NCBI RefSeq assembly: GCF_000337135.1
Contig: NZ_AOIN01000044.1
Span: forward strand, 1-64,000
DNA from: Natrialba chahannaoensis JCM 10990
Lineage (GTDB): Archaea; Halobacteriota; Halobacteria; Halobacteriales; Natrialbaceae
Direction of reading: 5' to 3'
DNA length: 64,000 bases
Each line of letters starts with the position of its first letter. The first letter of the stretch is position 1. The notes below the pieces were generated by a model. The model was given only the letters and a program-made list of their open reading frames with translations. It was not told the DNA's origin and searched no databases. Positions 1 to 64,000 of the stretch are shown in pieces. Both the position numbers and the translations under genes were made by a program.

Positions 1-566
1 GCGGCCGAGACGCCAGTGCGGTCCTGTGAGAGCGTACAGAGGCCGCTGCGAACGGCGAGCGTCGGCTCGACTCGCGGTTGGTTGTCGTCCCACGGCGGGG
101 TAGGCTCGGTGACCTGCACGCGGTAGCGATTGCCCTCGTTGACGTAGCCGTCGACGTCGTCGTACTTCAGGTAGCCGCGGCCCTTACCGAGGTCGACGAC
201 GGCACCGCTCCTGCCTGCAGCGTCGATCACCTCAGCATCGAAGACGGCACCGCGAGGAACTGTGGAGTCCCAGCGGAACGTATCGATCGCGAGGTCGGCG
301 AGTTCTGCAGACACCAGTTCGACTGCGTTGGCTGTGCCCGACACGGAGACACCCTGCCGGTCACGGGTCGTCTCGACTGTCGCGTCGGCCGGAGTGGTCT
401 CGAACTGTCGGTCGAAGCGCTCGCGGATCGGCTCGGAGGCCTGGACGACGCTGAAATCGGCCTCTGCGCTCGTCTCGAGAAGCCGCGTTATGGCCGTCGT
501 GTAGATACCGCGGATGCGGACCGTCGTCTCCTCGTCGGCGTTAGAACTGGCGTCGGTGTTCGTCAC
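1..566 (-). CDS. Probable ribonuclease FAU-1 (AU-1 RNA-binding protein), N-terminal part
   Basis: The translation from a GTG at 566 runs without a stop off the left window edge (about 188 residues). The opening VRIRGIYTTAITRLL and the VVQASEPIRERFDRQF segment match my memory of archaeal FAU-1/AU-1 proteins, which bind AU-rich RNA and are related to RNase E/G, with a C-terminal DUF402 domain that would lie outside the window. The GTG start is supported by a strong Shine-Dalgarno (GGAGGGG, 572-578) five bases upstream. No ATG start fits. It lies 82 bp downstream of the gene at 649-1032 on the same strand, so the two may be cotranscribed. RNA processing in the cytoplasm is the expected role; family assignment rests on recall, not on a search. 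Confidence 0.75.
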   Translation of the reverse strand, partial: MTNTDASSNADEETTVRIRGIYTTAITRLLETSAEADFSVVQASEPIRERFDRQFETTPADATVETTRDRQGVSVSGTANAVELVSAELADLAIDTFRWDSTVPRGAVFDAEVIDAAGRSGAVVDLGKGRGYLKYDDVDGYVNEGNRYRVQVTEPTPPWDDNQPRVEPTLAVRSGLCTLSQDRTGVSA

Positions 567-648
567 AGTTGCCCCTCCGCTACTGGTCGATCGCAGTCGT
601 ACTCGCATCCGAACTCGAGTACGAGGTGGGCGTCAGCGCGCACGGCGA

Positions 649-1032
649 TCACCGCAGCGTCTCGCGATCGGCGGCGAACCGAACGCGGTCGTTGATCGTC
701 GGGCCGAGCGTGAGTTCGACGTCGTCGTTCTCGGCGTCGAGGATTCGGCCACCCTCGACGTAGACGCCCCACGTGTCGAAGCGCAGCCAGCCACGCATCT
801 CAGCCGCGTGGGTCGTGATGTCGGCGTAGTCGACGCTATGTTCGGGATAGTCGGACGCGGAGTGGGCCATGTCCATATCCGAGTAGACGGTCTCGTGCTC
901 GTTGAAGAAGGACTCGAGTGTGGCCGCGTCGTCGGCAACGGCTTCAGCGACGGCGTCGGAGGCCGTCTGCAGGTCGTCGGTTTCGAGGCCGACGGCACGA
1001 AGCGCCTGCTGCGTTCGCTGGTCAAAGTGCAT
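649..1032 (-). CDS. Conserved haloarchaeal protein (DUF7532-like)
   Basis: A 127-residue acidic soluble protein, starting MHFDQRTQQALRAVGL. It has no signal peptide or membrane segment. The first half is helical and rich in Ala/Asp/Glu; the second half has a beta-rich pattern with Trp and Gly (GWLRFDTWGVYVEGGRIL). I recall this as a conserved haloarchaeal family of unknown function (possibly DUF7532). It precedes the FAU-1 ribonuclease gene on the same strand by 82 bp, which hints at a shared transcript. No catalytic motif is visible and no function is proposed. Confidence 0.7.
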   Translation of the reverse strand: MHFDQRTQQALRAVGLETDDLQTASDAVAEAVADDAATLESFFNEHETVYSDMDMAHSASDYPEHSVDYADITTHAAEMRGWLRFDTWGVYVEGGRILDAENDDVELTLGPTINDRVRFAADRETLR

Positions 1033-1210
1033 GAGTATGCGTTTGCACGGGGGGCCTTTGTGGATTCCGAGTCCGCCTGTGGTTGTGGTTGGAGAGCACT
1101 GCTGGACGTGTGTTCTCGTCTGTGGCTGAGGAGAAACATAACTGTGCTACGGCTGGTCGCTGGCGTGAAAATGACAGAAAGAGGGGTGCAGACAGAACTC
1201 GAAGCGGCTC

Positions 1211-1366
1211 TCAGTCGTCGGCGGCGAGACGATCAGCCGGTTTCGAGGGCGCGATTGCGTCCTGAGATTGCTCTTCACCGTCGGTCGCGTCGTCGGTCAT
1301 CGGTGTTCGTTCCCCATCAGGGTTAGGCGGTGCGGTGTAGTGGAACCCGCGACGTGGGCTGTACAT
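1211..1366 (-). CDS. Possible small acidic protein
   Basis: A 51-codon reading frame starting MYSPRRGFHYTAPPNP and ending in an acidic tail (DDATDGEEQSQDAIAPS). An in-frame ATG ten codons upstream (1396) would also be possible, and an AT-rich stretch at 1411-1436 sits about 27 bases before it, as expected for a leaderless haloarchaeal promoter. No homologue or motif is recognised. It fills an otherwise empty gap of about 460 bp between the genes at 1032 and 1497. The composition is plausible for a haloarchaeal protein, but a chance frame cannot be excluded. Confidence 0.35.
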   Translation of the reverse strand: MYSPRRGFHYTAPPNPDGERTPMTDDATDGEEQSQDAIAPSKPADRLAADD

Positions 1367-1496
1367 GGGTGTCTGTTTTCGCGGCCGGATCAGCATAAGC
1401 GCCGCCCTTATACGAATATGATAATAAGTATCATACTAGGATTGGAAGAACGTCCAACGCCCAACGCTTACCACCGCGACTGTTGTACGCGTTCAC

Positions 1497-2510
1497 ATGC
1501 AGCGTCGTCGTGACCCGGTCGAACGAGCGGACGAGGAGTCGCGAGATCTCTACGACATCTCGACGTGGGAGCCGCGATCTGCTGTCGATCATCTCGCATA
1601 TTCCGTCTACAACGCGATTAACTACGGGTTGCAGACAATCGTACTCGCCGTCGCAGTCGTCATCACGCTGTTCTTGCTCATCCAGCCGGCGATTCTGGTA
1701 CTCGAGTCGCCCTCGCTTGCTGTTTTCTTCGGGCTCTCGGTCGTTCCCGCTGGTTTGCTCGCCGCGTTCATCTGGTACTCGGATATCACGGAAAGTGAAC
1801 CGCTCAGCCTGATCGTCGCGACGTTCGTCCTCGCTGTTCTATTCGCGACGTTCGCCGCAGTCGTCAACTCTGTCGTCGGGCCGCGACTCGAGGCGATCCC
1901 GATCATCGGGACGGCACTCTTTTTCTACCTGATCGTCGGTCCGGTTGAGGAAACCGTGAAACTGCTCGCTGTTCGCGTCTTCGCCTATCGAAGTGAGACG
2001 TTCGACGCGGTGATCGTCGGCGCGGTGTACGGGGCTGTGGCGGGCCTTGGCTTTGCAGCGATCGAGAACGCGATCTACATCGCCAGCACGGTCGCAGAGG
2101 CGCAGGCGGAGGTCGGCACGATCTCAGCAGCGACCGGCATCGCGACTGTCCGCGCGCTTGTCGGACCCGGACACGTCATCTACTCTGCCATCGCGGGGTA
2201 CTACCTCGGTCTCGCGAAATTCAACCGGGAGTACGCCGGTCCACTCGTGATCAAGGGACTGTTGATCGCCGCGTTCGTTCACGCGACGTACAATCTAACC
2301 GTCGGCTTTGCACCTGAACTCATTACTGTCCTCACGCCACTCGGTCCCGGACTGGCATTCATCAGCTACGTCGTCGGGTACAATCTCCTGATTGGGTACT
2401 ATCTCTACCGGAAAATCGTCCGCTACCGACGCACGTACCGCGCGGTTCGTGACGATACGTCGACTCCACCAGCACCTGAACTGACGGAGTTCGACCCGCC
2501 TCAGCGGTGA
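1497..2510 (+). CDS. PrsW-family intramembrane metalloprotease
   Basis: A 337-residue protein with about eight hydrophobic segments. It carries the PrsW (CAAX-protease-like ABI superfamily) signature: GPVEETVK with the glutamate pair E151/E152, an FAAIEN segment near residue 188, a GPGH segment with H226, and FVHATYN with H262. In bacteria PrsW cleaves the anti-sigma factor RsiW within the membrane; archaea lack that system, so the substrate here is unknown. The N-terminal 35 residues are charged and cytoplasmic. A cluster resembling a TATA element (CTTACC, near 1467) lies about 28 bases before the ATG. It stands alone between unrelated genes. Confidence 0.85.
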   Translation: MQRRRDPVERADEESRDLYDISTWEPRSAVDHLAYSVYNAINYGLQTIVLAVAVVITLFLLIQPAILVLESPSLAVFFGLSVVPAGLLAAFIWYSDITESEPLSLIVATFVLAVLFATFAAVVNSVVGPRLEAIPIIGTALFFYLIVGPVEETVKLLAVRVFAYRSETFDAVIVGAVYGAVAGLGFAAIENAIYIASTVAEAQAEVGTISAATGIATVRALVGPGHVIYSAIAGYYLGLAKFNREYAGPLVIKGLLIAAFVHATYNLTVGFAPELITVLTPLGPGLAFISYVVGYNLLIGYYLYRKIVRYRRTYRAVRDDTSTPPAPELTEFDPPQR

Positions 2511-2637
2511 CCGCGTTCTCATACGAACCACACACTCACTTGCCCGACAGCACAACCGGCGTTCGAACCCGGTCCCAGCGCCAACCCGACCTGACCCGGC
2601 GCAGCCTCTATGAGACGGGAACAAGTAGGATTTCGTG

Positions 2638-2763
2638 ATGGTCGCACTCATCACCTCGCTCGTCGCGTTCGTCGTCGCACTGCTCGTCGTCGGCCTACAG
2701 TCTCTCTTTGGACCGCCGACTCACACTTTGGACCATCGTTCAGTCGAACCGGGACTCGAGTAG
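2638..2763 (+). CDS. Possible small single-pass membrane protein
   Basis: A 41-codon frame starting MVALITSLVAFVVALLVVGL, a clear hydrophobic helix, followed by a short polar tail. It overlaps the 3' end of the riboflavin synthase gene on the other strand by 24 bp, so the two are convergent. Small hydrophobic proteins like this are common in haloarchaea and usually go unannotated. There is no clear Shine-Dalgarno. The hydrophobic start is unlikely to be a shadow of the opposite gene because most of it lies outside that gene. Low confidence without homologues. Confidence 0.3.
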   Translation: MVALITSLVAFVVALLVVGLQSLFGPPTHTLDHRSVEPGLE

Positions 2764-3405
2764 TCGCTCCACGTACTTCGAGAGTACATCGACTTCAAGA
2801 TGGATCGGATCGCCAACCGTTTTGTCCGAGAGCGTCGTCAGCTCGTAGGTCGTCGGGATGATGGCGACGGTGACTCGGTCTCGCCCATCTTCGGTCGTCT
2901 CAAGATCGGCGACGGTCAGGCTGATCCCGTCGAGCGTGATCGAGCCTTTCTCTACGACGTAGCGGCCGTACCCCGCCGGAAGTTCGAACTCGAAAAACCA
3001 GTCACCTCCCGGCTCATCGTCGGTCGGTTGTTCCGAGGCGCGTTGCGCCTCGCCCTCTTCGACGGATTCAATATTCGAAACCGTTGCGACTGCGTCGACG
3101 TGGCCTTGCACGATGTGGCCGTCGAAGCGGCCGTCAGCCGACATCGCGCGCTCGAGGTTGACCGTGTCACCTTCCTCAAGGTCGCCCAAATAGGTTCGTT
3201 CGACAGTCTCGGTCGCGAGGAAGACCTCGAACCACGAACCATCGTCGTAGCGTTCGACGGTGAGACAGACGCCGCTGACACTGATACTCTGTCCGTGTGT
3301 TAGGCCGGTGGCGACTACGTCGGCTGCAATACGAAGGCGAAGACCGTCCTTGGTTCGCTCCCGACCGACGATTTCGCCGGTCTCCTCGACGATTCCCGTG
3401 AACAT
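2740..3405 (-). CDS. ribE: Riboflavin synthase, alpha chain
   Basis: A 221-residue protein starting MFTGIVEETG, the hallmark N-terminus of riboflavin synthase, which dismutates two 6,7-dimethyl-8-ribityllumazine molecules to riboflavin. Two lumazine-binding barrels are visible: residues 1-97 (with SVSGVCLTV) and 98-221 (with GHIVQGHVD and GSITLDGISLTV). A haloarchaeal insertion of acidic residues (EEGEAQRASEQPTDDEPGG) sits in the second barrel. The frame is open further upstream, but the family start is the Met at 3405. The gene is monocistronic here; other rib genes are not in the window. Members of the family are normally 190-220 residues, so this one is full length. Confidence 0.95.
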   Translation of the reverse strand: MFTGIVEETGEIVGRERTKDGLRLRIAADVVATGLTHGQSISVSGVCLTVERYDDGSWFEVFLATETVERTYLGDLEEGDTVNLERAMSADGRFDGHIVQGHVDAVATVSNIESVEEGEAQRASEQPTDDEPGGDWFFEFELPAGYGRYVVEKGSITLDGISLTVADLETTEDGRDRVTVAIIPTTYELTTLSDKTVGDPIHLEVDVLSKYVERLLESRFD

Positions 3406-3529
3406 ACTCGACGATACCAGCCGACGGATAAAGACATTCTGATTCTGGTATGCGTCCCGCTTCTGTGATGGCGAGACGATGGATGTTCGCCGCCGCCCTT
3501 TTGGTCCGTTCGGGTGTATCACTCCCTAT

Positions 3530-3829
3530 ATGGCTGGGATCATCGATACGATCAAACTCGCCGGCGTCCTCATCCTTGCACTTCCCGCTGCGCTCGCCGG
3601 ACTCGAGTTCGTCGTCGTTCGTGGCGATGCAGGTACGGGTGGTGTTCTCATCGGGCTTGCAATCGGGCTCGTTGTCGTCGAACGGTGGCTGACGATGCCC
3701 TCGGATGTGCCCGGACTCGTGGCTAAACGCGCGGCGGGCACCGTCATCGGAGAGCCAGAGTCAGAGCCGTCCGACGAGGACACACCCACCGATTCGACCA
3801 GCGTTACGACCAACGAGGAGGGGGAGTGA
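3530..3829 (+). CDS. Small haloarchaeal membrane protein (DUF7533-like)
   Basis: A 99-residue protein starting MAGIIDTIKLAGVLILALPAA, with two hydrophobic helices (about 8-28 and 38-55) and an acidic Thr/Ser/Glu-rich tail. I recall a conserved haloarchaeal family with this start (possibly DUF7533); no function is known. The frame is open upstream of 3530, but the residues there are basic and proline-rich and look like leader sequence, so the internal ATG is preferred. The next gene begins at or before its stop codon, suggesting translational coupling. Confidence 0.7.
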   Translation: MAGIIDTIKLAGVLILALPAALAGLEFVVVRGDAGTGGVLIGLAIGLVVVERWLTMPSDVPGLVAKRAAGTVIGEPESEPSDEDTPTDSTSVTTNEEGE

Positions 3830-4008
3830 TGGCCGATCTGGTCGTTGCTGCGCTCAGAGCCGGTGAGCTCGTGGTCGACACCGCTGTCTCGGTGTGCAGT
3901 CGATTTCGTGGCTCTGATGGGGGACAGAACAGTGACGATCGAGAATCGGCGGCCAGCGATGACACGACCGCAGCAACTGGAGCGGATCAAGGCGACGAGG
4001 AGCAGTAG
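3829..4008 (+). CDS. Small acidic protein coupled to the upstream membrane protein
   Basis: A 59-codon frame starting MADLVVAALRAGELVVDTAV, with a short amphipathic or weakly hydrophobic N-terminus followed by an acidic tail ending TGADQGDEEQ. The ATG overlaps the stop codon of the preceding gene (an earlier in-frame ATG at 3826 is also possible) and a GGAGG sequence lies just upstream, so it is probably cotranslated with the gene at 3530-3829. No homologue or motif is recognised. It might be a membrane-peripheral partner of the neighbour, but this is only inferred from coupling. Confidence 0.5.
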   Translation: MADLVVAALRAGELVVDTAVSVCSRFRGSDGGQNSDDRESAASDDTTAATGADQGDEEQ

Positions 4009-4061
4009 CCCACCGAAACGCAGCTAGTAACCCAGCGAAGTCAGTACGCGACGCGGACAGC

Positions 4062-5336
4062 CTACGACTCGCGCACCGTCTCCGGATCCAGCGACCGCGA
4101 CAGCGGTGCCAGCCACTCCGGTCTGCCCTCATCCCGATCCTGACCGTGACCGCGCGCCAGCACATCCGAAACTCGGAGCCACACACCCTCCTCGACGCGC
4201 ACGGCTGACTCGAGTTGCACCACGCTTCCCGGTTCGATCTCGTCGGTCAACTCGCAGGGGGACTCGAGTGCAGCCAGTCCGACGCCCCCGACGCTCGTTT
4301 CGACGGCGTCGGCGTCTTCGAAGCCGAACGCGCGGACCTCTGCCTCGAGGTCGGCTTCGACGGCACCCACGGTTTCTGTGTCGGCGGTCAACATGGCGCT
4401 GGCCGAGCGAAACGACTGGGTCGCGCCGACGTGGGCTCGGCGCTCGCGGCCGCCGTCGCCGTCGACGACGAGTGTCCGGACGAGACCACCGTAGTAGCCG
4501 CCCGGTTCGCGCGGTGCGGTTCGGATGACGATTGGAACACCAGGGCGAAGCGCCGTGTCGGCGGTGCCGGCCGTCGACGGAACCCGTTCGGGATCGCTCT
4601 CGGGATTGATTGCGGTGTTGCCGGCGGGATACGCGCCGGCCGAAACGATGGCCTCGTCAACCTCAATTCGGAGGCGCTCGGGTGTGATCGGCTCTGTTTC
4701 TTCCACGTCACCGTCGGTAACGAGTTTACCGTCGATGACTCTCGCGTCCGCGAGGACGGTAGCCACCCGACGAATACCTGCGCGGGCGGCAGCCTGTGCG
4801 GTCTCGATCCGCGCTCGCTCACCTGGCGTCTTCCTCGTACGGGCACGCTCAAGTACGTCCGTCGAGATCAGTGTGAGCCCGGCGTTCTCGAGATACAGTG
4901 CTGCATCGTGCGGGATGGTTGGGGGTGTCAACACCGTCGCGGAGCCGTGGCGGTCGGCGAGCGTCGATGCCAACTGGAAGGCGGGATGTGTGTCTGATTC
5001 TCCTCGACCTGGCTTTCGCGGCCTGGCCCACATCTCCCAGCCCTCACCGTTGAACGAGAGCGCGACGAGGTCGGCGTCCGTCGGCGGATCGGTGACAACT
5101 TCGTCGTTCACAACAGCCTGTGTCCAGCGGTCGAGACAGTACTGAATCGTCGGTTCGTGTGCCTGTCCAACGTGAACGAACGCGGCGGCGTCTCGCTGTG
5201 TGAGCGTCTCGTCGATGAGCGCTGTGCTGGTCGGCGTGGCAGTCGCTGGTTCTGGTTCTTCATCTCTATCACCATCGCCGTCGCTGCCAGCCGCTCCTGT
5301 GTTACATCGTGTGAAATCGCTGTCGGCGTCTGTCAC
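4062..5336 (-). CDS. M24-fold (Xaa-Pro peptidase-like) protein, apparently without metal ligands
   Basis: A 424-residue protein. After an acidic N-terminal extension of about 45 residues comes a creatinase-type N-terminal domain, then a segment RKTPGERARIETAQAAARAG that corresponds to the linker helix before the pita-bread domain of aminopeptidase P/prolidase enzymes. The C-terminal domain keeps the general pattern (PAGNTAINP, GVPIVIRTAPREPGGYYGG, VGATQSF) but the two Asp, one His and two Glu that bind the metals in active M24 peptidases are not recognisable. It may be a binding protein or pseudoenzyme. It starts 15 bp after the stop of the helicase gene on the same strand, so the two form a likely operon. 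Confidence 0.65.
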   Translation of the reverse strand: MTDADSDFTRCNTGAAGSDGDGDRDEEPEPATATPTSTALIDETLTQRDAAAFVHVGQAHEPTIQYCLDRWTQAVVNDEVVTDPPTDADLVALSFNGEGWEMWARPRKPGRGESDTHPAFQLASTLADRHGSATVLTPPTIPHDAALYLENAGLTLISTDVLERARTRKTPGERARIETAQAAARAGIRRVATVLADARVIDGKLVTDGDVEETEPITPERLRIEVDEAIVSAGAYPAGNTAINPESDPERVPSTAGTADTALRPGVPIVIRTAPREPGGYYGGLVRTLVVDGDGGRERRAHVGATQSFRSASAMLTADTETVGAVEADLEAEVRAFGFEDADAVETSVGGVGLAALESPCELTDEIEPGSVVQLESAVRVEEGVWLRVSDVLARGHGQDRDEGRPEWLAPLSRSLDPETVRES

Positions 5337-5351
5337 GGTCGCCTCGCAGGC

Positions 5352-7217
5352 TCAGGGCGCTTCGGCCTCGAGTTCCTCGCCGCCCTCCGCGGACTGCTGG
5401 GCATCCTCGATAAGGTCCTCGAGTGGCGTCTCGGTGAGCTCGTTGTGGAGCAGGACATCGATCGGTAGCGTTGGCGCACCGTCGACCAGGTTCTCGAGCA
5501 TCACGAGACGTTCGCGGGCGCGAGACATGCCGACGTAGAAAACACGTCGCTCGTTGTCCGTCAGGACGGGAACGGGCGAGGTGGTCTTGGTAAACTCCTC
5601 GACGCCAGGGACGTTCGTCGGATCGTCGACCGTCGCGACCATCTGCTCGACGACCTTCTCGGTCAGGTCGGTGCCGACGATGACGTGGTCTGCCTCACGA
5701 CCCTTTGCGGAGTGGATGGTTCCGACGCGGACACGGTCGGTGTCGACGCCGGTGTACTCGCCGATGGCGAAGTACGCGCGGACGCTCTTCTTCTGGAAGT
5801 TCGTCACCTTCCGCACCATGTCGGCCGCGGATTCGGGACCGGGCATGAACGGGACGTGGTCCTCGATGATCGACGCGGGGACCATCAGTTCCTGCAGGTC
5901 CTCGATGCCCGATTCCTCCTGGCGCTCGTCGATCGTATCGAACAGGTCATCGCGCTCGTTGGTGCCGAACGCCGACTCCTGGAGCATGTCTGCGAGGCGG
6001 CGAGCCTGCAGGCCGGTCACGTCGTCGCCGCGGTCGATGGCTTCGACGGCGCGGACGTACTGGGTGAGGCGGTCGGTCCACATCCGCTGGTCCGTCAGCG
6101 ACGTGAACGGCACTCCTTCCGTGATGAACTCGTCGATGAACTGGAACATCTGGTAGCGCGCACGGAAGAGAATCATGATGGTGCCGTCGCCCGAGGCGAG
6201 CGTGCGCCGAACCATGCGGACGACGTCGAGCATCGAGGCGTTACGCCGGGCCTCAACTGCGCCGCCTTCCTTGCGCGGTTTCAGGTCCTTGTCCTTTCGG
6301 TGCTCGATGTGGCGGATCTCTTGATTGACCGCGTTGAGGACGTTCGAGGGCAGTCGGTAGGAGTTCGGCAGGATGATGTCTTCGTCGACCTCCTCGTCGA
6401 GCAGCAGGGCAGGATCTGCGCCCTGCCAGGAGTAGACGACCTGGTCGTCGTCGCCGGCGATCAGCACCTGCTCCATGTGGGGTTTCCACTCCTCGTAGAC
6501 GTCGTACTGCAGCGTCGTGATGTCCTGAAACTCGTCGATCACCAGGTAGTCGACGCTCGGGAGCAGCGAACGCTGCTTGACTCGCTCGAGCATGTCCGCG
6601 AAGCCGATCTTGCCCTGTTCACCCTTGTACGAGCGCCAGCCGCGGATGGCCTCTGGGACGTCGATCCGGTCGTCGTCAGAGGGCCAGGTCGGCGTGTACT
6701 TGTTGCCCTCCTGGGCGCGGTCGTCGATCTCCGGCGGGAGGCGAACCTCCTCGTCGTCCCACTGGAACGGGACATCGTACCAGTCCGTGACGTCTCGACG
6801 GGTTCGCTGGAGCCACTGACTCGTTGCGATGATTTTGTTTCCGATCGTCGTCGAGCGGGCGGTTCGGCGGCCGGCCCCGCTGTATTCGTCTTCGAACTCG
6901 AGTCCGTACTCCTCACAGAACTCCTCCTTGTCGGATTCACCGATGACGTCGCTTCGAGAGAGATCGAGAAGATCGTACGCCTTCGCGTGCATGGTACAGA
7001 CGTTACCCTGCAGTGCGCGCGGGCTTTCGTCGAGTCGCTCTGCCAGCCGTTCGCGAATCTCCTGTGCTGCCGCTCGCGTGTACGAAACGACGAGGATGTC
7101 CCGGAACGTAACGCCGTCCTGCTCGAGAATCTCTTCGACGTGGTCGAGAAGCGCGGTGGTCTTCCCGCTCCCCGGTCCACCGAACAGCCGGGTCACCTTC
7201 GTCTCCGTGGTAGCCAT
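5352..7217 (-). CDS. UvrD/Rep-type superfamily I DNA helicase
   Basis: A 621-residue protein with the ordered motifs of UvrD-like helicases: Walker A GGPGSGKT (about residues 13-20), motif Ia VSYTRAAAQEIRERL, motif II DEFQD (about 226), motif III AGDDDQVVYSW, and motifs V/VI GTIHSAKGREADHV and FYVGMSRARERL. Such enzymes unwind DNA 3' to 5' during repair or replication restart. It is shorter than bacterial UvrD (about 720) mainly through smaller 1B/2B domains, which is common for archaeal members. The ATG at 7217 starts the protein only nine residues before the P-loop region, as usual. The M24-like gene follows after 15 bp. Confidence 0.92.
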   Translation of the reverse strand: MATTETKVTRLFGGPGSGKTTALLDHVEEILEQDGVTFRDILVVSYTRAAAQEIRERLAERLDESPRALQGNVCTMHAKAYDLLDLSRSDVIGESDKEEFCEEYGLEFEDEYSGAGRRTARSTTIGNKIIATSQWLQRTRRDVTDWYDVPFQWDDEEVRLPPEIDDRAQEGNKYTPTWPSDDDRIDVPEAIRGWRSYKGEQGKIGFADMLERVKQRSLLPSVDYLVIDEFQDITTLQYDVYEEWKPHMEQVLIAGDDDQVVYSWQGADPALLLDEEVDEDIILPNSYRLPSNVLNAVNQEIRHIEHRKDKDLKPRKEGGAVEARRNASMLDVVRMVRRTLASGDGTIMILFRARYQMFQFIDEFITEGVPFTSLTDQRMWTDRLTQYVRAVEAIDRGDDVTGLQARRLADMLQESAFGTNERDDLFDTIDERQEESGIEDLQELMVPASIIEDHVPFMPGPESAADMVRKVTNFQKKSVRAYFAIGEYTGVDTDRVRVGTIHSAKGREADHVIVGTDLTEKVVEQMVATVDDPTNVPGVEEFTKTTSPVPVLTDNERRVFYVGMSRARERLVMLENLVDGAPTLPIDVLLHNELTETPLEDLIEDAQQSAEGGEELEAEAP

Positions 7218-7371
7218 TATCCCTGTTCAGGGCCGCGACACCCATAAGTCACGTGGGTTCTCCGCGAGCGCGAGAGGGACTGTCTGACGGCTCTGTCGGC
7301 GGTTTGGTCGCTCGAGAGCGGTGGGTCGATGTGAGGGACGCTTCAGGCGTTTCGTGGTGAACTGGGGAGAC

Positions 7372-7530
7372 TCACGTGTTTCGCGATGAACGAGCGGTTC
7401 GAACGTCGGCACCGTCACGAATCTTGTCCTCACACTCCGGACAGACGCGCGGATCGTCTACTCCTCGTGGCGTGAAGACACGAGCGTATGCATCGGTTAC
7501 GAAGTTCCCACAGTTCTGGCATTCCGGCAT
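7372..7530 (-). CDS. Small zinc-finger protein (DUF7563-like)
   Basis: A 52-residue protein starting MPECQNCGNFVTDAYARVF. Two CxxC pairs (C4/C7 and, in RVCPECEDK, a second pair near residue 31) form a zinc ribbon, followed by a short basic tail. I recall this as a well-conserved haloarchaeal small protein (DUF7563). Such small zinc fingers often act in nucleic-acid or protein binding, but the specific role is unknown. The ATG at 7530 is chosen because the upstream residues do not resemble the family. Confidence 0.8.
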   Translation of the reverse strand: MPECQNCGNFVTDAYARVFTPRGVDDPRVCPECEDKIRDGADVRTARSSRNT

Positions 7531-7809
7531 GATGCTTCTCAACTGACGTGTTGGAACGGACCACACTATAATTCTATCGTCATTGGACGGTGGAAATTAC
7601 TTGAACCCCACCGGAATGGTTGTTCACGAGTGTGTTGCGTCATCAGGGTTTCGGGCGGGTATCTTCGGGGACACTGGTGCTGGTAGTGGTGGCCAGCAGG
7701 GGAGTGGAACGAAGGGATCGCGAGTGCAGTGAAACCGCACAACAGTGACGCCGCTATCGGACCGGGTTAGCGCTGTTAAAAAACGGAATCGGTAGCCGGG
7801 TATCGTCGT

Positions 7810-7995
7810 CTACCGTGTTGGCTCCCACCCACAGACGGTACAGGTACTCGCAGAGAGGTCGTGGAGACCACTACATTCGGGACACTGTTTCTTGTTATAC
7901 TCCTCCTCCCAGTCGAGTCGTTCGACGGCGTGACCGCGGTCAGTGAGGAATTGATCGAAAACGTCGTCGCCGGCACCATTGGGTGCGGATGCCAT
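7810..7995 (-). CDS. HVO_0416-family zinc-finger protein
   Basis: A 61-residue protein starting MASAPNGAGDDVFDQFLTDRGH with two CxxC pairs (KKQCPECSGLHD and STCTVCGWEP) forming one zinc finger. The central WEEEYNKKQCPEC stretch matches my memory of the HVO_0416 family of haloarchaeal small zinc-finger proteins. The function is unknown. The ATG at 7995 is used; an in-frame ATG seven codons upstream is possible. It is separated by about 280 bp of non-coding sequence from the other small zinc-finger gene at 7372-7530. Confidence 0.8.
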   Translation of the reverse strand: MASAPNGAGDDVFDQFLTDRGHAVERLDWEEEYNKKQCPECSGLHDLSASTCTVCGWEPTR

Positions 7996-8197
7996 GGGTG
8001 TGTGAAAGACATGCACGGTCTTAAGTGATTGGGTCGGTGAAGAGACTGCCGTTTCTCTACAATACTGTTCCTGAATATGAACGTTACACGCTCGATAACC
8101 TACGCTTGTTCTCTAATCATTCGACTCAGACACTACTTGACAATATGGCTCCTGTGCGACCCGCGGCTTTTTCTCGCTCTCGCCCCAAACAGCGCCC

Positions 8198-9034
8198 ATG
8201 AGCGACCTGCGCCTCGATGCGACACAACTCGATCGCTACTCGAGACACGTGATCATGGACGAAATCGGTCCCGAGGGACAGCAACGGTTACTCGAGGGCA
8301 GCATCCTCGTGGTCGGCGCGGGCGGACTGGGTGCGCCGGCGATTCAGTACCTCGCCGCGGCCGGCGTCGGCCGCCTCGGCATCGTCGACGACGACGTGGT
8401 CGAGCGCTCGAACCTGCAGCGCCAGATCGTCCACCGCGACGAGGATGTCGGCCGACCGAAGGTCGAGAGCGCGGCGGACTACGTGTCGGCGCTCAACCCC
8501 GACATCGACGTCGACGCCCACGAGGTGCGTCTGACTGCTGACAACGTGGCCGACCTCGTTTCCGACTACGACCTCGTCCTCGACGCGAGCGATAACTTCG
8601 CCACACGCTATCTGCTCAACGACCACTGCGTGCTCACGGAGACGCCGCTCTGTCACGGCGCGATCTACCGCTTCGAGGGCCAAATAACGACGTTCACGAA
8701 CGAGCGGGGCGGCGACGCTGAGCGGCCGTGTTACCGATGTATCTTCCCAGAAGCGCCCGAACCCGGCACCGTCCCCGACTGCGCGACGACTGGTGTGCTC
8801 GGCGTTCTCCCCGGCACCGTCGGCTGCATTCAGGCCACCGAAGCCGTCAAGTACCTGCTCGGCAAGGGTGAGCTACTCGAGGGTCGCCTGCTGCTCTACG
8901 ATGCGATGGACATGACGTTCGAGACGGTGGACGTGCGCCCGAACCCAGCGTGTCCGGTCTGTGGCGACGAGCCAGCAATCGAGTCGGTCGAGGACGTCTC
9001 CTACGACGGGACGTGCCAGATCTCGGCGGACTGA
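8198..9034 (+). CDS. ubaA: SAMP-activating enzyme E1 (UbaA; MoeB/ThiF family)
   Basis: A 278-residue E1-like adenylyltransferase. It has the nucleotide-binding GAGGLGAPAIQYLAAAG loop (about 40-56), the SNLQRQ motif, the two zinc-binding pairs CYRC and CPVC, and a candidate catalytic cysteine C195 in PDCATTGVLG. In Haloferax, UbaA activates the ubiquitin-like SAMPs for protein conjugation and for sulfur transfer to tRNA thiolation and molybdopterin. Length matches the family (about 270). No SAMP gene is adjacent. It is convergent with the membrane-protein gene at 9048, only 13 bp away. Confidence 0.93.
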   Translation: MSDLRLDATQLDRYSRHVIMDEIGPEGQQRLLEGSILVVGAGGLGAPAIQYLAAAGVGRLGIVDDDVVERSNLQRQIVHRDEDVGRPKVESAADYVSALNPDIDVDAHEVRLTADNVADLVSDYDLVLDASDNFATRYLLNDHCVLTETPLCHGAIYRFEGQITTFTNERGGDAERPCYRCIFPEAPEPGTVPDCATTGVLGVLPGTVGCIQATEAVKYLLGKGELLEGRLLLYDAMDMTFETVDVRPNPACPVCGDEPAIESVEDVSYDGTCQISAD

Positions 9035-9047
9035 GCTGTTTTTGCGG

Positions 9048-10034
9048 TCATCGAAGTTGCATCCTCACCACATCGCGCAATTCAGCCACCCCGACCAGCG
9101 CGACGCAGGAAATGAACGCGATCGTCCCGAGTTTTCCACCAGCACCTGTCAGTGCCGGCGTCACGGCGAGGTACACGAACCCACAAAGCGCGCCGGCCGC
9201 TCCGACGTGGCCCACTGTCAACCGCTCGGCGCTTGACATGCCAACGAAAGAGGCACAGAACGCGACTGCGGCGAGCGTTGCACCGAGTTCGCCCGGCAAC
9301 ACGAGCGGAAAGCCGACGCCGGCAGCGACGCCGACGAGCCCCGAGCACACGACCGGACCCAACTCGAGTTGCACACTCAGCACGACCGTTGCAACTGCAC
9401 CGGCGACGGCGACGGGCACGACGAACTGGAGGTGGTCCCAGGCGGGCGCGCTCGGCGAGCCGTACTCGAGTCCAGTCAGCGCGACGGCCGCCACACATCC
9501 AAAGAGCGCGATGGTGCCGAGTTTGCCGCCGACGCCGCCGAAGGAGGCGGTTGTGGCGACGAACGCGAGCCCCGAAATCACACCGGCAACGGCGACGTAC
9601 TCGAGACCCGGGAACACTGCTGGAGAGGCCATCCCGACGAAGGAGCCACAGTAGATGGGCGCGCCGACGCGCGGGAGGGCGAGTCCGGCGAGGAGGCCGA
9701 CGAGTGCGGAGGCGAGCACCGGGCCGAGATCGGCAACCACGCTCGCGCCGTAGGTGACGACTGCGCCGCCAGTGACGGCGAGTGCGTTCGTGGCGTCGGT
9801 TCGGTCGAATCCGTCGACGTCCAGAGAGCCAGTCCCGAGGGCACGATTTCGTTCGACGACGGCTGCGACCGTGCCGACGAGAACGATGCCGAGGTGGAGA
9901 CTGACCGTCCCGGTTGGGAGGGCCGGCGGCACGGCGTAGACGCTGGCGAGCAACACGGCGGGCGTCGCGAGGAGGGCAAGGAAGCCGGCGACCTGGACCG
10001 GGCGGTACACACGAGCCAGTCGCCGGAGGGCCAC
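9048..10034 (-). CDS. Polytopic membrane protein with internal duplication
   Basis: A 328-residue, very hydrophobic protein with about ten membrane segments and a GTG start at 10034. It is made of two similar halves: SFVGMASPAVFPG followed by GGVGGKLGTIALFGCVA in the first, and SFVGMSSAERLT followed by GAGGKLGTIAFISCVAL in the second. The repeated SFVGMSS and GKLGTIA motifs are rich in small and polar residues within membrane segments, as in channels or transporters with inverted or direct repeats. I do not recognise the family. The gene stands 30 bp downstream of the SDR gene on the same strand, so they may share a transcript. Confidence 0.7.
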   Translation of the reverse strand: MALRRLARVYRPVQVAGFLALLATPAVLLASVYAVPPALPTGTVSLHLGIVLVGTVAAVVERNRALGTGSLDVDGFDRTDATNALAVTGGAVVTYGASVVADLGPVLASALVGLLAGLALPRVGAPIYCGSFVGMASPAVFPGLEYVAVAGVISGLAFVATTASFGGVGGKLGTIALFGCVAAVALTGLEYGSPSAPAWDHLQFVVPVAVAGAVATVVLSVQLELGPVVCSGLVGVAAGVGFPLVLPGELGATLAAVAFCASFVGMSSAERLTVGHVGAAGALCGFVYLAVTPALTGAGGKLGTIAFISCVALVGVAELRDVVRMQLR

Positions 10035-10064
10035 CGAGAGCGTTACGGTTCGGCTCCTCTCGCA

Positions 10065-10850
10065 TCAACTCCGCAACAGACCGCCGTCGATCGGCACGGA
10101 CGCGCCGTTCACGAAACTCGCCCGCGGGCTCGCGAGGAACGCCACCACGTCGCCGAACTCGGCAGGCTCACCCAGTCGTTCCAGTGGGATTTCGGCCGCG
10201 AGCTCGGCGATACCCTCGTCGTAGTCTGCGTACGTCCCGCGCTCAACACCCGCCTCGACGAGGTCTTCGATCCGTGGCGTCTCGATGGTTCCTGGCATGA
10301 CCGCGTTGGCGCGTATTTCAGGTGCGAATTCACGCGAAATCGTCTTCACGAGGCCGACGACGGCCCGCCGAACTGAGTTCGACAGCACCAGCCCGTCGGT
10401 TACCTCCCGCACCGTGGTCGAGGTGAGACAGGTAATCGAGCCCGCATCGGACTCGAGTAGCTGTGCGTGTGCCTCCTCAACCGTCCAGACGACGCTCATC
10501 ACCAGCAGATCGTATGCCTGGTACCAGTCCTGCTCGTCCGTCCCCAGAAAGGTCGTACTCGGTGGACCGCCCGCAGAGGTCACGAGGTGGTCGAGACCGC
10601 CGAACTCGTCGACGGTTTGCCGAACCAGCCGGGAGATATCGTTTGGGTCCGTGAGGTCGCACTCGAGTGCGAGCACCTTGCCCGGCCCTGCGTCGGCGAG
10701 GTCATCGCGGGCGGCTGCGAGTCGGTCGGGGTCGCGCCCGCAGATGGTGACGTGTGCACCTGCCGAGGCGAGTGCCTGGGCGCTTGCGAGTCCGAGGCCA
10801 CTCGAGGAGGCGGTTACCAGCGCTGCGTTGCCGTCGAGATTGAGGTCCAT
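10065..10850 (-). CDS. SDR-family oxidoreductase with non-canonical active site
   Basis: A 261-residue Rossmann-fold protein starting MDLNLDGNAALVTASSSGLG; the glycine-rich NAD(P) motif is TASSSGLG (14-21) and CDLTD and TSAGGPP follow as expected. The usual YxxxK catalytic pair is absent: the corresponding segment reads LSNSVRRAVVGLVKTIS. This fits the subgroup of SDR proteins (BKR_like_SDR_like) in which the Tyr is replaced. The C-terminus (PLERLGEPAEFGDVVAFLAS, INGASVPIDGG-like) is typical. The substrate is unknown. The start at 10850 fits the family; the open frame upstream is low-complexity. Confidence 0.9.
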   Translation of the reverse strand: MDLNLDGNAALVTASSSGLGLASAQALASAGAHVTICGRDPDRLAAARDDLADAGPGKVLALECDLTDPNDISRLVRQTVDEFGGLDHLVTSAGGPPSTTFLGTDEQDWYQAYDLLVMSVVWTVEEAHAQLLESDAGSITCLTSTTVREVTDGLVLSNSVRRAVVGLVKTISREFAPEIRANAVMPGTIETPRIEDLVEAGVERGTYADYDEGIAELAAEIPLERLGEPAEFGDVVAFLASPRASFVNGASVPIDGGLLRS

Positions 10851-11019
10851 AGGGACACAGACGACGCCAGTAACCAAATTGCTCGGGAGGGAGATACTGC
10901 GCTGGCTGGTCGACGAGGCTAAGTGTGTGATCGGGTGGTGACTACGGAAGGCTCGGTGGGAAGCAAATGGTGATCGAGTGGTCACTGAGGCATGGTTGAG
11001 TGACGTGCGTGCGGACGCG

Positions 11020-11490
11020 CTACTCGCGGTCCTGGTGGCGGACGCGAACCACACCCTCTGAGGTGACGCCGACGACGAGCGGCGAGGACACCTCGCGGCC
11101 GGTGACGGCAGTGCCGGCGGCGTCGCTGACGACCTTCATCAGGTCTGGGGCGGTGTGGTCGACCTTGACGCCGGCGTCGTCACAAGCATCGTAGACGAGG
11201 TTCGGTACGTCGTAGAGGTCGGTGCCAGTGGGGACGTGAACACGGACCGGAGCGCGCAGCGCCTCGGCGAAGGCGACCGTCTCACGTGCTTTCTCGACGT
11301 TCTCCCGGGCACTAGCCTCGACCGAGGAGACATTCGCTCGGGACGTGCCGAGTGCGGTGGCGATATCGGCCTGGGAAAAACCGCGCTCGCGCAGGGCAAG
11401 TACCTGCGCCTGCCGGTTCGTGAGTACGCTGGTGTCAGCTTCGAAGCCGATCTCGGCGAGGAGTTCCTCTGCGTCGTCGATCATGGACAT
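11020..11490 (-). CDS. Tfx-family DNA-binding protein
   Basis: A 156-residue protein. Residues 20-60 form a helix-turn-helix (TNRQAQVLALRERGFSQADIA, with ALGTSRANVSSVE following) typical of Tfx, first described as a regulator of the fmdECB molybdenum operon in Methanothermobacter. The C-terminal domain (VHVPTGTDLYDVPNLVYDAC) probably binds a ligand. The start at 11490 is supported by GGAGGG about nine bases upstream; a second Met two codons later is possible. No molybdenum gene is nearby, so its target is not evident. It lies 170 bp upstream of the SDR gene on the same strand. Confidence 0.88.
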   Translation of the reverse strand: MSMIDDAEELLAEIGFEADTSVLTNRQAQVLALRERGFSQADIATALGTSRANVSSVEASARENVEKARETVAFAEALRAPVRVHVPTGTDLYDVPNLVYDACDDAGVKVDHTAPDLMKVVSDAAGTAVTGREVSSPLVVGVTSEGVVRVRHQDRE

Positions 11491-11989
11491 GGTGATCGCC
11501 CTCCGTCGAGCTGGTGTCCACTCCCTCGGTCGCCAGGCCCGACACCGTAATTGCTCGAATCTCGCCGGTTTCGAGGACCGCCCGTCGCCACTGGGGTGCG
11601 TCCATGTGGTCTCATCACCGACGACGCTGCGGGCGCGTTCCACCGTCGTCGCTCCGTCGTGCGGTCCGTCGTTCCCTGCACGCGCCTATTCATACCACAT
11701 ATCTAGCTGGGTGCAAGATGAAAGCTCTCCCGGTCGCTCCTGCGACTATAGTAGCCACTGCAAGTCACTGCACACCTGATCGCACGGCAGCTGTGCGATC
11801 AGTGTGTAACTAGTTGCAGTTGTTACTATAGCAACTCCGTGAGGCCACCCCCGTTCTTACTGTCACGGGACAGACCTGTCTCTCTCGTCTACACAAACCG
11901 TAGCAGAACGCGAAAATCGACGGCCGCACGACTGTCCAGGTTCCGACGCCGATCCCTCGAGACGATGGTGTCTCGAGTGACCGTGTCGA
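11491..11989. other. Non-coding stretch containing a hairpin element
   Basis: About 500 bp between the Tfx gene and the 3' end of the TRAM gene. Open frames here are short, basic and proline/arginine-rich and look like chance frames. The only structure seen is the 86-bp terminal-inverted-repeat element at 11746-11831, described separately. The rest holds nothing I can support. Confidence 0.6.
11746..11831. mobile_element. 86-bp palindromic element, copy 1 (MITE-like)
   Basis: The element begins CTATAGTAGCCACTGCAA and ends with the near-complement TTGCAGTTGTTACTATAG: 16 of 18 terminal bases pair. An inner stem CTGATCGCAC / GTGCGATCAG is perfect (10 bp) around a short loop. A second copy lies at 47055-47138 in the same orientation. 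Size, terminal inverted repeats and lack of coding capacity fit a miniature inverted-repeat transposable element, although a structured RNA is also possible. No target duplication is evident and no matching transposase is in the window. Confidence 0.7.
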
Positions 11990-12511
11990 TCAGTTCCCCC
12001 AGAAGTTCTCGCGACTTCCGAGGCGTTCGCGTCTCGACGACCGTCCGTTGCTGGTTTCGCCGTCGGTTTCGGCGTCAGCGTCTCCATCGTCGCTGTTGCC
12101 ATCGTCGGCGTCGGCATCGGCATCAGTCTCGGTCTCGGCGTCCGACGTGTCGTCTTCGTCTTCACCCTCTCCTTCGTCCATTGGGAGCAGTTCAAGCTCC
12201 TTCGCACGCGCGTGATTACTGTGGACGCGAGTGATTTCGACGCGCGCACGTGCTTCGGGGAGCACACCGTCGACCATCACGATGAAGCCGTCTTCGGTTC
12301 GCCCGACACCCGCACCGCTTTCGTGCATGTCGACGACATCGATGACGACCTCCTCGCCGGACTTGACCGGCTGTGTCTTCAGGTCATCGATCGGCTGGTT
12401 GTAGTGTTGGCACCACTCCTTGCCGCCGCGGTCGCCGTAGTGTTGACACCCCATCCCCGAGATTCGCGCTGAATAGCTCGGACAGTCGTCGGCCAGTGGA
12501 CAGTCTGCCAT
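11990..12511 (-). CDS. TRAM-domain protein with N-terminal cysteine cluster
   Basis: A 173-residue protein. Residues 4-34 hold four cysteines (C4, C10, C22, C34: MADCPLADDC, GCQHY, KEWCQHY) likely to bind zinc. Residues 47-109 form a TRAM domain (GEEVVIDVVDMHESGAGVGR, then VMVDGVLPEARARVEITRV), an RNA-binding OB-fold found in tRNA-modifying enzymes and in small archaeal TRAM proteins thought to act as RNA chaperones. The last 60 residues are extremely acidic (runs of Asp/Glu) and end in RRERLGSRENFWGN. The open frame continues far upstream, but that part is antisense to etfB; the Met at 12511 is the natural start. Confidence 0.85.
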   Translation of the reverse strand: MADCPLADDCPSYSARISGMGCQHYGDRGGKEWCQHYNQPIDDLKTQPVKSGEEVVIDVVDMHESGAGVGRTEDGFIVMVDGVLPEARARVEITRVHSNHARAKELELLPMDEGEGEDEDDTSDAETETDADADADDGNSDDGDADAETDGETSNGRSSRRERLGSRENFWGN

Positions 12512-12778
12512 GCGGTGTACTACCGGCGGTGCCGTTAAACCGTTTCCGTCTTGCACGCGCGAAGCCGGGTGAGCGGCCGTTCTTCGCCACTCTTGTTGAC
12601 CAGTTACTGTGTGTATTCTCACCTGGTGTTCGCGCTCGTCTTCGCCCGACTGCTTCACTCGCGTCCCGCCACACAGTTTCAGTACGAAACCGACATCACC
12701 CGAACTATCAGTTGAACGGGGAGTCCAATACTGTGCGTTTCGAAAACGTTTACGGGTGTGACGTACGAGTGAAGAACG

Positions 12779-13570
12779 ATGAAAATCCTCGTTACGGTCA
12801 AAGAAGTTGCGACCGTCGAAGACGAGTTCGAAATCGAAGGTACTGAAATCGCAGACCAGTACCTCGGTGCAGATCTCAACGAGTGGGACGATTACGCCGT
12901 CGAAGAGGCCGTTCAGCTCCAGGAAGCTGGCGTCGCCGACGAAGTCGTCACGGTTACGATCGGCCCCGAAGACTGTGAACAGACCATCCGTCAGGCGCTT
13001 GCGAAGGGCGCAGACCGCGCGGTCCGCGTCTGGGACGACTCCCTCGAGGGCGTTGACCTGCTCGACGTCAACGCAAAGACGGAAATTCTCAGTGCCGTCG
13101 TCGAGGAAGAGGACCCAGACCTCGTCCTGACCGGCGTGCAGGCCGGTGACGACAGCTTCGGCGCGACGGGCGTTTCCCTCGCCGAAGAGATCGGCTACCA
13201 GTGGGGTGCCGTTGTCAACCATCTCGAGCACGAGTTCGACGGCGACGTCGCCTCGGTTCGACGTGAACTCGAGGGCGGTGTCGAGGAGCTCACGGACATC
13301 GAGCTGCCAGCCGCACTCACGATCCAGACCGGTATCAACGAACCACGCTACGCGAGCCTGCGTGGCATTCGCCAGGCCCAGCGCAAGGAACTCGACGTCA
13401 AGAGTCTCGCCGACCTCGGTGTCGACGAGAGCGCTGTCGATTCCGACCTGGAACTCACCGACATGTACGAACCAGAAAGCGAGAGCGACGTGACCGTCTG
13501 GGAAGGCAGTGCCGACGAGACGGCCGCAGAGCTGGGTGAACTGCTCCGCGACAAGGGGGTGGCACCATGA
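12779..13570 (+). CDS. etfB: Electron transfer flavoprotein beta subunit
   Basis: A 263-residue protein beginning MKILVTVKEVATVEDEFEIE, the standard EtfB N-terminus. Further family features are AKGADRAVRVWD, VLTGVQAGDDSFGATG and the LRGIRQAQRKELDVKSLADL loop near residue 203. EtfAB carries electrons from acyl-CoA and related dehydrogenases to a membrane quinone reductase. The stop overlaps the start of etfA (ATGA), so the two are translationally coupled. A TTTACGG element at 12749-12755 lies about 27 bases before the ATG, consistent with a leaderless transcript. Confidence 0.95.
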   Translation: MKILVTVKEVATVEDEFEIEGTEIADQYLGADLNEWDDYAVEEAVQLQEAGVADEVVTVTIGPEDCEQTIRQALAKGADRAVRVWDDSLEGVDLLDVNAKTEILSAVVEEEDPDLVLTGVQAGDDSFGATGVSLAEEIGYQWGAVVNHLEHEFDGDVASVRRELEGGVEELTDIELPAALTIQTGINEPRYASLRGIRQAQRKELDVKSLADLGVDESAVDSDLELTDMYEPESESDVTVWEGSADETAAELGELLRDKGVAP

Positions 13571-14520
13571 GTGACGTCCTCGCAGTCACGGACCACCGCC
13601 GTGGCGACCTGCGCGACGTGAGCTACGAAATCATCACTGCCGGCCGCCAGCTTGCAGACGACACCGGCGGCGACCTCCACCTCGCCGTCATCAGCGGCCC
13701 CGTCGACGATTTCGCAGAGAAACTCAACCGCGAAGGTGTCGACGCGATCCACACCGTCTCCCACGGCGAGGAGTTCAACCACGACGTTTACACCCAGACG
13801 ATCACGCAGCTCTACGACGAGCTCGCACCGCAGTACATCCTCACGCCGAACAGCGTCAACGGCCTGGACTACGCGCCCGCCGTCGCCAACGAACTCGGCC
13901 TTCCGGTCGTCACCGACACGATCGGCCTCTCGGTAAACGGCGAAACGCTGACCGCCACCCGCGAGATGTACGGCGGCAAAGTCGAGACCACGAACGAACT
14001 CGAGGGCGACGCCGTCGTCACGATCCGTGGGGCAGAGTGGCCAACCGCAGACGGTACCGGCGACGCCGTTATCGAGGCGTTCGACGCCGAAATCGACGAG
14101 GATGCAGTCGGCTCTACGGTCAACGGCTTCGAAGAAGTCGGTGGCGGTGACGTCGACATCAGCGAAGCGGACGTCCTCGTCTCCGTCGGCCGCGGGATCG
14201 AAGAAGAGGATAACCTCGAGCTCATCCACGATCTTGCGGACGCACTCGACGCAACGGTCTCTTCCTCGCGACCGATCGTGGACAACGGCTGGCTGCCAAA
14301 GAACCGGCAGGTCGGCCAGTCCGGGAAGGTCGTCACACCCGATGTCTACATCGCGATCGGTATCTCCGGTGCCGTCCAGCACGTCGCTGGCATGAAGGGC
14401 TCCGACACGATTGTCGCGATCAACACGGACCCCAACGCGCCGATCATGGACATCGCGGACTATGCGATCCACGACGATCTCTTCGACGTCGTGCCAGCGC
14501 TGACCGATCAGTTCCAGTAA
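13567..14520 (+). CDS. etfA: Electron transfer flavoprotein alpha subunit
   Basis: A 317-residue partner of etfB. The N-terminal domain has the adenine-nucleotide-hydrolase-like fold ([20 protein letters not shown]). The C-terminal FAD-binding domain shows [36 protein letters not shown]-type sequence, [20 protein letters not shown] and [17 protein letters not shown], all expected for EtfA. Length is normal. The gene overlaps etfB by 4 bp and no dehydrogenase or EtfQO gene is directly adjacent. Together they form a soluble cytoplasmic heterodimer. Confidence 0.95.
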
Positions 14521-14718
14521 TCGCGCCACTGCTGATCGTCAACGATTTTTCATATCGTTCCCGCGAAGCCAAACTACTCGACGCGAGTGTGTCTTGTATC
14601 ACTCACCGGTCACACTGTATTTCCCCGGTGAAACCCCGACCATAGGACGACCAAGGATAGCTTTTGCGTTCGCCACCATGTCAGGTATCTGTATGAACGC
14701 TCCAGTGACTGTACAGCA

Positions 14719-14730
14719 GAATTATAAACC
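14719..14730 (+). promoter_or_regulatory. TATA box of the binding-protein/transducer operon
   Basis: AATTATAAACC is centred about 27 bases upstream of the ATG at 14751, the spacing of a leaderless haloarchaeal promoter. It is the clearest AT-rich element in the 230-bp gap after etfA. Confidence 0.55.
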
Positions 14731-14750
14731 AGTAATTTGATACCACGGAT

Positions 14751-16025
14751 ATGACGTTTCGACCGAAGCGACGGGAACTTCTGGTGGGGGCTGGTGCCGC
14801 GTCACTTGGCGGCCTGGCCGGGTGCCTTTCTGACGTTCCCGGATTCGAATCAGAGGTAGGGGCCGCCGACTCAGTCGGCGGGACAGATCGAACGCTCAGA
14901 CTCGGTATCATGTCTCCGCTGAGCGGGGAACTCGAAAGTTTTGGGGAGACGACGCGCGATGCCGCGCTGTTACCGATCGAACAGTTCGAAGACGAGGTCA
15001 GCCTCGACATCGACTACACGGTTGTCGATACGGAAACCGCTCCATCGGCAGGCGTCCAGAGTGCCGCTGCGCTTGTTGATGACGGGTACCCGATGGTCAA
15101 CGGGCCGCTGGCATCCGACGTGACGTTGCAGGCGACTCAGCAGATGTTGATCCCCTATCGAGTGGTCAACTGTTCTCCAGGTGCAACGTCGCCAACGATC
15201 ACGTCAGTGAACGATGCCGGCCTCGTCTTCCGGACGGCACTCTCTGACTCGCTGCAGGCGCTCGTCCTCGCCGAGCAGGCCGTTACGGACCTCGGAACGG
15301 AGCGCGCAGCGGTTCTGTACGTCGACAACGACTACGGCTGGCAGCTCACGCAGGCGTTCTCGCAGGCGTTCGAAACCGATCACGGCGCGACCGTGACGGC
15401 CGAAGTGCCGGTCACCGAAGGTGCAGACTCCTACGACAATGTCATCGAGACGGCGATGGCAGACAATCCGGAGCTTCTGATTGTCGTCGGCTACCCCGAT
15501 ACCGGGGAACAACTGTTCGATGATCTGGCTGCAACCGGCGCACGTGACGACGTCGAAGTGCTCGTCACCGAAGGAATGCAAGCTGGCGCGCTTCATGAGT
15601 CGACTGACTCTTCGCTCGATGGCATTCGCGGCACTGCGCCAATCGCCAGCGGACCAGGCTACGAGACGTTCAGCGAGCAGTACGAGAGCGCCTACGGTGA
15701 GAGCCCGGGACTCTTTACTGCTCACGCCTACGACGCGACGGCGGCGCTGTTGCTCGCGAACGCCTACGCCGGCCAGAACGAGGGCACGGCGATCAGAAAC
15801 GCCATGCAGGCTGTCACCTACAGCCCGGGAACGACCATCACACCCGAGAACCTCGACGAAGGACTCGAACTCGCCGCCCAGGGTGAAAACGTCGCCTACG
15901 AGGGCGCTTCGAGTTCGGTCACGTTTGACCAACACGGGGACGTCCGCGGTTCGAGCTTTTCCTACTGGGAGTTCGATGAATCAGCAGATGGTGGTATCAC
16001 TGAACTCGACCGGGTGAGCGTCTAA
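14751..16025 (+). CDS. TAT-exported lipoprotein, branched-chain-amino-acid-type binding protein (BasB-like)
   Basis: A 424-residue protein with a twin-arginine signal ([16 protein letters not shown]) and a lipobox LAGC with the lipid-anchored Cys at 25. The mature part is a type I periplasmic binding fold of the Leu/Ile/Val-receptor class: [49 protein letters not shown] and [18 protein letters not shown]. Its stop codon overlaps the ATG of a chemotaxis transducer. In Halobacterium, BasB and CosB are similar anchored binding proteins that feed ligand signals to the transducers BasT and CosT, so this is probably a chemoreceptor subunit and not part of an ABC importer; no permease or ATPase genes follow. 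Confidence 0.88.
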
Positions 16026-18577
16026 TGTCGCTGCTCGCCAAACTCGTCCCGTCGTTTATCCGACGCCGATACCTGCTCAAGTTCGTCATCTCCATCCTCG
16101 CCGTCGTGCTCGTCATCGGCGCTGTCGGTGCCGTCAGTTACGCCGAAATCGACGACACCGTGCGGGCTGACTCGAACGAACAACTCGAGTCGACCGCCGA
16201 ACTCCAGGCCGATGGTATCGGCAACTGGGTCGAATCGATGCACGTCCAGACGCGAACGGCGTCCGCGTCACCGGGTATCCAGGACGACGACGTGCAGGCA
16301 GTCCAGGGCGCAATCATCGAAGAACAGGCCCGAATGGGCGTCGATGTCCGAGCGATACACTACGTCGATACGAGCGAGGACGCGGTCCTCACGAGCACGG
16401 ACGCTGAGATTCGCGGGAGCGAACTCACGGCCGTCGACGACCCGTGGGCCGAGACGGACTTCGCCAGCGAACTCTCCTTTGGCGAGGATGTCTGGCACTC
16501 TGAGCAGGCCTACGAGTCCGCCGTGCTCGATGATCAGGTGATGGCCTTTGCGAGCCCGGTCCCCGAACAGGACGACCGCGTCGTCGTCGTCATCGGGACA
16601 CTCGAGTACCATGTGGACCAGCTCCAACAGGACGGCGCGGCAGGATCGACGGCGATCGTCGACCAGCGTGGAAACCCAATCTTCCAGACTGGGCAGAGCG
16701 AACTCTCCGTGACGACCGACGAGGACGCCATCGAGGCGGCGCTCGGCGGTCGGCTGGGGCAGGTCGAAGACGATGACGTGGTCCAAGCCTACGTGCCGGT
16801 CGGGGACACCCAGTGGGTCGCGGTGACGACCGTGCCGACCGAGCAGGCCTACGGCGTCGCGAGCGACGTTGGAACGAACATCATCGCGATGATACTTGTG
16901 AGCCTGGTTGCGCTCGGACTCGTCGGCATCGTGCTCGGCCGCCAGACAGTTGTGCCGCTTGCAGAACTGCGCGACCGGACGGAGTCAATGGAGAACGGCG
17001 ATCTTGACGTCGACTTACAGACCGCTCGCATCGACGAGATCGGCCGTCTCTACGATGGTCTCGACAGCATGCGGACCTCGCTGCGAAACCAGATCATGGA
17101 AGCCGAGTCCGCCCGCGCAGACGCCGAATCGGCCCGTGAGGAAACCGAGGCGATGAACCGCCACCTCGAGTCGAAGGCCGACGAGTACCGCGACGTGATG
17201 GAGGTCTGTGCCGAGGGTGATCTCACCCGGCGGCTCGACCCCGAGAGCGAGAACGAGGCGATGACCGACATCGCCCACGCGTTCAACGAAATGGTCGAAG
17301 AACTCGAGGCGACGACGGCTCACGTCAAGTCCTTCGCGAACGAGGTGGCCGTTGCCAGCGAGGAAGTCACGGCCAGCGCCGAGGAAGTGCGTTCTGCCTC
17401 CGGGCAGGTCAGTAACTCCATTCAGGAGATTTCCGACGGTGCAGACCGACAGAACGAGAATCTGCAGGCGGTCTCCGACGAGATGAGTGGTCTCTCGGCG
17501 ACGACCGAGCAGATCGCTGCCTCCTCGAACCAGGTCGCAGATATCGCGGAGCAGACGGCAGAGACCGGCCGGTACGGTCGCGAAGCCGCACGTGACGCAA
17601 TCGAGGGAATGCACGAAATCGAGGCGGAATCGACCGAGACCGTCGAAGCGATCGAGGAGCTCACCGCGGAGATGGAACAGATCGACGAACTGATCGAGTT
17701 TATCACTGAGGTCGCCCGCGAGACCAACATGCTCGCCCTGAACGCGAACATCGAGGCCTCCCGCAGCGGCGACGGCGACTCCCAGGGTGACGGCTTCGCG
17801 GTCGTCGCCGCCGAGGTCAAGGAACTCGCCGCCGACACGAAAGAGACGGCCGAAGACATCGAGACGCGCTTGGAACGGATCAACGACCGTACCGAGCGAA
17901 CCGCGACGGAGGTACAGAAGACCGCGGACAAGATTTCCTCGCACGTCAACGCCGTCGAAAACGCCGCGGAGGCACTCGACGAAATCGCCGACTACGCACA
18001 GGAGACCAACGACGGCGTCCAGGAGATTTCGGCGACCACCGAACAGCAGGCCGCCTCGACCCAGGAGGTCGTCGCGATGGTCTCGACCGCGACCGACATC
18101 TCCGACTCGACGGCGACCGAATCCCAGCGCGTCGCCGCCGCCGCAGAGGAACAGACCTCTGCACTCTCCGAAGTCACCAAGAGTGCTGGCTCGCTCACCA
18201 ACCAGGCCGCCCAGCTCAACGAGATGCTCGACCGCTTCGACACCGATGCCGATGGCGATGCAGCGGTCGCTGATCTCGATACACTCGAGAGCGGCGACGT
18301 GCTCGGCGACGAATACGACGATGACACCGTCGGTGGCGATGACGATGACGATGACGATGACGATAACGATAACGATGGAGCCGCACTCGAGTTCGACGAG
18401 AGCGTGGTTTCCACAGCCAACGCGGACGACGAGACGGCTGCTGGCGACGATGATACGAGCGAAAGCGATAGCGAAACTGACGGTATCACTGACGCCGCAG
18501 ACGATGGTGACGGGAGTGGCGACGAACCGGTCGACGATCCATTCACCTACGAGGAGGTCGGCGACGGCGGTAACTAG
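16025..18577 (+). CDS. Methyl-accepting chemotaxis transducer (BasT-like Htr protein)
   Basis: An 850-residue transducer. A membrane helix at about 18-38 is followed by a large extracytoplasmic domain (to about 280), a second helix (281-303), a HAMP domain (about 304-356) and a long cytoplasmic coiled coil with the signalling tip [19 protein letters not shown] near residue 570. The C-terminal 110 residues are extremely acidic, with runs of Asp encoded by a GATGAC repeat (18338-18376). The ATG overlaps the stop of the binding-protein gene. By analogy with BasB/BasT it should sense the liganded lipoprotein and control CheA; no che gene is in the window. Confidence 0.92.
18338..18376 (+). repeat. 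GATGAC-type tandem repeat within the transducer gene
   Basis: A run of GATGAC units decaying to GATAAC encodes a poly-Asp/Asn stretch in the transducer tail. In-frame 6-bp repeats can change number without shifting the frame, so tail length may vary between strains. Confidence 0.7.
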
Positions 18578-18778
18578 ACTGTCAGCTCATCGTCCTCCAG
18601 CCGTTTGATACAGTCGGGTACGGTGGCACTGGGTCGCCGAATCCGTGACTGGGCTGTGATATTCATCTCCCATCGTTCCATCGTGCTCCTGTAGGACGGC
18701 ACGGATTCATGTGCCGCCTTCCGACGCGTCGCCTTCCGAACCGTCACGTACTTTTTACCACCTGCCCAAACGCTGGCA

Positions 18779-19621
18779 ATGGAACTGCTGGAGCGCCGGC
18801 GGGCGCTAATCGAGGAGCGACTCCACGAGGTCGTCGACAGTGTTGACCCGGAGACGCTCAGCGAGGAGGTTCGCCACGTCACGCTCTCCGGAGGCAAGCG
18901 CGTCCGACCCATGGTCACGATCCTCGCCTGCGAGACTGTGGGCGGAACCGCCGAGGATGCCGTCGAGTTCGGTGTCGGCATCGAACTCGTCCACAACGCC
19001 TCGCTCGTCATCGACGACATCATCGACCGCTCGGAGCTACGCCGTGGCACCGAAAGCGCCTGGGCCGAGTTCGGCTACGGGCCAGCGATCATCACCAGCG
19101 ACGGCCTCCTCGGGGAAGCCTTCGATCTCTTCGCGTCCGACCCTGACGCGATGCGCGTTGTCACCGAGTCTATGGTCGAACTCGGCGTCGGCGAGGCGAC
19201 CGAACTCTCCGCTATGCCGTCGAACGAGGACGAGTACATGACCCTCGCACGCCGCAAAACCGGCGCACTCTTTCGCGCCGCGGCCGAACTTGGTGCGATC
19301 GCAGCCGACTCGGACCCGTTCACGGTTGAAGCGCTCGGCGAGTACGCAGAACGCGTCGGCGTCGCCTTCCAGATCAGAGACGACGTGCTGGACGAAATCT
19401 CCGATGTCGAGGAACTCGGCAAGCCTACTGGACACGACGCCGAGATGGACCGCCCCTCAGTCGTGCAGGTGACCGACCTCACGCCCGATGAAGCTAACTC
19501 GCGTGCGCGAGCGGAAGCCGACCGCGCGCTCGAGGCGCTTGACCGGGTTGAGGTCGCTGATCCGGAGGCAGAGCTATATCTCCGAGAGCTTGCGGAGTTT
19601 GTTGTCGAACGCGAGCGGTAG
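18779..19621 (+). CDS. Isoprenyl diphosphate synthase
   Basis: A 280-residue polyprenyl synthetase. The first aspartate-rich motif is DDIID (79-83) followed by RRG, and the second is QIRDDVLDEISD near residue 200; GGKRVRP (38-44) is the usual substrate-binding segment. The enzyme condenses isopentenyl diphosphate with an allylic diphosphate. It is shorter than the main haloarchaeal GGPP/farnesyl synthase (about 340-350), so the chain length is uncertain; it could make C15-C20 precursors for lipids or be a paralogue. A TTTTTACC element lies about 27 bases before the ATG. Confidence 0.88.
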   Translation: MELLERRRALIEERLHEVVDSVDPETLSEEVRHVTLSGGKRVRPMVTILACETVGGTAEDAVEFGVGIELVHNASLVIDDIIDRSELRRGTESAWAEFGYGPAIITSDGLLGEAFDLFASDPDAMRVVTESMVELGVGEATELSAMPSNEDEYMTLARRKTGALFRAAAELGAIAADSDPFTVEALGEYAERVGVAFQIRDDVLDEISDVEELGKPTGHDAEMDRPSVVQVTDLTPDEANSRARAEADRALEALDRVEVADPEAELYLRELAEFVVERER

Positions 19622-19679
19622 CGAAGCGGTACCGTCACCGTTCCCAAACGATCTCAGATCTCTGGTCTCTGGTCTCCGA

Positions 19680-20813
19680 TCAGTGTGCCCCGTCCGCCTT
19701 CGCCCGCTCTTCTTGCTCCGTTTCCGCATCTCCCGCCGATCCCGACAACCGCGACTCGACGATCGCAAACGCCAACGTACTTACGATCCCCAGCAGCGTC
19801 CCCGCCGTCAGCGCCGCCGCGAGAAACGCAATCCCCGCCTCGTCGAGGAAGAACGCACTCACCGCATAGAGGACGATCGCAATCGACAACACGTAGAACG
19901 GCGCGTTGAGATAGCGCCACTCGAGTGTCCCTGCGATGTACTCGTCGGTAATCTGGCCGAGGCTGGTTGTCACACCCGCGGCGGCGATCCACTGGACGGA
20001 GCCGTAGACGAGTGCGGCGAGCATGACCGGGATGCCGACCTCGCCCGCAGCGTCCTCCTGGATCGATTCGAGGGTGTTTATCCCGCTCACGCCACCGAGA
20101 ACGAACAGTGCTGCCGCGACGACGTACGCGAGCAGGGTCGTCCGTCCGGCGTACAGGGACCGCCGAGCGCGCTCGACGGCTGCGTCGAGTCGCTCGCCGA
20201 GCCCGAGCCCGCGGGAGATGAGATAGAAGCCGAGCAGCGCCGACGTGGTCCCGAGCACGAAGCCGGGCATCTCGAGTGCGCTGCCGATCAGCGCGAGCGG
20301 GTAGATGAGCAGCAGAATGCCGAGCGGGATCAGGATCGTTCCCCGTGTTTCGGGGTCGTCGAGCACCTGCTTGATGGTGTAGTACATCGATTCTAGGTTC
20401 TGGGCCTGCCTGACGACGACGCGCCGGACGCCGTCGATCGGCACGCGCGAGCGGATGATTGGGATGACGGATTCGTCCTGTGCGCCGTCGGTGACGACGA
20501 GGGTGGTCACGTCCTCCGAGGTGGAGAGGCTCGCGAGGACGGTGTCGACTTCGTCGCCAACTTCGCGGTTGGCGTTGACGTCGCCTTCGTCGTTGCCGGT
20601 GACGACGGCGACTTCGACGCTCTCATCGCGTGCATCTAAGTCGTCGTAGATGTGCAGTCCCTGGAAGATGACGTTGACGTCCGAGTCTTCCGGGTCTGCG
20701 GTCGCGAGCGCGACACCTGCCTCTTCGACAGGATCACGGCCGATAACCGGCGTCGAGAACCCGGTCTTGCGACCGAGGTCGTCGTCGAGGTCGACACAGA
20801 GGACCAACAGCAT
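19680..20813 (-). CDS. DUF373 family membrane protein
   Basis: A 377-residue protein starting MLLVLCVDLDDDLGRKTGF, the typical start of the archaeal DUF373 family. Residues 1-150 form a soluble domain with LATADPEDSDVNVIFQGL and VVTGNDEGDVNANREV; about six to seven membrane helices follow, and the C-terminus is charged (ETEQEERAKADGAH). The function of the family is unknown. The gene is convergent with the isoprenyl synthase gene and divergent from the radical SAM gene. The Met at 20813 is chosen because upstream residues are not conserved-looking. Confidence 0.85.
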   Translation of the reverse strand: MLLVLCVDLDDDLGRKTGFSTPVIGRDPVEEAGVALATADPEDSDVNVIFQGLHIYDDLDARDESVEVAVVTGNDEGDVNANREVGDEVDTVLASLSTSEDVTTLVVTDGAQDESVIPIIRSRVPIDGVRRVVVRQAQNLESMYYTIKQVLDDPETRGTILIPLGILLLIYPLALIGSALEMPGFVLGTTSALLGFYLISRGLGLGERLDAAVERARRSLYAGRTTLLAYVVAAALFVLGGVSGINTLESIQEDAAGEVGIPVMLAALVYGSVQWIAAAGVTTSLGQITDEYIAGTLEWRYLNAPFYVLSIAIVLYAVSAFFLDEAGIAFLAAALTAGTLLGIVSTLAFAIVESRLSGSAGDAETEQEERAKADGAH

Positions 20814-21060
20814 CGGCCGAATGTTTGTCGGGGCGGTATATGCCTTTTCTGGGCTGTCCGTGCTCGCGCTCGCGGCCGCTTGCGTCTGCCACGCCGATGG
20901 CCAGCACATACTGCAATCGGGAGTTTGGAACCGGGAGCCAGCTACGTCCGTTTCATGCTTCCTGAGGTCCGTGTGATCCACGAACACTTCCCAAATCGGG
21001 GATAACAGCGGTATGGATCCGTGCAGTTTTTGAACGCGCGCCGATAACCCGGTGTACTGA

Positions 21061-22056
21061 ATGATCTCGAAGGGCTGTGAGCAGTGCGCGAAGGGTGGCA
21101 AGATGGTGCTGTTCGTCTACGGCTACTGCGACCAGCGCGACTGCTTTTACTGCCCACTTGGCGAGAACCGCAAGAACGTCACCGACGTCTACGCGAACGA
21201 ACGCCGCGTCGAGTCCGACGAGGACGTCCTCGAGCAGGCCTACCGGATGGACGCCCTCGGCACCTCGATCACGGGCGGCGAACCACAGGAGGCACTCGAG
21301 CGGACCTGCCACTACCTGGAACTCCTGAAAGACGAGTTCGGAGAGGACCACCACACCCATCTCTATACGGGTATCACGGGTGGCCGCGAGAACATGCGCA
21401 AACTCTCGGAGGCCGGCCTCGACGAAATTCGGTTCCACCCGCCGTACGAACTCTGGGGTGACCTCCACGGCACCGAGTGGGAGGACATCCTCTACATCGC
21501 CCGCGAAGAAGGACTCACCCCTGCGTTCGAGATTCCCGGTATCCGCGCTGAGGAGGAGTTCCTCGAGTTCTTAGACGAGGGCGCAGCGGACTTCTGTAAC
21601 GTCAACGAGTTCGAAATGTCCCAGGGCAACTACCGTCGGATGCAGCAGGAGGGGTACGAGCTCAAGGAGGGCCACATGAGCGCCGTCGACGGTTCTCGTG
21701 ACGATATTCTCGACGTGATGGGCGACCACGAGCGCGTCTACTTCTGCACCTCCGTCTTCAAGGACGCTGCCCAGCATCGCCGGCGACTGAAACGCATGGC
21801 TCGCAACGTCCGCCGCGAGTTTGACGACGTGACTGACGACGGCACGCTGGTCTACGGGAAGACCTACACCGAGCCGGAACGCTTCGCCGAACTCGGCGTC
21901 CCGGAAGAGTTCTACACCGTCAAGTCCGAGCACGTCGAAGTCGCCTGGTGGCTTCTAGAGGAGATGATCGAGGAAGGTGATCTCGATGACGGCGAAATCG
22001 TCGAGCAGTACCCGAGCTACGACGGGCAGGTTGTCGAACGAACGCCGCTGGCGTAG
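21061..22056 (+). CDS. Radical SAM protein with CX4CX2C cluster
   Basis: A 331-residue protein related to archaeal COG2108 (pyruvate formate-lyase activase-like). It starts MISKGCEQCAKGGKMVLFVY with a CxxC pair (C6, C9). The presumed iron-sulfur motif is C23-DQRD-C28-FY-C31, i.e. CX4CX2C and not the usual CX3CX2C. SITGGEP provides the GGE SAM-binding motif, and HTHLYTGITG and IRFHPPYELWG follow. The C-terminal third lacks extra cysteine clusters. The substrate is unknown. It is divergent from the DUF373 gene, 247 bp apart. Confidence 0.88.
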   Translation: MISKGCEQCAKGGKMVLFVYGYCDQRDCFYCPLGENRKNVTDVYANERRVESDEDVLEQAYRMDALGTSITGGEPQEALERTCHYLELLKDEFGEDHHTHLYTGITGGRENMRKLSEAGLDEIRFHPPYELWGDLHGTEWEDILYIAREEGLTPAFEIPGIRAEEEFLEFLDEGAADFCNVNEFEMSQGNYRRMQQEGYELKEGHMSAVDGSRDDILDVMGDHERVYFCTSVFKDAAQHRRRLKRMARNVRREFDDVTDDGTLVYGKTYTEPERFAELGVPEEFYTVKSEHVEVAWWLLEEMIEEGDLDDGEIVEQYPSYDGQVVERTPLA

Positions 22057-22115
22057 ATCGTTGTCCCGCGAGCGAACGCCGGTAGCGTAACCACGACCGG
22101 TCCCGTTTCTTTCCG

Positions 22116-22220
22116 CTATCCAAGCCAGTTGACTGCATCGTCGTCCCAGTATACGCGAAGCAGCGAGTACGCACAGCCGGATACGAAAAGACCAGCTGCA
22201 ACGATGCTGAAGGTTTCCAT
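22116..22220 (-). CDS. Small single-pass membrane protein (34 aa)
   Basis: Translation of the minus strand gives METFSIVAAGLFVSGCAYSL then LRVYWDDDAVNWLG and a stop. It is one hydrophobic helix with a short acidic, tryptophan-containing tail. The sense and compactness of the sequence suggest a real gene. The gap it fills (22057-22412) contains nothing else that I can support. Homologues in the same position in related genomes would confirm it. Confidence 0.4.
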   Translation of the reverse strand: METFSIVAAGLFVSGCAYSLLRVYWDDDAVNWLG

Positions 22221-22412
22221 ACAAACGACTGTGAGTCGCGCATGAAATACCTATCGGGCCCGCTTTTTGCCGCCTTCATACAGCCGGTTGCTTACTGCTT
22301 GCGCTCATTTCGGAGCCATCGTCCGCCGGTCATCGATTGTCGCGTCCAGCTACGACTCGGTCATGTGTTCTCGATACCGCGTACCGAACGTATCGCGTAC
22401 AAATCGAACCGC

Positions 22413-23696
22413 TCAGTCGATCTCCGTCGGATCGACTTCCGGCAATGTAATCAGATTCTCACGGCCGATCCGCAACTTCTCAATCTGCCCATCCTCGTCC
22501 ATCTGCGACAGCAACTGCGACACCTTCGCGTTCGACCAGCCCGTCTCCGAGACGATCGCCGCCTGCTTCATTCGGCCACCGTTGCCCGCGAGCATCCGCT
22601 GTACCCGCTCTTCATCGCTCAACAATTCTGGGTCGATATCCTCGTCCGCAGGCTCGGCGTACTCGAGTTGCGTGCCGTCTGCATTAGCACCGGCGGCCGT
22701 CGTAGAGTCCGTCTCTGATGGGGGGACGTTGCCCTCACGTGGCGGTGTGGTCGCTCTGGCCCGTTCGTCTGTGTCTGTATCATCTTTGAGCCGTGTATTT
22801 GACAGTACTTGGATCGGTTCGTTTCGGCTGTAGCGATAGGCAACAAGAACGCCAAATGCAACCACACCGATGAGTGTGATGGCAGCGAGACCGATGGGGA
22901 GTGTAACCCACGAAAGGAGTCCGCCTGACTGAGCGCCACGCAGGAAGACGATTTCGAACTCGTCATCACTGAATTCGTGGTATCCGTTCCAGGTGAGTTG
23001 GGTTGGTGTCTGTAGACCGTAGTTGGGTGGTGATTCGATGACGAGTCGGTGTCCGTCTGAGAGTTCGGCGATAGCGGGACGATCACTGTCGCTCATCTGG
23101 AGCGCGTCGCCGAGGTAGATTCGATCTCCGTCTGTGTCGGCGAAGTTCGTCCAGGTGAACGTGTAGGTAATGACACCGATTTCAGTCCCGTCGTGGTCAC
23201 CCACGGGATCGTCTTCCGTTTCGATGTCGTCGTCGTACGACCGGACATCGTAGCCGTCCCAGCCTGCACCGAAGATCGACATCTCGCGGTCGGTCTCGGC
23301 ATCAGCTGTTGACACCTGGTTTCGAACGGCCTGTATTGGTGTATCAACGTGCCGTTCGTTGGCAACGACATCGGTAGCGAAATCCGTGAACGCGTCGGTT
23401 TGTTTCTCATCTTCGAGGATAAATCGATACTCGAGACTCCAATGAGCATCACCATTATCGCTGACGTTGATCCGTATGATCTGTTCAATTTCAGCGGGTT
23501 CGCCGTGTGATGGATCGATACTGGCCGATGGAGCTGTCTGCGTTGCTGCTGGCTGTTTGAGTTCCGCCTGAGAGCCAGTAGTGGCTCCTGGAGCAGGATC
23601 GCCGGCAGCTGCAGTCGGCGTCGCGACCACCGCACCGGAAGCGGCAGTAACGAGGAGGGCAACGAGGGTGAGTGTAACGGCGGTGGACAACCGCAT
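22413..23696 (-). CDS. Membrane-anchored HTH protein (DUF7345/DUF7343-like)
   Basis: A 427-residue protein starting MRLSTAVTLTLVALLVTAAS, a secretory signal peptide. The extracytoplasmic domain (to about residue 280) is beta-rich, with IIRINVSDNGDAHWSLEYRF and VITYTFTWTNFADTDGDR. A membrane helix (about 283-305) leads to a cytoplasmic low-complexity linker and a C-terminal winged-helix domain (DEERVQRMLAGNGGRMKQAA, then SETGWSNAKVSQLL). I recall this arrangement in haloarchaeal proteins with DUF7345 and DUF7343 domains. It looks like a one-component membrane sensor that binds DNA directly. A secreted protein is encoded divergently, 410 bp away. Confidence 0.8.
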   Translation of the reverse strand: MRLSTAVTLTLVALLVTAASGAVVATPTAAAGDPAPGATTGSQAELKQPAATQTAPSASIDPSHGEPAEIEQIIRINVSDNGDAHWSLEYRFILEDEKQTDAFTDFATDVVANERHVDTPIQAVRNQVSTADAETDREMSIFGAGWDGYDVRSYDDDIETEDDPVGDHDGTEIGVITYTFTWTNFADTDGDRIYLGDALQMSDSDRPAIAELSDGHRLVIESPPNYGLQTPTQLTWNGYHEFSDDEFEIVFLRGAQSGGLLSWVTLPIGLAAITLIGVVAFGVLVAYRYSRNEPIQVLSNTRLKDDTDTDERARATTPPREGNVPPSETDSTTAAGANADGTQLEYAEPADEDIDPELLSDEERVQRMLAGNGGRMKQAAIVSETGWSNAKVSQLLSQMDEDGQIEKLRIGRENLITLPEVDPTEID

Positions 23697-24106
23697 ACCT
23701 ATCAACTGGTGGTTTCCCGGGGGAAAAAACCCTTTCCATCGACAAATAAATCGTTATCAGCACTCGCAAAGCGTTTCCACAGCAGATAATACTGCCTTAC
23801 TGTGGTGGCAGTAGCTGTAAAATAAGTATAAACAATCTCGCTTCGCACGATTGTCACTGTAAATTGAGTCAACTGAACGTCTGTGCTCGTTCGAGCGCTA
23901 TATTCGTATTTCACGCGGTTCATAGCGGTCAAATACCTCATTCTATCTGTACTAGTAGCATTCAATATTGTCGTAATAATGTCGCCTCGGACTTTGCATT
24001 CCCAAACGATATCTGAATTGAACAGTAAATGATCTGTGTAGTGTTGCGGATCAGTGAGTTCGTAAGTGCGACCAGTTTTTGTATCAGGAGTTCGTACGGC
24101 AGCACA
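23697..24106. other. AT-rich divergent intergenic region
   Basis: About 410 bp, clearly richer in A/T than the flanking genes, between two divergent genes. Several TATA-like elements are present (for example near 23828 and 23921), but I cannot assign one firmly. The open frame crossing it on the minus strand has no haloarchaeal character and is rejected. No repeat or RNA gene is recognised. Confidence 0.5.
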
Positions 24107-25345
24107 ATGAACAGCGCGACCCCTGCCCTCCTCGCGTTGCTTCTCGTTTGTTCGCTGCCCGCGATTACGGTTGTCGCGGCCTCTCCCGAACGTGGAGTAG
24201 CCGGCGGTACGTATGACCAACACAATTTGCAGCATGCGACTGTCGAACAGGCGACCCCGATCGAAATCGAGAACACAACGAATCAGTTGCCACTCACTGG
24301 TGAAATCCGCGGTTCTCACGCCGAGACGGGGGCCAGCCTTGGGTCTGCATTTACAAGTAGCACGACACAACTGCAGGTCGACCACGAACAGTACGTTCTC
24401 GCCGAACGCGAATTCGGCAGCGCGAACGAGACGGAACAGGCGGTGATGATTGAGAACGCGTACGATCAACTTAGAGATCGAATCGAGTCACTCAACGACC
24501 GGGAACAAGACGCAGTCACTGATCACGCAGCGGGCGACATCAGCGACGGGGAGTTGACACAGGTGTTACTACATAACTACTACGAAGCAACCGCATTGCA
24601 GAACGCACTCACCGAACTCGAAACGAGTGACGACCTCGTCTCCGAGGATGTCCTCTCTTCCCGTCAGTTGCGCGCTGATCGGACAATTCTCGATTTCCAG
24701 ACGACGACGATCCGAACGAACCTCGATGCGGCGAGCAGCATGGAAGACGCGACAGAACAGTATGAATTCCGCATTCAAACCTCTCAGGACGGATACCGAC
24801 TGTCCATATTGGATGGGGAGACGTACGTCACCGAAACAGTACGATTCGATAACCGTGATGAGGGGGCTCCGAATCAGTTCGAGGGGTTTGAAGCAAACGA
24901 CCGCGCGATGGAACTCTACCCCTGGGTCGAAGAACATAGTAATACAGACTACCACGACCGAAGCAGTGAAAACCTCTACCTGATCGATGCAGTACATAAC
25001 AACAGGGACATCGATATCCTCCTTGACGGAGGGACCGGAGAAGTCTATCGAGAGGCACAGGAAGTACCGATCGGTTCGCTTCCAACAGTAGAGACAGAAA
25101 CCCGGTCGTTTTCAGAATTCGAGCTCACGCTCAACAAAACACCCGCTATTGGTCCGGTTGAACTGACCGCCAGCGACAAAGACACAGGGGATCCAGCGCA
25201 AGCGATGGTCGAGGTTGATGGTGTCGTACTCGGAGAAACCGATGACGACGGAACGATTACCTACCTCCCACCTACCAGCGAGTACAACCTTACCGTTAAC
25301 TACGAGTCAGGGGAAGGGGTTAGTATACAAATATCGAATGGGTAA
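24107..25345 (+). CDS. Secreted haloarchaeal protein with coiled coil
   Basis: A 412-residue protein with a signal peptide (MNSATPALLALLLVCSLPAI, cut near VVAAS). The middle is helical and charged (QAVMIENAYDQLRDRIESLN, and further helices to about residue 190), consistent with a coiled coil. The C-terminal 70 residues resemble a beta-sandwich (GPVELTASDKDTGDPAQAMV, then VDGVVLGETDDDGTITYLPP). There is no C-terminal anchor. I recall similar proteins (DUF7094/DUF7096 type) next to the HTH membrane protein encoded divergently here, and infer they act together at the cell surface. The ATG at 24107 is chosen because it begins the signal peptide. Confidence 0.65.
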   Translation: MNSATPALLALLLVCSLPAITVVAASPERGVAGGTYDQHNLQHATVEQATPIEIENTTNQLPLTGEIRGSHAETGASLGSAFTSSTTQLQVDHEQYVLAEREFGSANETEQAVMIENAYDQLRDRIESLNDREQDAVTDHAAGDISDGELTQVLLHNYYEATALQNALTELETSDDLVSEDVLSSRQLRADRTILDFQTTTIRTNLDAASSMEDATEQYEFRIQTSQDGYRLSILDGETYVTETVRFDNRDEGAPNQFEGFEANDRAMELYPWVEEHSNTDYHDRSSENLYLIDAVHNNRDIDILLDGGTGEVYREAQEVPIGSLPTVETETRSFSEFELTLNKTPAIGPVELTASDKDTGDPAQAMVEVDGVVLGETDDDGTITYLPPTSEYNLTVNYESGEGVSIQISNG

Positions 25346-25519
25346 CACTTTAGCAGCCTCACTACTAATTCACTCCAAGAGTCTCTCGTGTGATCCCGTC
25401 TCGCGTATGTGTGGACAGTTAGCTTTCGAATGAGCACGACACACTTATCCTTCTCTCTGTACCGAACTGGTCCTCTGCAACACCTATTCCTACTTAATGG
25501 GTTACGCCCATCCGTTGGT

Positions 25520-25527
25520 TTATATTA
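25520..25527 (+). promoter_or_regulatory. TATA box of the pilin-like gene
   Basis: TTATATTA is centred about 27 bases before the GTG at 25550. This supports a leaderless transcript and the choice of that GTG as start. Confidence 0.5.
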
Positions 25528-25549
25528 GAAGACGCAGCCACCCTGCAGT

Positions 25550-26074
25550 GTGTCGAGAGTTGCTCCCAATCGGCTCGTCAATCACCGAGTCCGTAATCAA
25601 ACGTCTACTCGACAGTGTCGGGGACTCAGTCCGATCATCGGTTGTATCGTCCTTCTTGTCGTAACAGTTTGCCTCGCTTCGATACTCGTCATTGCGGTTT
25701 CCGGCGTCGCGATCACGACGCCGGTTCCGGCCGTTTCGTTCGACGTTCACGCTGACGGCGACGAGGGAACACTCACTCTCGAGCACACTGCCGGCGACGA
25801 CATCGACGTCACGGATCTTTCGGTATCTGTTGCGATCAACGAGACTGAACTCGAGTACCAGCCACCAGTGCCGTTCGTCGGTGCGGACGGATTCCGTGGA
25901 AGCCCGTCCGGCCCGTTCAACCTACGAAGTGATACCATTTGGCAGTCTGGTGAACGTGCGAGTGTCACGATTGCGGAAACGAATGAGCCGCTACTCGAGA
26001 GCGGTGACGTAGTGCGGGTAACGCTCACCGTCGAGGGACAGCAGATAGGAGAACGTGAGACAATCGCGGTGTGA
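25550..26074 (+). CDS. Archaeal type IV pilin-like protein
   Basis: A 174-residue protein with a GTG start. After a basic leader (about residues 1-24) the sequence RGLSPIIGCIVLLVVTV is the class III signal of archaeal pilins: cleavage by the prepilin peptidase PibD before the hydrophobic helix is expected. The remaining 110 residues form a beta-rich domain (DGDEGTLTLEHTAGDDIDVT) typical of haloarchaeal pilins with the Pilin_N/DUF1628 domain. No secretion ATPase gene is nearby, so it is an orphan pilin that would use a pilus machine encoded elsewhere. Confidence 0.8.
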   Translation: MSRVAPNRLVNHRVRNQTSTRQCRGLSPIIGCIVLLVVTVCLASILVIAVSGVAITTPVPAVSFDVHADGDEGTLTLEHTAGDDIDVTDLSVSVAINETELEYQPPVPFVGADGFRGSPSGPFNLRSDTIWQSGERASVTIAETNEPLLESGDVVRVTLTVEGQQIGERETIAV

Positions 26075-26124
26075 GTGTTGTCTTGTGGGTTGACCCGTGG
26101 TACTACTGGAGCGGCTTGTAGGGC

Positions 26125-26748
26125 TTATTCCGGTGCGCGGCCGATCGTCGTAATCGCAACGTCAGGATCGTAAGACGGCCCCATGAACGCGTGTTTGACG
26201 TCCTCGAAGCCGGCGCGTTTGAACATCTCGTCGGCCTCGTACTCGTCGTAGAACAGCATGATCGAGTCGGCGAGGTGCTGGGCGATGACGTTGTCCGGAT
26301 AGTTGGGACCGACGACGAGCACCTGTCCGCCGGGTTTCAGAACGCGGCGGAACTCGCGGAGTGCGAGGATGGGGTTCGGCCAGTACTCGATCGAGCCGGA
26401 GGACCAGACGACATCGAACGTGTCGGTAGCGAAGGGAAGTCGTTCAGCGTCACCGCGGTGGAAATGCACCGGAGGAGCGTGCTTGCCGAACTTCGCGTAG
26501 GCCTGCTCGAGTTGGTGTTCACTCTGGTCGAGTGCGTACACTTCTTCGACGTGCTCGAGGAGTCCCTCAGTTGCAAAGCCGGTACCGCAGCCGACGTCGA
26601 GTACGGTCATGTCCTCCTCGAGATCAAGTAGTGACAGTGCGTCCGCACGCATGTCCTCGTTCCAGATGAAGGGGTTCACCTGATCGTAGACCTTCGAGAG
26701 GTACTTGTAGAACAGCCGTGCACGGGCTTTGTTCTCGAGAATTCCCAT
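26125..26748 (-). CDS. SAM-dependent methyltransferase resembling plant VTE3 (quinone methylase type)
   Basis: A 207-residue class I methyltransferase. Motif I is VLDVGCGTGFATE (49-61). Flanking segments match plant MPBQ/MSBQ methyltransferase (VTE3) as I recall it: FYKYLSKVYDQVNPFIW, DQSEHQLEQA, GDAERLPF and SGSIEYWPNP. VTE3 methylates precursors of plastoquinone and tocopherol and is noted to have archaeal relatives. In a haloarchaeon the likely substrate is a menaquinone or other prenylquinone, an inference. The Met at 26748 starts the family domain. The gene is divergent from the ATP synthase operon (158 bp apart). Confidence 0.85.
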   Translation of the reverse strand: MGILENKARARLFYKYLSKVYDQVNPFIWNEDMRADALSLLDLEEDMTVLDVGCGTGFATEGLLEHVEEVYALDQSEHQLEQAYAKFGKHAPPVHFHRGDAERLPFATDTFDVVWSSGSIEYWPNPILALREFRRVLKPGGQVLVVGPNYPDNVIAQHLADSIMLFYDEYEADEMFKRAGFEDVKHAFMGPSYDPDVAITTIGRAPE

Positions 26749-26868
26749 TGTCGAAGGAGTTTTCGGTGGACCGGGATATGTCTGCTGTTCCGCGTCGGAG
26801 CACGCCGGCGTGAGCGCCATCGAGGCGGTGGTTCGAGACGACTCGAACCGAGGTACTTTCGCAACTAC

Positions 26869-26877
26869 CATATACGC
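26869..26877 (+). promoter_or_regulatory. TATA box of the ATP synthase operon
   Basis: CATATACGC is centred about 33 bases before the ATG of atpH at 26907, in the divergent intergenic region. It would place the transcript start a few bases before the start codon. Confidence 0.45.
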
Positions 26878-26906
26878 GCTGTCGCAAACGTTCCCTTGCT
26901 TAGAGT

Positions 26907-27239
26907 ATGCCGAGGCCACAGGTTCTCGAACGAATTAAGTCGGCGGAAGAAGAGGCCGACGAGATCGTCGCATTGGCAGAAAACGACCGCGACGAGCGAA
27001 TAGCCGAGGCCCGGGAACGTGCCGAGGAGATTCGCACGGAAGCGGAACAAGAGGCGCGAGATCTCACAGAACGTCGCCTGGAGGAGGCGCGTGACGAGAT
27101 CGACCAGGAGTGCGAACGCGTCCTCGAGGAGGGTGAACAGGAGCGCGAGGCGCTGGCCGAGCGTGCCCAAAACCGAGTCGACGAGGTGACGGACCACGTC
27201 GTCTCCCTGTTCCAGGAGGACGTCCATGCTCAGACCTGA
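26907..27239 (+). CDS. atpH: A-type ATP synthase subunit H
   Basis: A 110-residue, almost wholly helical charged protein starting MPRPQVLERIKSAEEEADEI. It is a coiled coil that pairs with subunit E in the peripheral stalk. It is the first gene of the operon; its 3' end overlaps the atpI start by 14 bp. Sequence and position match the haloarchaeal ahaH/atpH gene. Confidence 0.9.
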   Translation: MPRPQVLERIKSAEEEADEIVALAENDRDERIAEARERAEEIRTEAEQEARDLTERRLEEARDEIDQECERVLEEGEQEREALAERAQNRVDEVTDHVVSLFQEDVHAQT

Positions 27240-29508
27240 ACGGATGAGCAAGGTCTCGGTGACCGGCTCCAAGGGCGTTATGCCCACGGTCATCGGGACG
27301 ATCCACGAGCTGAATCTGGTGCATCTCTCGGACTACGACGGCTCCTGGGAGGGGTTCGATAACGGCAACCCGATCGAGGGTGCCGACGACGCCTCCGAGA
27401 AGCTCGTCACCGTCCGGGCACTCGAGAGCACCCTTGGCCTGTCCGAGGAGGACGCATCGAGTCAGGGTCAACTTGAGGAGAACTGGGAACAGCGACTGGA
27501 AGAGGTTCGCACGCGGATCAACGAACTCGACGACCAGCAGACCGAGGTTCGTGAAGAGCGACGACAGGTCGACGAACGGATCGACCGTGTCACTCCCTTC
27601 GCGGAACTCGGTATCGACCTCGACCTGTTGTCGGGGTACGATACGGTCGACGTCCTCGTTGGTGAGGGCTCGGAGGCGGAGGTCCAGGTTGCACTCAACG
27701 CAGCCGAGGACATCCGCGCCTACGAGACGTTCACCAGCGGTGACGTCGTCGCAATTGTCGCTGCACCGACCGGTGAGATCGATCCGGTCGAAGGCGCTGG
27801 CGACGCTGACGCCGACAATATCATCGACGACGCGCTTGTCGGCATCGAGTTCACGCGATACGACGTGCCGGACACCGAACAGAGTCCGTCGGCGTACGTC
27901 TCCGAACTCGAGGATCGCAAGTACGAACTCGAGTCCCGGATCGACGAGATCGACGACGAACTCGAGCGAATCGAGCGCGAGGAGGGCTCGTTCCTGCTCC
28001 AACTTGAGTCGGAGCTGACCATCGAGGTGCAGCGCGCGGAAGCGCCGCTGCAGTTCGCGACGAGTGACCGTGCCTTCATTGCCGAAGGCTGGGTCCCGTC
28101 CGACGAACTCGAGCGGCTCAAAGCAGCCCTGCGTGATGCGGTCGGCGATAGCCTCGAGATCGAAGAACTCGAGCGCGCGAGTTACGACCGCCACGGTCGG
28201 ACCCATACGGATGACATCCACCAGGGGACGCAGGATGCGAAAGAAGACGACGAGCCGTCGGCCGACGCGAACGAAGACGACAACCAGCAACAGCAAAAGG
28301 CCGTCACGGACGGCGGCTCTGCGGTGACGATGGGCGACGAACCGCCGACGATTCAGGATAATCCGTCGGCGGCGAAGCCGTTCGAAATGCTGGTGCAGGC
28401 AGTCAATCGGCCGAAATATAACGAACTCGATCCGACGATCTTCCTGTTCCTGACGTTCCCGCTGTTCTTCGGATTCATGATCAGCGACGTCGGGTACGGA
28501 CTGCTGTACGTCCTGATCGGGTTCTACATGTACAAGGGATTCGATAGCCCAGGAATCTCGAGTCTCGGTGGCGTTGCGATCTGGGCTGGTGCGTTCACGA
28601 TCCTCTTCGGGATCCTGTTCGGCGAGTTCTTCGGTCTACACGAACTCGGGTACATGATCTTCGGCGAGGGCGGCGCGCCGATGGGCGATAAGGGACTCTC
28701 ACCAGCGACGGCTGACTTCGTCTACGCGTGGCTGATCGTCGCTGTCGCACTCGGTGTGATGCACCTGAACATCGCCTGGATTCTCGACTTCATCGAGAAC
28801 ATCCAGCACGGGCACGGTCTCTGGGGTGCGATCACCCACAGTGGCTCGTGGCTCCTGATGCTCAACGGCATCTGGGTCTGGGTGTTCACGCCCCAGGCAG
28901 CCGGCGTCAAGCCGGAGTTCATCTTCACGGCATTCGACGGCCAGCCGTTCGACTTCGGCTTCAGTGGCTTCGATATGATGACGGTATTCACCGTCCCGGC
29001 CGATATTGCGTACCTCGGCGGTTTCGAAGTCACCTTCCCGTTCCTGATGGTTATCGCAGGAATCGTCCTGCTGGCCATCGGTGACCCGGTCGAACTCGCA
29101 GAGTTCGCGATGCCGTTCGCACACGTCGTCTCGTACGCCCGGATGACGGCAGTCCTGCTCGCAAAGGGTGGGATGGCGTTCGTCGTCAATCTGCTGACCT
29201 TCGGTGCCTACGAGACGACTGAGGGAGGCCGCCCGTTCGCCGCACCGTGGAACGAGATTCCCGAGGGATCCGTCGAGATGTTCCCTGGACTCTTCCACAT
29301 GGGTGATGGCGCGGTCGCAATCGCCGCCTTCGCATTCGGTGTAGTCGTCCTGATCCTTGGCCACATTCTGGTCTTGTTACTTGGTATCACAAGTGCCGGA
29401 TTGCAGGGTATCAGGCTCGAGTACGTCGAGTTCTTTGGGAAGTTTTATGATGGCGGTGGAAAGAACTACGAACCGTTCGGACACGATCGAACCCGCAGTG
29501 AGGACTAA
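27226..29508 (+). CDS. atpI: A-type ATP synthase subunit I (a-subunit)
   Basis: A 760-residue protein. The N-terminal 390 residues are soluble and helical with coiled coils, anchoring the peripheral stalks; an acidic Gln-rich linker is seen around 340-360. From about residue 405 there are seven to eight membrane helices (FLFLTFPLFFGFMISDVGYG, SYARMTAVLLAKGGMAFVVN) that form the proton or ion half-channels with the c ring. The Arg in SYARMTAV is a candidate for the essential arginine. It overlaps atpH and is followed by atpK after 6 bp. Confidence 0.95.
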   Translation: MLRPERMSKVSVTGSKGVMPTVIGTIHELNLVHLSDYDGSWEGFDNGNPIEGADDASEKLVTVRALESTLGLSEEDASSQGQLEENWEQRLEEVRTRINELDDQQTEVREERRQVDERIDRVTPFAELGIDLDLLSGYDTVDVLVGEGSEAEVQVALNAAEDIRAYETFTSGDVVAIVAAPTGEIDPVEGAGDADADNIIDDALVGIEFTRYDVPDTEQSPSAYVSELEDRKYELESRIDEIDDELERIEREEGSFLLQLESELTIEVQRAEAPLQFATSDRAFIAEGWVPSDELERLKAALRDAVGDSLEIEELERASYDRHGRTHTDDIHQGTQDAKEDDEPSADANEDDNQQQQKAVTDGGSAVTMGDEPPTIQDNPSAAKPFEMLVQAVNRPKYNELDPTIFLFLTFPLFFGFMISDVGYGLLYVLIGFYMYKGFDSPGISSLGGVAIWAGAFTILFGILFGEFFGLHELGYMIFGEGGAPMGDKGLSPATADFVYAWLIVAVALGVMHLNIAWILDFIENIQHGHGLWGAITHSGSWLLMLNGIWVWVFTPQAAGVKPEFIFTAFDGQPFDFGFSGFDMMTVFTVPADIAYLGGFEVTFPFLMVIAGIVLLAIGDPVELAEFAMPFAHVVSYARMTAVLLAKGGMAFVVNLLTFGAYETTEGGRPFAAPWNEIPEGSVEMFPGLFHMGDGAVAIAAFAFGVVVLILGHILVLLLGITSAGLQGIRLEYVEFFGKFYDGGGKNYEPFGHDRTRSED

Positions 29509-29514
29509 ACAAAA

Positions 29515-29787
29515 ATGATCGAAGCACTTGACATCGTACTGCAGAACGGAGAGGCAATGAGCCCAGAAGCAGCAGAGAATCTCTCGGTCGGCTACGCCGA
29601 GGCCGCAGCAGCAATCGCAGTCGGTCTGGCAGCACTCGCAGCTGGCTACGCAGAGCGCGGTATCGGCGCTGCTGCAGTCGGCGCGATCGCCGAGGACGAC
29701 GACATGTTCGTTCCGGGCCTGATCATGACCGTCCTTCCTGAGACGCTCGTGATTCTGGCACTGGTCGTCGTCTTCATCGTCGGATAA
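29515..29787 (+). CDS. atpK: A-type ATP synthase subunit K (c-ring proteolipid)
   Basis: A 90-residue hydrophobic protein with two membrane helices, preceded by a polar segment (MIEALDIVLQNGEAMSPEAA). The loop AERGIGAAAVGAIAEDDDMF is the cytoplasmic turn, and the glutamate in LPETLVIL of the second helix is the ion-carrying carboxylate. The short two-helix form is the ordinary one; the gene sits 6 bp after atpI. Confidence 0.93.
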   Translation: MIEALDIVLQNGEAMSPEAAENLSVGYAEAAAAIAVGLAALAAGYAERGIGAAAVGAIAEDDDMFVPGLIMTVLPETLVILALVVVFIVG

Positions 29788-29808
29788 CTCCGTCCCCCTT
29801 CTCTTACA

Positions 29809-30390
29809 ATGAGTTTGGACACAGTCGTAGAAGACATTCGAGATGAGGCCCACGCGCGTGCGGAGGACATCCGCGACGAGGGTGAGGCTCGCGCCGAGGA
29901 GATCGAATCGGCAGCCGAGGCTGACGCCGAGGAGATCCGCGAGTCGGCCGAACAGGAGGCCGACCGTGAGATCGAGCAGTTGCGCGAACAGCGACTCTCC
30001 AGCGCCAAGCTGGAGGCGAAACAAAAGCGCCTGGAGGCCCGCCGCGACGTCCTCGGTGACGTCCGCGAGGAAGTCGAGGCCGAACTCACCGCACTCGAGG
30101 GCGACACGCGTGAAGAGCTCACCCGTGCACTCCTCGACGCTGCGAGCACGGAGTTCGACGAGGGTGACGATGTCAGCGTCTATGGTCGCGCAGACGACCA
30201 GGAGCTGATTGAGTCGATTCTCGACGACTACGAGGGCTACGCGTTCGGTGGCGAGTACGACTGTCTCGGCGGTGTCATCGTCGAGAGCGAACAGTCCCGT
30301 GTTCGCGTCAACAACACGTTCGACTCGCTACTCGAGGACGTGTGGGAAGACAACCTCCGGGAGATCAGCAACCAACTCTTCGAGCAATGA
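29809..30390 (+). CDS. atpE: A-type ATP synthase subunit E
   Basis: A 193-residue protein: a long N-terminal coiled coil (to about residue 105) and a globular C-terminal domain with SILDDYEGYAFGGEYDCLGG, then GVIVESEQSRVRVNNTFDSL. It is the peripheral stalk partner of subunit H and contacts the catalytic head. The stop overlaps the ATG of atpC (ATGA). Confidence 0.93.
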   Translation: MSLDTVVEDIRDEAHARAEDIRDEGEARAEEIESAAEADAEEIRESAEQEADREIEQLREQRLSSAKLEAKQKRLEARRDVLGDVREEVEAELTALEGDTREELTRALLDAASTEFDEGDDVSVYGRADDQELIESILDDYEGYAFGGEYDCLGGVIVESEQSRVRVNNTFDSLLEDVWEDNLREISNQLFEQ

Positions 30391-31457
30391 GTCTAGGTGC
30401 CTCGAATCCGGAATACGTGAACGCTCGCGTTCGGTCGCGCCGAGCCTCGCTGTTCGCGGACGAAGACTATCGGAAGCTGATCCGGATGGGGCCGAGTGAA
30501 ATCGCGCGGTTCATGGAGGAAACGGAGTACGAACGCGAGATCAACGCGCTCGGAACGCGTTTTTCGGGTGTCGACCTGATCGAGTACGCCCTGAACCGCA
30601 ACCTCGCAAAGCACTTCGACGATCTCCTTGACTGGTCCGAGGGACGACTGTACGATCTTGTCTCTCGCTACCTGCGGAAGTTCGACGTCATGAACCTGAA
30701 GACGGTCATCCGCGGGATCTACACCGAGACCGACCCCGAGGAGGTCCAGACCGACCTCATCCGCGCCGGTGAACTCGACAACCGGACGATCGATCGACTG
30801 CTCGAAGTCGACACGATCGAGGACGCGATCGAAGTTGTGTCGGGAACGATTTTCTACGAATCGCTCTCGGCCGCCCACGAGGAGTACGAAGAGACCGGCG
30901 CGCTCGTGCCACTCGAGAACGCGCTGGATCGTGAGTTCTACGAGCACCTACTCGAAGACGTGAGTCGGCCGCCAGGGAGAACCCAGCCCCAGGAGGGGCC
31001 GGAAGCGCGCTACATCGAGTTCCTGCAGGCCGAGATCGACTTCCGAAACGCTCGGAACGCACTGCGACTCGCACGCAGCGGCGCAGATCTGGATCCGGCA
31101 GCCTACTACATCGAGGGCGGTGTGCTGTTCGATGCGTCGGATCTGAACCGGCTCGTCGGCGATTACGACGCGCTCGTCGATCACATCGCCGAGAACAAGC
31201 GCTATGGCGACCGACTTTCGGGCGCACTGGGTCGACTGCGTGAGGCTGACAGCCTTATCCAGTTCGAGCACGCACTAGACGCTGCGTTGCTCCAGTACGC
31301 TGATACGCTCTCGAGTATCTATCCGGCCTCCGTGTCGGCCGTGCTGTCGTACATTCTCGCCAAGGAGCGCGAGGTTGAGAACATTCGCGCGATCGCACGG
31401 GGTCGAGAAGTCGGCCTGTCGGAGAGCGAGATTGAAGAGGAGTTGGTGATCCTATGA
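30387..31457 (+). CDS. atpC: A-type ATP synthase subunit C
   Basis: A 356-residue all-helical protein starting MSLGASNPEYVNARVRSRRA. It is the funnel-shaped subunit that links the central stalk to the c ring; EYALNRNLAKHFDDLL, KFDVMNLKTVIRGIYT and YILAKEREVENIRAIARG are family segments. The Met at 30387 overlaps the atpE stop and matches the family; the longer open frame upstream is antisense-like. Overlap of 4 bp with atpF follows. Confidence 0.93.
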   Translation: MSLGASNPEYVNARVRSRRASLFADEDYRKLIRMGPSEIARFMEETEYEREINALGTRFSGVDLIEYALNRNLAKHFDDLLDWSEGRLYDLVSRYLRKFDVMNLKTVIRGIYTETDPEEVQTDLIRAGELDNRTIDRLLEVDTIEDAIEVVSGTIFYESLSAAHEEYEETGALVPLENALDREFYEHLLEDVSRPPGRTQPQEGPEARYIEFLQAEIDFRNARNALRLARSGADLDPAAYYIEGGVLFDASDLNRLVGDYDALVDHIAENKRYGDRLSGALGRLREADSLIQFEHALDAALLQYADTLSSIYPASVSAVLSYILAKEREVENIRAIARGREVGLSESEIEEELVIL

Positions 31458-31795
31458 GCCAGGAAATTGCAGTCGTCGGTAGTCCGGAGTTCACCACTGG
31501 GTTCCGACTCGCGGGCGTTCGCCGATTCGAGAACGTCCCGGACGACGAGAAGGAGTCGGAACTAGACGATGCCGTTACGACGGCGTTAGACGACGAGGCT
31601 GTCGGTATCGTCGTGATGCACGACGACGACCTCGATCACCTCTCGCGAAACGTTCGCCAGAACGTCGAGACCAGCGTCGAACCGGTCGTCGTGACGATCG
31701 GCAGCGGCACCGGTGGCGGCGGACTGCGCGACCAGATCAAACGCGCGATCGGTATCGACCTGATGGAAGAGGACGAAGACAGCGACAGCGAGTAA
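31454..31795 (+). CDS. atpF: A-type ATP synthase subunit F
   Basis: A 113-residue Rossmann-like protein ([20 protein letters not shown]). It belongs to the central stalk and couples rotation to the catalytic head. The C-terminal residues EEDEDSDSE are acidic. It overlaps atpC by 4 bp and precedes atpA by 4 bp. Confidence 0.92.
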
Positions 31796-31799
31796 CACT

Positions 31800-33563
31800 A
31801 TGAGCCAGGCAGAAGACATCGAATCCGTCGATCAAGACGGTGTAATCGAAAGCGTGAGTGGTCCTGTTGTGACCGCCACGGACCTCGACGCCCGGATGAA
31901 CGACGTCGTCTACGTCGGCGACGAAGGGCTGATGGGAGAGGTCATCGAAATCGAAGGGAACCTGACCACAATTCAGGTCTACGAAGAAACCTCCGGCGTC
32001 GGCCCAGGCGAACCCGTCGAGAACACGGGCGAACCCCTGAGCGTCGACCTCGGACCGGGTGTACTGGACGCCATCTACGACGGCGTGCAGCGTCCACTCG
32101 ACGTCCTCGAGGAGAAGATGGGAACGGCCTTTTTGGACCGTGGCGTCGACGCCCCCGGGATCGACTTCGAGACGGAGTGGGAGTTCACGCCGACCGTCGA
32201 TGTCGGTGACACCGTCGAAGCCGGCGATATCGTCGGCGAAGTCCCCGAAACGGAGAGCATCACCCACAAGGTGATGGTTCCGCCGGATTACGAGGGTGGT
32301 GAGATTGAATCGATCGAGAACGGCGCGTTCACGGTCGACGAAGTCGTCGCGGAACTCTCCTCCGGCGAGGAGATCACGATGCACCAGGAGTGGCCCGTTC
32401 GACAGGCCCGTCCTGCTGACACGAAGGAAACGCCGACGGTCCCGCTGGTCAGCGGACAGCGGATTCTCGACGGCCTCTTCCCAATCGCTAAGGGTGGGAC
32501 TGCGGCGATTCCCGGTCCGTTCGGATCGGGTAAGACGGTCACTCAGCACCAACTCGCCAAGTGGGCCGACGCAGACATCGTCGTCTACGTCGGCTGCGGT
32601 GAGCGCGGCAACGAGATGACCGAGGTCATCGAGGACTTCCCCGAACTGGAAGACCCGAAGACCGGTAAGCCGCTCATGTCCCGGACGTGTCTTATTGCGA
32701 ATACGTCCAACATGCCTGTCGCAGCCCGTGAATCCTGTATTTACACCGGGATTACGATCGCGGAGTACTTCCGCGACATGGGCTACGACGTCGCGCTGAT
32801 GGCTGACTCCACTTCCCGGTGGGCAGAGGCCATGCGTGAGATTTCGAGCCGACTCGAGGAGATGCCCGGCGAAGAGGGGTATCCCGCATATCTGGCCGCA
32901 TCGCTCTCGGAGTTCTACGAGCGCGCTGGCAAGTTCCAGAACATCAACGACACCGAGGGATCGGTGACGGCGATCGGCGCTGTCTCGCCACCTGGCGGCG
33001 ACTTCTCCGAGCCTGTCACCCAGAACACCCTGCGTATCGTCAAGACGTTCTGGGCGCTAGACGCCGACCTCGCAGAGCGTCGGCACTTCCCATCGATTAA
33101 CTGGAACGAGTCGTACTCGCTGTATCGCCAGCAGCTCGACCCGTGGTTCCGCGACAACGTTGCGGATGACTGGCCGGAGGTCCGTCAGTGGGCCGTCGAC
33201 GTGTTAGACGAAGAGGACGAACTCCAGGAGATCGTCCAGCTCGTCGGTAAGGACGCACTGCCTGAAGACCAGCAGCTGACGCTGGAAGTCGCACGCTATC
33301 TGCGTGAGGCGTGGCTACAGCAGAACGCGTTCCACGACGTCGACACCTACTGTGATCCGAAAAAGACCTACCGAATGCTGCTCGCGATCAAGACGTTCAA
33401 CGACGAGGCATTCGATGCACTCGAGGCGGGCGTCCCGGTCGAAGAGATCACGGATGTCGATGCGAGCCCGCGCCTGAACCGGATGAACACGTCCGATGAG
33501 TGGAACGAGTTCATCGACGAACTCGAATCGGAGCTCGAAGAACAGATTCGGAGCCTGTACTAA
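31800..33563 (+). CDS. atpA: A-type ATP synthase catalytic subunit A
   Basis: A 587-residue catalytic subunit. The P-loop GPFGSGKT lies near residue 240; the non-homologous region precedes it (about 110-190), and [29 protein letters not shown] and [16 protein letters not shown] are catalytic-domain segments. No intein is present, unlike in some archaeal A subunits. It hydrolyses or makes ATP with subunit B in the A3B3 head. Confidence 0.97.
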
Positions 33564-33565
33564 TC

Positions 33566-34984
33566 ATGAAAGAGTACCAGACAATCACTGAAATCAGCGG
33601 CCCGCTGGTGTTCGCCGAAGTTGACGAACCCGTCGGCTACGACGAAATCGTCGAGATCGAAACCGACGACGGACGAACGCTGCGCGGCCAGGTACTAGAA
33701 TCGAGCGACGGACTCGTCTCGATCCAGGTGTTCGAAGGAACGGGCGGTATCGACCGCAACGCCTCCGTTCGATTCCTGGGTGAAACGATGAAGATGCCTG
33801 TCACGGAGGATCTGCTCGGTCGCGTCCTCGACGGTTCCGGAGAACCGATCGACGGCGGGCCGGAAATCGTTCCCGAGTCCCGTGAAGACATCGTCGGGGA
33901 AGCGATCAACCCCTTCTCGCGGGAGTACCCAGAGGAGTTCATCCAGACCGGTGTCTCCGGTATCGACGGGATGAACACCCTGGTCCGTGGCCAGAAGCTG
34001 CCGATCTTCTCCGGTTCCGGGCTGCCCCACAACGAACTCGCACTCCAGATTGCTCGACAGGCAACGGTGCCTGAAGAGGAGGAAGCTGGCGACGACGAGG
34101 AGGGCTCCGAGTTCGCAGTTATCTTCGGTGCCATGGGGATTACCCAGGAAGAGGCAAACGAGTTCATGGACGACTTCGAGCGCACCGGCGCACTCGAGCG
34201 CTCCGTCGTCTTCATGAACCTCGCGGACGACCCCGCAGTCGAGCGGACAGTTACCCCGCGTCTCGCCCTGACGACGGCCGAGTATCTCGCATTCGAGAAG
34301 GACTACCACGTTCTCGTTATCCTCACCGACATCACGAACTACTGTGAGGCACTGCGCGAGATCGGTGCTGCACGTGAGGAGGTTCCGGGTCGCCGTGGCT
34401 ACCCCGGATACATGTACACCGACCTGGCACAGCTCTACGAGCGTGCCGGTCGTATCGAGGGCAAGGACGGATCTGTGACCCAGATTCCGATCCTGACGAT
34501 GCCGGGCGACGACGACACGCACCCGATTCCGGACCTGACTGGCTACATTACGGAAGGTCAGATCGTGATGGACCGGAACCTGAACAGCCAGGGTGTCGAA
34601 CCGCCGGTCAACGTCCTGCCATCGCTCTCACGACTGATGGACGACGGGATCGGTGAGGGCCTGACCCGCGAGGACCACGGCGATGTCTCCGACCAGATGT
34701 ACGCCGCCTATGCAGAGGGTGAGGACCTGCGCGACCTCGTGAACATTGTCGGCCGCGAAGCGCTCAGCGATCGGGACAACAAGTTCCTCGACTTCGCCGA
34801 CCGCTTCGAGACGGAGTTCGTCCAGCAGGGCTATGACAACAACCGCTCCATCGAGGAGACGCTCGAACTCGGCTGGGACCTGCTTTCGGACCTCCCGAAG
34901 GAAGCACTCAACCGGATCGACGAGGACCTCATCGAAGAGCACTACCGCGAAGACGAAGCAGAAACAGCCGAAGTCGAAGCCTAA
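33566..34984 (+). CDS. atpB: A-type ATP synthase regulatory subunit B
   Basis: A 472-residue protein starting [20 protein letters not shown]. It is related to subunit A but the P-loop is degenerate ([14 protein letters not shown]), as is normal for the non-catalytic B subunit. AKG-type and [20 protein letters not shown] segments are typical. The start at 33566 lies 2 bp after the atpA stop; an open frame extends upstream but overlaps atpA. An acidic insert ([13 protein letters not shown]) is seen near residue 172. Confidence 0.96.
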
Positions 34985-35044
34985 GCGTCGCAGCGTTCAG
35001 GCAGATCTTTCTTCCTTTCCCCGCACTCAGGATCGGATAGCGGC

Positions 35045-35119
35045 TGTCTCACCGGATCCGAGTAGAGAGTGTCTCACCGGATCCGAGTAGAGAGTGTCTC
35101 ACCGGAACTGGGTAGGGAC
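35045..35119 (+). repeat. Three tandem 25-bp repeats
   Basis: Unit TGTCTCACCGGATCCGAGTA followed by GAGAG. Copies 1 (35045-35069) and 2 (35070-35094) are identical; copy 3 (35095-35119) has diverged in its second half, and a partial fourth begins TGTTTCAC. It lies between the atpB stop and the 3' end of the small gene on the other strand, so it may affect transcript ends. Confidence 0.8.
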
Positions 35120-35130
35120 TGTTTCACTGC

Positions 35131-35466
35131 TTACGTTTCGTGGTCGAACTCCCATCCGGATGTGTTGCCGTCGGTCGTCTCACCGTCGTCGGAACCTGGC
35201 ACCCCGTTGTCGGAACGCGAGCCGGTCGCTCTCTCGTGGTCGGAACGGGCATCGGGCTCGTGAGCAGTTCGCTCACCATGGTCGTGGTGGTTATGGTTGT
35301 GATTTTGTCCCTGTTGCAATCCACCTCGTCGTTTGGCTTCGGCCTCTGCCTGTTCGCGGTCCATCACTGTCGGATTCGACGTTTCACCCGCGATCAGAAG
35401 GTAGAGTCCGACCGTGAACGCGAGTGTGATGAACAGCATGAGTACGAACGCAAATCCAGCGGCCAT
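35131..35466 (-). CDS. Single-pass membrane protein with His-rich tail
   Basis: A 111-residue protein starting MAAGFAFVLMLFITLAFTVG, one clear membrane helix (about 4-26), then a polar tail with a His-rich run (GQNHNHNHHDHGERTAHE) and acidic residues. The His run could bind metal ions, but there is no proof. It is transcribed toward the atpB gene end and divergently from the DUF2082 gene. I do not recognise a family. Confidence 0.6.
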   Translation of the reverse strand: MAAGFAFVLMLFITLAFTVGLYLLIAGETSNPTVMDREQAEAEAKRRGGLQQGQNHNHNHHDHGERTAHEPDARSDHERATGSRSDNGVPGSDDGETTDGNTSGWEFDHET

Positions 35467-35496
35467 GGGTTTGATTCTAGATCGTCGTGTAGAGCA

Positions 35497-35508
35497 CAAA
35501 ATATTTGC
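35497..35508. promoter_or_regulatory. AT-rich element between two divergent small genes
   Basis: AAAATATTTG is nearly palindromic. It is about 28 bases before the ATG at 35532 on the plus strand and about 34 bases before the ATG at 35466 on the minus strand, so it could serve as TATA box for both directions. Confidence 0.4.
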
Positions 35509-35531
35509 TACCGGTCGCCGCAGTTCGGTGT

Positions 35532-35804
35532 ATGTTCGATGATGAGTACGAGACTGAATCTGTGGTTGACAGCACTGGGAATACCGACGGCAGCCACGGG
35601 TCCGACAGCGAGCAGAAAGGCTGTCTCAAGTGCGGCCACACAGAAACGGAGGTCGACGACATCTCGACAACTGGCACCGGCTTCTCGAAATTCTTCGACA
35701 TACAGAATCGGCGGTTTCGGGTCGTCTCCTGTACTAACTGCGGCTACGCCGAACTCTACAAGGGCGGCAAGACCAACGATCTGACCGACCTCTTTCTGGG
35801 ATAA
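35532..35804 (+). CDS. Zinc-ribbon protein, DUF2082 family
   Basis: A 90-residue protein. After a 28-residue acidic N-terminus come GCLKCGHTETEVDD, TTGTGFSKFFDIQNRRF and SCTNCGYAELYKGG: two CxxC pairs and the GFSKFFDIQ core characteristic of DUF2082, described as a predicted nucleic-acid-binding zinc ribbon. It is transcribed in the direction of atpD and separates atpB from atpD. No role in the ATP synthase is known. Confidence 0.85.
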   Translation: MFDDEYETESVVDSTGNTDGSHGSDSEQKGCLKCGHTETEVDDISTTGTGFSKFFDIQNRRFRVVSCTNCGYAELYKGGKTNDLTDLFLG

Positions 35805-35902
35805 CCAGGCCGATAGCGGCTCGCTTTCACGAACACCACTGTCAGACCGAGCGAACACAACTGTAAACAGTTATCCGACTGGGGGCGCAATCTCCCCACA
35901 AC

Positions 35903-36631
35903 ATGGCCAAGGACGTCAAGCCCACCCGCAAGAACCTGATGGAGATCGAGGATCGGATCGAACTCTCCGAACGCGGGCACGGGACACTCGAGAAGAAACG
36001 GGACGGGCTGATCATGGAGTTCATGGACATCCTGGACAAGGCCCAGGACGTCCGCGGGGATCTGGCCGACGACTACGATCAGGCCCAGCGCAAGATCAAC
36101 ATGGCACGCGCCATGGAGGGTGACGTTGCCGTCCGCGGTGCTGCCGCTGCGCTGCAAGAACACCCCGAGATCACCACCGAATCGAAGAACATCATGGGCG
36201 TCGTCGTCCCGCAGATCGAATCCTCGCGCGTCTCGAAAGACCTCAGTGAGCGCGGCTACGGTATTATGGGCACCTCTGCGCGCATCGACGAGGCCGCAGA
36301 GGCCTACGAGGATCTCCTCGAGAGCATCATCCTCGCCGCAGAGGTCGAGACGGCGATGAAGAAGATGCTCCGCGAAATCGAGACAACCAAGCGCCGCGTC
36401 AACGCACTCGAGTTCAAGCTCCTGCCGGACCTCTACAACAGTCAGGAGTACATCGAGCAGAAGCTCGAGGAGCAGGAACGTGAGGAAACCTTCCGGCTGA
36501 AGAAGATCAAGGAGAAGAAAGAACAGGAAGAGAAGGAGGCTCGCGATGAAGAGGCAGACGAAGACGAGATCGAAATCGACGAAGCGGATATGGAGCCCCC
36601 GGCGACTGGCGGTGTGCCGGGGAACGACTAA
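35903..36631 (+). CDS. atpD: A-type ATP synthase subunit D
   Basis: A 242-residue protein starting [20 protein letters not shown]. It forms the antiparallel coiled-coil rotor of the central stalk; [20 protein letters not shown] is the most conserved segment. A highly charged C-terminal extension ([19 protein letters not shown]) follows. It is separated from atpB by 918 bp that hold a 25-bp repeat and two small genes, and a TTATCC element about 30 bases upstream suggests its own promoter. Confidence 0.95.
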
Positions 36632-36642
36632 CGGAGTCGTCA

Positions 36643-37098
36643 ATGTCCTGTTCGGAGTGTTGTTCACGAACGGTTACGTTCGCGGTGCCGACTGACTACC
36701 GTGGTTTTCTCTCCGACATCGCCACCGCGAGCGCCAACGATTCAGACGGTCTTCGAACCGCTGCCTTCTGTACACACTGTTTGCTACTCGAGTTCGGCGA
36801 CGACGCTGAAGCAACTGACTCAGAAACGGATGAGCCTGTGCCCACCGACCCTGATTTCTCGCGCGTCAGCGACGCGTTTCCGACGACTCTCGAACAGGCC
36901 GTTCCGCTGGCGCTTGCGATCGGACTTGCCGAGTCACTCGCGATGAATCGGTCGGCGATCGAAACACTCCTGCGGGATGTCGAGCGGGCCGGGGCTGATC
37001 CCCTGTTGGTGCTGGATCGACTGCAGCGTGATCCGTCGGTCGAGTCGGCGATCGATCTGGGGAGGCGACAGCACCAACTCGAGCAGTTGCTCTACTGA
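36643..37098 (+). CDS. DUF6276 family protein
   Basis: A 151-residue haloarchaeal protein starting MSCSECCSRTVTFAVPTDYR, with CxxC-type cysteines (C3, C6/C7) and another pair in FCTHCLLLEF near residue 44, likely one zinc site. The C-terminal half is helical (SLAMNRSAIETLLRDVERAG). The family's function is unknown. It begins 11 bp after the atpD stop, so it is probably cotranscribed with atpD. Confidence 0.75.
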   Translation: MSCSECCSRTVTFAVPTDYRGFLSDIATASANDSDGLRTAAFCTHCLLLEFGDDAEATDSETDEPVPTDPDFSRVSDAFPTTLEQAVPLALAIGLAESLAMNRSAIETLLRDVERAGADPLLVLDRLQRDPSVESAIDLGRRQHQLEQLLY

Positions 37099-37174
37099 GG
37101 GGAACAGCGATTGCTTTTGTGTCGCGTGGTGTAGCGACACCGGTCAGCAAAAAGCCGCAGCAGTACCGAGACGA

Positions 37175-37567
37175 CTACTTCGCAGTCGGCGTCATCGCAT
37201 CGCTAACCGCCTGTTTCACCTGTAGCGCGGCACTCGCAGCGAGACCACGGGCGACCTCGTCGCGCTCGTCAGAGGTAATGATCTCCTCGGTGACGTCCTC
37301 GAGATCAGGCGTAAAGCCGGCGCTGACGGCGTGGCCGACCGGCGGACGAACGGCGACGGTCACCTGCGGACCGGTTGCGCCCGTCGAAACGTCGGCGTCG
37401 ACCGCGTACTCGTTGGGGAGAAACTCACGGGTCCGGGCGGCGATCCGCGAAACGTCGCGGTGCAACAGCCGCTTCTGGGAACTCGAGAGGTCGGGGATGT
37501 CGGCTGCGGCACGCTGGCCAGCAGCAGTCTCCCCTGGTAGCCCTGCGTACGGCGTATTTCCGTTCAT
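37175..37567 (-). CDS. DUF5811 family protein
   Basis: A 130-residue protein starting MNGNTPYAGLPGETAAGQRA. The sequence RTREFLPNEYAVDADVS and TVAVRPPVGHAVSAGFTPDL and the helical end ERDEVARGLAASAALQVKQA match the DUF5811 family of haloarchaea as I remember it. Function unknown. It is soluble. The Met at 37567 matches the family start. The arginine decarboxylase gene lies 90 bp upstream on the same strand. Confidence 0.8.
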   Translation of the reverse strand: MNGNTPYAGLPGETAAGQRAAADIPDLSSSQKRLLHRDVSRIAARTREFLPNEYAVDADVSTGATGPQVTVAVRPPVGHAVSAGFTPDLEDVTEEIITSDERDEVARGLAASAALQVKQAVSDAMTPTAK

Positions 37568-37657
37568 GAGAAGCGTATTGGGTAGCAACGGGCCGGCAGG
37601 TGAAAAGGGTTCGCCTTCGCACAGTCGGTGAGAACGCCGATTGTGGCCGCGCTCGTC

Positions 37658-38137
37658 TCAGCAAATCGGCTCGCTCTCGCCGTAGACGGCGAGCACGAGT
37701 GACGTGGTGTAGACGCCCGCCTCAGCCTGGCTGTGTTCGACGGCGACACTCGAGTCCTCGAATTCCCAGTCGCGCAGTTCCTGCCCCGCGGCGAGTCCTT
37801 CGAGAACGCGGTGTTCGACGTCGTCTGGGTCGGTTTCGTCCGCGACTTCGTAGAAGAGACCGGGGCCGCGGTCGGCGGATCGTGACCAGGCGAGAGCGGC
37901 GCTCACTTGGTCAGGACCGGCGGTTGTCGCTCGTGCTTCGACGACGGTCAGCCGTTCGCCGGCGGGGCCGAGGTCGGGTGCTGTACCAGCGACTTCGACG
38001 TCAACAGCGGCCGGAATCACAGAGGAGACGGCGACGAGATTGTAGTTTTCGACGCCGGCATCGGCGAGGGCGGCATCGTAGGACGCCATTTTGGTCGGGG
38101 CTGATGCGGAGCCCTGAACGATTCGGATCGTACTCAT
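37658..38137 (-). CDS. pdaD: Pyruvoyl-dependent arginine decarboxylase
   Basis: A 159-residue proenzyme. NLVAVSSVIP contains the Ser-Ser pair (38-39) where self-cleavage creates the pyruvoyl group at Ser39 and splits the protein into a small beta chain and a larger alpha chain. It decarboxylates arginine to agmatine, which archaea need for polyamines and for agmatidine in the anticodon of tRNA-Ile. The length fits the family (about 160). The Met at 38137 begins MSTIRIVQGSASAPTK. It lies 68 bp after the PAN gene on the same strand. Confidence 0.93.
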   Translation of the reverse strand: MSTIRIVQGSASAPTKMASYDAALADAGVENYNLVAVSSVIPAAVDVEVAGTAPDLGPAGERLTVVEARATTAGPDQVSAALAWSRSADRGPGLFYEVADETDPDDVEHRVLEGLAAGQELRDWEFEDSSVAVEHSQAEAGVYTTSLVLAVYGESEPIC

Positions 38138-38205
38138 TGCTGTAGTCGTGCTCGGGGACGAACAGCGTAAGGACTTGCGATCCAAGTAAAGACGGGACAG
38201 AACGC

Positions 38206-39438
38206 TTACTGGTAGAAGTAACCCGCAGAGGAAATGACGTCACTCGAGTCGTCGGCCTCAATCTTGTCGAAGGCGTCGACGAAGTCCTCGTGGTGGACCT
38301 CGTCGCGCTCGTTGCGGATGGCGAACATGCCGGCTTCGGTAGCCAGACTCTCGATTTCGGCACCGGAGTAGCCGTCAGTTTCGTCGGCGAGGTCTGCGAA
38401 GTCGACGCCGTCGGCGATGTTCATGCCGCGGGTGTGGATCTCGAGGATCTGCTCGCGACCGTCGCGGTTCGGTTCGGGCACTTCGATGAGGCGGTCGAAC
38501 CGACCGGGACGGAGGATCGCGCGGTCGAGCATGTCGAAGCGGTTGGTGGCGGCGATGATGCGGATCTCTCCGCGGGCCTCGAAGCCGTCCATTTCGGAGA
38601 GCAGTTGCATCATGGTGCGCTGGACCTCGGCGTCACCGGAGGTTTTGGACTCGGTACGCGTCGTCGCGACGGCGTCAATCTCGTCGATAAAGATGATTGC
38701 TGGTTCGCGCTCTCGTGCAAGTTCGAAGAGGTCGCGGACGAGCCGCGAGCCTTCGCCGATGAACTTGCGCACGAGTTCGGAGCCAGCCATCTTGATGAAG
38801 GTGGCGTCGGTCTGGTTGGCGACGGCCTTCGCGAGCATCGTTTTCCCGGTACCTGGTGGGCCGTGGAGCAAGACGCCACTTGGTGGGTCGATACCGACCT
38901 CTTCGAAGCGTTCGGGTTCAACGAGTGGCTGTTCGACGGCCTCGCGGACCTCACGGACCTGCTCGTCGATGCCACCGATGTCCTCGTAGCCGACCTCTGG
39001 TCGCTCGGTGATCTCCATCGCCTGTGCGCGTGCGTCGGTTTCCGTCTCCAGAATCGTTTGGATCGCAAAGGAGTCGTTGACGGCGACGCGGTCGCCGGCC
39101 TCGACGCGTTCTGCGATACGCGGGGAAACCTCGGTGAGCACCTCCTGATTGTTGCCGTGTTGTTTGACGACGACTTCGCCGTCGCCGACGACGTCCTCGA
39201 CGCTCGCGATGTACAGCGAGGAACTCTTGAGCGTCTCGTTCTCGCGCTCGACACGATCGACGCGCTCGCGAAGGTCCTCACGGCGCTCGGTCGTCTGATC
39301 GAGCTGGTTCTCGAGCTGTTCGTTGACGTCAACGAGTTCCGCATAGTGCCCGCGAAGGGCCTCAACCCGCTCGTCGTCGGGGAGATCAGGATCGATATTG
39401 CGGTGAGGTCGTTCGGGGAGAGACGGGCTTCGAGACAT
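38206..39438 (-). CDS. pan: Proteasome-activating nucleotidase (PAN)
   Basis: A 410-residue AAA+ ATPase. An N-terminal coiled coil (about 25-75) precedes the OB domain and the ATPase domain, with Walker A GPPGTGKT, Walker B IIFIDEID and the arginine-finger region RPGRFDRL. The C-terminus GYFYQ ends in the HbYX motif (Phe-Tyr-X) that opens the gate of the 20S proteasome. PAN unfolds substrates, including SAMP-modified ones linked to UbaA (8198-9034). The start at 39438 gives the usual length; the frame upstream is antisense to nothing useful. Confidence 0.97.
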   Translation of the reverse strand: MSRSPSLPERPHRNIDPDLPDDERVEALRGHYAELVDVNEQLENQLDQTTERREDLRERVDRVERENETLKSSSLYIASVEDVVGDGEVVVKQHGNNQEVLTEVSPRIAERVEAGDRVAVNDSFAIQTILETETDARAQAMEITERPEVGYEDIGGIDEQVREVREAVEQPLVEPERFEEVGIDPPSGVLLHGPPGTGKTMLAKAVANQTDATFIKMAGSELVRKFIGEGSRLVRDLFELAREREPAIIFIDEIDAVATTRTESKTSGDAEVQRTMMQLLSEMDGFEARGEIRIIAATNRFDMLDRAILRPGRFDRLIEVPEPNRDGREQILEIHTRGMNIADGVDFADLADETDGYSGAEIESLATEAGMFAIRNERDEVHHEDFVDAFDKIEADDSSDVISSAGYFYQ

Positions 39439-39541
39439 CTTGACGTGCTCGGATAAGTCCCCGACGATAAATGTGCTTTTGGGTCGCGGAGGGATTTCGA
39501 AACAGGAGTACAGGATTAGCCTGCAACTGCCGGTCAACCGC

Positions 39542-41353
39542 TCAGGAGAGCAGTTCCTCGAGTTCGTCCAGTCGCTCGCCGTAGGTCGAAAGCGCCCGGT
39601 CGATCGGCTCGGAACTGCCCATGTCGACCCCGGCGATGCGCAGGAGTTCGAGCGGGTACTCTCTGGAGCCTTGCTGGAGGAACTCGAGGTAGGCGTCTGC
39701 AGCCCCACGATCCGGTTCGCCGCTCGCGCCGTCGGGCAGCACGTCGTCGACGATGGCGAGTGCGGCCGAGATGCCGGTCGCGTACTGGTAGACGTAGAAC
39801 GCGCGGTAGAAGTGCGGGATGCGCATCCACTCGCGGGCGATGCGGTCGTCGACCGCGGCGGGTTCGTAGTAGGTCTCCTTGAGCCCGCCGTAGAGTTCGT
39901 CGAGTCGGTCGGCCGTCAAGGGTTCGCCTTCCTCCTCGAGTCGGTGGGCCTCGTGTTCGAACTCCGCGAAGAGAGTCTGGCGGTAGAGCGTCGAGCGCAC
40001 GCGCTCTAAGAATTCGTTCAGGACGTGTTTCTTGAACTCCGGATCGTCGACGGTCTCGAGCAGGTGTGCCGTCAGCAGCGCCTCATTGACCGTACTGGCG
40101 ACTTCGGCGACGAAAATCTCGTAGCCCGAGTAAACGAACGGCTGTTCGTCTTTCGTTAACTGCGAGTGCATCGAGTGGCCGAGTTCGTGGGCCAGCGTGT
40201 ACATCGAGGAGATGTCGTCCTGATAGTTCATCAGGATGAACGGCTGGGTGTCGTAGGTGCCGCTGGAGTACGCCCCGGACTGTTTGCCCTCGTTTTCGTA
40301 GACGTCGACCCAGCGCGAGTCGAGTCCCTCGGCGACGCGGGACTGGTACTCCTCGCCGAGCGGTTCGAGCGCATCGACGACGTACTCGGCGGCCTGATCG
40401 TACTCGACATCGGGACCCTCGTCGCCGGTCAGCGGCATGTAGAGGTCCCACATCTGCAGTTCGTCGACGTCGAGCGCCTGGCGCTTGAGTTCGGCGTGGT
40501 GGTGGAGTTTGTCGAGGTTGTCGTGGACGCTCTCGACGAGCGTGTCGTAGACCTCGACGGGAACGTTCGGGCCGTCGAGGGCCGCCTCGCGGGCAGTGTC
40601 GTAGTTGCGCGCCCGCGCGGTCTTTACGTCCGCCTTGACGCTGTTTTTGTACGCCGCCGCGACTGTGTTTCGCATCGACCCCCACTCGTTGAAGTACTCC
40701 TCGTAGACTTGCTGGCGGAACTCCCGGTCGGGTCGCTTGAGCAGGTTCGTGAAGTTGCTCTGGGTGATTTCGACGGCGTCGCCCTCGGGGTCCTCCACAG
40801 TTGGGAACGACATATCCGCGTTCGAGAGCATGTTGTACACCTCGCCGGTCGCTCCGGTGACCTCGCCAAGCTCCGCGAGTAGCTCCTCGACCTCAGCGGA
40901 GCGCGTGTGCGGTTTCATCCGGAGCACGTCGTCGACGTAGTGGTCGTACAGCTCGAGTGCCGGCTCCGTCTCGACCAGGTCGTCGAACTCTTCGCGGGTC
41001 AGCTCCTGCAGTTCGGGGTCGATGAACGACGACGCGGACTGCGCGTCGGCCGCGAGCGACTGTGCGCGAGCGGTCAGTGCCTGGTACTCCTGATCCGTCG
41101 TGTCCTCGTCGCGGCGCATCCGTGCGTAGGCCGCGACCGTCGACACGTCACGCATGACCGAGTCGCGCAACTCGAGTACCGAGTGTAGCGTCTCGGCGTC
41201 GTCGGTGACCTGCCCCTCATACGCTTGTAGCTCTTCGACGCGTTCGGCGACGTCTTCGTAGGCGTCCTGCCACTCGTCGTCGGTTGCGTAGATGCTCTCC
41301 AGATCCCAGGTATACTCCTCGTCGATGTCTGACCGTTCGGGAACGGAACTCAT
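39542..41353 (-). CDS. pepF: Oligoendopeptidase F (M3 family)
   Basis: A 603-residue peptidase. The zinc motif HELGHSMHS is near residue 388, with the third ligand in the downstream NEALLTAHL region. SSVPERSDIDEEYTWDLESI at the N-terminus is the characteristic M3B start. It degrades oligopeptides in the cytoplasm and may take over products of the proteasome encoded in part nearby. The start at 41353 fits; the frame upstream is antisense to the M28 gene, with which it is divergent. Confidence 0.95.
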   Translation of the reverse strand: MSSVPERSDIDEEYTWDLESIYATDDEWQDAYEDVAERVEELQAYEGQVTDDAETLHSVLELRDSVMRDVSTVAAYARMRRDEDTTDQEYQALTARAQSLAADAQSASSFIDPELQELTREEFDDLVETEPALELYDHYVDDVLRMKPHTRSAEVEELLAELGEVTGATGEVYNMLSNADMSFPTVEDPEGDAVEITQSNFTNLLKRPDREFRQQVYEEYFNEWGSMRNTVAAAYKNSVKADVKTARARNYDTAREAALDGPNVPVEVYDTLVESVHDNLDKLHHHAELKRQALDVDELQMWDLYMPLTGDEGPDVEYDQAAEYVVDALEPLGEEYQSRVAEGLDSRWVDVYENEGKQSGAYSSGTYDTQPFILMNYQDDISSMYTLAHELGHSMHSQLTKDEQPFVYSGYEIFVAEVASTVNEALLTAHLLETVDDPEFKKHVLNEFLERVRSTLYRQTLFAEFEHEAHRLEEEGEPLTADRLDELYGGLKETYYEPAAVDDRIAREWMRIPHFYRAFYVYQYATGISAALAIVDDVLPDGASGEPDRGAADAYLEFLQQGSREYPLELLRIAGVDMGSSEPIDRALSTYGERLDELEELLS

Positions 41354-41435
41354 ACTCCCGGTTTCGGAACGAAGGTGGTAAAGGATATCGAACGACGTGA
41401 CTGGCGTTTTTGTCGCGTCGAGCGAATATGTGGGT

Positions 41436-42800
41436 ATGACCGATGCTGACTGTGAACTGACTGGCGACACCGTCACCCGTGCGATCGGTCGCGCCTGGAC
41501 GGACGACAGCGCCTGGGAGCTCTTGACTGCGCTAACCGAACTGCCCAATCGCATGGGTGGCTCACCCGGCGAGCGCCGCGCGGCCGAACTGGTCAGCGAG
41601 TCGTTTACCGACGCGGGTCTCGACGACCCCCGTATCGACGAGTTCGACATGCAGTACTGGGAGCGCGGAACCTCCGAACTCACTGTCGAAACAGATTCAC
41701 TCTCGCGGCAGTTCGAGACGATCGCGCTGCCGTACTCGCCTGCCGGCGATGTCGAGGGACAGCTGGTCGACGTGGGCTACGGCACACCCGCGGAGATCGA
41801 CGCGGTCGACCTCGAGGGCGCGATCGCCGTTGCGAGCACGACGACGCCCGCCGACCAGCGGTTCGTCCACCGCATGGAGAAGTACGGCCACGCGGTCGAC
41901 GCCGGCGCGGCGGCGTTCGTCTTCGTCAATCACGTATCCGGCCAGCTGCCGCCGACGGGCTCGCTCCGGTTCAACGAGGAGGAAGAAATTCCGGCCGTCG
42001 GCGTCAGCGCCGAGAGCGGTGACTGGCTAAGCGAGTACGCGAGCCGTGCGGAAGACGTTCGTGCCCACCTTCACGTCGACGCTCGGACCAGCGACGGCAC
42101 TAGCCAGAACGTTCACGCGACTATCGGTCCCGACACTGATGATATGGTCCTCGTCCTCGCTCACTACGACGCCCACGACATCGGCGAGGGCGCACTCGAC
42201 AACGGCTGTGGCATCGCCACCGTCGCCGGCGCGGCCAACATCCTCGCCGAAATCGAGGAGGTACTCGAGTCCCAGGTCAGAATCGCAGGTGTCGGCTGCG
42301 AGGAGATCGGCCTGCTTGGTGCCGAAGCGCTTGCCGACGAGATCGACCCGGACTCGATCCGTGCGGTGGTCAACGTCGACGGCGCGGGCCGATTCCGCGA
42401 TCTGCAAGTCTTTTCGCACGCGTCGGACGAACTCGAGGAACTGGCCGCGTCGGTCGCAGGTGGGGCCGGCCAGCCGGTCGTCCACGAGCCGGATCCGCAC
42501 CCGTTCAGCGACCATTGGCCGTTCCTGCAGGCGGGCGTTCCCTCGGTCCAACTCCATAGCGAGCCGCCGAAGGGAAGCGATCGGGGACGCGGCTGGGGGC
42601 ACACGTCGGCCGATACGCGGGACAAGGTTGATCCGCGGAATCTCCGCGAGCACGCAATCCTGGCGGCGCTGCTGGTGTGGGAACTAACGCGAACTGACGT
42701 GGCGTCGATTGCGGTAGACAACCTGCGTGAGCGACTGGTCGAACAGGATTACGAACCCGGAATGCGAGCGGCAGGGATCTGGCCGGTTGGGTGGGAGTAG
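41436..42800 (+). CDS. M28-family zinc aminopeptidase
   Basis: A 454-residue protein without a signal peptide. A PA-type insert (about 105-205) precedes the catalytic domain. Metal-ligand segments are visible: HYDAHDIGEGALDNGCG, CEEIGLLGAEALAD, NVDGAGRF and a final GWGHTSADTRDK. This is the pattern of M28 aminopeptidases with two zinc ions (His, Asp, Glu, Asp, His). It probably trims peptides in the cytoplasm. It is divergent from pepF, 82 bp apart. Confidence 0.92.
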   Translation: MTDADCELTGDTVTRAIGRAWTDDSAWELLTALTELPNRMGGSPGERRAAELVSESFTDAGLDDPRIDEFDMQYWERGTSELTVETDSLSRQFETIALPYSPAGDVEGQLVDVGYGTPAEIDAVDLEGAIAVASTTTPADQRFVHRMEKYGHAVDAGAAAFVFVNHVSGQLPPTGSLRFNEEEEIPAVGVSAESGDWLSEYASRAEDVRAHLHVDARTSDGTSQNVHATIGPDTDDMVLVLAHYDAHDIGEGALDNGCGIATVAGAANILAEIEEVLESQVRIAGVGCEEIGLLGAEALADEIDPDSIRAVVNVDGAGRFRDLQVFSHASDELEELAASVAGGAGQPVVHEPDPHPFSDHWPFLQAGVPSVQLHSEPPKGSDRGRGWGHTSADTRDKVDPRNLREHAILAALLVWELTRTDVASIAVDNLRERLVEQDYEPGMRAAGIWPVGWE

Positions 42801-42818
42801 CGGCCAACTCGCTGGCGG

Positions 42819-43064
42819 TCAGCCTCGAAGCTCGGCGTCCATCGCGGTTCGAACGACCCGTGCGATTCCGAGCATCGCGAGAAAACTCCCGATGAAGACG
42901 ATCGCAACGAACAGAAAGATCCCGAGTCCGACGGCGGGCAGGTTCGGGTGGGTGAGCAGCGGCGAAACGACGGCTTGCGTGCCGAGGAAAACGATTACGA
43001 TCCCCATTGCGACGCGGATCGACGCCCGCCAGTACGCACCGTACTCCTCGGGGGACAGTTCCAT
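42819..43064 (-). CDS. Small two-helix membrane protein
   Basis: An 81-residue protein starting MELSPEEYGAYWRASIRVAM, with two hydrophobic helices (about 15-35 and 46-68) and a short charged end (VRTAMDAELRG). An in-frame Met eight codons upstream (43088) is possible. It is conserved-looking but I do not recognise the family. It is convergent with the M28 gene, 18 bp away. Confidence 0.6.
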   Translation of the reverse strand: MELSPEEYGAYWRASIRVAMGIVIVFLGTQAVVSPLLTHPNLPAVGLGIFLFVAIVFIGSFLAMLGIARVVRTAMDAELRG

Positions 43065-43172
43065 ACGCCGAGGTGAGAGCCCGTCCATAAAAACGTCTCG
43101 CCATCGTGACCGTCACGGGTGCTGACCGATTCGTCGGTGATATAATCGTCCCGGCCTGCCCCGGTCGCAGCC

Positions 43173-44054
43173 CTACCGCTCTCGCACTCCGTCCGCAACT
43201 CGCCCTGCCACACGCGCCTCCGTCACTCGCTCTCGCCGCCGTTGCTCGAACACCGCCCGCGCGCTCTCGGCTGCCTCCTCGTCGACGGCGAACTCGAGTG
43301 CCTCGTACTCGACGTCGGTCAGCACCAGCGGCTCTGGCGGCGCGGGCGCGATTCCCTCGTGTCCAGGCAGCGGGTCGGACTCGAGTGCCCGTTCGATCGT
43401 TTGCAGGTCGGCCTCGCCGGTGCCGACATTCCGGGCGAGCGAGACGAGTCGGCGGACGAGTTCGCGACAGAAGCCGCCCGCGGTGACGGTCAGAATGAGG
43501 AAGTGCCCATCGCGGGTGGACTCGAGTCCCGGCGAGCGCTGGGTGTTGTGGTCGTCGGGTGTGAGGTTGTGGAAGTCGTGGGACCCAGAGAGGGCGTCGC
43601 AGGCCGCCTGGAAACGGTCGTCGTCGACGGCGTGAGCCGTGACGGGAGTAGCAGCGTGACCTTCATCGGTGTCGCTGGCGGGCAGTGCGTCGTCGTTGGC
43701 GGGTGGTGCGTACAGATAGTAGGTGTATTCGCGCTTACGCGCGTGGTGGGTCGCGTGAAACTCGTCGGGCGCGTCGGCGGCCGCCCAGGCGCGGATGTCG
43801 GCCGGCAGTTGGCCGTTGAACGCCCGCGGAGTGAGCCAGTCGGGGGCCTCGAAGGCGACGGTCTGTGCGAGCGCGGAGACGCCAGCGTCGGTGCGGCCGG
43901 CGGCGGCGTAGCCGGCGGGTTTGTCCGCGTCGGGGGCGAGAACGTCGAGCGCACGCAGCGCGTCGAACATCGCGTCCTCGACGGTCGACACGTCGGGCTG
44001 GCGCTGAAAACCGTAGTAGCCGGTGCCGTCGTAGGCGAGTCGGAACGCGCGCAT
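43173..44054 (-). CDS. truA: tRNA pseudouridine synthase A
   Basis: A 293-residue protein starting MRAFRLAYDGTGYYGFQRQP. The catalytic aspartate is in GRTDAGVSA (about residue 58). HHARKREYTYYLY and GGFCRELVRRLV are other family segments. The enzyme makes pseudouridine at positions 38-40 of tRNAs. An acidic insert (about 125-145, DALPASDTDEGH) is haloarchaeal. The start at 44054 is the family start. Confidence 0.95.
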   Translation of the reverse strand: MRAFRLAYDGTGYYGFQRQPDVSTVEDAMFDALRALDVLAPDADKPAGYAAAGRTDAGVSALAQTVAFEAPDWLTPRAFNGQLPADIRAWAAADAPDEFHATHHARKREYTYYLYAPPANDDALPASDTDEGHAATPVTAHAVDDDRFQAACDALSGSHDFHNLTPDDHNTQRSPGLESTRDGHFLILTVTAGGFCRELVRRLVSLARNVGTGEADLQTIERALESDPLPGHEGIAPAPPEPLVLTDVEYEALEFAVDEEAAESARAVFEQRRRERVTEARVAGRVADGVRER

Positions 44055-44123
44055 CGGTGGTGACTCGAGAAAGCAACTCGAGTGTGTTAGCGTCGTCGAA
44101 TACGCGAGCGAGCGGCGAACCGA

Positions 44124-44131
44124 ATTTATTT
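44124..44131 (+). promoter_or_regulatory. TATA box of the TAT lipoprotein gene
   Basis: ATTTATTT lies about 30 bases before the ATG at 44157, within the 102-bp divergent spacer from truA. Confidence 0.4.
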
Positions 44132-44156
44132 CAATCATTGTGGATATAATTTCGGC

Positions 44157-45473
44157 ATGCGCCGCCCGCCCTTTCCCTCCCGGCGTTCCAGACGGGCCTT
44201 CCTCGGCGGAACAGCCGTCGCTGGAACGGCCGCTCTGGCTGGTTGCACCACGCTGTACCACGTGCTTCCGGACCGAATCGTCTATGCTCGCACCCGACGG
44301 CGGGATATTCCCGAGGTTCCGCCGGCCGTCGAGACGACCGATGCACACGTCCGCGAGACGGCCGACCGGATCGCCGAACATGCCGACGCTGCCCTCGCTG
44401 TCTGGGACCGACTGGACGAACCGTTCGGGCAGACGCCGGTCACCAGAGGCAACATCGAATCAGCCGACGAGTTCGCCACAGAAGCGCCGACGAAACCGCC
44501 CGTGGTCAGCACTGTCGAATCCACGGGTTTGCACCTCCACCAGGCAGCACAGGGTGATGCCTACGCCCGTGCCGTTCTGGACGGGTTCGACGACGACCCA
44601 ACCGAGGGCGTCGACGACGGACTCGAGGCGGTGACGGAACTGGCGAGCCAGTTCGAGTACGAGACCGCAGCGCCCGAAACGTTCCTCGCCTATGGCAAGT
44701 CGATCGAGCACAGCCTGCACCAGGCAGAGTCCGGTCTTTCGCGACGGAGAGACGCCGAGATCGCCGACAGTGACCGTTCGGATCGCGCTGAACAGATCGC
44801 AACGGTGTACAGCGGCGTCCAGCGAAGCCGATTGCGCGTCCGTGACGCGAAGGCCTACCGCGAGGCGCTCCGCGAGCGTGATTCCGGTAGCGAGTCGATC
44901 CGCGACTCACTCGCCGAGAGCCGGGACGAACTCGAGGGCCGGATCGACGACCTGCGTGCCACCCGCGAGGAGTGGGGCGACCGATTCGACGCCGACGAGT
45001 TCGAGGGCGAACGACGCGACGTCCGCAGCGCGTTGTACTCGCGCTCGGCCAGTGGTGAGTCGGACCTCCAGCGTGCCACGCGGTACCTCGACGACGGATA
45101 CGAGGTGTACGGGACCGTCGCGCTCGCAGACGTGTGGCTTCGACTGACGGCGGCGCGTGACGAGTGGGAACGGTTCGAGACCGACGGGACAGACGAACTC
45201 GACGCCGTCGTGATCGACGAGGCGAAGCGAGACGCAGTGAGTCGACTCGAGGACCTGCTTGTGACCGATCCCGAACCGCTAACGCGGCTGTTCTGTTCGG
45301 AGGCACGAACGCTGGTGTCCGTTGGTGATCTGGATCTGGCTATCGATGCAGGAGAGATGGACGAGGACCAACGTTGGAGCCTCGCCAACGGCTACGCCCG
45401 GTACATGCTCGCGAGAGGGATGCTCGACCGTATCCCCGAGGCGGTCGACCTCCTGACCGGCGACAGGAGTTGA
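44157..45473 (+). CDS. TAT-exported lipoprotein of unknown function
   Basis: A 438-residue protein with a twin-arginine signal (SRRSRRAFLGGTAVAG) and a lipobox LAGC, Cys30 being the lipid anchor. The mature part is almost wholly helical and very acidic, with coiled-coil-like stretches (ESRDELEGRIDDLRATREEW). No binding or catalytic motif is recognised. It sits between truA (divergent) and a nucleoside hydrolase that has its own TATA box. The role is unknown; it may be an extracellular scaffold or binding protein. Confidence 0.75.
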   Translation: MRRPPFPSRRSRRAFLGGTAVAGTAALAGCTTLYHVLPDRIVYARTRRRDIPEVPPAVETTDAHVRETADRIAEHADAALAVWDRLDEPFGQTPVTRGNIESADEFATEAPTKPPVVSTVESTGLHLHQAAQGDAYARAVLDGFDDDPTEGVDDGLEAVTELASQFEYETAAPETFLAYGKSIEHSLHQAESGLSRRRDAEIADSDRSDRAEQIATVYSGVQRSRLRVRDAKAYREALRERDSGSESIRDSLAESRDELEGRIDDLRATREEWGDRFDADEFEGERRDVRSALYSRSASGESDLQRATRYLDDGYEVYGTVALADVWLRLTAARDEWERFETDGTDELDAVVIDEAKRDAVSRLEDLLVTDPEPLTRLFCSEARTLVSVGDLDLAIDAGEMDEDQRWSLANGYARYMLARGMLDRIPEAVDLLTGDRS

Positions 45474-45509
45474 CCCCGTGAGTCGGTCCTGGACGACGCC
45501 GACCCGCGT

Positions 45510-45517
45510 TTTATACG
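45510..45517 (+). promoter_or_regulatory. TATA box of the nucleoside hydrolase gene
   Basis: TTTATACG is centred about 26 bases before the ATG at 45539, the leaderless spacing. Confidence 0.5.
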
Positions 45518-45538
45518 CCCGCAAGCGCCAGTTTCGGT

Positions 45539-46474
45539 ATGAGCCGTCCAGTGTTGTTCGATACGGACCCCGGCTGTGACGACGCCGTCGCGATTACGCT
45601 AGCTCTCGCCAGCGACGACCTCGAGGTCGTCGGGCTCTCGACCGCGCACGGAAACACCACCGTCGACGACACGACCGCGAACGCCCGGTCAATTCTCGAA
45701 CTCGTCGACCGGACGGACGTTCCGGTCGCGAAGGGCGCGACCTGTCCGCTGACGGTCGACCTCGAGACGGCCGAGCACATCCACGGTCCCGGCGGCATTC
45801 TCGGAGACCTGCCAGAGCCGACCCCCGCGACCGAGCCCGTCGGCGTCCCTGCCGCCCAGTTTATCGTCGAGCAGGCCCGCGAACATGCCGGCGACCTCAC
45901 GCTCGTCGCTATCGCACCGCTGACGAACGTCGCCCTTGCGCTCGCACTGGAACCCGACCTGCCGGATTTGCTCGACGACCTTGTCATCATGGGTGGGGCC
46001 GCCTTCGGGCAGGGAAACGTCACCCCGCTCGCTGAGGCGAACTTCCACTCCGATCCCCACGCAGCCCACCGCGTCGTGCGAGACCTCTCGCCGACCATTG
46101 TCGGCCTGGACGTCACCAGAGGCGCAACCTTCCCGCCGGACCGCCTCCCAGCGCTCTCGCGGGACGGCCAACTCGAGTGGACCATCCGTCAGTGGCTTAC
46201 CTACTACGACGAGGAGCAACTGGCGCGCTACGACATCGAGTCGGCTGCGATCCACGACGCGCTCGTCGTCGCCTGGCTGCTCGATAATGGGGTTCTCGAG
46301 ACCAAACCCTGTGCCATGCGCGTCGGAACCGATAGCGACATCGCACGCGGCACGCTCGTCTGTGACGCACGCGGTGTTACCGAGCGCCCGCCGAACGGTC
46401 ACGTTGCGACCGCCATCGACACGGCACGGTTTCGATCTGTTCTCAGGGCGGGACTCGAGTCCCTCCTGCAGTAA
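45539..46474 (+). CDS. Inosine-uridine-preferring nucleoside hydrolase family protein
   Basis: A 311-residue protein. DTDPGCDDA (8-16) is the calcium-binding DTDxGxDD motif; VIMGGAAFGQGNVTPLAEAN with FHSDPHAA and a late IHDALVVAW (with the catalytic-region His) complete the family pattern. It cleaves the N-glycosidic bond of nucleosides. The exact base preference cannot be told. Haloarchaea use such enzymes in nucleoside salvage or breakdown of extracellular DNA products. Confidence 0.92.
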   Translation: MSRPVLFDTDPGCDDAVAITLALASDDLEVVGLSTAHGNTTVDDTTANARSILELVDRTDVPVAKGATCPLTVDLETAEHIHGPGGILGDLPEPTPATEPVGVPAAQFIVEQAREHAGDLTLVAIAPLTNVALALALEPDLPDLLDDLVIMGGAAFGQGNVTPLAEANFHSDPHAAHRVVRDLSPTIVGLDVTRGATFPPDRLPALSRDGQLEWTIRQWLTYYDEEQLARYDIESAAIHDALVVAWLLDNGVLETKPCAMRVGTDSDIARGTLVCDARGVTERPPNGHVATAIDTARFRSVLRAGLESLLQ

Positions 46475-46563
46475 CGCACAGCGTTCGAACTAGTCTTGTT
46501 AGTGACTGTTTCTCCCCGAGAGTATTTCGTTTCGTAATATATTGCGTTCCCCAGCCATTCGAT

Positions 46564-46606
46564 ATTGGTTACCAATAGCACACTATTTATATCGGTGTAG
46601 TTACCA
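46564..46606 (+). promoter_or_regulatory. Promoter and putative operator of the HTH regulator gene
   Basis: ATTGGTTACCAAT (46564-46576) is a perfect 6-bp inverted repeat around one central base. A second GTTACCA half-site lies at 46600-46606, exactly 32 bp (about three helical turns) from that in the palindrome. The TATA element TTTATA (46586-46591) lies between them, about 27 bases before the ATG. This is consistent with autoregulation of the gene that follows. Confidence 0.5.
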
Positions 46607-46615
46607 TACTGTGTC

Positions 46616-47023
46616 ATGACGGTGGTACGGTTCGGCAACGGGAAGCGTGTTGACCAGCGATGGGACCAGGTTTTCACGGCGCTCTCAGCGGAACCGAGGC
46701 GTCAGGTTATTGTCTCGCTGCTGGATCGGGAGCCCGACCAGTCCGTTGCGTTGCCGGCAGCGGCAATGAATCCGAATGTCCCAGTCGATCCGACGACGCT
46801 CCAACAGCAACTGGTGCACAATCACCTGCCGTTGCTCGCCGACCTCGGGTTCGTCGAGTGGGAACCCGACCCGCTTCATGCGGTCCGGGGGGAACGATTC
46901 GACGAGCTCGCGGTTATCTTCACGACGCTCCACGAAGCAGCGGCCGACATTCCTGACTCGCTGGTCACCGGCTGCCAGCGACTCGAGTCCGAACGTCAGG
47001 ATGCGGAGCCGAACATCGAGTGA
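46616..47023 (+). CDS. Haloarchaeal HTH transcriptional regulator
   Basis: A 135-residue protein. Residues 17-85 form a winged helix: DQVFTALSAEPRRQVIVSLL is the first part and LVHNHLPLLADLGFVEWEPD the recognition and wing part, typical of ArsR-like and DUF7344-type haloarchaeal regulators. No sensor domain is attached. The TATA box and palindrome upstream fit autoregulation. It is encoded toward the sulfatase gene on the other strand, with a hairpin element between them. Confidence 0.7.
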   Translation: MTVVRFGNGKRVDQRWDQVFTALSAEPRRQVIVSLLDREPDQSVALPAAAMNPNVPVDPTTLQQQLVHNHLPLLADLGFVEWEPDPLHAVRGERFDELAVIFTTLHEAAADIPDSLVTGCQRLESERQDAEPNIE

Positions 47024-47054
47024 GACAGATTATCGTCTGCGCTGCGGAGCCAAA

Positions 47055-47138
47055 CTATAGTAGCCACTGCAAGTCAGTGCACACCCAATCGTACGGAGGC
47101 TGTGCGATTGGTGTGTACATAGTTTCAGTTGTTACTAG
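47055..47138. mobile_element. 84-bp palindromic element, copy 2 (MITE-like)
   Basis: Same element as at 11746-11831, in the same orientation: it begins CTATAGTAGCCACTGCAAGT and ends TCAGTTGTTACTAG (two bases, TA, are missing from the 3' terminus). The inner stem is CCAATCGTAC / GTGCGATTGG; compared with copy 1, two base pairs have changed on both sides in a compensating way. The right end overlaps the last five codons of the sulfatase gene on the minus strand. Confidence 0.7.
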
Positions 47139-48603
47139 ACCGATCGTCGCCCATCTCTGGATGAATCAACTCCCAGTCGCTGGGGACGACCGGACCGTCG
47201 AGTAACGGATCGTTCGTCTCGATCATCCAGTCGACGAGGTCGTTCCGGAGTCGGTCGCAGATATCGGCGACGGCTCGATCTCCGTGCTGGTCGGGAGTTT
47301 CCACTGTGTCGGGTGTGTCCTCCAGTACGAGGTTCTCCTGCTCGAGCGGGTCTGCCTCGAGGTCGTACAGCTCCTCGTAGGCACGCTGATCGCCGTAGTA
47401 CTCCTCACGGACCTCGCGACCGGCGGCGCTGCAGTAGATATCTGTCGTCATGTAGACGTTGGGCAGGTGCCAGAAGTTGCGTATATATTTCCAGCGCTCC
47501 GTTCGGATCGCTCGCATCGGGTTGTAGCGATCGTGCCAGGTCATGCCGGCGAATATGCGGTCACGGGGCTCGTACTCGTCTGGTTCATGATCGCTGTTGC
47601 CGTCGCTTTCGCTCCTATCGGTCCCACTTCCCTCGCCACCGAACAACAGCCGTGTAAACTGTTTCCCAGCAAGCTGTGTCTCCGGCACCGGCGCGTCGGC
47701 AATCTCGAGAAGCGTCGCGAACACGTCGACGTTGCTGATGAGATCGTCAACCGTCCGGCCGCCGTCAATTTGCGATGGATAGCGCATGAGCAGGGCCGCT
47801 TCGATCCCCGGATCGAAGCAACAGCCCTTCGCACGCGGCATCGCCAGCCCGTGCTCGGTCGTAAAGATGACCAGCGTCTCGTCCGCGACGCCAACCCGAT
47901 CGAGCGCCGCAAGAACTGTTCCCGTCGCCTCGTCTAATGCATCCAGCATCCCGTTGATTTCGGCAATATCCGAGCGGATCCCTGGCTCATCCGGCAGGAA
48001 CTCGAGTGGGGCCACGTCCTCGGGGTCCGGTGCGTCATACCGGTCGGCCTCGAAGCCGAAGCCGCCGTTTTCCTCGACGCGATGGAGTTCGAAGAAGCCG
48101 ATCGAGGCGAAGAACGGCTCGCGGGACTCGTCAGTTTCATTGGTCCCGTCGGTCTCGAGTACGGACGCGAACTCGTCCGCGACGGCCTTCGCACGGGCGG
48201 TTTCGTGGACGGCCGGCGACGCCTCGACGGTTAGCGGCTGTTCGGTGTGAATGTGGTCATAGCCGAGCTGATCGGGGTACTCGGTGATATGCTGGAGCCC
48301 GAAGAGGTGGGTCTCGTAGCCAGCGTCGCCGAGCAGGTCCGGCAGGACGCGCTCGTCCGGACGGAGCTCCCAGTCGGCGTGAGCGAGGCCGAGCATACCG
48401 TTCTGGTGGGGATAACGGCCAGTGAACAGACTCGCCCGACTCGGTGAGCACTGGGGGGCGGTGACGAAGTGCCGGTTGAATCGGATGCCGTCGGTGGCGA
48501 GGCTATCAATATGGGGGGTAGCGACATCGGCTCCGTAACAGCCCAGATACGTCCCGAGGTCGTGGCAATGGACGAGAACGATGTTCGGACGGTCGCTGAT
48601 CAT
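47125..48603 (-). CDS. Sulfatase with formylglycine-type motif
   Basis: A 492-residue type I sulfatase fold protein without a signal peptide. The motif is QCSPSRASLFTGRYP; Cys52 is the residue that is normally converted to formylglycine. DRPNIVLVHCHDLG carries the first metal ligands, and FTTEHGLAMPRAKG the later ones. A hyperacidic insert (DRSESDGNSDHEPDEYEPRD) is seen near residue 330. The last residues SSNN and the stop are supplied by the hairpin element at 47055-47138. It is divergent from the second sulfatase-fold gene. Substrate unknown; probably a sulfated sugar. Confidence 0.9.
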   Translation of the reverse strand: MISDRPNIVLVHCHDLGTYLGCYGADVATPHIDSLATDGIRFNRHFVTAPQCSPSRASLFTGRYPHQNGMLGLAHADWELRPDERVLPDLLGDAGYETHLFGLQHITEYPDQLGYDHIHTEQPLTVEASPAVHETARAKAVADEFASVLETDGTNETDESREPFFASIGFFELHRVEENGGFGFEADRYDAPDPEDVAPLEFLPDEPGIRSDIAEINGMLDALDEATGTVLAALDRVGVADETLVIFTTEHGLAMPRAKGCCFDPGIEAALLMRYPSQIDGGRTVDDLISNVDVFATLLEIADAPVPETQLAGKQFTRLLFGGEGSGTDRSESDGNSDHEPDEYEPRDRIFAGMTWHDRYNPMRAIRTERWKYIRNFWHLPNVYMTTDIYCSAAGREVREEYYGDQRAYEELYDLEADPLEQENLVLEDTPDTVETPDQHGDRAVADICDRLRNDLVDWMIETNDPLLDGPVVPSDWELIHPEMGDDRSSNN

Positions 48604-48780
48604 GCAGGTGGGATACATCGAGCGGCTGAGTAAGCGTTCGGACGTGATACAGGCCGTGAATGTTCCTTCCAGTCGAATGTCGACAGGTTCGATACGTCGT
48701 ATGTGGCATCACGATATCGTGAATCACCTGCACGTTCCGGGCTGGTAACCTTCCCCACGTGTGGCGGAGCATTGTCAACC

Positions 48781-50445
48781 ATGGCGGAGGAATCAACGAC
48801 TGAGTCTAATGGACGTGAATCGGAGTCACATTCGACGGCCCGGAACGTGGTTCTGATCGTACTCGATACGGCACGTGCGAGAAGTCTCGGTGAGTGGCCG
48901 ACCGAAACCGCAAGTTCAACCGACCCGACCACAGACGACCCAGACGAGATCCGCGATCCGACGCGGCCCACACCGGCGTTGTGTCGGCTCGCCGAAACTG
49001 GCACTGTTTTCGAGAACGCGTTCGCGACGGCACCGTGGACACTTCCCTCCCACGGCTCGATGTTCACCGGCCTCTACGCCTCCGAACACGGCACGCACGG
49101 CGGCCACACGTTCCTCGATCCGGAGCTCCGAACGCTTCCCGAGGCGTTCGCCGACGCCGGTTACGAGACCGTTGGCATCTCGAACAACACCTGGATCACC
49201 GAGGAGTTCGGCTTCGACCGGGGCTTCGACGACCTTCGGAAGGGCTGGCAGTATATCCAATCCGACGCCGACATGGGGGCCGTCGTCCGCGGCGAGGATC
49301 TCCGCGAAAAACTCCAGGCGACCCGCAACCGACTGTTCGACGGCAACCCCGTCGTCAACGCGGCAAACATCCTCTACAGCGAAGTTCTGCAGCCATCGGG
49401 TGACGACGGTGCCGCCCGCTCTGCAGACTGGGTCGACGGCTGGCTCGGCGACCGCGACGGCGACCAGCCGTTCTTTCTCTTCTGTAACTTTATCGAAGCC
49501 CACGTCGAGTACGACCCGCCGCGGGAGTACGCCGAACGCTTCCTCCCCGAGGACGCGTCCTACGAGGAGGCGACCGCGATCAGACAGGATCCCCGCGCCT
49601 ACGACTGTGCGGACTACGAGATCACTGAGCGCGAGTTTGAACTGCTCCGCAGCCTCTACCGCGCGGAACTTGCCTATGCCGACGCCCAGATTGGTCGCCT
49701 CCGGGAGGCACTCGAGTCCCACGGTGAATGGGAGGACACGCTCTTTGTGGTCTGTGGCGATCACGGCGAGCACATCGGGGAACACGACTTCTTCGGCCAC
49801 CAGTACAACCTGTACGATACGTTGATCAACGTCCCGCTGGTCTGTCACGGAGGGCCGTTTACTGACGCTGAGCGTGCGTCCGAAACCAGCACCGGAATCG
49901 GAACTGGAACTGGAACTGGAACTGGAACCGGAACCACAACTGGCGACGTGACTGGCATCCACCGCGACGACCTCGTCCAGCTGCTCGATCTGCCGCTGAC
50001 ACTCCTCGACGCCGTCGGTATCTCTGACCCCGAACTGCGCGAGCAGGCGAACGGGCGTTCGCTCCATCCTGCGTCGGACGACGAACCAAGAGACGCTGTC
50101 TTCGCCGAGTACGTCGCCCCGCAGCCGTCGATCGACCGCCTCGAAGCCCGCTTTGGCGACATTCCGGACCGCGTCCGTACGTTCGACCGCCGCCTCCGTG
50201 CGATTCGGACACACGAATACAAGTACGTCCGCGGCGACGACGGCTTCGAACGCCTCCACCACATCCTGACCGACCCGAGCGAACAGTCGAATCTCGTCCA
50301 GGCAGAACCCGATACCGTCAGTGCGCTCCAAGAGCAACTCGAGGAGCGGTTCGATCCGCTGGCAGAGTCAGAGCCCGATTCGACGGGTGAGGTCGCGATG
50401 CGAGAAGGAACGAAAGAACGGCTGGCGGATCTGGGATACCTGTGA
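48781..50445 (+). CDS. Sulfatase-fold (alkaline phosphatase superfamily) enzyme with Thr nucleophile
   Basis: A 554-residue protein. At the place of the formylglycine Cys it has Thr87 in APWTLPSHGSMFTGLY, so it cannot use formylglycine and may act as a phosphohydrolase or transferase, as in related AP-superfamily enzymes. NVVLIVLDTARARSLGEW and VVCGDHGEHIGEHDFFGHQY are metal-site segments. A Gly-Thr repeat (TGIGTGTGTGTGTGTTT) made by a GGAACT microsatellite (49894-49935) interrupts the domain near residue 375. The Met at 48781 fits; the frame upstream is likely untranslated. It could act on phosphorylated or sulfated surface glycans. Confidence 0.87.
   Translation: MAEESTTESNGRESESHSTARNVVLIVLDTARARSLGEWPTETASSTDPTTDDPDEIRDPTRPTPALCRLAETGTVFENAFATAPWTLPSHGSMFTGLYASEHGTHGGHTFLDPELRTLPEAFADAGYETVGISNNTWITEEFGFDRGFDDLRKGWQYIQSDADMGAVVRGEDLREKLQATRNRLFDGNPVVNAANILYSEVLQPSGDDGAARSADWVDGWLGDRDGDQPFFLFCNFIEAHVEYDPPREYAERFLPEDASYEEATAIRQDPRAYDCADYEITEREFELLRSLYRAELAYADAQIGRLREALESHGEWEDTLFVVCGDHGEHIGEHDFFGHQYNLYDTLINVPLVCHGGPFTDAERASETSTGIGTGTGTGTGTGTTTGDVTGIHRDDLVQLLDLPLTLLDAVGISDPELREQANGRSLHPASDDEPRDAVFAEYVAPQPSIDRLEARFGDIPDRVRTFDRRLRAIRTHEYKYVRGDDGFERLHHILTDPSEQSNLVQAEPDTVSALQEQLEERFDPLAESEPDSTGEVAMREGTKERLADLGYL
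49894..49935 (+). repeat. Seven-unit GGAACT-type hexanucleotide repeat in a coding sequence
   Basis: GGAATC, four GGAACT and two GGAACC units follow one another in frame, giving a Gly-Ile/Thr repeat. It lies in an exposed loop of the sulfatase-fold protein. Confidence 0.8.
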
Positions 50446-50650
50446 TCGTGACTGGTTGTTCGACCACACTGAGTGTGTGATTTTGTTCTCACCATCGACG
50501 TTGACGTGACCCTGCACCCAACCTGAACCCGAATCCGAACCTCACCCAGACCTGACGCTGGTCTGGCCTGACCCCAGTGGCAACGCGGGCACGGCTGCTG
50601 TGCCTGCAGCGGCGTTTTCCCGCTCGCACGAGAATCCTCTCGCACGTGCT

Positions 50651-51843
50651 ATGTCTGCGAACGAACGCAGCGCCGACGCAAGCGCCACCGTCGGCGGCTT
50701 CGGAACCTTCTTTCGAAACTATACGAAGACGTGGATCCACACCGTCGCAACGGTCGGTCTCACTGCCTTCGGGACACTGACGTTCGTTCACCGCTGGTTC
50801 GCCGCCCTCGCCTTCGCCTCGTACCTTCTCCCGCCAGTCATCCTCTACATCCGCTGGCGCAGACAGGCCGGAGAGCTGGACGCCTTCTCGGCGCACTCGA
50901 GTTCCTCTCAGTCCGAGACGGACTCCGATGACGCTGCGTCGGAGGCTGACCACACCGTTTCAGACGCCGCCGATCGCGCCGATCAGCGGACAGACGAGTC
51001 TGATCAACGGCGTGCACTCGAGTCTGAACCCGAATCCGTCTCCGATCCTGAACCCGAGACTGAATCTGCACCTACGTCTGTCTCTGGGTCTGGCACCGAG
51101 TCTGACGCCAGATCTGAAGCTGTTTCTGCGTTCGAAACTGTGCCTGAGTCTGAGGTCGAGCCTGAGCCCGAGTCTGAGCCCGAATCACAGAGTGACGACG
51201 ACCCCGAGGAACGGCCCTCACCTGACCGATGGCGACTCCAATCGTCACCAGTCGATGCGACGTTACACGATGTCATTGTCACCGACTCCGGCCGCAGCTA
51301 CGCGGTAGGTGACGGCGGTGTCGTCCTCGCGTCCGGCGACGAGTGGGAGACCGTCCTCGACGATGGGCCTGGCGCTTCCGGTGCTGACCTCTTCGGCGTC
51401 GACGCAACCGACGACGGTGGCGCGGTCTGGGTCGCTGTTGACATCCTCCCCGCCCTGAAGGGCGAGGATTCCCGCGTTGGGATATTGTGGTTTACGACGT
51501 GACCCGTTCTTGAGGTGCGAACGCACCAGTTTCCTTGTCAAACAGGAACGTCGATGGCTGTGCCAACCAGCCGTTACTCCTATCGCCGTCCTCAGAACGC
51601 TTCGCGTTCTGATGTGCGGACGAGACGCTTTGCGTCTCGTCAACGCCATCTGTAGCGTGACTCGGAGATACTTTCTGTCGAATATTCTCAGCACCGTTCA
51701 CATCCGCGTTCGCCTGGTCCGCACTCGATAACGCGTCCGATGCGCTCGACTCCGCCGATAGTGGTGGCCTACTGGCGGTTTCGATCGGTGCCGGTCGCTG
51801 TATTGCAGTGGGTACCGACGGAACGATCATCAAACAGGGTTGA
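50651..51843 (+). pseudogene. Membrane-anchored propeller-type protein interrupted by a TnpB relic
   Basis: The 5' part (50651 to about 51439) encodes MSANERSADASATVGGFGTF, one or two membrane helices (about 30-75), a very acidic Ser/Glu/Pro linker (about 80-185) and the start of a propeller-like domain with BNR/YCF48-type blades (SYAVGDGGVVLASGDEWETV). After a 283-bp insertion the sequence resumes at about 51723 with AVGTDGTIIKQG, the kind of ending expected for the last blade, and a stop at 51841. The frame is not maintained across the insertion. The gene is therefore probably broken. A GTG start at 50600 is also open. The original role is unknown; it lies in the surface-modification cluster. 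Confidence 0.7.
51440..51722 (-). mobile_element. Relic of an IS200/IS605-type element: TnpB C-terminus and right end
   Basis: On the minus strand, 51722-51492 encodes a TnpB C-terminus: DQANADVNGAENIRQKV (zinc-finger tail), then GDRSNGWLAQPSTFLFD, ending APQERVTS and stop. The rest of TnpB is missing. Beyond the stop lies the typical haloarchaeal right-end hairpin CCTCCCCGCCCTGAAGGGCG (51445-51464). Other hairpins are at 51514-51527, 51594-51610 and 51619-51641 (10-bp perfect stem). The omega/re-RNA of such elements is made from this region. It is inserted in the propeller gene. Confidence 0.8.
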
Positions 51844-52086
51844 GACGACCGGTCGTGAAACAGTACGCAGATCCAACACGAGCGTATTCCTGACAGGCTA
51901 GCACGCAGATGCTCGCGGACAAAATCACAACCCTGCGCCGGGAACGAACTGGTTAGCGGGGTGGTATGCGCTGCGTATTCAGGCTCAACTGCTTTTTTCA
52001 CAGCGACTGAAGGACCTGTTGTCGTGCCGGCGCGACAGCGGGGGCGAGACGGGACGATACTCTCACCGTCGGCATCGACACTCCCC

Positions 52087-53622
52087 ATGATCCAGTTCCG
52101 TTCGACTCGACCGCGTCCGCAAGCGTCGTACACGGTCCGGCCATTTCGACCGAGCGATCGGAGCGCCTTCCTCTCCCTCTACGAGCGGGTATTCGGCCAG
52201 GAGCGAGACACAGAGTGGTTCCGCTGGAAATTCGAACGGAACCCCTACGTTGATCACGTGCCGATCATCGTTGCCGAGCGGGACGGCGAACTCGTCGGCG
52301 CTCGGTCGTTCTTCGCGCAACCGATTCGCAACGGAGAGACCGTCTTCCCGGCGTTCCAGCCCTGCGACACGATGGTTCACCCCGACCACCAGCGCCAGGG
52401 GCTGTTCGACCGGATGAACGAACTGGCACTCGAGCGCTACGTTGGCCAGGCGCGAGATCCGGCGTTCTGTTTCAACTTTCCAAACGAACACTCGAAGCAA
52501 GGGAATATAAACTACGGCTGGCAGGACGTGGGGACAGTGCCGATGTATTACCGACCGCAGGATCCCGGGACCGTGTTGCGAGCGGTGACGGGTGGATCAG
52601 AGCGCGCAAATACAGCTCGTTCAACCAGTGCACCCAAGACAGCCGGTTCAGCCGGCGCACCCGATCCCGAAAATTCTGCCGGCTCAACCGGCTCCGCCGA
52701 GACGACTGCATCCACGGTAGCTGCGGACCCCACCACGGCAACCGAGACGGTGCAGTCTTCGGTAAGCAAACTGGCAACCTCGGCGGCCTCGTCGTTACGA
52801 GTACCGTCGCTGTTCCAGTCGTCACAACCACCGTCGTCACCTCCATCTGCAGTCCCCTCTGCATCTGCATCCACGTCCACGTCCTCGTCCGCATCTCCCA
52901 CTCCATCTGCCACACCCTCCGAAGCGACACCACCACCTACCGATCCCTCCACGGACACCACCGCCACAACGTCCAGTCGTAGCGTCCGTGCAACGGACCG
53001 CGTCGCCCAGTCGCTCACGACCGCAGTGCCGATGGTTCACCGGGTAGGCGACCGACTCCTCCTAACAGCCGACAGCGGCCTCACCGTCGAACAATACGAC
53101 CGGCCACCCGCTGCCGTCCTCGCATCGATCTCTCGCCGCTCGATTCCAGCCGGCTTCCACACCGACCGCAGCGAACGCTTCTACCGCTGGCGGTTCGACA
53201 GACCGAACCGATCGTACCCCACCTACGTCGCCCGTCGAGACGGACACCCTGTCGCCGCCCTCGTCACCGCTCCGGCAAGCACCGCTGCCGGCGACTCCGT
53301 CCGACTTGTCGAAACGCTTCCGCGGGACCTCGACGCTGCCACCGATGCACTCGAGTCCCTCCTCGTGCGAGCGCTCGGCGATGCGCGAGAGCGGGCGTTC
53401 GTGACGGCGTTCGGGCAGACACTGCCGAAGCCGCTTCGGTATCGGTTCTATCCGGATACTCGGTTTCCGCTCTCGACGGTCTTACAGCCGGCGTGTCGGA
53501 CGTTGCTGGTTCGAGATCTCGTGGGTGACGATGCTCGTGCTGATGCGAACACAGCGAGCGGGATCGAAACCTGTTCGGCAGCCGACTGGTGTTTCTCGCG
53601 GCTCGATTTAGACACAACATAA
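52087..53622 (+). CDS. GNAT-family acetyltransferase with two GNAT-like halves and a disordered linker
   Basis: A 511-residue protein. Residues 10-160 are a GNAT domain; VHPDHQRQGLFDRM (97-110) is the acetyl-CoA binding motif A. Residues about 165-325 are a low-complexity Ser/Thr/Pro/Ala linker with short TCTGCA/TCC-type DNA repeats. The C-terminal part repeats the domain's entry segment: RFYRWRFDRPNRSYPTYVAR parallels EWFRWKFERNPYVDHVPIIV. The Met at 52087 is the best start. The next gene is 28 bp away; together they suggest acylation and ligation of an envelope or secreted compound. Confidence 0.8.
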   Translation: MIQFRSTRPRPQASYTVRPFRPSDRSAFLSLYERVFGQERDTEWFRWKFERNPYVDHVPIIVAERDGELVGARSFFAQPIRNGETVFPAFQPCDTMVHPDHQRQGLFDRMNELALERYVGQARDPAFCFNFPNEHSKQGNINYGWQDVGTVPMYYRPQDPGTVLRAVTGGSERANTARSTSAPKTAGSAGAPDPENSAGSTGSAETTASTVAADPTTATETVQSSVSKLATSAASSLRVPSLFQSSQPPSSPPSAVPSASASTSTSSSASPTPSATPSEATPPPTDPSTDTTATTSSRSVRATDRVAQSLTTAVPMVHRVGDRLLLTADSGLTVEQYDRPPAAVLASISRRSIPAGFHTDRSERFYRWRFDRPNRSYPTYVARRDGHPVAALVTAPASTAAGDSVRLVETLPRDLDAATDALESLLVRALGDARERAFVTAFGQTLPKPLRYRFYPDTRFPLSTVLQPACRTLLVRDLVGDDARADANTASGIETCSAADWCFSRLDLDTT

Positions 53623-53650
53623 CATTTCACCCCGCTGTGGACCGGTCGCT

Positions 53651-55171
53651 ATGGAACCGAACGTCTGGGGTGGGCGCAAGTCTGTCGTCGTGCCGGGGAT
53701 CACCGCGCCGAGTTCGCTCGCGTGTCTCCGCTCGTTCGCGAGACAGGGAATTCGGACAATCGTCGTCTCGAGCGACGAGCAGACGCCGTCGTTCCGATCG
53801 CGCTACTGTGACGAGGCGGTCATCGTCCCATCACCACACGAGAACCTGCTCGCGTACAAGGACGCGTTGCTGTCGCTCGCGAAACGCCCCGACGTGCAAA
53901 CGATCGTTCCCGTGCGCGAGCCGGACGTCTACATCCTTGCAGCCTATCGTGACGAGTTTGCCGACCACATCGGAACGCCCTGGCCCGACCTGCAGACGCT
54001 CGCACGGGTACAGGATCGTATCGAACTCTTCGACACTGCGGCGGAGGCGGGCGTGTCGATCCCCGAGACGACGCTGTGTACGGCCGTTCCTGATCCGAAT
54101 CGACAGTGGATCGTCAAACCGCGGTATTCGATTCTTACAGCCGAGTACGTTGACCGATACGGTCCCGAAACCTGTCTCGCACCGCCGTCGACTCGCTACC
54201 TCGAGTTCAATCTTGACGGATCCAAGCAGATCGACATCGCACCGGCGAGCGGGAGAACCACTCCCGAGAACAGTGCGACCGGGTCACCATTAGCTGGCGA
54301 CGACAGCGCCACTGATTCTCCGACGGCCGACCCTGTTTGCGACGGCGAGGCTGACAACGTTCGTGCCAATACACTGACCGCGACGGCGACCACCAGTTCC
54401 GCGCGTCCATCCGCTGCCAACACCGACTACTCACACGATCACCTCGATACCGACGGCGGGACCAGCGCAGCGTCCCCCTCGCCATTGGCAGGCGATGATG
54501 CCGATCGCGATGAGAACACCGCCGACATCACGGCCTCGGTACTCGAGTCTCTCCGCACCGAGATGGGACACACCCCGATCGTCCAGGAGTACGTCCCGAC
54601 GAGCGACGAATACGGCTTCTTCGCGCTGTACGACCGCGGTGAGCCGGTTGTGACCTTCCAGCACCGCCAGCGCCGAGGGTACAGCTACGCCGGCGGCCCA
54701 AGTTCCTACCGCGAGTCGGTTCGGATTCCCGCACTCGAGACGGCCGGCCGGAATCTACTCGATGCACTCGAGTGGCACGGGCTGGCGATGGTGGAGTTTC
54801 TGCGCGACGAGGAGACGGGCGAGTTCAAGCTGATGGAGATCAATCCGCGGTTCTGGTCGTCGTTGCCGTTTACGGTACAGACGGGGGCGGATTTTCCGTA
54901 CTACTACTGGTTGCTCGCGACGGGTGAGGACGAGCGGATCGACCACAGCTACGAGGTCGGGATCGGTGGCCATCTCCTCCGAGGGGAGCTGTTGCACCTC
55001 CATTCGATCCTGACGGCGGACGTGCCGCTGGTGGAGAAGCCACGGTTTTCGGCGGCGTTGCAAGATATTACCCGGTCCATTGTTGTGGAACCGCGGTTCG
55101 ATTATCTCAGTTGGAAGGACCCACGTCCATTCGTTCGAGATCTGTTGAACGCGGCGCAGTCGCTACGGTAA
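53651..55171 (+). CDS. ATP-grasp carboxylate-amine ligase with a large low-complexity insert
   Basis: A 506-residue protein. The N-terminal domain (to about 110) reads SVVVPGITAPSSLACLRSFA, typical of the pre-ATP-grasp fold. The ATP-grasp domain has FQHRQRRGYSYAGGPSSYRE and VEFLRDEETGEFKLMEINPR-type segments, where EINPRFW is the metal-binding end. Residues about 195-300 (DIAPASGRTTPENSATGSPL onwards) are an Ala/Thr/Asp-rich insert inside the ATP-grasp domain. Such enzymes join an acid to an amine; the substrates are unknown. It follows the GNAT gene. Confidence 0.85.
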   Translation: MEPNVWGGRKSVVVPGITAPSSLACLRSFARQGIRTIVVSSDEQTPSFRSRYCDEAVIVPSPHENLLAYKDALLSLAKRPDVQTIVPVREPDVYILAAYRDEFADHIGTPWPDLQTLARVQDRIELFDTAAEAGVSIPETTLCTAVPDPNRQWIVKPRYSILTAEYVDRYGPETCLAPPSTRYLEFNLDGSKQIDIAPASGRTTPENSATGSPLAGDDSATDSPTADPVCDGEADNVRANTLTATATTSSARPSAANTDYSHDHLDTDGGTSAASPSPLAGDDADRDENTADITASVLESLRTEMGHTPIVQEYVPTSDEYGFFALYDRGEPVVTFQHRQRRGYSYAGGPSSYRESVRIPALETAGRNLLDALEWHGLAMVEFLRDEETGEFKLMEINPRFWSSLPFTVQTGADFPYYYWLLATGEDERIDHSYEVGIGGHLLRGELLHLHSILTADVPLVEKPRFSAALQDITRSIVVEPRFDYLSWKDPRPFVRDLLNAAQSLR

Positions 55172-55267
55172 TTCGAGGAAAGCACCTGTAACGTCGGTCC
55201 GGATACAATATGAAGCGTCGAACTGCTATCAGCATCCGACCTATCACGCGTCGGGCGCGTGCGTACC

Positions 55268-55275
55268 GTTATTTG
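55268..55275 (+). promoter_or_regulatory. TATA box of the P-type ATPase gene
   Basis: GTTATTTG is centred about 27 bases before the GTG at 55298, supporting a leaderless transcript and that start codon. Confidence 0.45.
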
Positions 55276-55297
55276 ACTCGGCGGATCACACTCGCCT

Positions 55298-58108
55298 GTG
55301 ACTCCTGACTGGCGATCGCGCTCGGGAGACGATCACTGCTCGCTGTGTGGAGCCGCGCTTGGTGACGGCAAGGATCCCGTCTTCGAGTCCGCGAACACTA
55401 GCGACACCAGTCGTCTCTCCCAGAACGAGGAGTCGTTTTGCTCTCGCGGCTGCCGAGATGTCGCGGCCGCGCTCGGATCGCCGGTCGATGCTTCGGAGTC
55501 GGGTGCGGAGTTAGAGACAGAGACGACGACAAACACGGACACAGAGACACATACAAAGGCCGATGCGGACACACCCCCACAAACGCAGACAGATACCGCA
55601 CCCAACCCCTACGCTCGCAGCTTCTTCCGTATCGACGGCATGCACGCCGCACTCTGTGAATCCTACCTCGAGTACGTCGCCGAATCCACGCCCGGCGTCT
55701 GCGAGGCCACAGCGAGTTACGTCACCGAAACCGTCCGCGTCGATCACGATCCCGACCGGATTTCTGCAGCCGAACTCGAGTCGGTCCTGACGCGAACCGG
55801 CTACACGGCGTACCGTCGCGAGGAGGCAATGGGGAGGACCAAAGAAACGGCACCGACAGGGTCGCAGTCTGAGCCAGACGTAGAGGCCGCCACCAGTACC
55901 AGTACCAGTACCAGTACCAGTACCAGTACCAGTACCAGTGCCGTCGTCGAGTCGACCGGCGGCACCCAGCGCTCGCGCGAGATGACCGGTATCCGAAAGC
56001 GCCGCGCGGAGGACATGATCGAGATTCGGTACATCGTCGGCATCGTCTTCGGTTCGTTCCTACTCGTGCCCTACGTCGCACTGCTGTATCCGACGTATCT
56101 CGCCGGCGTCGTCGACTGGAGTTCCCTCGCACTCTACGAGGAGGCGTTCCAGCGGTTCGACGGGACGGTGATCTTGCCGCTGTTTTTCACCGTCACCGGT
56201 GCCGTGCTCTACCTTGCCGGGATGCCGTTGCTTCGCGGGGCCTACATCAGCCTCCGATGCCGCCGGGCGAGCACACATCTGCTCGCGGCCCTCACCGTCG
56301 GCGCTGCGTTCTGTTACGGGACCATCGCCATCTTCGCTGGCCGGAACGACATCTACTACGACCTCACTGTGCTCGTCGCCGCGCTCGTCATGGCCGCGTT
56401 CTTCGCCGAGGCAATGGGCAAGCGCCGGGCGATGGACCGGCTCACGGACCTCACGATTTCGCAGGTATCGACGGCGCGACTGTACGATCCCGAACAGCGT
56501 CCCCTGAACGATGAAACGAGCGCGCCGCCTACCGATGACGACGCGACGGACACCCGTTCGATCCCCGTCGACGATCTCTCACCTGACGACCGCGTCCTCG
56601 TCCGGGCAGGCGAGCGCATCCCCGTCGACGGAACGCTCACGTCTGGCACCTGTCGAGTCGACGAGGCAGTCATCACCGGCGAATCCCTGCCCGTCACGAA
56701 AACGGCCGACGAAGAGGTCGTTGGCGGCTCCGTCGTGCTGGACAACGCCGCCGTCGTCGCCGTCGGCGAACAACCAACGAGCAGCATCGACAGACTCACA
56801 CAGGTCGTCTGGAACCTCCAGAGTGCGGCCCACGGCCTCCAGCGCCGCGCAGACGACCTCGCAGCACTTGCGTTCCCGTTCGTCCTCGCAGCCGCCGGGC
56901 TGGTCGCCGTCGCAACTATCGTACAGGGCGGCGACTACACGACAGTCACACTGGCGACGCTCCTGACGATCATCGTTGCCAGCCCGTGGGCGCTCGGCTT
57001 TGCCACCCCCTGCTCCGTCGCCGCGAGCATCCGCGAGGCGATGGCCCACGGCATCATCGTCTTCGACGAAACCGTCTTCGAACGCCTCCGAAGCATCGAT
57101 GTCGTCGTCTTCGACAAAACCGGCACCCTCACCACCGGCGAGATGCGCGTCCTCGAGGCCGACGCGCCGGCTGATTTGTTGCAGGCAGCGGGGGTACTCG
57201 AGTACCGTAGTGCACACCCGGTGGCGGAGGCGATTGCGGATGCCTTTGCGGGGTCGGGATCGGTTCGATCTGACGGCGGCACCGCGTCACCGAATGCCGA
57301 CGACGCCGACAACGCCGACGGCGGTGCGAACACCGATTCCGAGACGGCTACGGACAATTCCGCCGTCGATCGCATCGATGAGTTCACTGCACACGAGCGC
57401 GGCGTCTCGGGACTCGTCGACGGGCATCGCGTGCTCGTCGGCCACCCGGACCTGTTCGCAGCCCGCGGGTGGGACTGTCCCGACTCACTCGAGCATCGCG
57501 CAGCGTCGGCCCGATCAGCGGGACGGTTGCCGGTGCTCGTCGGTCGGAACGGTTGTGCGGAGGGTATTATTGTCATCGGCGACGAGGCACGAGCAGAGTG
57601 GGAGGAGACGATCACGGCGCTTGCGGCGAACGGCATCGAGGTCGTTGTTCTCACCGGTGACGAGGGGAACGCGGCGTCGTCGTTCGCGGACCACCCGGAC
57701 GTGAGCCACGTCTTCGCAGGTGTCCCGCCCGATGGCAAGACTGCCGCGATTCGTCGGCTCTGCGAGGAGAACCGCGTCGCAATGGTCGGTGACGGAACGA
57801 ACGACGCACCGGCGCTCGCTGCGTGCGACCTGGGTATTTCGCTCGGCAGCGGGACGGCACTGGCCGCCGACGCGGCCGACCTCGCCATCGTCGACGACGA
57901 CCTCGCGGGCGTCGAGCGGGCGTTCGCGCTCGCCCGGGCTGCCCGTCGTCGGGTGTACCAGAACCTGGTGCTTGCGTTCGGCTACAACGCGCTCGTGCTC
58001 CCGCTCGCAGTTATGGGTGTGTTGAACCCGCTATTCACGACGATCGGCGTCGTGGGGACTGCGGGACTCATCGCGGCGAATTCGTGGCGGTCGCTGCTCT
58101 CGGCGTAG
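55298..58108 (+). CDS. P1B-type heavy-metal ATPase with SPW motif and TRASH-like N-terminus
   Basis: A 936-residue P-type ATPase. Residues 14-52 hold CSLCG and FCSRGC (C14, C17, C48, C52), resembling a TRASH/YHS metal-binding cluster. An HMA-like domain follows (about 105-170), but its motif is GMHAALC, with only one cysteine. After a TS repeat (55892-55939) come about eight membrane helices. The transmembrane metal motif is S562-P563-W564, not CPC. Catalytic parts are intact: TGES, DKTGTLT (D606), SAHP and MVGDGTNDAPAL. The transported metal is uncertain; loss of both CPC cysteines argues against an ordinary copper pump. Confidence 0.87.
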   Translation: MTPDWRSRSGDDHCSLCGAALGDGKDPVFESANTSDTSRLSQNEESFCSRGCRDVAAALGSPVDASESGAELETETTTNTDTETHTKADADTPPQTQTDTAPNPYARSFFRIDGMHAALCESYLEYVAESTPGVCEATASYVTETVRVDHDPDRISAAELESVLTRTGYTAYRREEAMGRTKETAPTGSQSEPDVEAATSTSTSTSTSTSTSTSAVVESTGGTQRSREMTGIRKRRAEDMIEIRYIVGIVFGSFLLVPYVALLYPTYLAGVVDWSSLALYEEAFQRFDGTVILPLFFTVTGAVLYLAGMPLLRGAYISLRCRRASTHLLAALTVGAAFCYGTIAIFAGRNDIYYDLTVLVAALVMAAFFAEAMGKRRAMDRLTDLTISQVSTARLYDPEQRPLNDETSAPPTDDDATDTRSIPVDDLSPDDRVLVRAGERIPVDGTLTSGTCRVDEAVITGESLPVTKTADEEVVGGSVVLDNAAVVAVGEQPTSSIDRLTQVVWNLQSAAHGLQRRADDLAALAFPFVLAAAGLVAVATIVQGGDYTTVTLATLLTIIVASPWALGFATPCSVAASIREAMAHGIIVFDETVFERLRSIDVVVFDKTGTLTTGEMRVLEADAPADLLQAAGVLEYRSAHPVAEAIADAFAGSGSVRSDGGTASPNADDADNADGGANTDSETATDNSAVDRIDEFTAHERGVSGLVDGHRVLVGHPDLFAARGWDCPDSLEHRAASARSAGRLPVLVGRNGCAEGIIVIGDEARAEWEETITALAANGIEVVVLTGDEGNAASSFADHPDVSHVFAGVPPDGKTAAIRRLCEENRVAMVGDGTNDAPALAACDLGISLGSGTALAADAADLAIVDDDLAGVERAFALARAARRRVYQNLVLAFGYNALVLPLAVMGVLNPLFTTIGVVGTAGLIAANSWRSLLSA
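55892..55939 (+). repeat. Eight-unit ACCAGT hexanucleotide repeat in the ATPase gene
   Basis: Eight perfect ACCAGT units in frame give eight Thr-Ser pairs in the linker between the HMA-like domain and the first membrane helix. Confidence 0.85.
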
Positions 58109-58159
58109 TACTCGGCGATACTGACGGACACAGCGACTCGAGAATCGTCCCGCTCGCGC

Positions 58160-58861
58160 TGTTTTCGGGACCGCATCGGCCCCGGTCGCAGCCTCGCGGC
58201 CGGCGTCCTCTGCTACGGTGTCGCCCAGATCGGCCGCAGCGTCGCCACTGGCTTTCCCTCGCTGCTCGCCTGGACGCTTCTGCTCGGTGTCGGCGCGACT
58301 GCGATCACGTTCGGTCTCCCGAAACTCGTCGGCGTTCTCTTCCCGCCCGGTAAAACCGGCCATCCTCACTCTACCTCGTCGGTGCCTCTGCCGGCTCCGC
58401 ACTCGTCTTCGTCGTCGGCCGGCCGCGCGGGCCAGGCGACGAGCCTGTTCGTCGTCGCCTACGTCGGCGGTGTCCTCGCGGTTCCAGAACTGACGGACCG
58501 ATTCGACGCGCGGCGACAGGCGCTGATGACGTGCGGAACGACCGCCTTCGTCGGCGTCGGACTCCTCATCGCAGGCACCACCGGTGCGCTGGCGATTCTC
58601 GGTATCGTCGTTGCCGGCGTCGGCACCGGCGGCGTCTCGCCGCTGGTCCGCGCGATTCCGCCCGAACTCGAGGGCATCGGTGCCAGACTGGCCGGAACCG
58701 CGGTCGGCTTCATCTTCGCGGTCGGCGAGATCGGCGGCTTCTTCGGGCCGGTCGTAATCGGTGCGCTTCGGGATGCGACCGGCTCGTTCGTCCCCGGATT
58801 CGGGCTGCTCGCGGCGGGCGGGCTGGTCGTCGTGCTCGCGGGGTGGACACTGCGGCCGTAG
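58160..58861 (+). pseudogene. Remnant of an MFS transporter
   Basis: Three frames must be joined. The first encodes LAAGVLCYGVAQIGRSVATG and FGLPKLVGVLFPPGKTG; then, from about 58372, LYLVGASAGSALVFVVGRP in a second frame; then from about 58420 GQATSLFVVAYVGGVLAVPE and the C-terminal helices ending WTLRP in the first frame again. Only about six of the usual twelve helices are present, so the N-terminus and an internal part are also missing. It is degraded from a major facilitator superfamily transporter. Confidence 0.75.
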
Positions 58862-58980
58862 CGTGAGGCGATACGTCGCGACCGTAGATGGCGGCCATAA
58901 GCCGTTGCTGGTCGGCTACCGAGCGCGCCTGGTCAGCTACCGGACGCGCATAGCAGCCGGATTCAGGGGAAACTCAGTCT

Positions 58981-59523
58981 TCAATCTTGATCCTCAATCT
59001 CGACTCCTGCACCACACTCCGGACAGACCAGTTCGGCCTCGCCCTCGCGCCCGATTCGCAGGTGGTCGTGGTCGCAGTCCGGACACGAGACATCCCTGTC
59101 GTTGAGCACCGGAATCCGCGTAATTCGAACGTCGTCGCTGTCCCGCGGTGCCCCGAGTGCGAGCGCGACGACCCGCTCGTCGCCGTCGTTTCGCCCGGAC
59201 TGGAACTCGCCGGGTGCGAAGCGAATTGCTTCCCGTTCGGAAACGGTGAGTTCCACTCCCTCCTGCTCATTCTGCTCGCTCGGCTCGTCCTGCTCTCCAC
59301 CCACTCGTGCAACCTCGAACGTCACCTCCCCTTCGAGGACGACGAACACCTCCTCCTGATCCATATGCGCGTGAACCGATCCGCTGAATCGCTCGCCGGA
59401 CTCGAGTACGTAGTGTGTGATCGCAAGATGGTCGGTGCCGAGTGGGGTCGCGAGTTCGCGCCGATCGGCGTGGAGGTCGTCGTACGGTGTTGGCTCGATG
59501 TCGGTGATCGAGACATGTTCCAT
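58981..59523 (-). CDS. Cupin-domain protein fused to a C-terminal zinc ribbon
   Basis: A 180-residue protein. Residues 20-130 form a cupin barrel: FSGSVHAHMDQEEVFVVLEG has the metal-type His residues and FAPGEFQSGRNDGDERVVAL the second motif. The C-terminal 40 residues contain VSCPDCDHDH and LVCPECGAGVEI, two CxxC pairs forming a zinc ribbon. The fusion is unusual: a small-molecule or metal barrel joined to a probable nucleic-acid or protein binding finger. It is 33 bp downstream of the broken AlaX gene on the same strand. Confidence 0.82.
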   Translation of the reverse strand: MEHVSITDIEPTPYDDLHADRRELATPLGTDHLAITHYVLESGERFSGSVHAHMDQEEVFVVLEGEVTFEVARVGGEQDEPSEQNEQEGVELTVSEREAIRFAPGEFQSGRNDGDERVVALALGAPRDSDDVRITRIPVLNDRDVSCPDCDHDHLRIGREGEAELVCPECGAGVEIEDQD

Positions 59524-59556
59524 GCGCGCTGTTCGTGGCCGACTGCCAAGAAATTG

Positions 59557-60307
59557 TTACTCTCTCGGATCGGAACCGAGTTGGAACCGGACTCGTTCCT
59601 TGTCGGGACCGCGGGTTTCACGCCCTGTTACCTCGATACAGCCGATTTCGGCCGTGTTCTCGACGTGTGTTCCGGCACAGGCAGTGCGGTCGATGACGGC
59701 GTCGTCGGTTCCGATCTGGACGATTCGGACCTCGGTGACCGACTCCGGCAGGAGGTGGAGTCGCGTTCGGTCTAGATCGAGTCGCGCTTCAGCATTTTCG
59801 CGGTCGAGGGTGTCCCACCTGACCGGAAGTTCGTCGTCGACGAGGTCGTTTAGCCGTCGTTCGAGTCGCTCGAGGTCGGCGTCCTCGAATCGCTCGTACG
59901 CGCAATCGAGCCGCGCGCGGTCGGCGTAAAGCTGGTTGCCCGTCGTCTGGGCGTCGAACTCCTCGAGCAGTACCGCCGAGAGCAGATGTTGGGCGGTGTG
60001 GTAGCGGTTGTGTGCACGGCGGCGGTCAGCGTCGAGTTCGCCGACGACTGTCGTTCCCGCGGCGGGCGGTTCCGCGCCGTTCTCGAGTTCGAGGTGGTGG
60101 TAGATGGTATCCTTCTTTTGAACGCCGGTGACGGACCACGATTCAGTACCGTCCTCGAGTCTGAGGCGGCCGGTGTCGGCTGGTTGACCGCCGCCTTGGG
60201 GGTAGGAACGCCGTTTGGTCGAGTACGACGCGATCGCCGGCGATGCGGTCGACAGTCGCCGCGAACTGTGTCTGTCCAGAGTCCTCGAGATAGAGTGTAT
60301 CGGTCAT
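59557..60307 (-). pseudogene. alaX: Alanyl-tRNA editing protein AlaX with a single-base frameshift
   Basis: The start MTDTLYLEDSGQTQFAATVD is in one frame; after DQTAF the expected YPQGGGQPADTG (a family signature) is in another frame, caused by one extra C in the gene strand near 60205. From there the frame is open to the stop at 59557 and all key parts remain: RRRAHNRYHTAQHLLSAVL with the HxxxH motif and CAGTHVENTAEIG with the Cys/His pair. AlaX removes Ser or Gly wrongly attached to tRNA-Ala. The length (751 bp, one base too many) shows a single insertion. It may be a real mutation or a sequencing error. Confidence 0.85.
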
Positions 60308-60419
60308 GGGTGAGCGCAGACACCACGGCGTCGAATATTCTTCGCTGGGGCAGAGCACACGAGCTGGCACTACCCCAGCAGCTGTTATACGCTACTCACC
60401 ACTCCTTATTCCTTGCTCG

Positions 60420-60815
60420 TCACTCACCGGCTTGTCCGTCCGCCCGAGCTGGCGGCGTCTTCGAGAGGTAGTTCCCGAGTAGACCCCGGTTGTTCGCAAC
60501 CCACTCGTACCCGTGGTCTCGCACCTGTTGGTACTCTTCGAAGTGGTGGACGAACCGGACGACATCGTGAGCCGGGCCGCCGATCTCCGCGTGTAGAAAC
60601 GTCTGTTCGATCGACTCGCCGCAGGAGTGAACGCCGTCCTCGGTGACCAGGTGGGAACAGTCCTCGTACTGATCCGGTAACGCCGCTCGTAGCTCGGGCG
60701 TGTGATCGAGCTCACTGAACCCGACGAGTCGGATCGATGACCGGGAGGTGAGATAGGTCGCCCACCAGGTACAAAAACCGCAATCGTCGTCGTAGACGAG
60801 TGTCGGTGTCTCCAT
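60420..60815 (-). CDS. DCC-family thiol-disulfide oxidoreductase-like protein (DUF393)
   Basis: A 131-residue protein starting METPTLVYDDDCGFCTWWAT. DDCGFC is the DCC motif with a CxxC-type pair, and GVHSCGESIEQTFLH follows. Family members are predicted thioredoxin-like proteins without a known substrate. The Met at 60815 begins the family domain; an upstream in-frame Met (60887) is less likely. It is separated from AlaX by 112 bp. Confidence 0.85.
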   Translation of the reverse strand: METPTLVYDDDCGFCTWWATYLTSRSSIRLVGFSELDHTPELRAALPDQYEDCSHLVTEDGVHSCGESIEQTFLHAEIGGPAHDVVRFVHHFEEYQQVRDHGYEWVANNRGLLGNYLSKTPPARADGQAGE

Positions 60816-60963
60816 GCGTAATACTTGTCGGCCAGTCACTAACCTGTACTGTGTCTGATCGTCGCTGATAGTTCCGGTCTCCTGCACTGTACGTGGCTAA
60901 TCATTGCCACCATCACTTGGCCGTCGCCAGAACATTATTGCACCCCGTCACCAATGCAGGGTC

Positions 60964-62211
60964 ATGAGCAGTGCGGCCAGACCGCTCTCGGAACCGCAGG
61001 TCCTCGCCCACACCAAGCGGCGACTCTTCCCCGCTTCTGACCGGTCCTACGTTGTCGCCGACACGCAGTTCTCCCAGGAGGAATGGCTCCCCGGCCACCC
61101 CATCGATCCTGCCGTCCGTGACTGTCTGGCCCCGTTCAACCACGTCGAAATCGGTGGTGGGTTTCCCGACCTCGTCGGCGTACAGGTACTCGAGTCCGAT
61201 CTGCTCGCGGTCGACCGTCTTGGCGAGGAGCCGCCGTTGGTTGCTGTCGAGGCCAAGGGCTACACGAGCACGGGTACGAGCAACGGCGTCGACACCGAAT
61301 GCGCCATCATGCAGGCCTACGACCGCCTCCACGAAGCGAACGCGGCGTACATCGCGGCACCAGCGAGGGCGATTACGAGCACTGACCGGACGCTCGCTCG
61401 GGAACTGAATGTCGGCGTCCTCGGTGTCGAGGCCGGCGGCGACGTGGCGGTACTTGAGCGGCCCCGACTAGTGGGCAACCGAACGACGACAGAAGCCTCG
61501 GCGCTGCGATTCCAGGCGAGCGCGCAGGGCGTCGCAGACAGGTCGTTCGGCCTGAACCACCCGAAGAACTACCTCGGCTATCCGCTGGCGCACTACGCTG
61601 ATGGCGACACGGCGACGCTTCTCGCCAAGTACGACGTGGTCAGTGCCGTCGACGACGCCAGACGCGGAGCGGCGTTCCTTGGGCTGATCGAGGACCGCGA
61701 GCGCGTCGCGCTCACGTCGCTCGGTGAGGAAGTCGTTCGATTCGCGAAGGCCCACTGTGGGTCAGTCGAGGCGGCACTCGCGGAGTTTCAGGAGTGGTAC
61801 CGCTCGCGAAAACGGTTCGTCGATCTCGCGCCAGCGTGGGGGCGGCTGGCTCGCCGTGTCGTCTTCCAGTACCCCGCAACAGAACTGCTCGTTGGCGAGT
61901 TGCAGACGATGCACGACGACTGGAACACGGAACCCACGCTCGTCGATCTCGTGACACACGGTCACGAATTGCATCCGACGTTCGCCATCGAGTTGTTCAT
62001 TCGCGGCGACGAGGCCGTGCGGCGGCGGGTGTTGACCGAGAATGGGACTCTTCAGCCCGAGGCACTGACAGACGGTGGGGTCTACCACGCGCCGACGGTG
62101 TTCCAACTCAAGGCAATGTTGTACCACACGGGGATTCTGACGAGTCGGGGTGCAGAACCCCACCGACTCGAGCCGACCGCGGACGTGTGGGCGCTTTGTA
62201 ATCCCGTGTGA
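60964..62211 (+). CDS. Haloarchaeal protein with a PD-(D/E)XK nuclease-like motif
   Basis: A 415-residue soluble protein. Residues 60-100 read HVEIGGGFPDLVGV, then PLVAVEAKGY: an Asp (D69) followed by ExK (E96, K98) is the pattern of PD-(D/E)XK restriction-nuclease folds, and AYDRLHEANAAYIAAPA could be the later helix and strand. The C-terminal 230 residues look like winged-helix parts (LGLIEDRERVALTSLGEEVV). No mobile-element gene or methylase is adjacent. I have no exact family; it may be a nuclease or a related DNA-binding protein. The Met at 60964 is preferred over an earlier basic stretch. Confidence 0.6.
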   Translation: MSSAARPLSEPQVLAHTKRRLFPASDRSYVVADTQFSQEEWLPGHPIDPAVRDCLAPFNHVEIGGGFPDLVGVQVLESDLLAVDRLGEEPPLVAVEAKGYTSTGTSNGVDTECAIMQAYDRLHEANAAYIAAPARAITSTDRTLARELNVGVLGVEAGGDVAVLERPRLVGNRTTTEASALRFQASAQGVADRSFGLNHPKNYLGYPLAHYADGDTATLLAKYDVVSAVDDARRGAAFLGLIEDRERVALTSLGEEVVRFAKAHCGSVEAALAEFQEWYRSRKRFVDLAPAWGRLARRVVFQYPATELLVGELQTMHDDWNTEPTLVDLVTHGHELHPTFAIELFIRGDEAVRRRVLTENGTLQPEALTDGGVYHAPTVFQLKAMLYHTGILTSRGAEPHRLEPTADVWALCNPV

Positions 62212-62350
62212 CGGCGACACTCCGGCGATACTCTGTTCTCCCTCCAGCTTCGCGTTCACACGAACGACCCTGCAGGCCGAACTGCCGGCGAACGAGTGCT
62301 TTTGGATCTCTACACCGAACGTCGAGTATGGCCGGTGATCCCCTCCGATG

Positions 62351-62909
62351 ATGGCGACGACCCACGTCTTCGCTGGCCTCGCACTCGTCTCTCCAGTCGC
62401 GTATCTTTCCCCGGAACTGTCTGGACCGCTCGCAGTCGGCGCGATCGCTGGCGGAATCGCTCCGGATCTCGACCTACCGTTTACCCACCGGCGGACGTTT
62501 CATTTTCCGGTTGCCGGCGTGGCTGCTGTCCTCGGTGCGATTGCAATTGTGGCGCTCTCACCCAGTTGCTGTAACCGCCAGTCTCGCCGCGTTCGTCGCC
62601 GCAGCCTGGTTCCACGCCGCCAGCGACGCACTCGGCGGTGGCCCCGAGATGGACCCCTGGCAAAACCGCACGGAACGAGCCGTCTACGACCACGTCCGGG
62701 GGCGCTGGATTCGTCCCCGACGGTGGATCCGCTACGACGGTGCACCCGAAGACGCAATGCTGGCCACCGTCCTCGCCGTTCCAGCGCTACTCGTCTTCAA
62801 CGGGTGGGTGACCGCGGTAATTCTCGGCGGCCTCACCGTCTCACTCATCTACGCGCTCCTTCGCCGCCGGCTGATCCACTGGACCGCTGAGTGGGAGTGG
62901 CTCGAGTAG
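62351..62909 (+). pseudogene. DUF457-type membrane metal-dependent hydrolase, frameshifted
   Basis: The first part, MATTHVFAGLALVSPVAYLS, then GAIAGGIAPDLDLPFTHRRT (membrane helices with conserved His/Asp), is in one frame; from about 62555 the sequence SHPVAVTASLAAFVAAAWFH with ASDALGGGPEMDPW and the C-terminal helices are in another. The total length, 559 bp, is one base over a multiple of three, as for one inserted base. The family (YdjM-like) is predicted to be membrane-bound hydrolases. A sequencing error is possible. Confidence 0.75.
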
Positions 62910-63032
62910 GTCGACACCAACGGCGAATCGCCCTGCAGCTTCACCACGCTATTAGCGACGTCTCCATGACACTTGTTCACATTATCGCTTCGGAGTCGGA
63001 ACGCTGATACCATCAGTCTCCAAGACTGTGAC

Positions 63033-63503
63033 ATGGTCGAGACGTTCGTTACGCAGACGCTGCATCTCATCTTCGCCGCGATCTGGGCGGGAAGCGTCTT
63101 CTACGTGGCGTTCGTCGTGTTGCCCCTCGCCCGCGACGGCGAGTTCAACTCGACGGCACCACTCGAAGTCATCTCGAGTAAACTAACGACGATCTCGCGC
63201 GTGAGCGCGCTCGTCCTGTTACTCACGGGCAGTCACCTGGCAGCTACCCGATACACGTCTGAGAAACTGTTCGGTTCGATCGATGGTCAGCTCGTCCTCG
63301 CGATGGTCGGCCTCTGGTTGCTCCTCGCTGCGCTCGTCGAGATCGGCTCGAAGCGACTCGAAAGCGGTCTCAACGGAAAGAAGCTTCGCGAACCCGCGGC
63401 AAACGCGCTTGGCCTGTACCGACTCGCTGCTGTCGTCGCCATCGCACTGCTCGTCGTCGCTGGCGCAATCACGACAAACCTTTCGATGTCGCTGCCGCTG
63501 TAG
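63033..63503 (+). CDS. CopD-like four-helix membrane protein
   Basis: A 156-residue protein with four membrane helices, starting MVETFVTQTLHLIFAAIWAG. The His in TLHLIFAAIWAGSVFY and the GSHLAAT segment in helix 2 resemble the CopD family involved in copper uptake or resistance. The helices end LVVAGAITTNLSMSLPL. It lies near, but not next to, the P-type ATPase. Metal specificity cannot be told from sequence. An upstream in-frame Met (62973) is possible but the residues there are not membrane-like. Confidence 0.7.
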   Translation: MVETFVTQTLHLIFAAIWAGSVFYVAFVVLPLARDGEFNSTAPLEVISSKLTTISRVSALVLLLTGSHLAATRYTSEKLFGSIDGQLVLAMVGLWLLLAALVEIGSKRLESGLNGKKLREPAANALGLYRLAAVVAIALLVVAGAITTNLSMSLPL

Positions 63504-63631
63504 GCTGTTTCCTTCGATACCCTCTCTCATCTGTTTCCCGGGACGTGCAAGCATCCTTTTTTGTACCACTACTCGGGCGGCAAGCAACATTCTTGCGAAA
63601 GATACTTAGTCAGTTACTGTAAGGTACTCTC

Positions 63632-64000
63632 ATGATGTTCAGGGGGAAAGGTATGGCACTCTCTGTTCTCGCGGTCGGAACAGCCGCCGTTGCCGGTTAC
63701 GTACTCAGTTCGACCCGTTCTGAGGAGTCCGCTGCCCGATCCAAGGCGAACCTCGGTGCGCGTATCATCCACCCCTCGTCGGTACCTGCCGGTGCGACCG
63801 TCGTCGATATCTCCTCGCGCCGACTCGACGATATCCCCGGTGCCCGACGAGCAATTGCACGCGCAGTCCGCCACGACGCTTGCGAGGAGTGGGAGCACGT
63901 CACCCTGGAGCGCGACGGTGCCTGGTCCATCGTCGACGCCATCCGCGAATCACTCCCTTACTACCAGGGCACCGACGGCGAGTACAACGGCGTCTACGTC
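63632..64000 (+). CDS. Protein with N-terminal membrane helix, cut by the window edge
   Basis: Translation from the ATG at 63632 gives MMFRGKGMALSVLAVGTAAV and continues to the window end without a stop. One hydrophobic helix (about 8-27) precedes a polar domain with NLGARIIHPSSVPAGATVVD and ARRAIARAVRHDACEEWEHV. A TATA-like ATACTTAG at 63602-63609 lies about 27 bases before the start. The family is not recognised. A second ATG three bases later is equally possible. Confidence 0.6.
   Translation, partial: MMFRGKGMALSVLAVGTAAVAGYVLSSTRSEESAARSKANLGARIIHPSSVPAGATVVDISSRRLDDIPGARRAIARAVRHDACEEWEHVTLERDGAWSIVDAIRESLPYYQGTDGEYNGVYV

Follow-up and report, generated by a model that had tools for sequence, protein, structure and literature searches.

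The stretch of DNA analysed here, referred to as the window (64,000 nucleotides, G000:C44:1-64000, of Natrialba chahannaoensis JCM 10990), contains two nearly identical copies of a short palindromic element, at 11746-11831 and 47055-47138, both present as described in the initial annotation. The copies are real, but their limits need refining, as the element proper is 80 bp long. In copy 1 it occupies 11749-11828 and is flanked, within C-TA...TA-G, by the duplicated TA dinucleotides (11747-11748 and 11829-11830). Copy 2 spans 47058-47137 and lacks the right-hand TA. The following features could be assigned (window positions and strand).

11746-11748, plus strand: C and TA, left half of the CTAG target with the TA duplication (flank statistics; empty site)
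11746-11763, plus strand: left terminal inverted repeat, target base included, TATAGTAGCCACTGCAA type
11749-11828, plus strand: MITE copy 1, element proper, 80 bp, ends set by the TA duplication and CTAG target
11770-11785, plus strand: inner stem left arm, CTGATCGCAC and the 5 pairs below, with a bulged C at 11775
11786-11792, plus strand: hairpin loop GGCAGCT; equivalent loops are inverted in place in other copies
11793-11807, plus strand: inner stem right arm of copy 1
11810-11813, plus strand: internal CTAG, the site of IS630 insertion into MITE copies elsewhere (L073; probably L074)
11814-11831, plus strand: right terminal inverted repeat; the other strand reads TATAGTAACAACTGCAA
11829-11831, plus strand: TA and G, right half of the CTAG target (flank statistics; empty site)
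47058-47137, plus strand: 80-bp element proper of MITE copy 2, belonging to the CCAATCG stem subfamily, without the right-hand TA duplication
47085-47094, plus strand: inner stem left arm of copy 2, CCAATCGTAC
47102-47111, plus strand: inner stem right arm of copy 2, GTGCGATTGG
47125-47137, minus strand: right end of copy 2, forming the last codons and TGA stop of a 497-aa ORF at 47125-48618 (codons read by eye)

Pairs are numbered 1-86 along the 86-base stretch of copy 1. The terminal inverted repeats of 18 bp pair as previously reported except for one mismatch (C11/T76) and one G.T pair (9/78), leaving 16 of the 18 pairs Watson-Crick, and are conserved across the family. The inner stem consists of 15 pairs and one bulged C. 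Two of its pairs are indeed altered on both sides with pairing kept in copy 2 (T32-A56 to C-G and G33-C55 to A-T), while C38-G50 has become T.G by a one-sided change that is also visible in the stem comparison of the initial annotation. Neither a transposase nor any other coding frame of use is present within the 80 bp, in agreement with the earlier reading. The ORF at 47125-48618 on the minus strand is a sulfatase-like gene that ends inside the right end of copy 2. In relatives the reading frame terminates at the TAG contained in the CTAG site, so the insertion of copy 2 appears to have replaced the stop codon of this gene.

Counting copies in this genome and its relatives revealed a dispersed family rather than two copies only. 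The genome itself gave 45 BLAST matches, corresponding to about 43 copies, and N. magadii has the element at about 90 places; a pattern search of the latter (G003) gave 97 forward and 94 reverse end matches, and none with a reversed-pattern control. The element was found in 29 of 61 relatives and, using a covariance model, in 76 of 243 sampled genomes of the order (each species being represented by a single genome), with named hosts including Natrialba, Natronorubrum, Natrinema, Natronococcus, Haloterrigena and Halostella. It also occurs in 50 plasmid records (203 places, mostly between annotated genes), which are haloarchaeal among the matches listed. No phage carries it, and viral contigs gave no exact match. 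Its end sequences were not found in the literature, and MITEs are not mentioned in the genome paper of N. magadii. The element thus belongs to a mobile family of 80-bp non-coding sequences, of which haloarchaea can carry dozens of copies.

Larger versions with common ends measure 126, 192-210 and 378 bp, none of them with a transposase. In the 126-bp version, found in the Natrialba chahannaoensis genome at L104-L109, L116, L117, L119 and L122, the loop holds a second hairpin (GCGCGGTTC...GAACCGCG) and the outer stem is unchanged; at L104 this version is inserted within another MITE-like copy. The 378-bp version (L111:211-586) has tandem GAGCGAACGAAGTGAGTGAGAACCGCG-type repeats inside the hairpin and includes one N, so that part of it may be an assembly join. 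Doubled or tandem copies split by a single N (L009, L110, L112-L115, L118, L121) are probably scaffolding joins at repeat ends, by which the copy counts are slightly inflated.

A search for target duplications and empty sites, as the initial annotation had suggested, identified CTAG as the target, with duplication of TA. Most copies sit in C-TA[TAGTAG...GTTACTA]TA-G, with C before the element in 178 and G after it in 170 of 223 cases (a set that included some duplicated rows). For the copy at G000:C14:43548 a clean empty site, CTGCTAGGAAG, was recovered in N. magadii, where the sequence reads uninterrupted as CTGTCTGCTAGGAAGTTTCGGG; this implies that one CTAG became C-TA-element-TA-G. The copy at C96:49338 breaks a gene frame that is uninterrupted in several relatives. 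For window copy 2, GCTAGCGG is found at the matching right flank in three relatives, the left flank having diverged; for window copy 1 no clean empty site was recovered, its flanks being too diverged. Adjacent elements at L032 have one TA in common. The element thus displays the properties of a MITE: it is short, lacks a transposase gene, has terminal inverted repeats and dispersed copies, duplicates its target, and has empty sites in relatives.

Comparison of the ends with IS elements, likewise proposed beforehand, showed that the outermost end bases, the target and the duplication match those of IS630-family elements of the same genomes. IS630-family transposases are present in many of the MITE-carrying genomes. 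The IS630 elements at L073 and L074 are 1055 bp long, also lie in CTAG, and have a left end TATAGTAGnCGTTAGAA and a right end TATAGTAACCGTTAGAA, with terminal bases TATAGTAG.../TATAGTAACC... Between MITE and IS630 ends 13-14 of 19 bases match, 8-9 of them at the tip including TA, and both kinds of element have a left/right end asymmetry in common. The proteins encoded at L073 and L074 match NF033545 and PF13358; the split of their transposase into overlapping frames, of 179 and 163 aa, points to a possible programmed frameshift. In one clear case (L073:1429-2483) an IS630 element lies inside a MITE copy, at its internal CTAG. At L074 an IS630 element has probably inserted likewise, with N joins on both sides. 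Given the rarity of CTAG in haloarchaea, IS630 elements may use MITEs as landing sites.

An autonomous element with precisely the MITE ends was found neither among pattern pairs 0.2-3 kb apart in a set of collected loci nor among the matches listed for the genome itself and N. magadii. An end pair 1141 bp apart in L073 was rejected as an autonomous parent, being an IS630 element inside a MITE. Since target, duplication and outermost end bases match resident IS630-family elements, we consider the element likely to be an IS630-type MITE. As no autonomous element with its exact ends was recovered, this assignment goes no further than likely, and the mobilising transposase would be of the IS630 family judging from these shared features.

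The compensatory stem changes are genuine, as they exceed chance both within the genome and across haloarchaea. In the genome itself 24 double-changed cells were counted, against 6.2 +/- 2.0 in shuffles. Across 162 distinct haloarchaeal sequences the inner stem has 129 cells with double Watson-Crick changes (shuffle mean 42, maximum 56; 16-32 double-changed cells in slid stem registers), and 93% of inner-stem cells are paired. One explanation would be plain subfamily inheritance, in which one or two old double changes were copied by transposition; many cells do descend from few subfamilies, and covariation counts sequences, not events. It is nevertheless very improbable, given that all four Watson-Crick types are represented at pair 32-56 (TA 81, CG 46, AT 2, GC 2), that a tree, though one of poor support, requires 29 or more changes between the paired states of this pair, and that several further pairs (16-71, 33-55 and 39-49) covary.

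The tempo of single versus double changes was judged from neighbour pairs and tree counts. In 42 disjoint pairs of near-identical sequences, 1-3 changes apart, 24 of 77 changes fell in the inner stem (31%; the inner stem makes up 30 of 84 positions) and none was compensated. New single-side states comprised 12 G.U and 11 A.C, and over all cells 72 and 63, respectively; compensated doubles were seen only at a distance of at least 4 changes. As stem changes roughly follow the share of positions, none is compensated, and G.U equals A.C, resident copies are not visibly under selection for the fold. The initial annotation had argued that the compensatory changes imply a fold that matters, for transposition or as an RNA, and had named beforehand many further copies with uncompensated stem changes as evidence to the contrary; such copies are what was found, and its argument is not supported, since uncompensated changes are common and marks of template switching (see below) are present.

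The RNA variant of that argument holds that a folded transcript is selected as a terminator, attenuator or mRNA stabiliser. The long hairpin has strongly negative predicted folding energies, and known bacterial MITEs form such transcripts (PMC2229807, PMC3049150). A stem in a one-strand RNA, however, should favour G.U, and the near-equality of G.U and A.C in both the cell counts and the recent changes favours no RNA strand and argues against a selected RNA fold. With resident copies showing no constraint and no Rfam match to the element in a search of the window, we regard an RNA role as highly unlikely. The sole Rfam match in the window lies elsewhere (51447-51673, minus strand) and is a strong one, of 167.6 bits, to sot0042, a sense overlapping transcript RNA. 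RNAs of the sot0042 family are usually linked to IS605-type tnpB genes.

Selection could instead act during transposition if the inner arms were needed to form a DNA hairpin or a cruciform, or to provide a second pair of inverted transposase sites, so that only lineages with intact pairing keep spreading. Across families most sequences retain the pairing, the tree shows recurrent compensated doubles at pair 32-56 (independent pairs give 5.8 the same way and 0 opposite, p about 0.03), and for pairs 25-37 the states present at more than 10 insertions are all paired (three Watson-Crick, one G.U). Identical multi-copy sequences also have fewer mismatches (0.2 vs 0.57, p = 0.07). Yet mismatched stem variants have reached 7-9 insertions, three insertions are recorded for one identical sequence that carries two mismatches, the centre can be inverted or enlarged (126-bp and 378-bp versions) without loss of mobility, and the doubles can be explained by arm copying without selection. 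We hold this possibility to be unlikely. A comparison of how far stem mismatches and loop variants are shared (p about 0.01-0.02) was set aside, as it was driven by transversions.

A different origin of the paired changes is suggested by rearrangements inside the palindrome. For four hairpin centres both orientations are present, as 17-base sequences that are exact reverse complements (CGCCAGCCTGCTCGGCG, CGCACGACAGCTGTGCG, CGCCAGACTGATCGGCG and CGCCAGACGAATCGGCG), with 8 matched cores against a mean of 0.08 and a maximum of 2 in loop-letter shuffles. Outside the centre, the sibling N. magadii copies C1:2172498 and C1:2160740 are identical, and a single inversion accounts for their 7 differences within it. 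In four copies (L149, L063, L224 and L297) the whole interior is flipped between the ends; L149 and L224 are clear flips, whereas within each of L063 and L297 the ends do not differ, which leaves their orientation undefined. Homogenised ends, both of the left type, define a sub-lineage in 20 of 125 family genomes, the usual end pair being found in 54 of 125. The copy at G003:C1:2575875-2575958 combines a left end of C type, a right end of A type and an inverted centre; it is a mosaic of two subfamilies and suggests that different insertions can be copied onto one another.

Homogenised arms and inverted spacers have been described as signatures of template switching at inverted repeats (PMC8604942), which has also been proposed as a source of compensatory changes in RNA stems (PMC8794818). 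With these signatures present, compensation can arise without selection, and importance of the fold does not follow from it. We propose, and consider probable, that the element is a non-autonomous foldback MITE of IS630/Tc1-mariner type, and that template switching between the arms, and not selection for the fold, is mainly responsible for keeping the near-perfect palindrome and for its paired changes. A transposase supplied in trans, probably from an IS630-family element, would recognise the terminal repeats (TAGTAGCC.../TAGTAAC...) and mobilise the element for insertion at CTAG with duplication of TA. After insertion the copy would drift with its stem unconstrained. When DNA polymerase switches template between the arms, the sequence of one arm would be transferred to the other, so that a single lineage acquires changes on both sides; sometimes such switching would also invert the loop, or the entire interior, at its site. 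The paired substitutions in window copies 1 and 2 would have arisen in this way. Arm-to-arm recombination is a mechanistic alternative for the inversions with the same consequence.

Three observations count against this proposal. First, an autonomous element with identical ends was not recovered in the searches described above. Secondly, arm copying should erase the bulged C30 and the G25.T62 pair, yet most copies retain both. Thirdly, selection on mobility would also give all-paired frequent states in pairs 25-37 and fewer mismatches in multi-copy sequences. A combined scheme, in which template switching supplies the changes and selection on mobility keeps them because haloarchaeal IS630-type transposition requires the inner hairpin (a DNA hairpin or paired internal binding sites), strikes us as rather unlikely.

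Compensatory changes are usually taken as proof of a functional fold. Here, in a family of hundreds of non-coding copies, compensation occurs alongside in-place inversions and arm homogenisation, and this co-occurrence implies that template switching alone can plausibly produce it. The family is a natural assay of archaeal template switching, and it calls for caution where RNAs in mobile repeats are sought by covariation.

Among resident elements, the haloarchaeal IS630-family elements (L073, L075, L076) resemble the MITE in their end bases (TATAGTAG/TATAGTAAC), CTAG target and TA duplication, but are about 1055 bp long, encode a transposase in two overlapping frames and differ in the inner end bases (CGTTAGAA against CCACTGCAA). 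The SMR repeats of Haloquadratum walsbyi are likewise haloarchaeal, of 80-110 bp, with prominent inverted ends and high copy number, but reportedly neither duplicate their target nor have transposon-like ends, and SMR-A elements prefer IS605-type targets (PMC3119063). Identification of the element as an SMR was rejected on its TA duplication and IS630-like ends, given the SMR definition (PMC3119063). Correia/NEMIS elements of Neisseria have terminal repeats, 5'-TA ends, target duplication and a long stem-loop (PMC2229807), but are longer, of other sequence, and have reported promoters and an IHF site. RUP of Streptococcus pneumoniae (107 bp, IS630-Spn1 ends) is short and non-coding, with about 100 copies, a foldback structure with paired ends, a TA target and ends resembling a resident IS630-family element (PMC2229807, PMC3049150); it differs in being bacterial and unrelated in sequence, and no covariation or centre inversion of RUP was found in the literature. 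The element is probably a foldback MITE of IS630 type, similar in kind to RUP, in which copying between the arms has left an unusually clear record.
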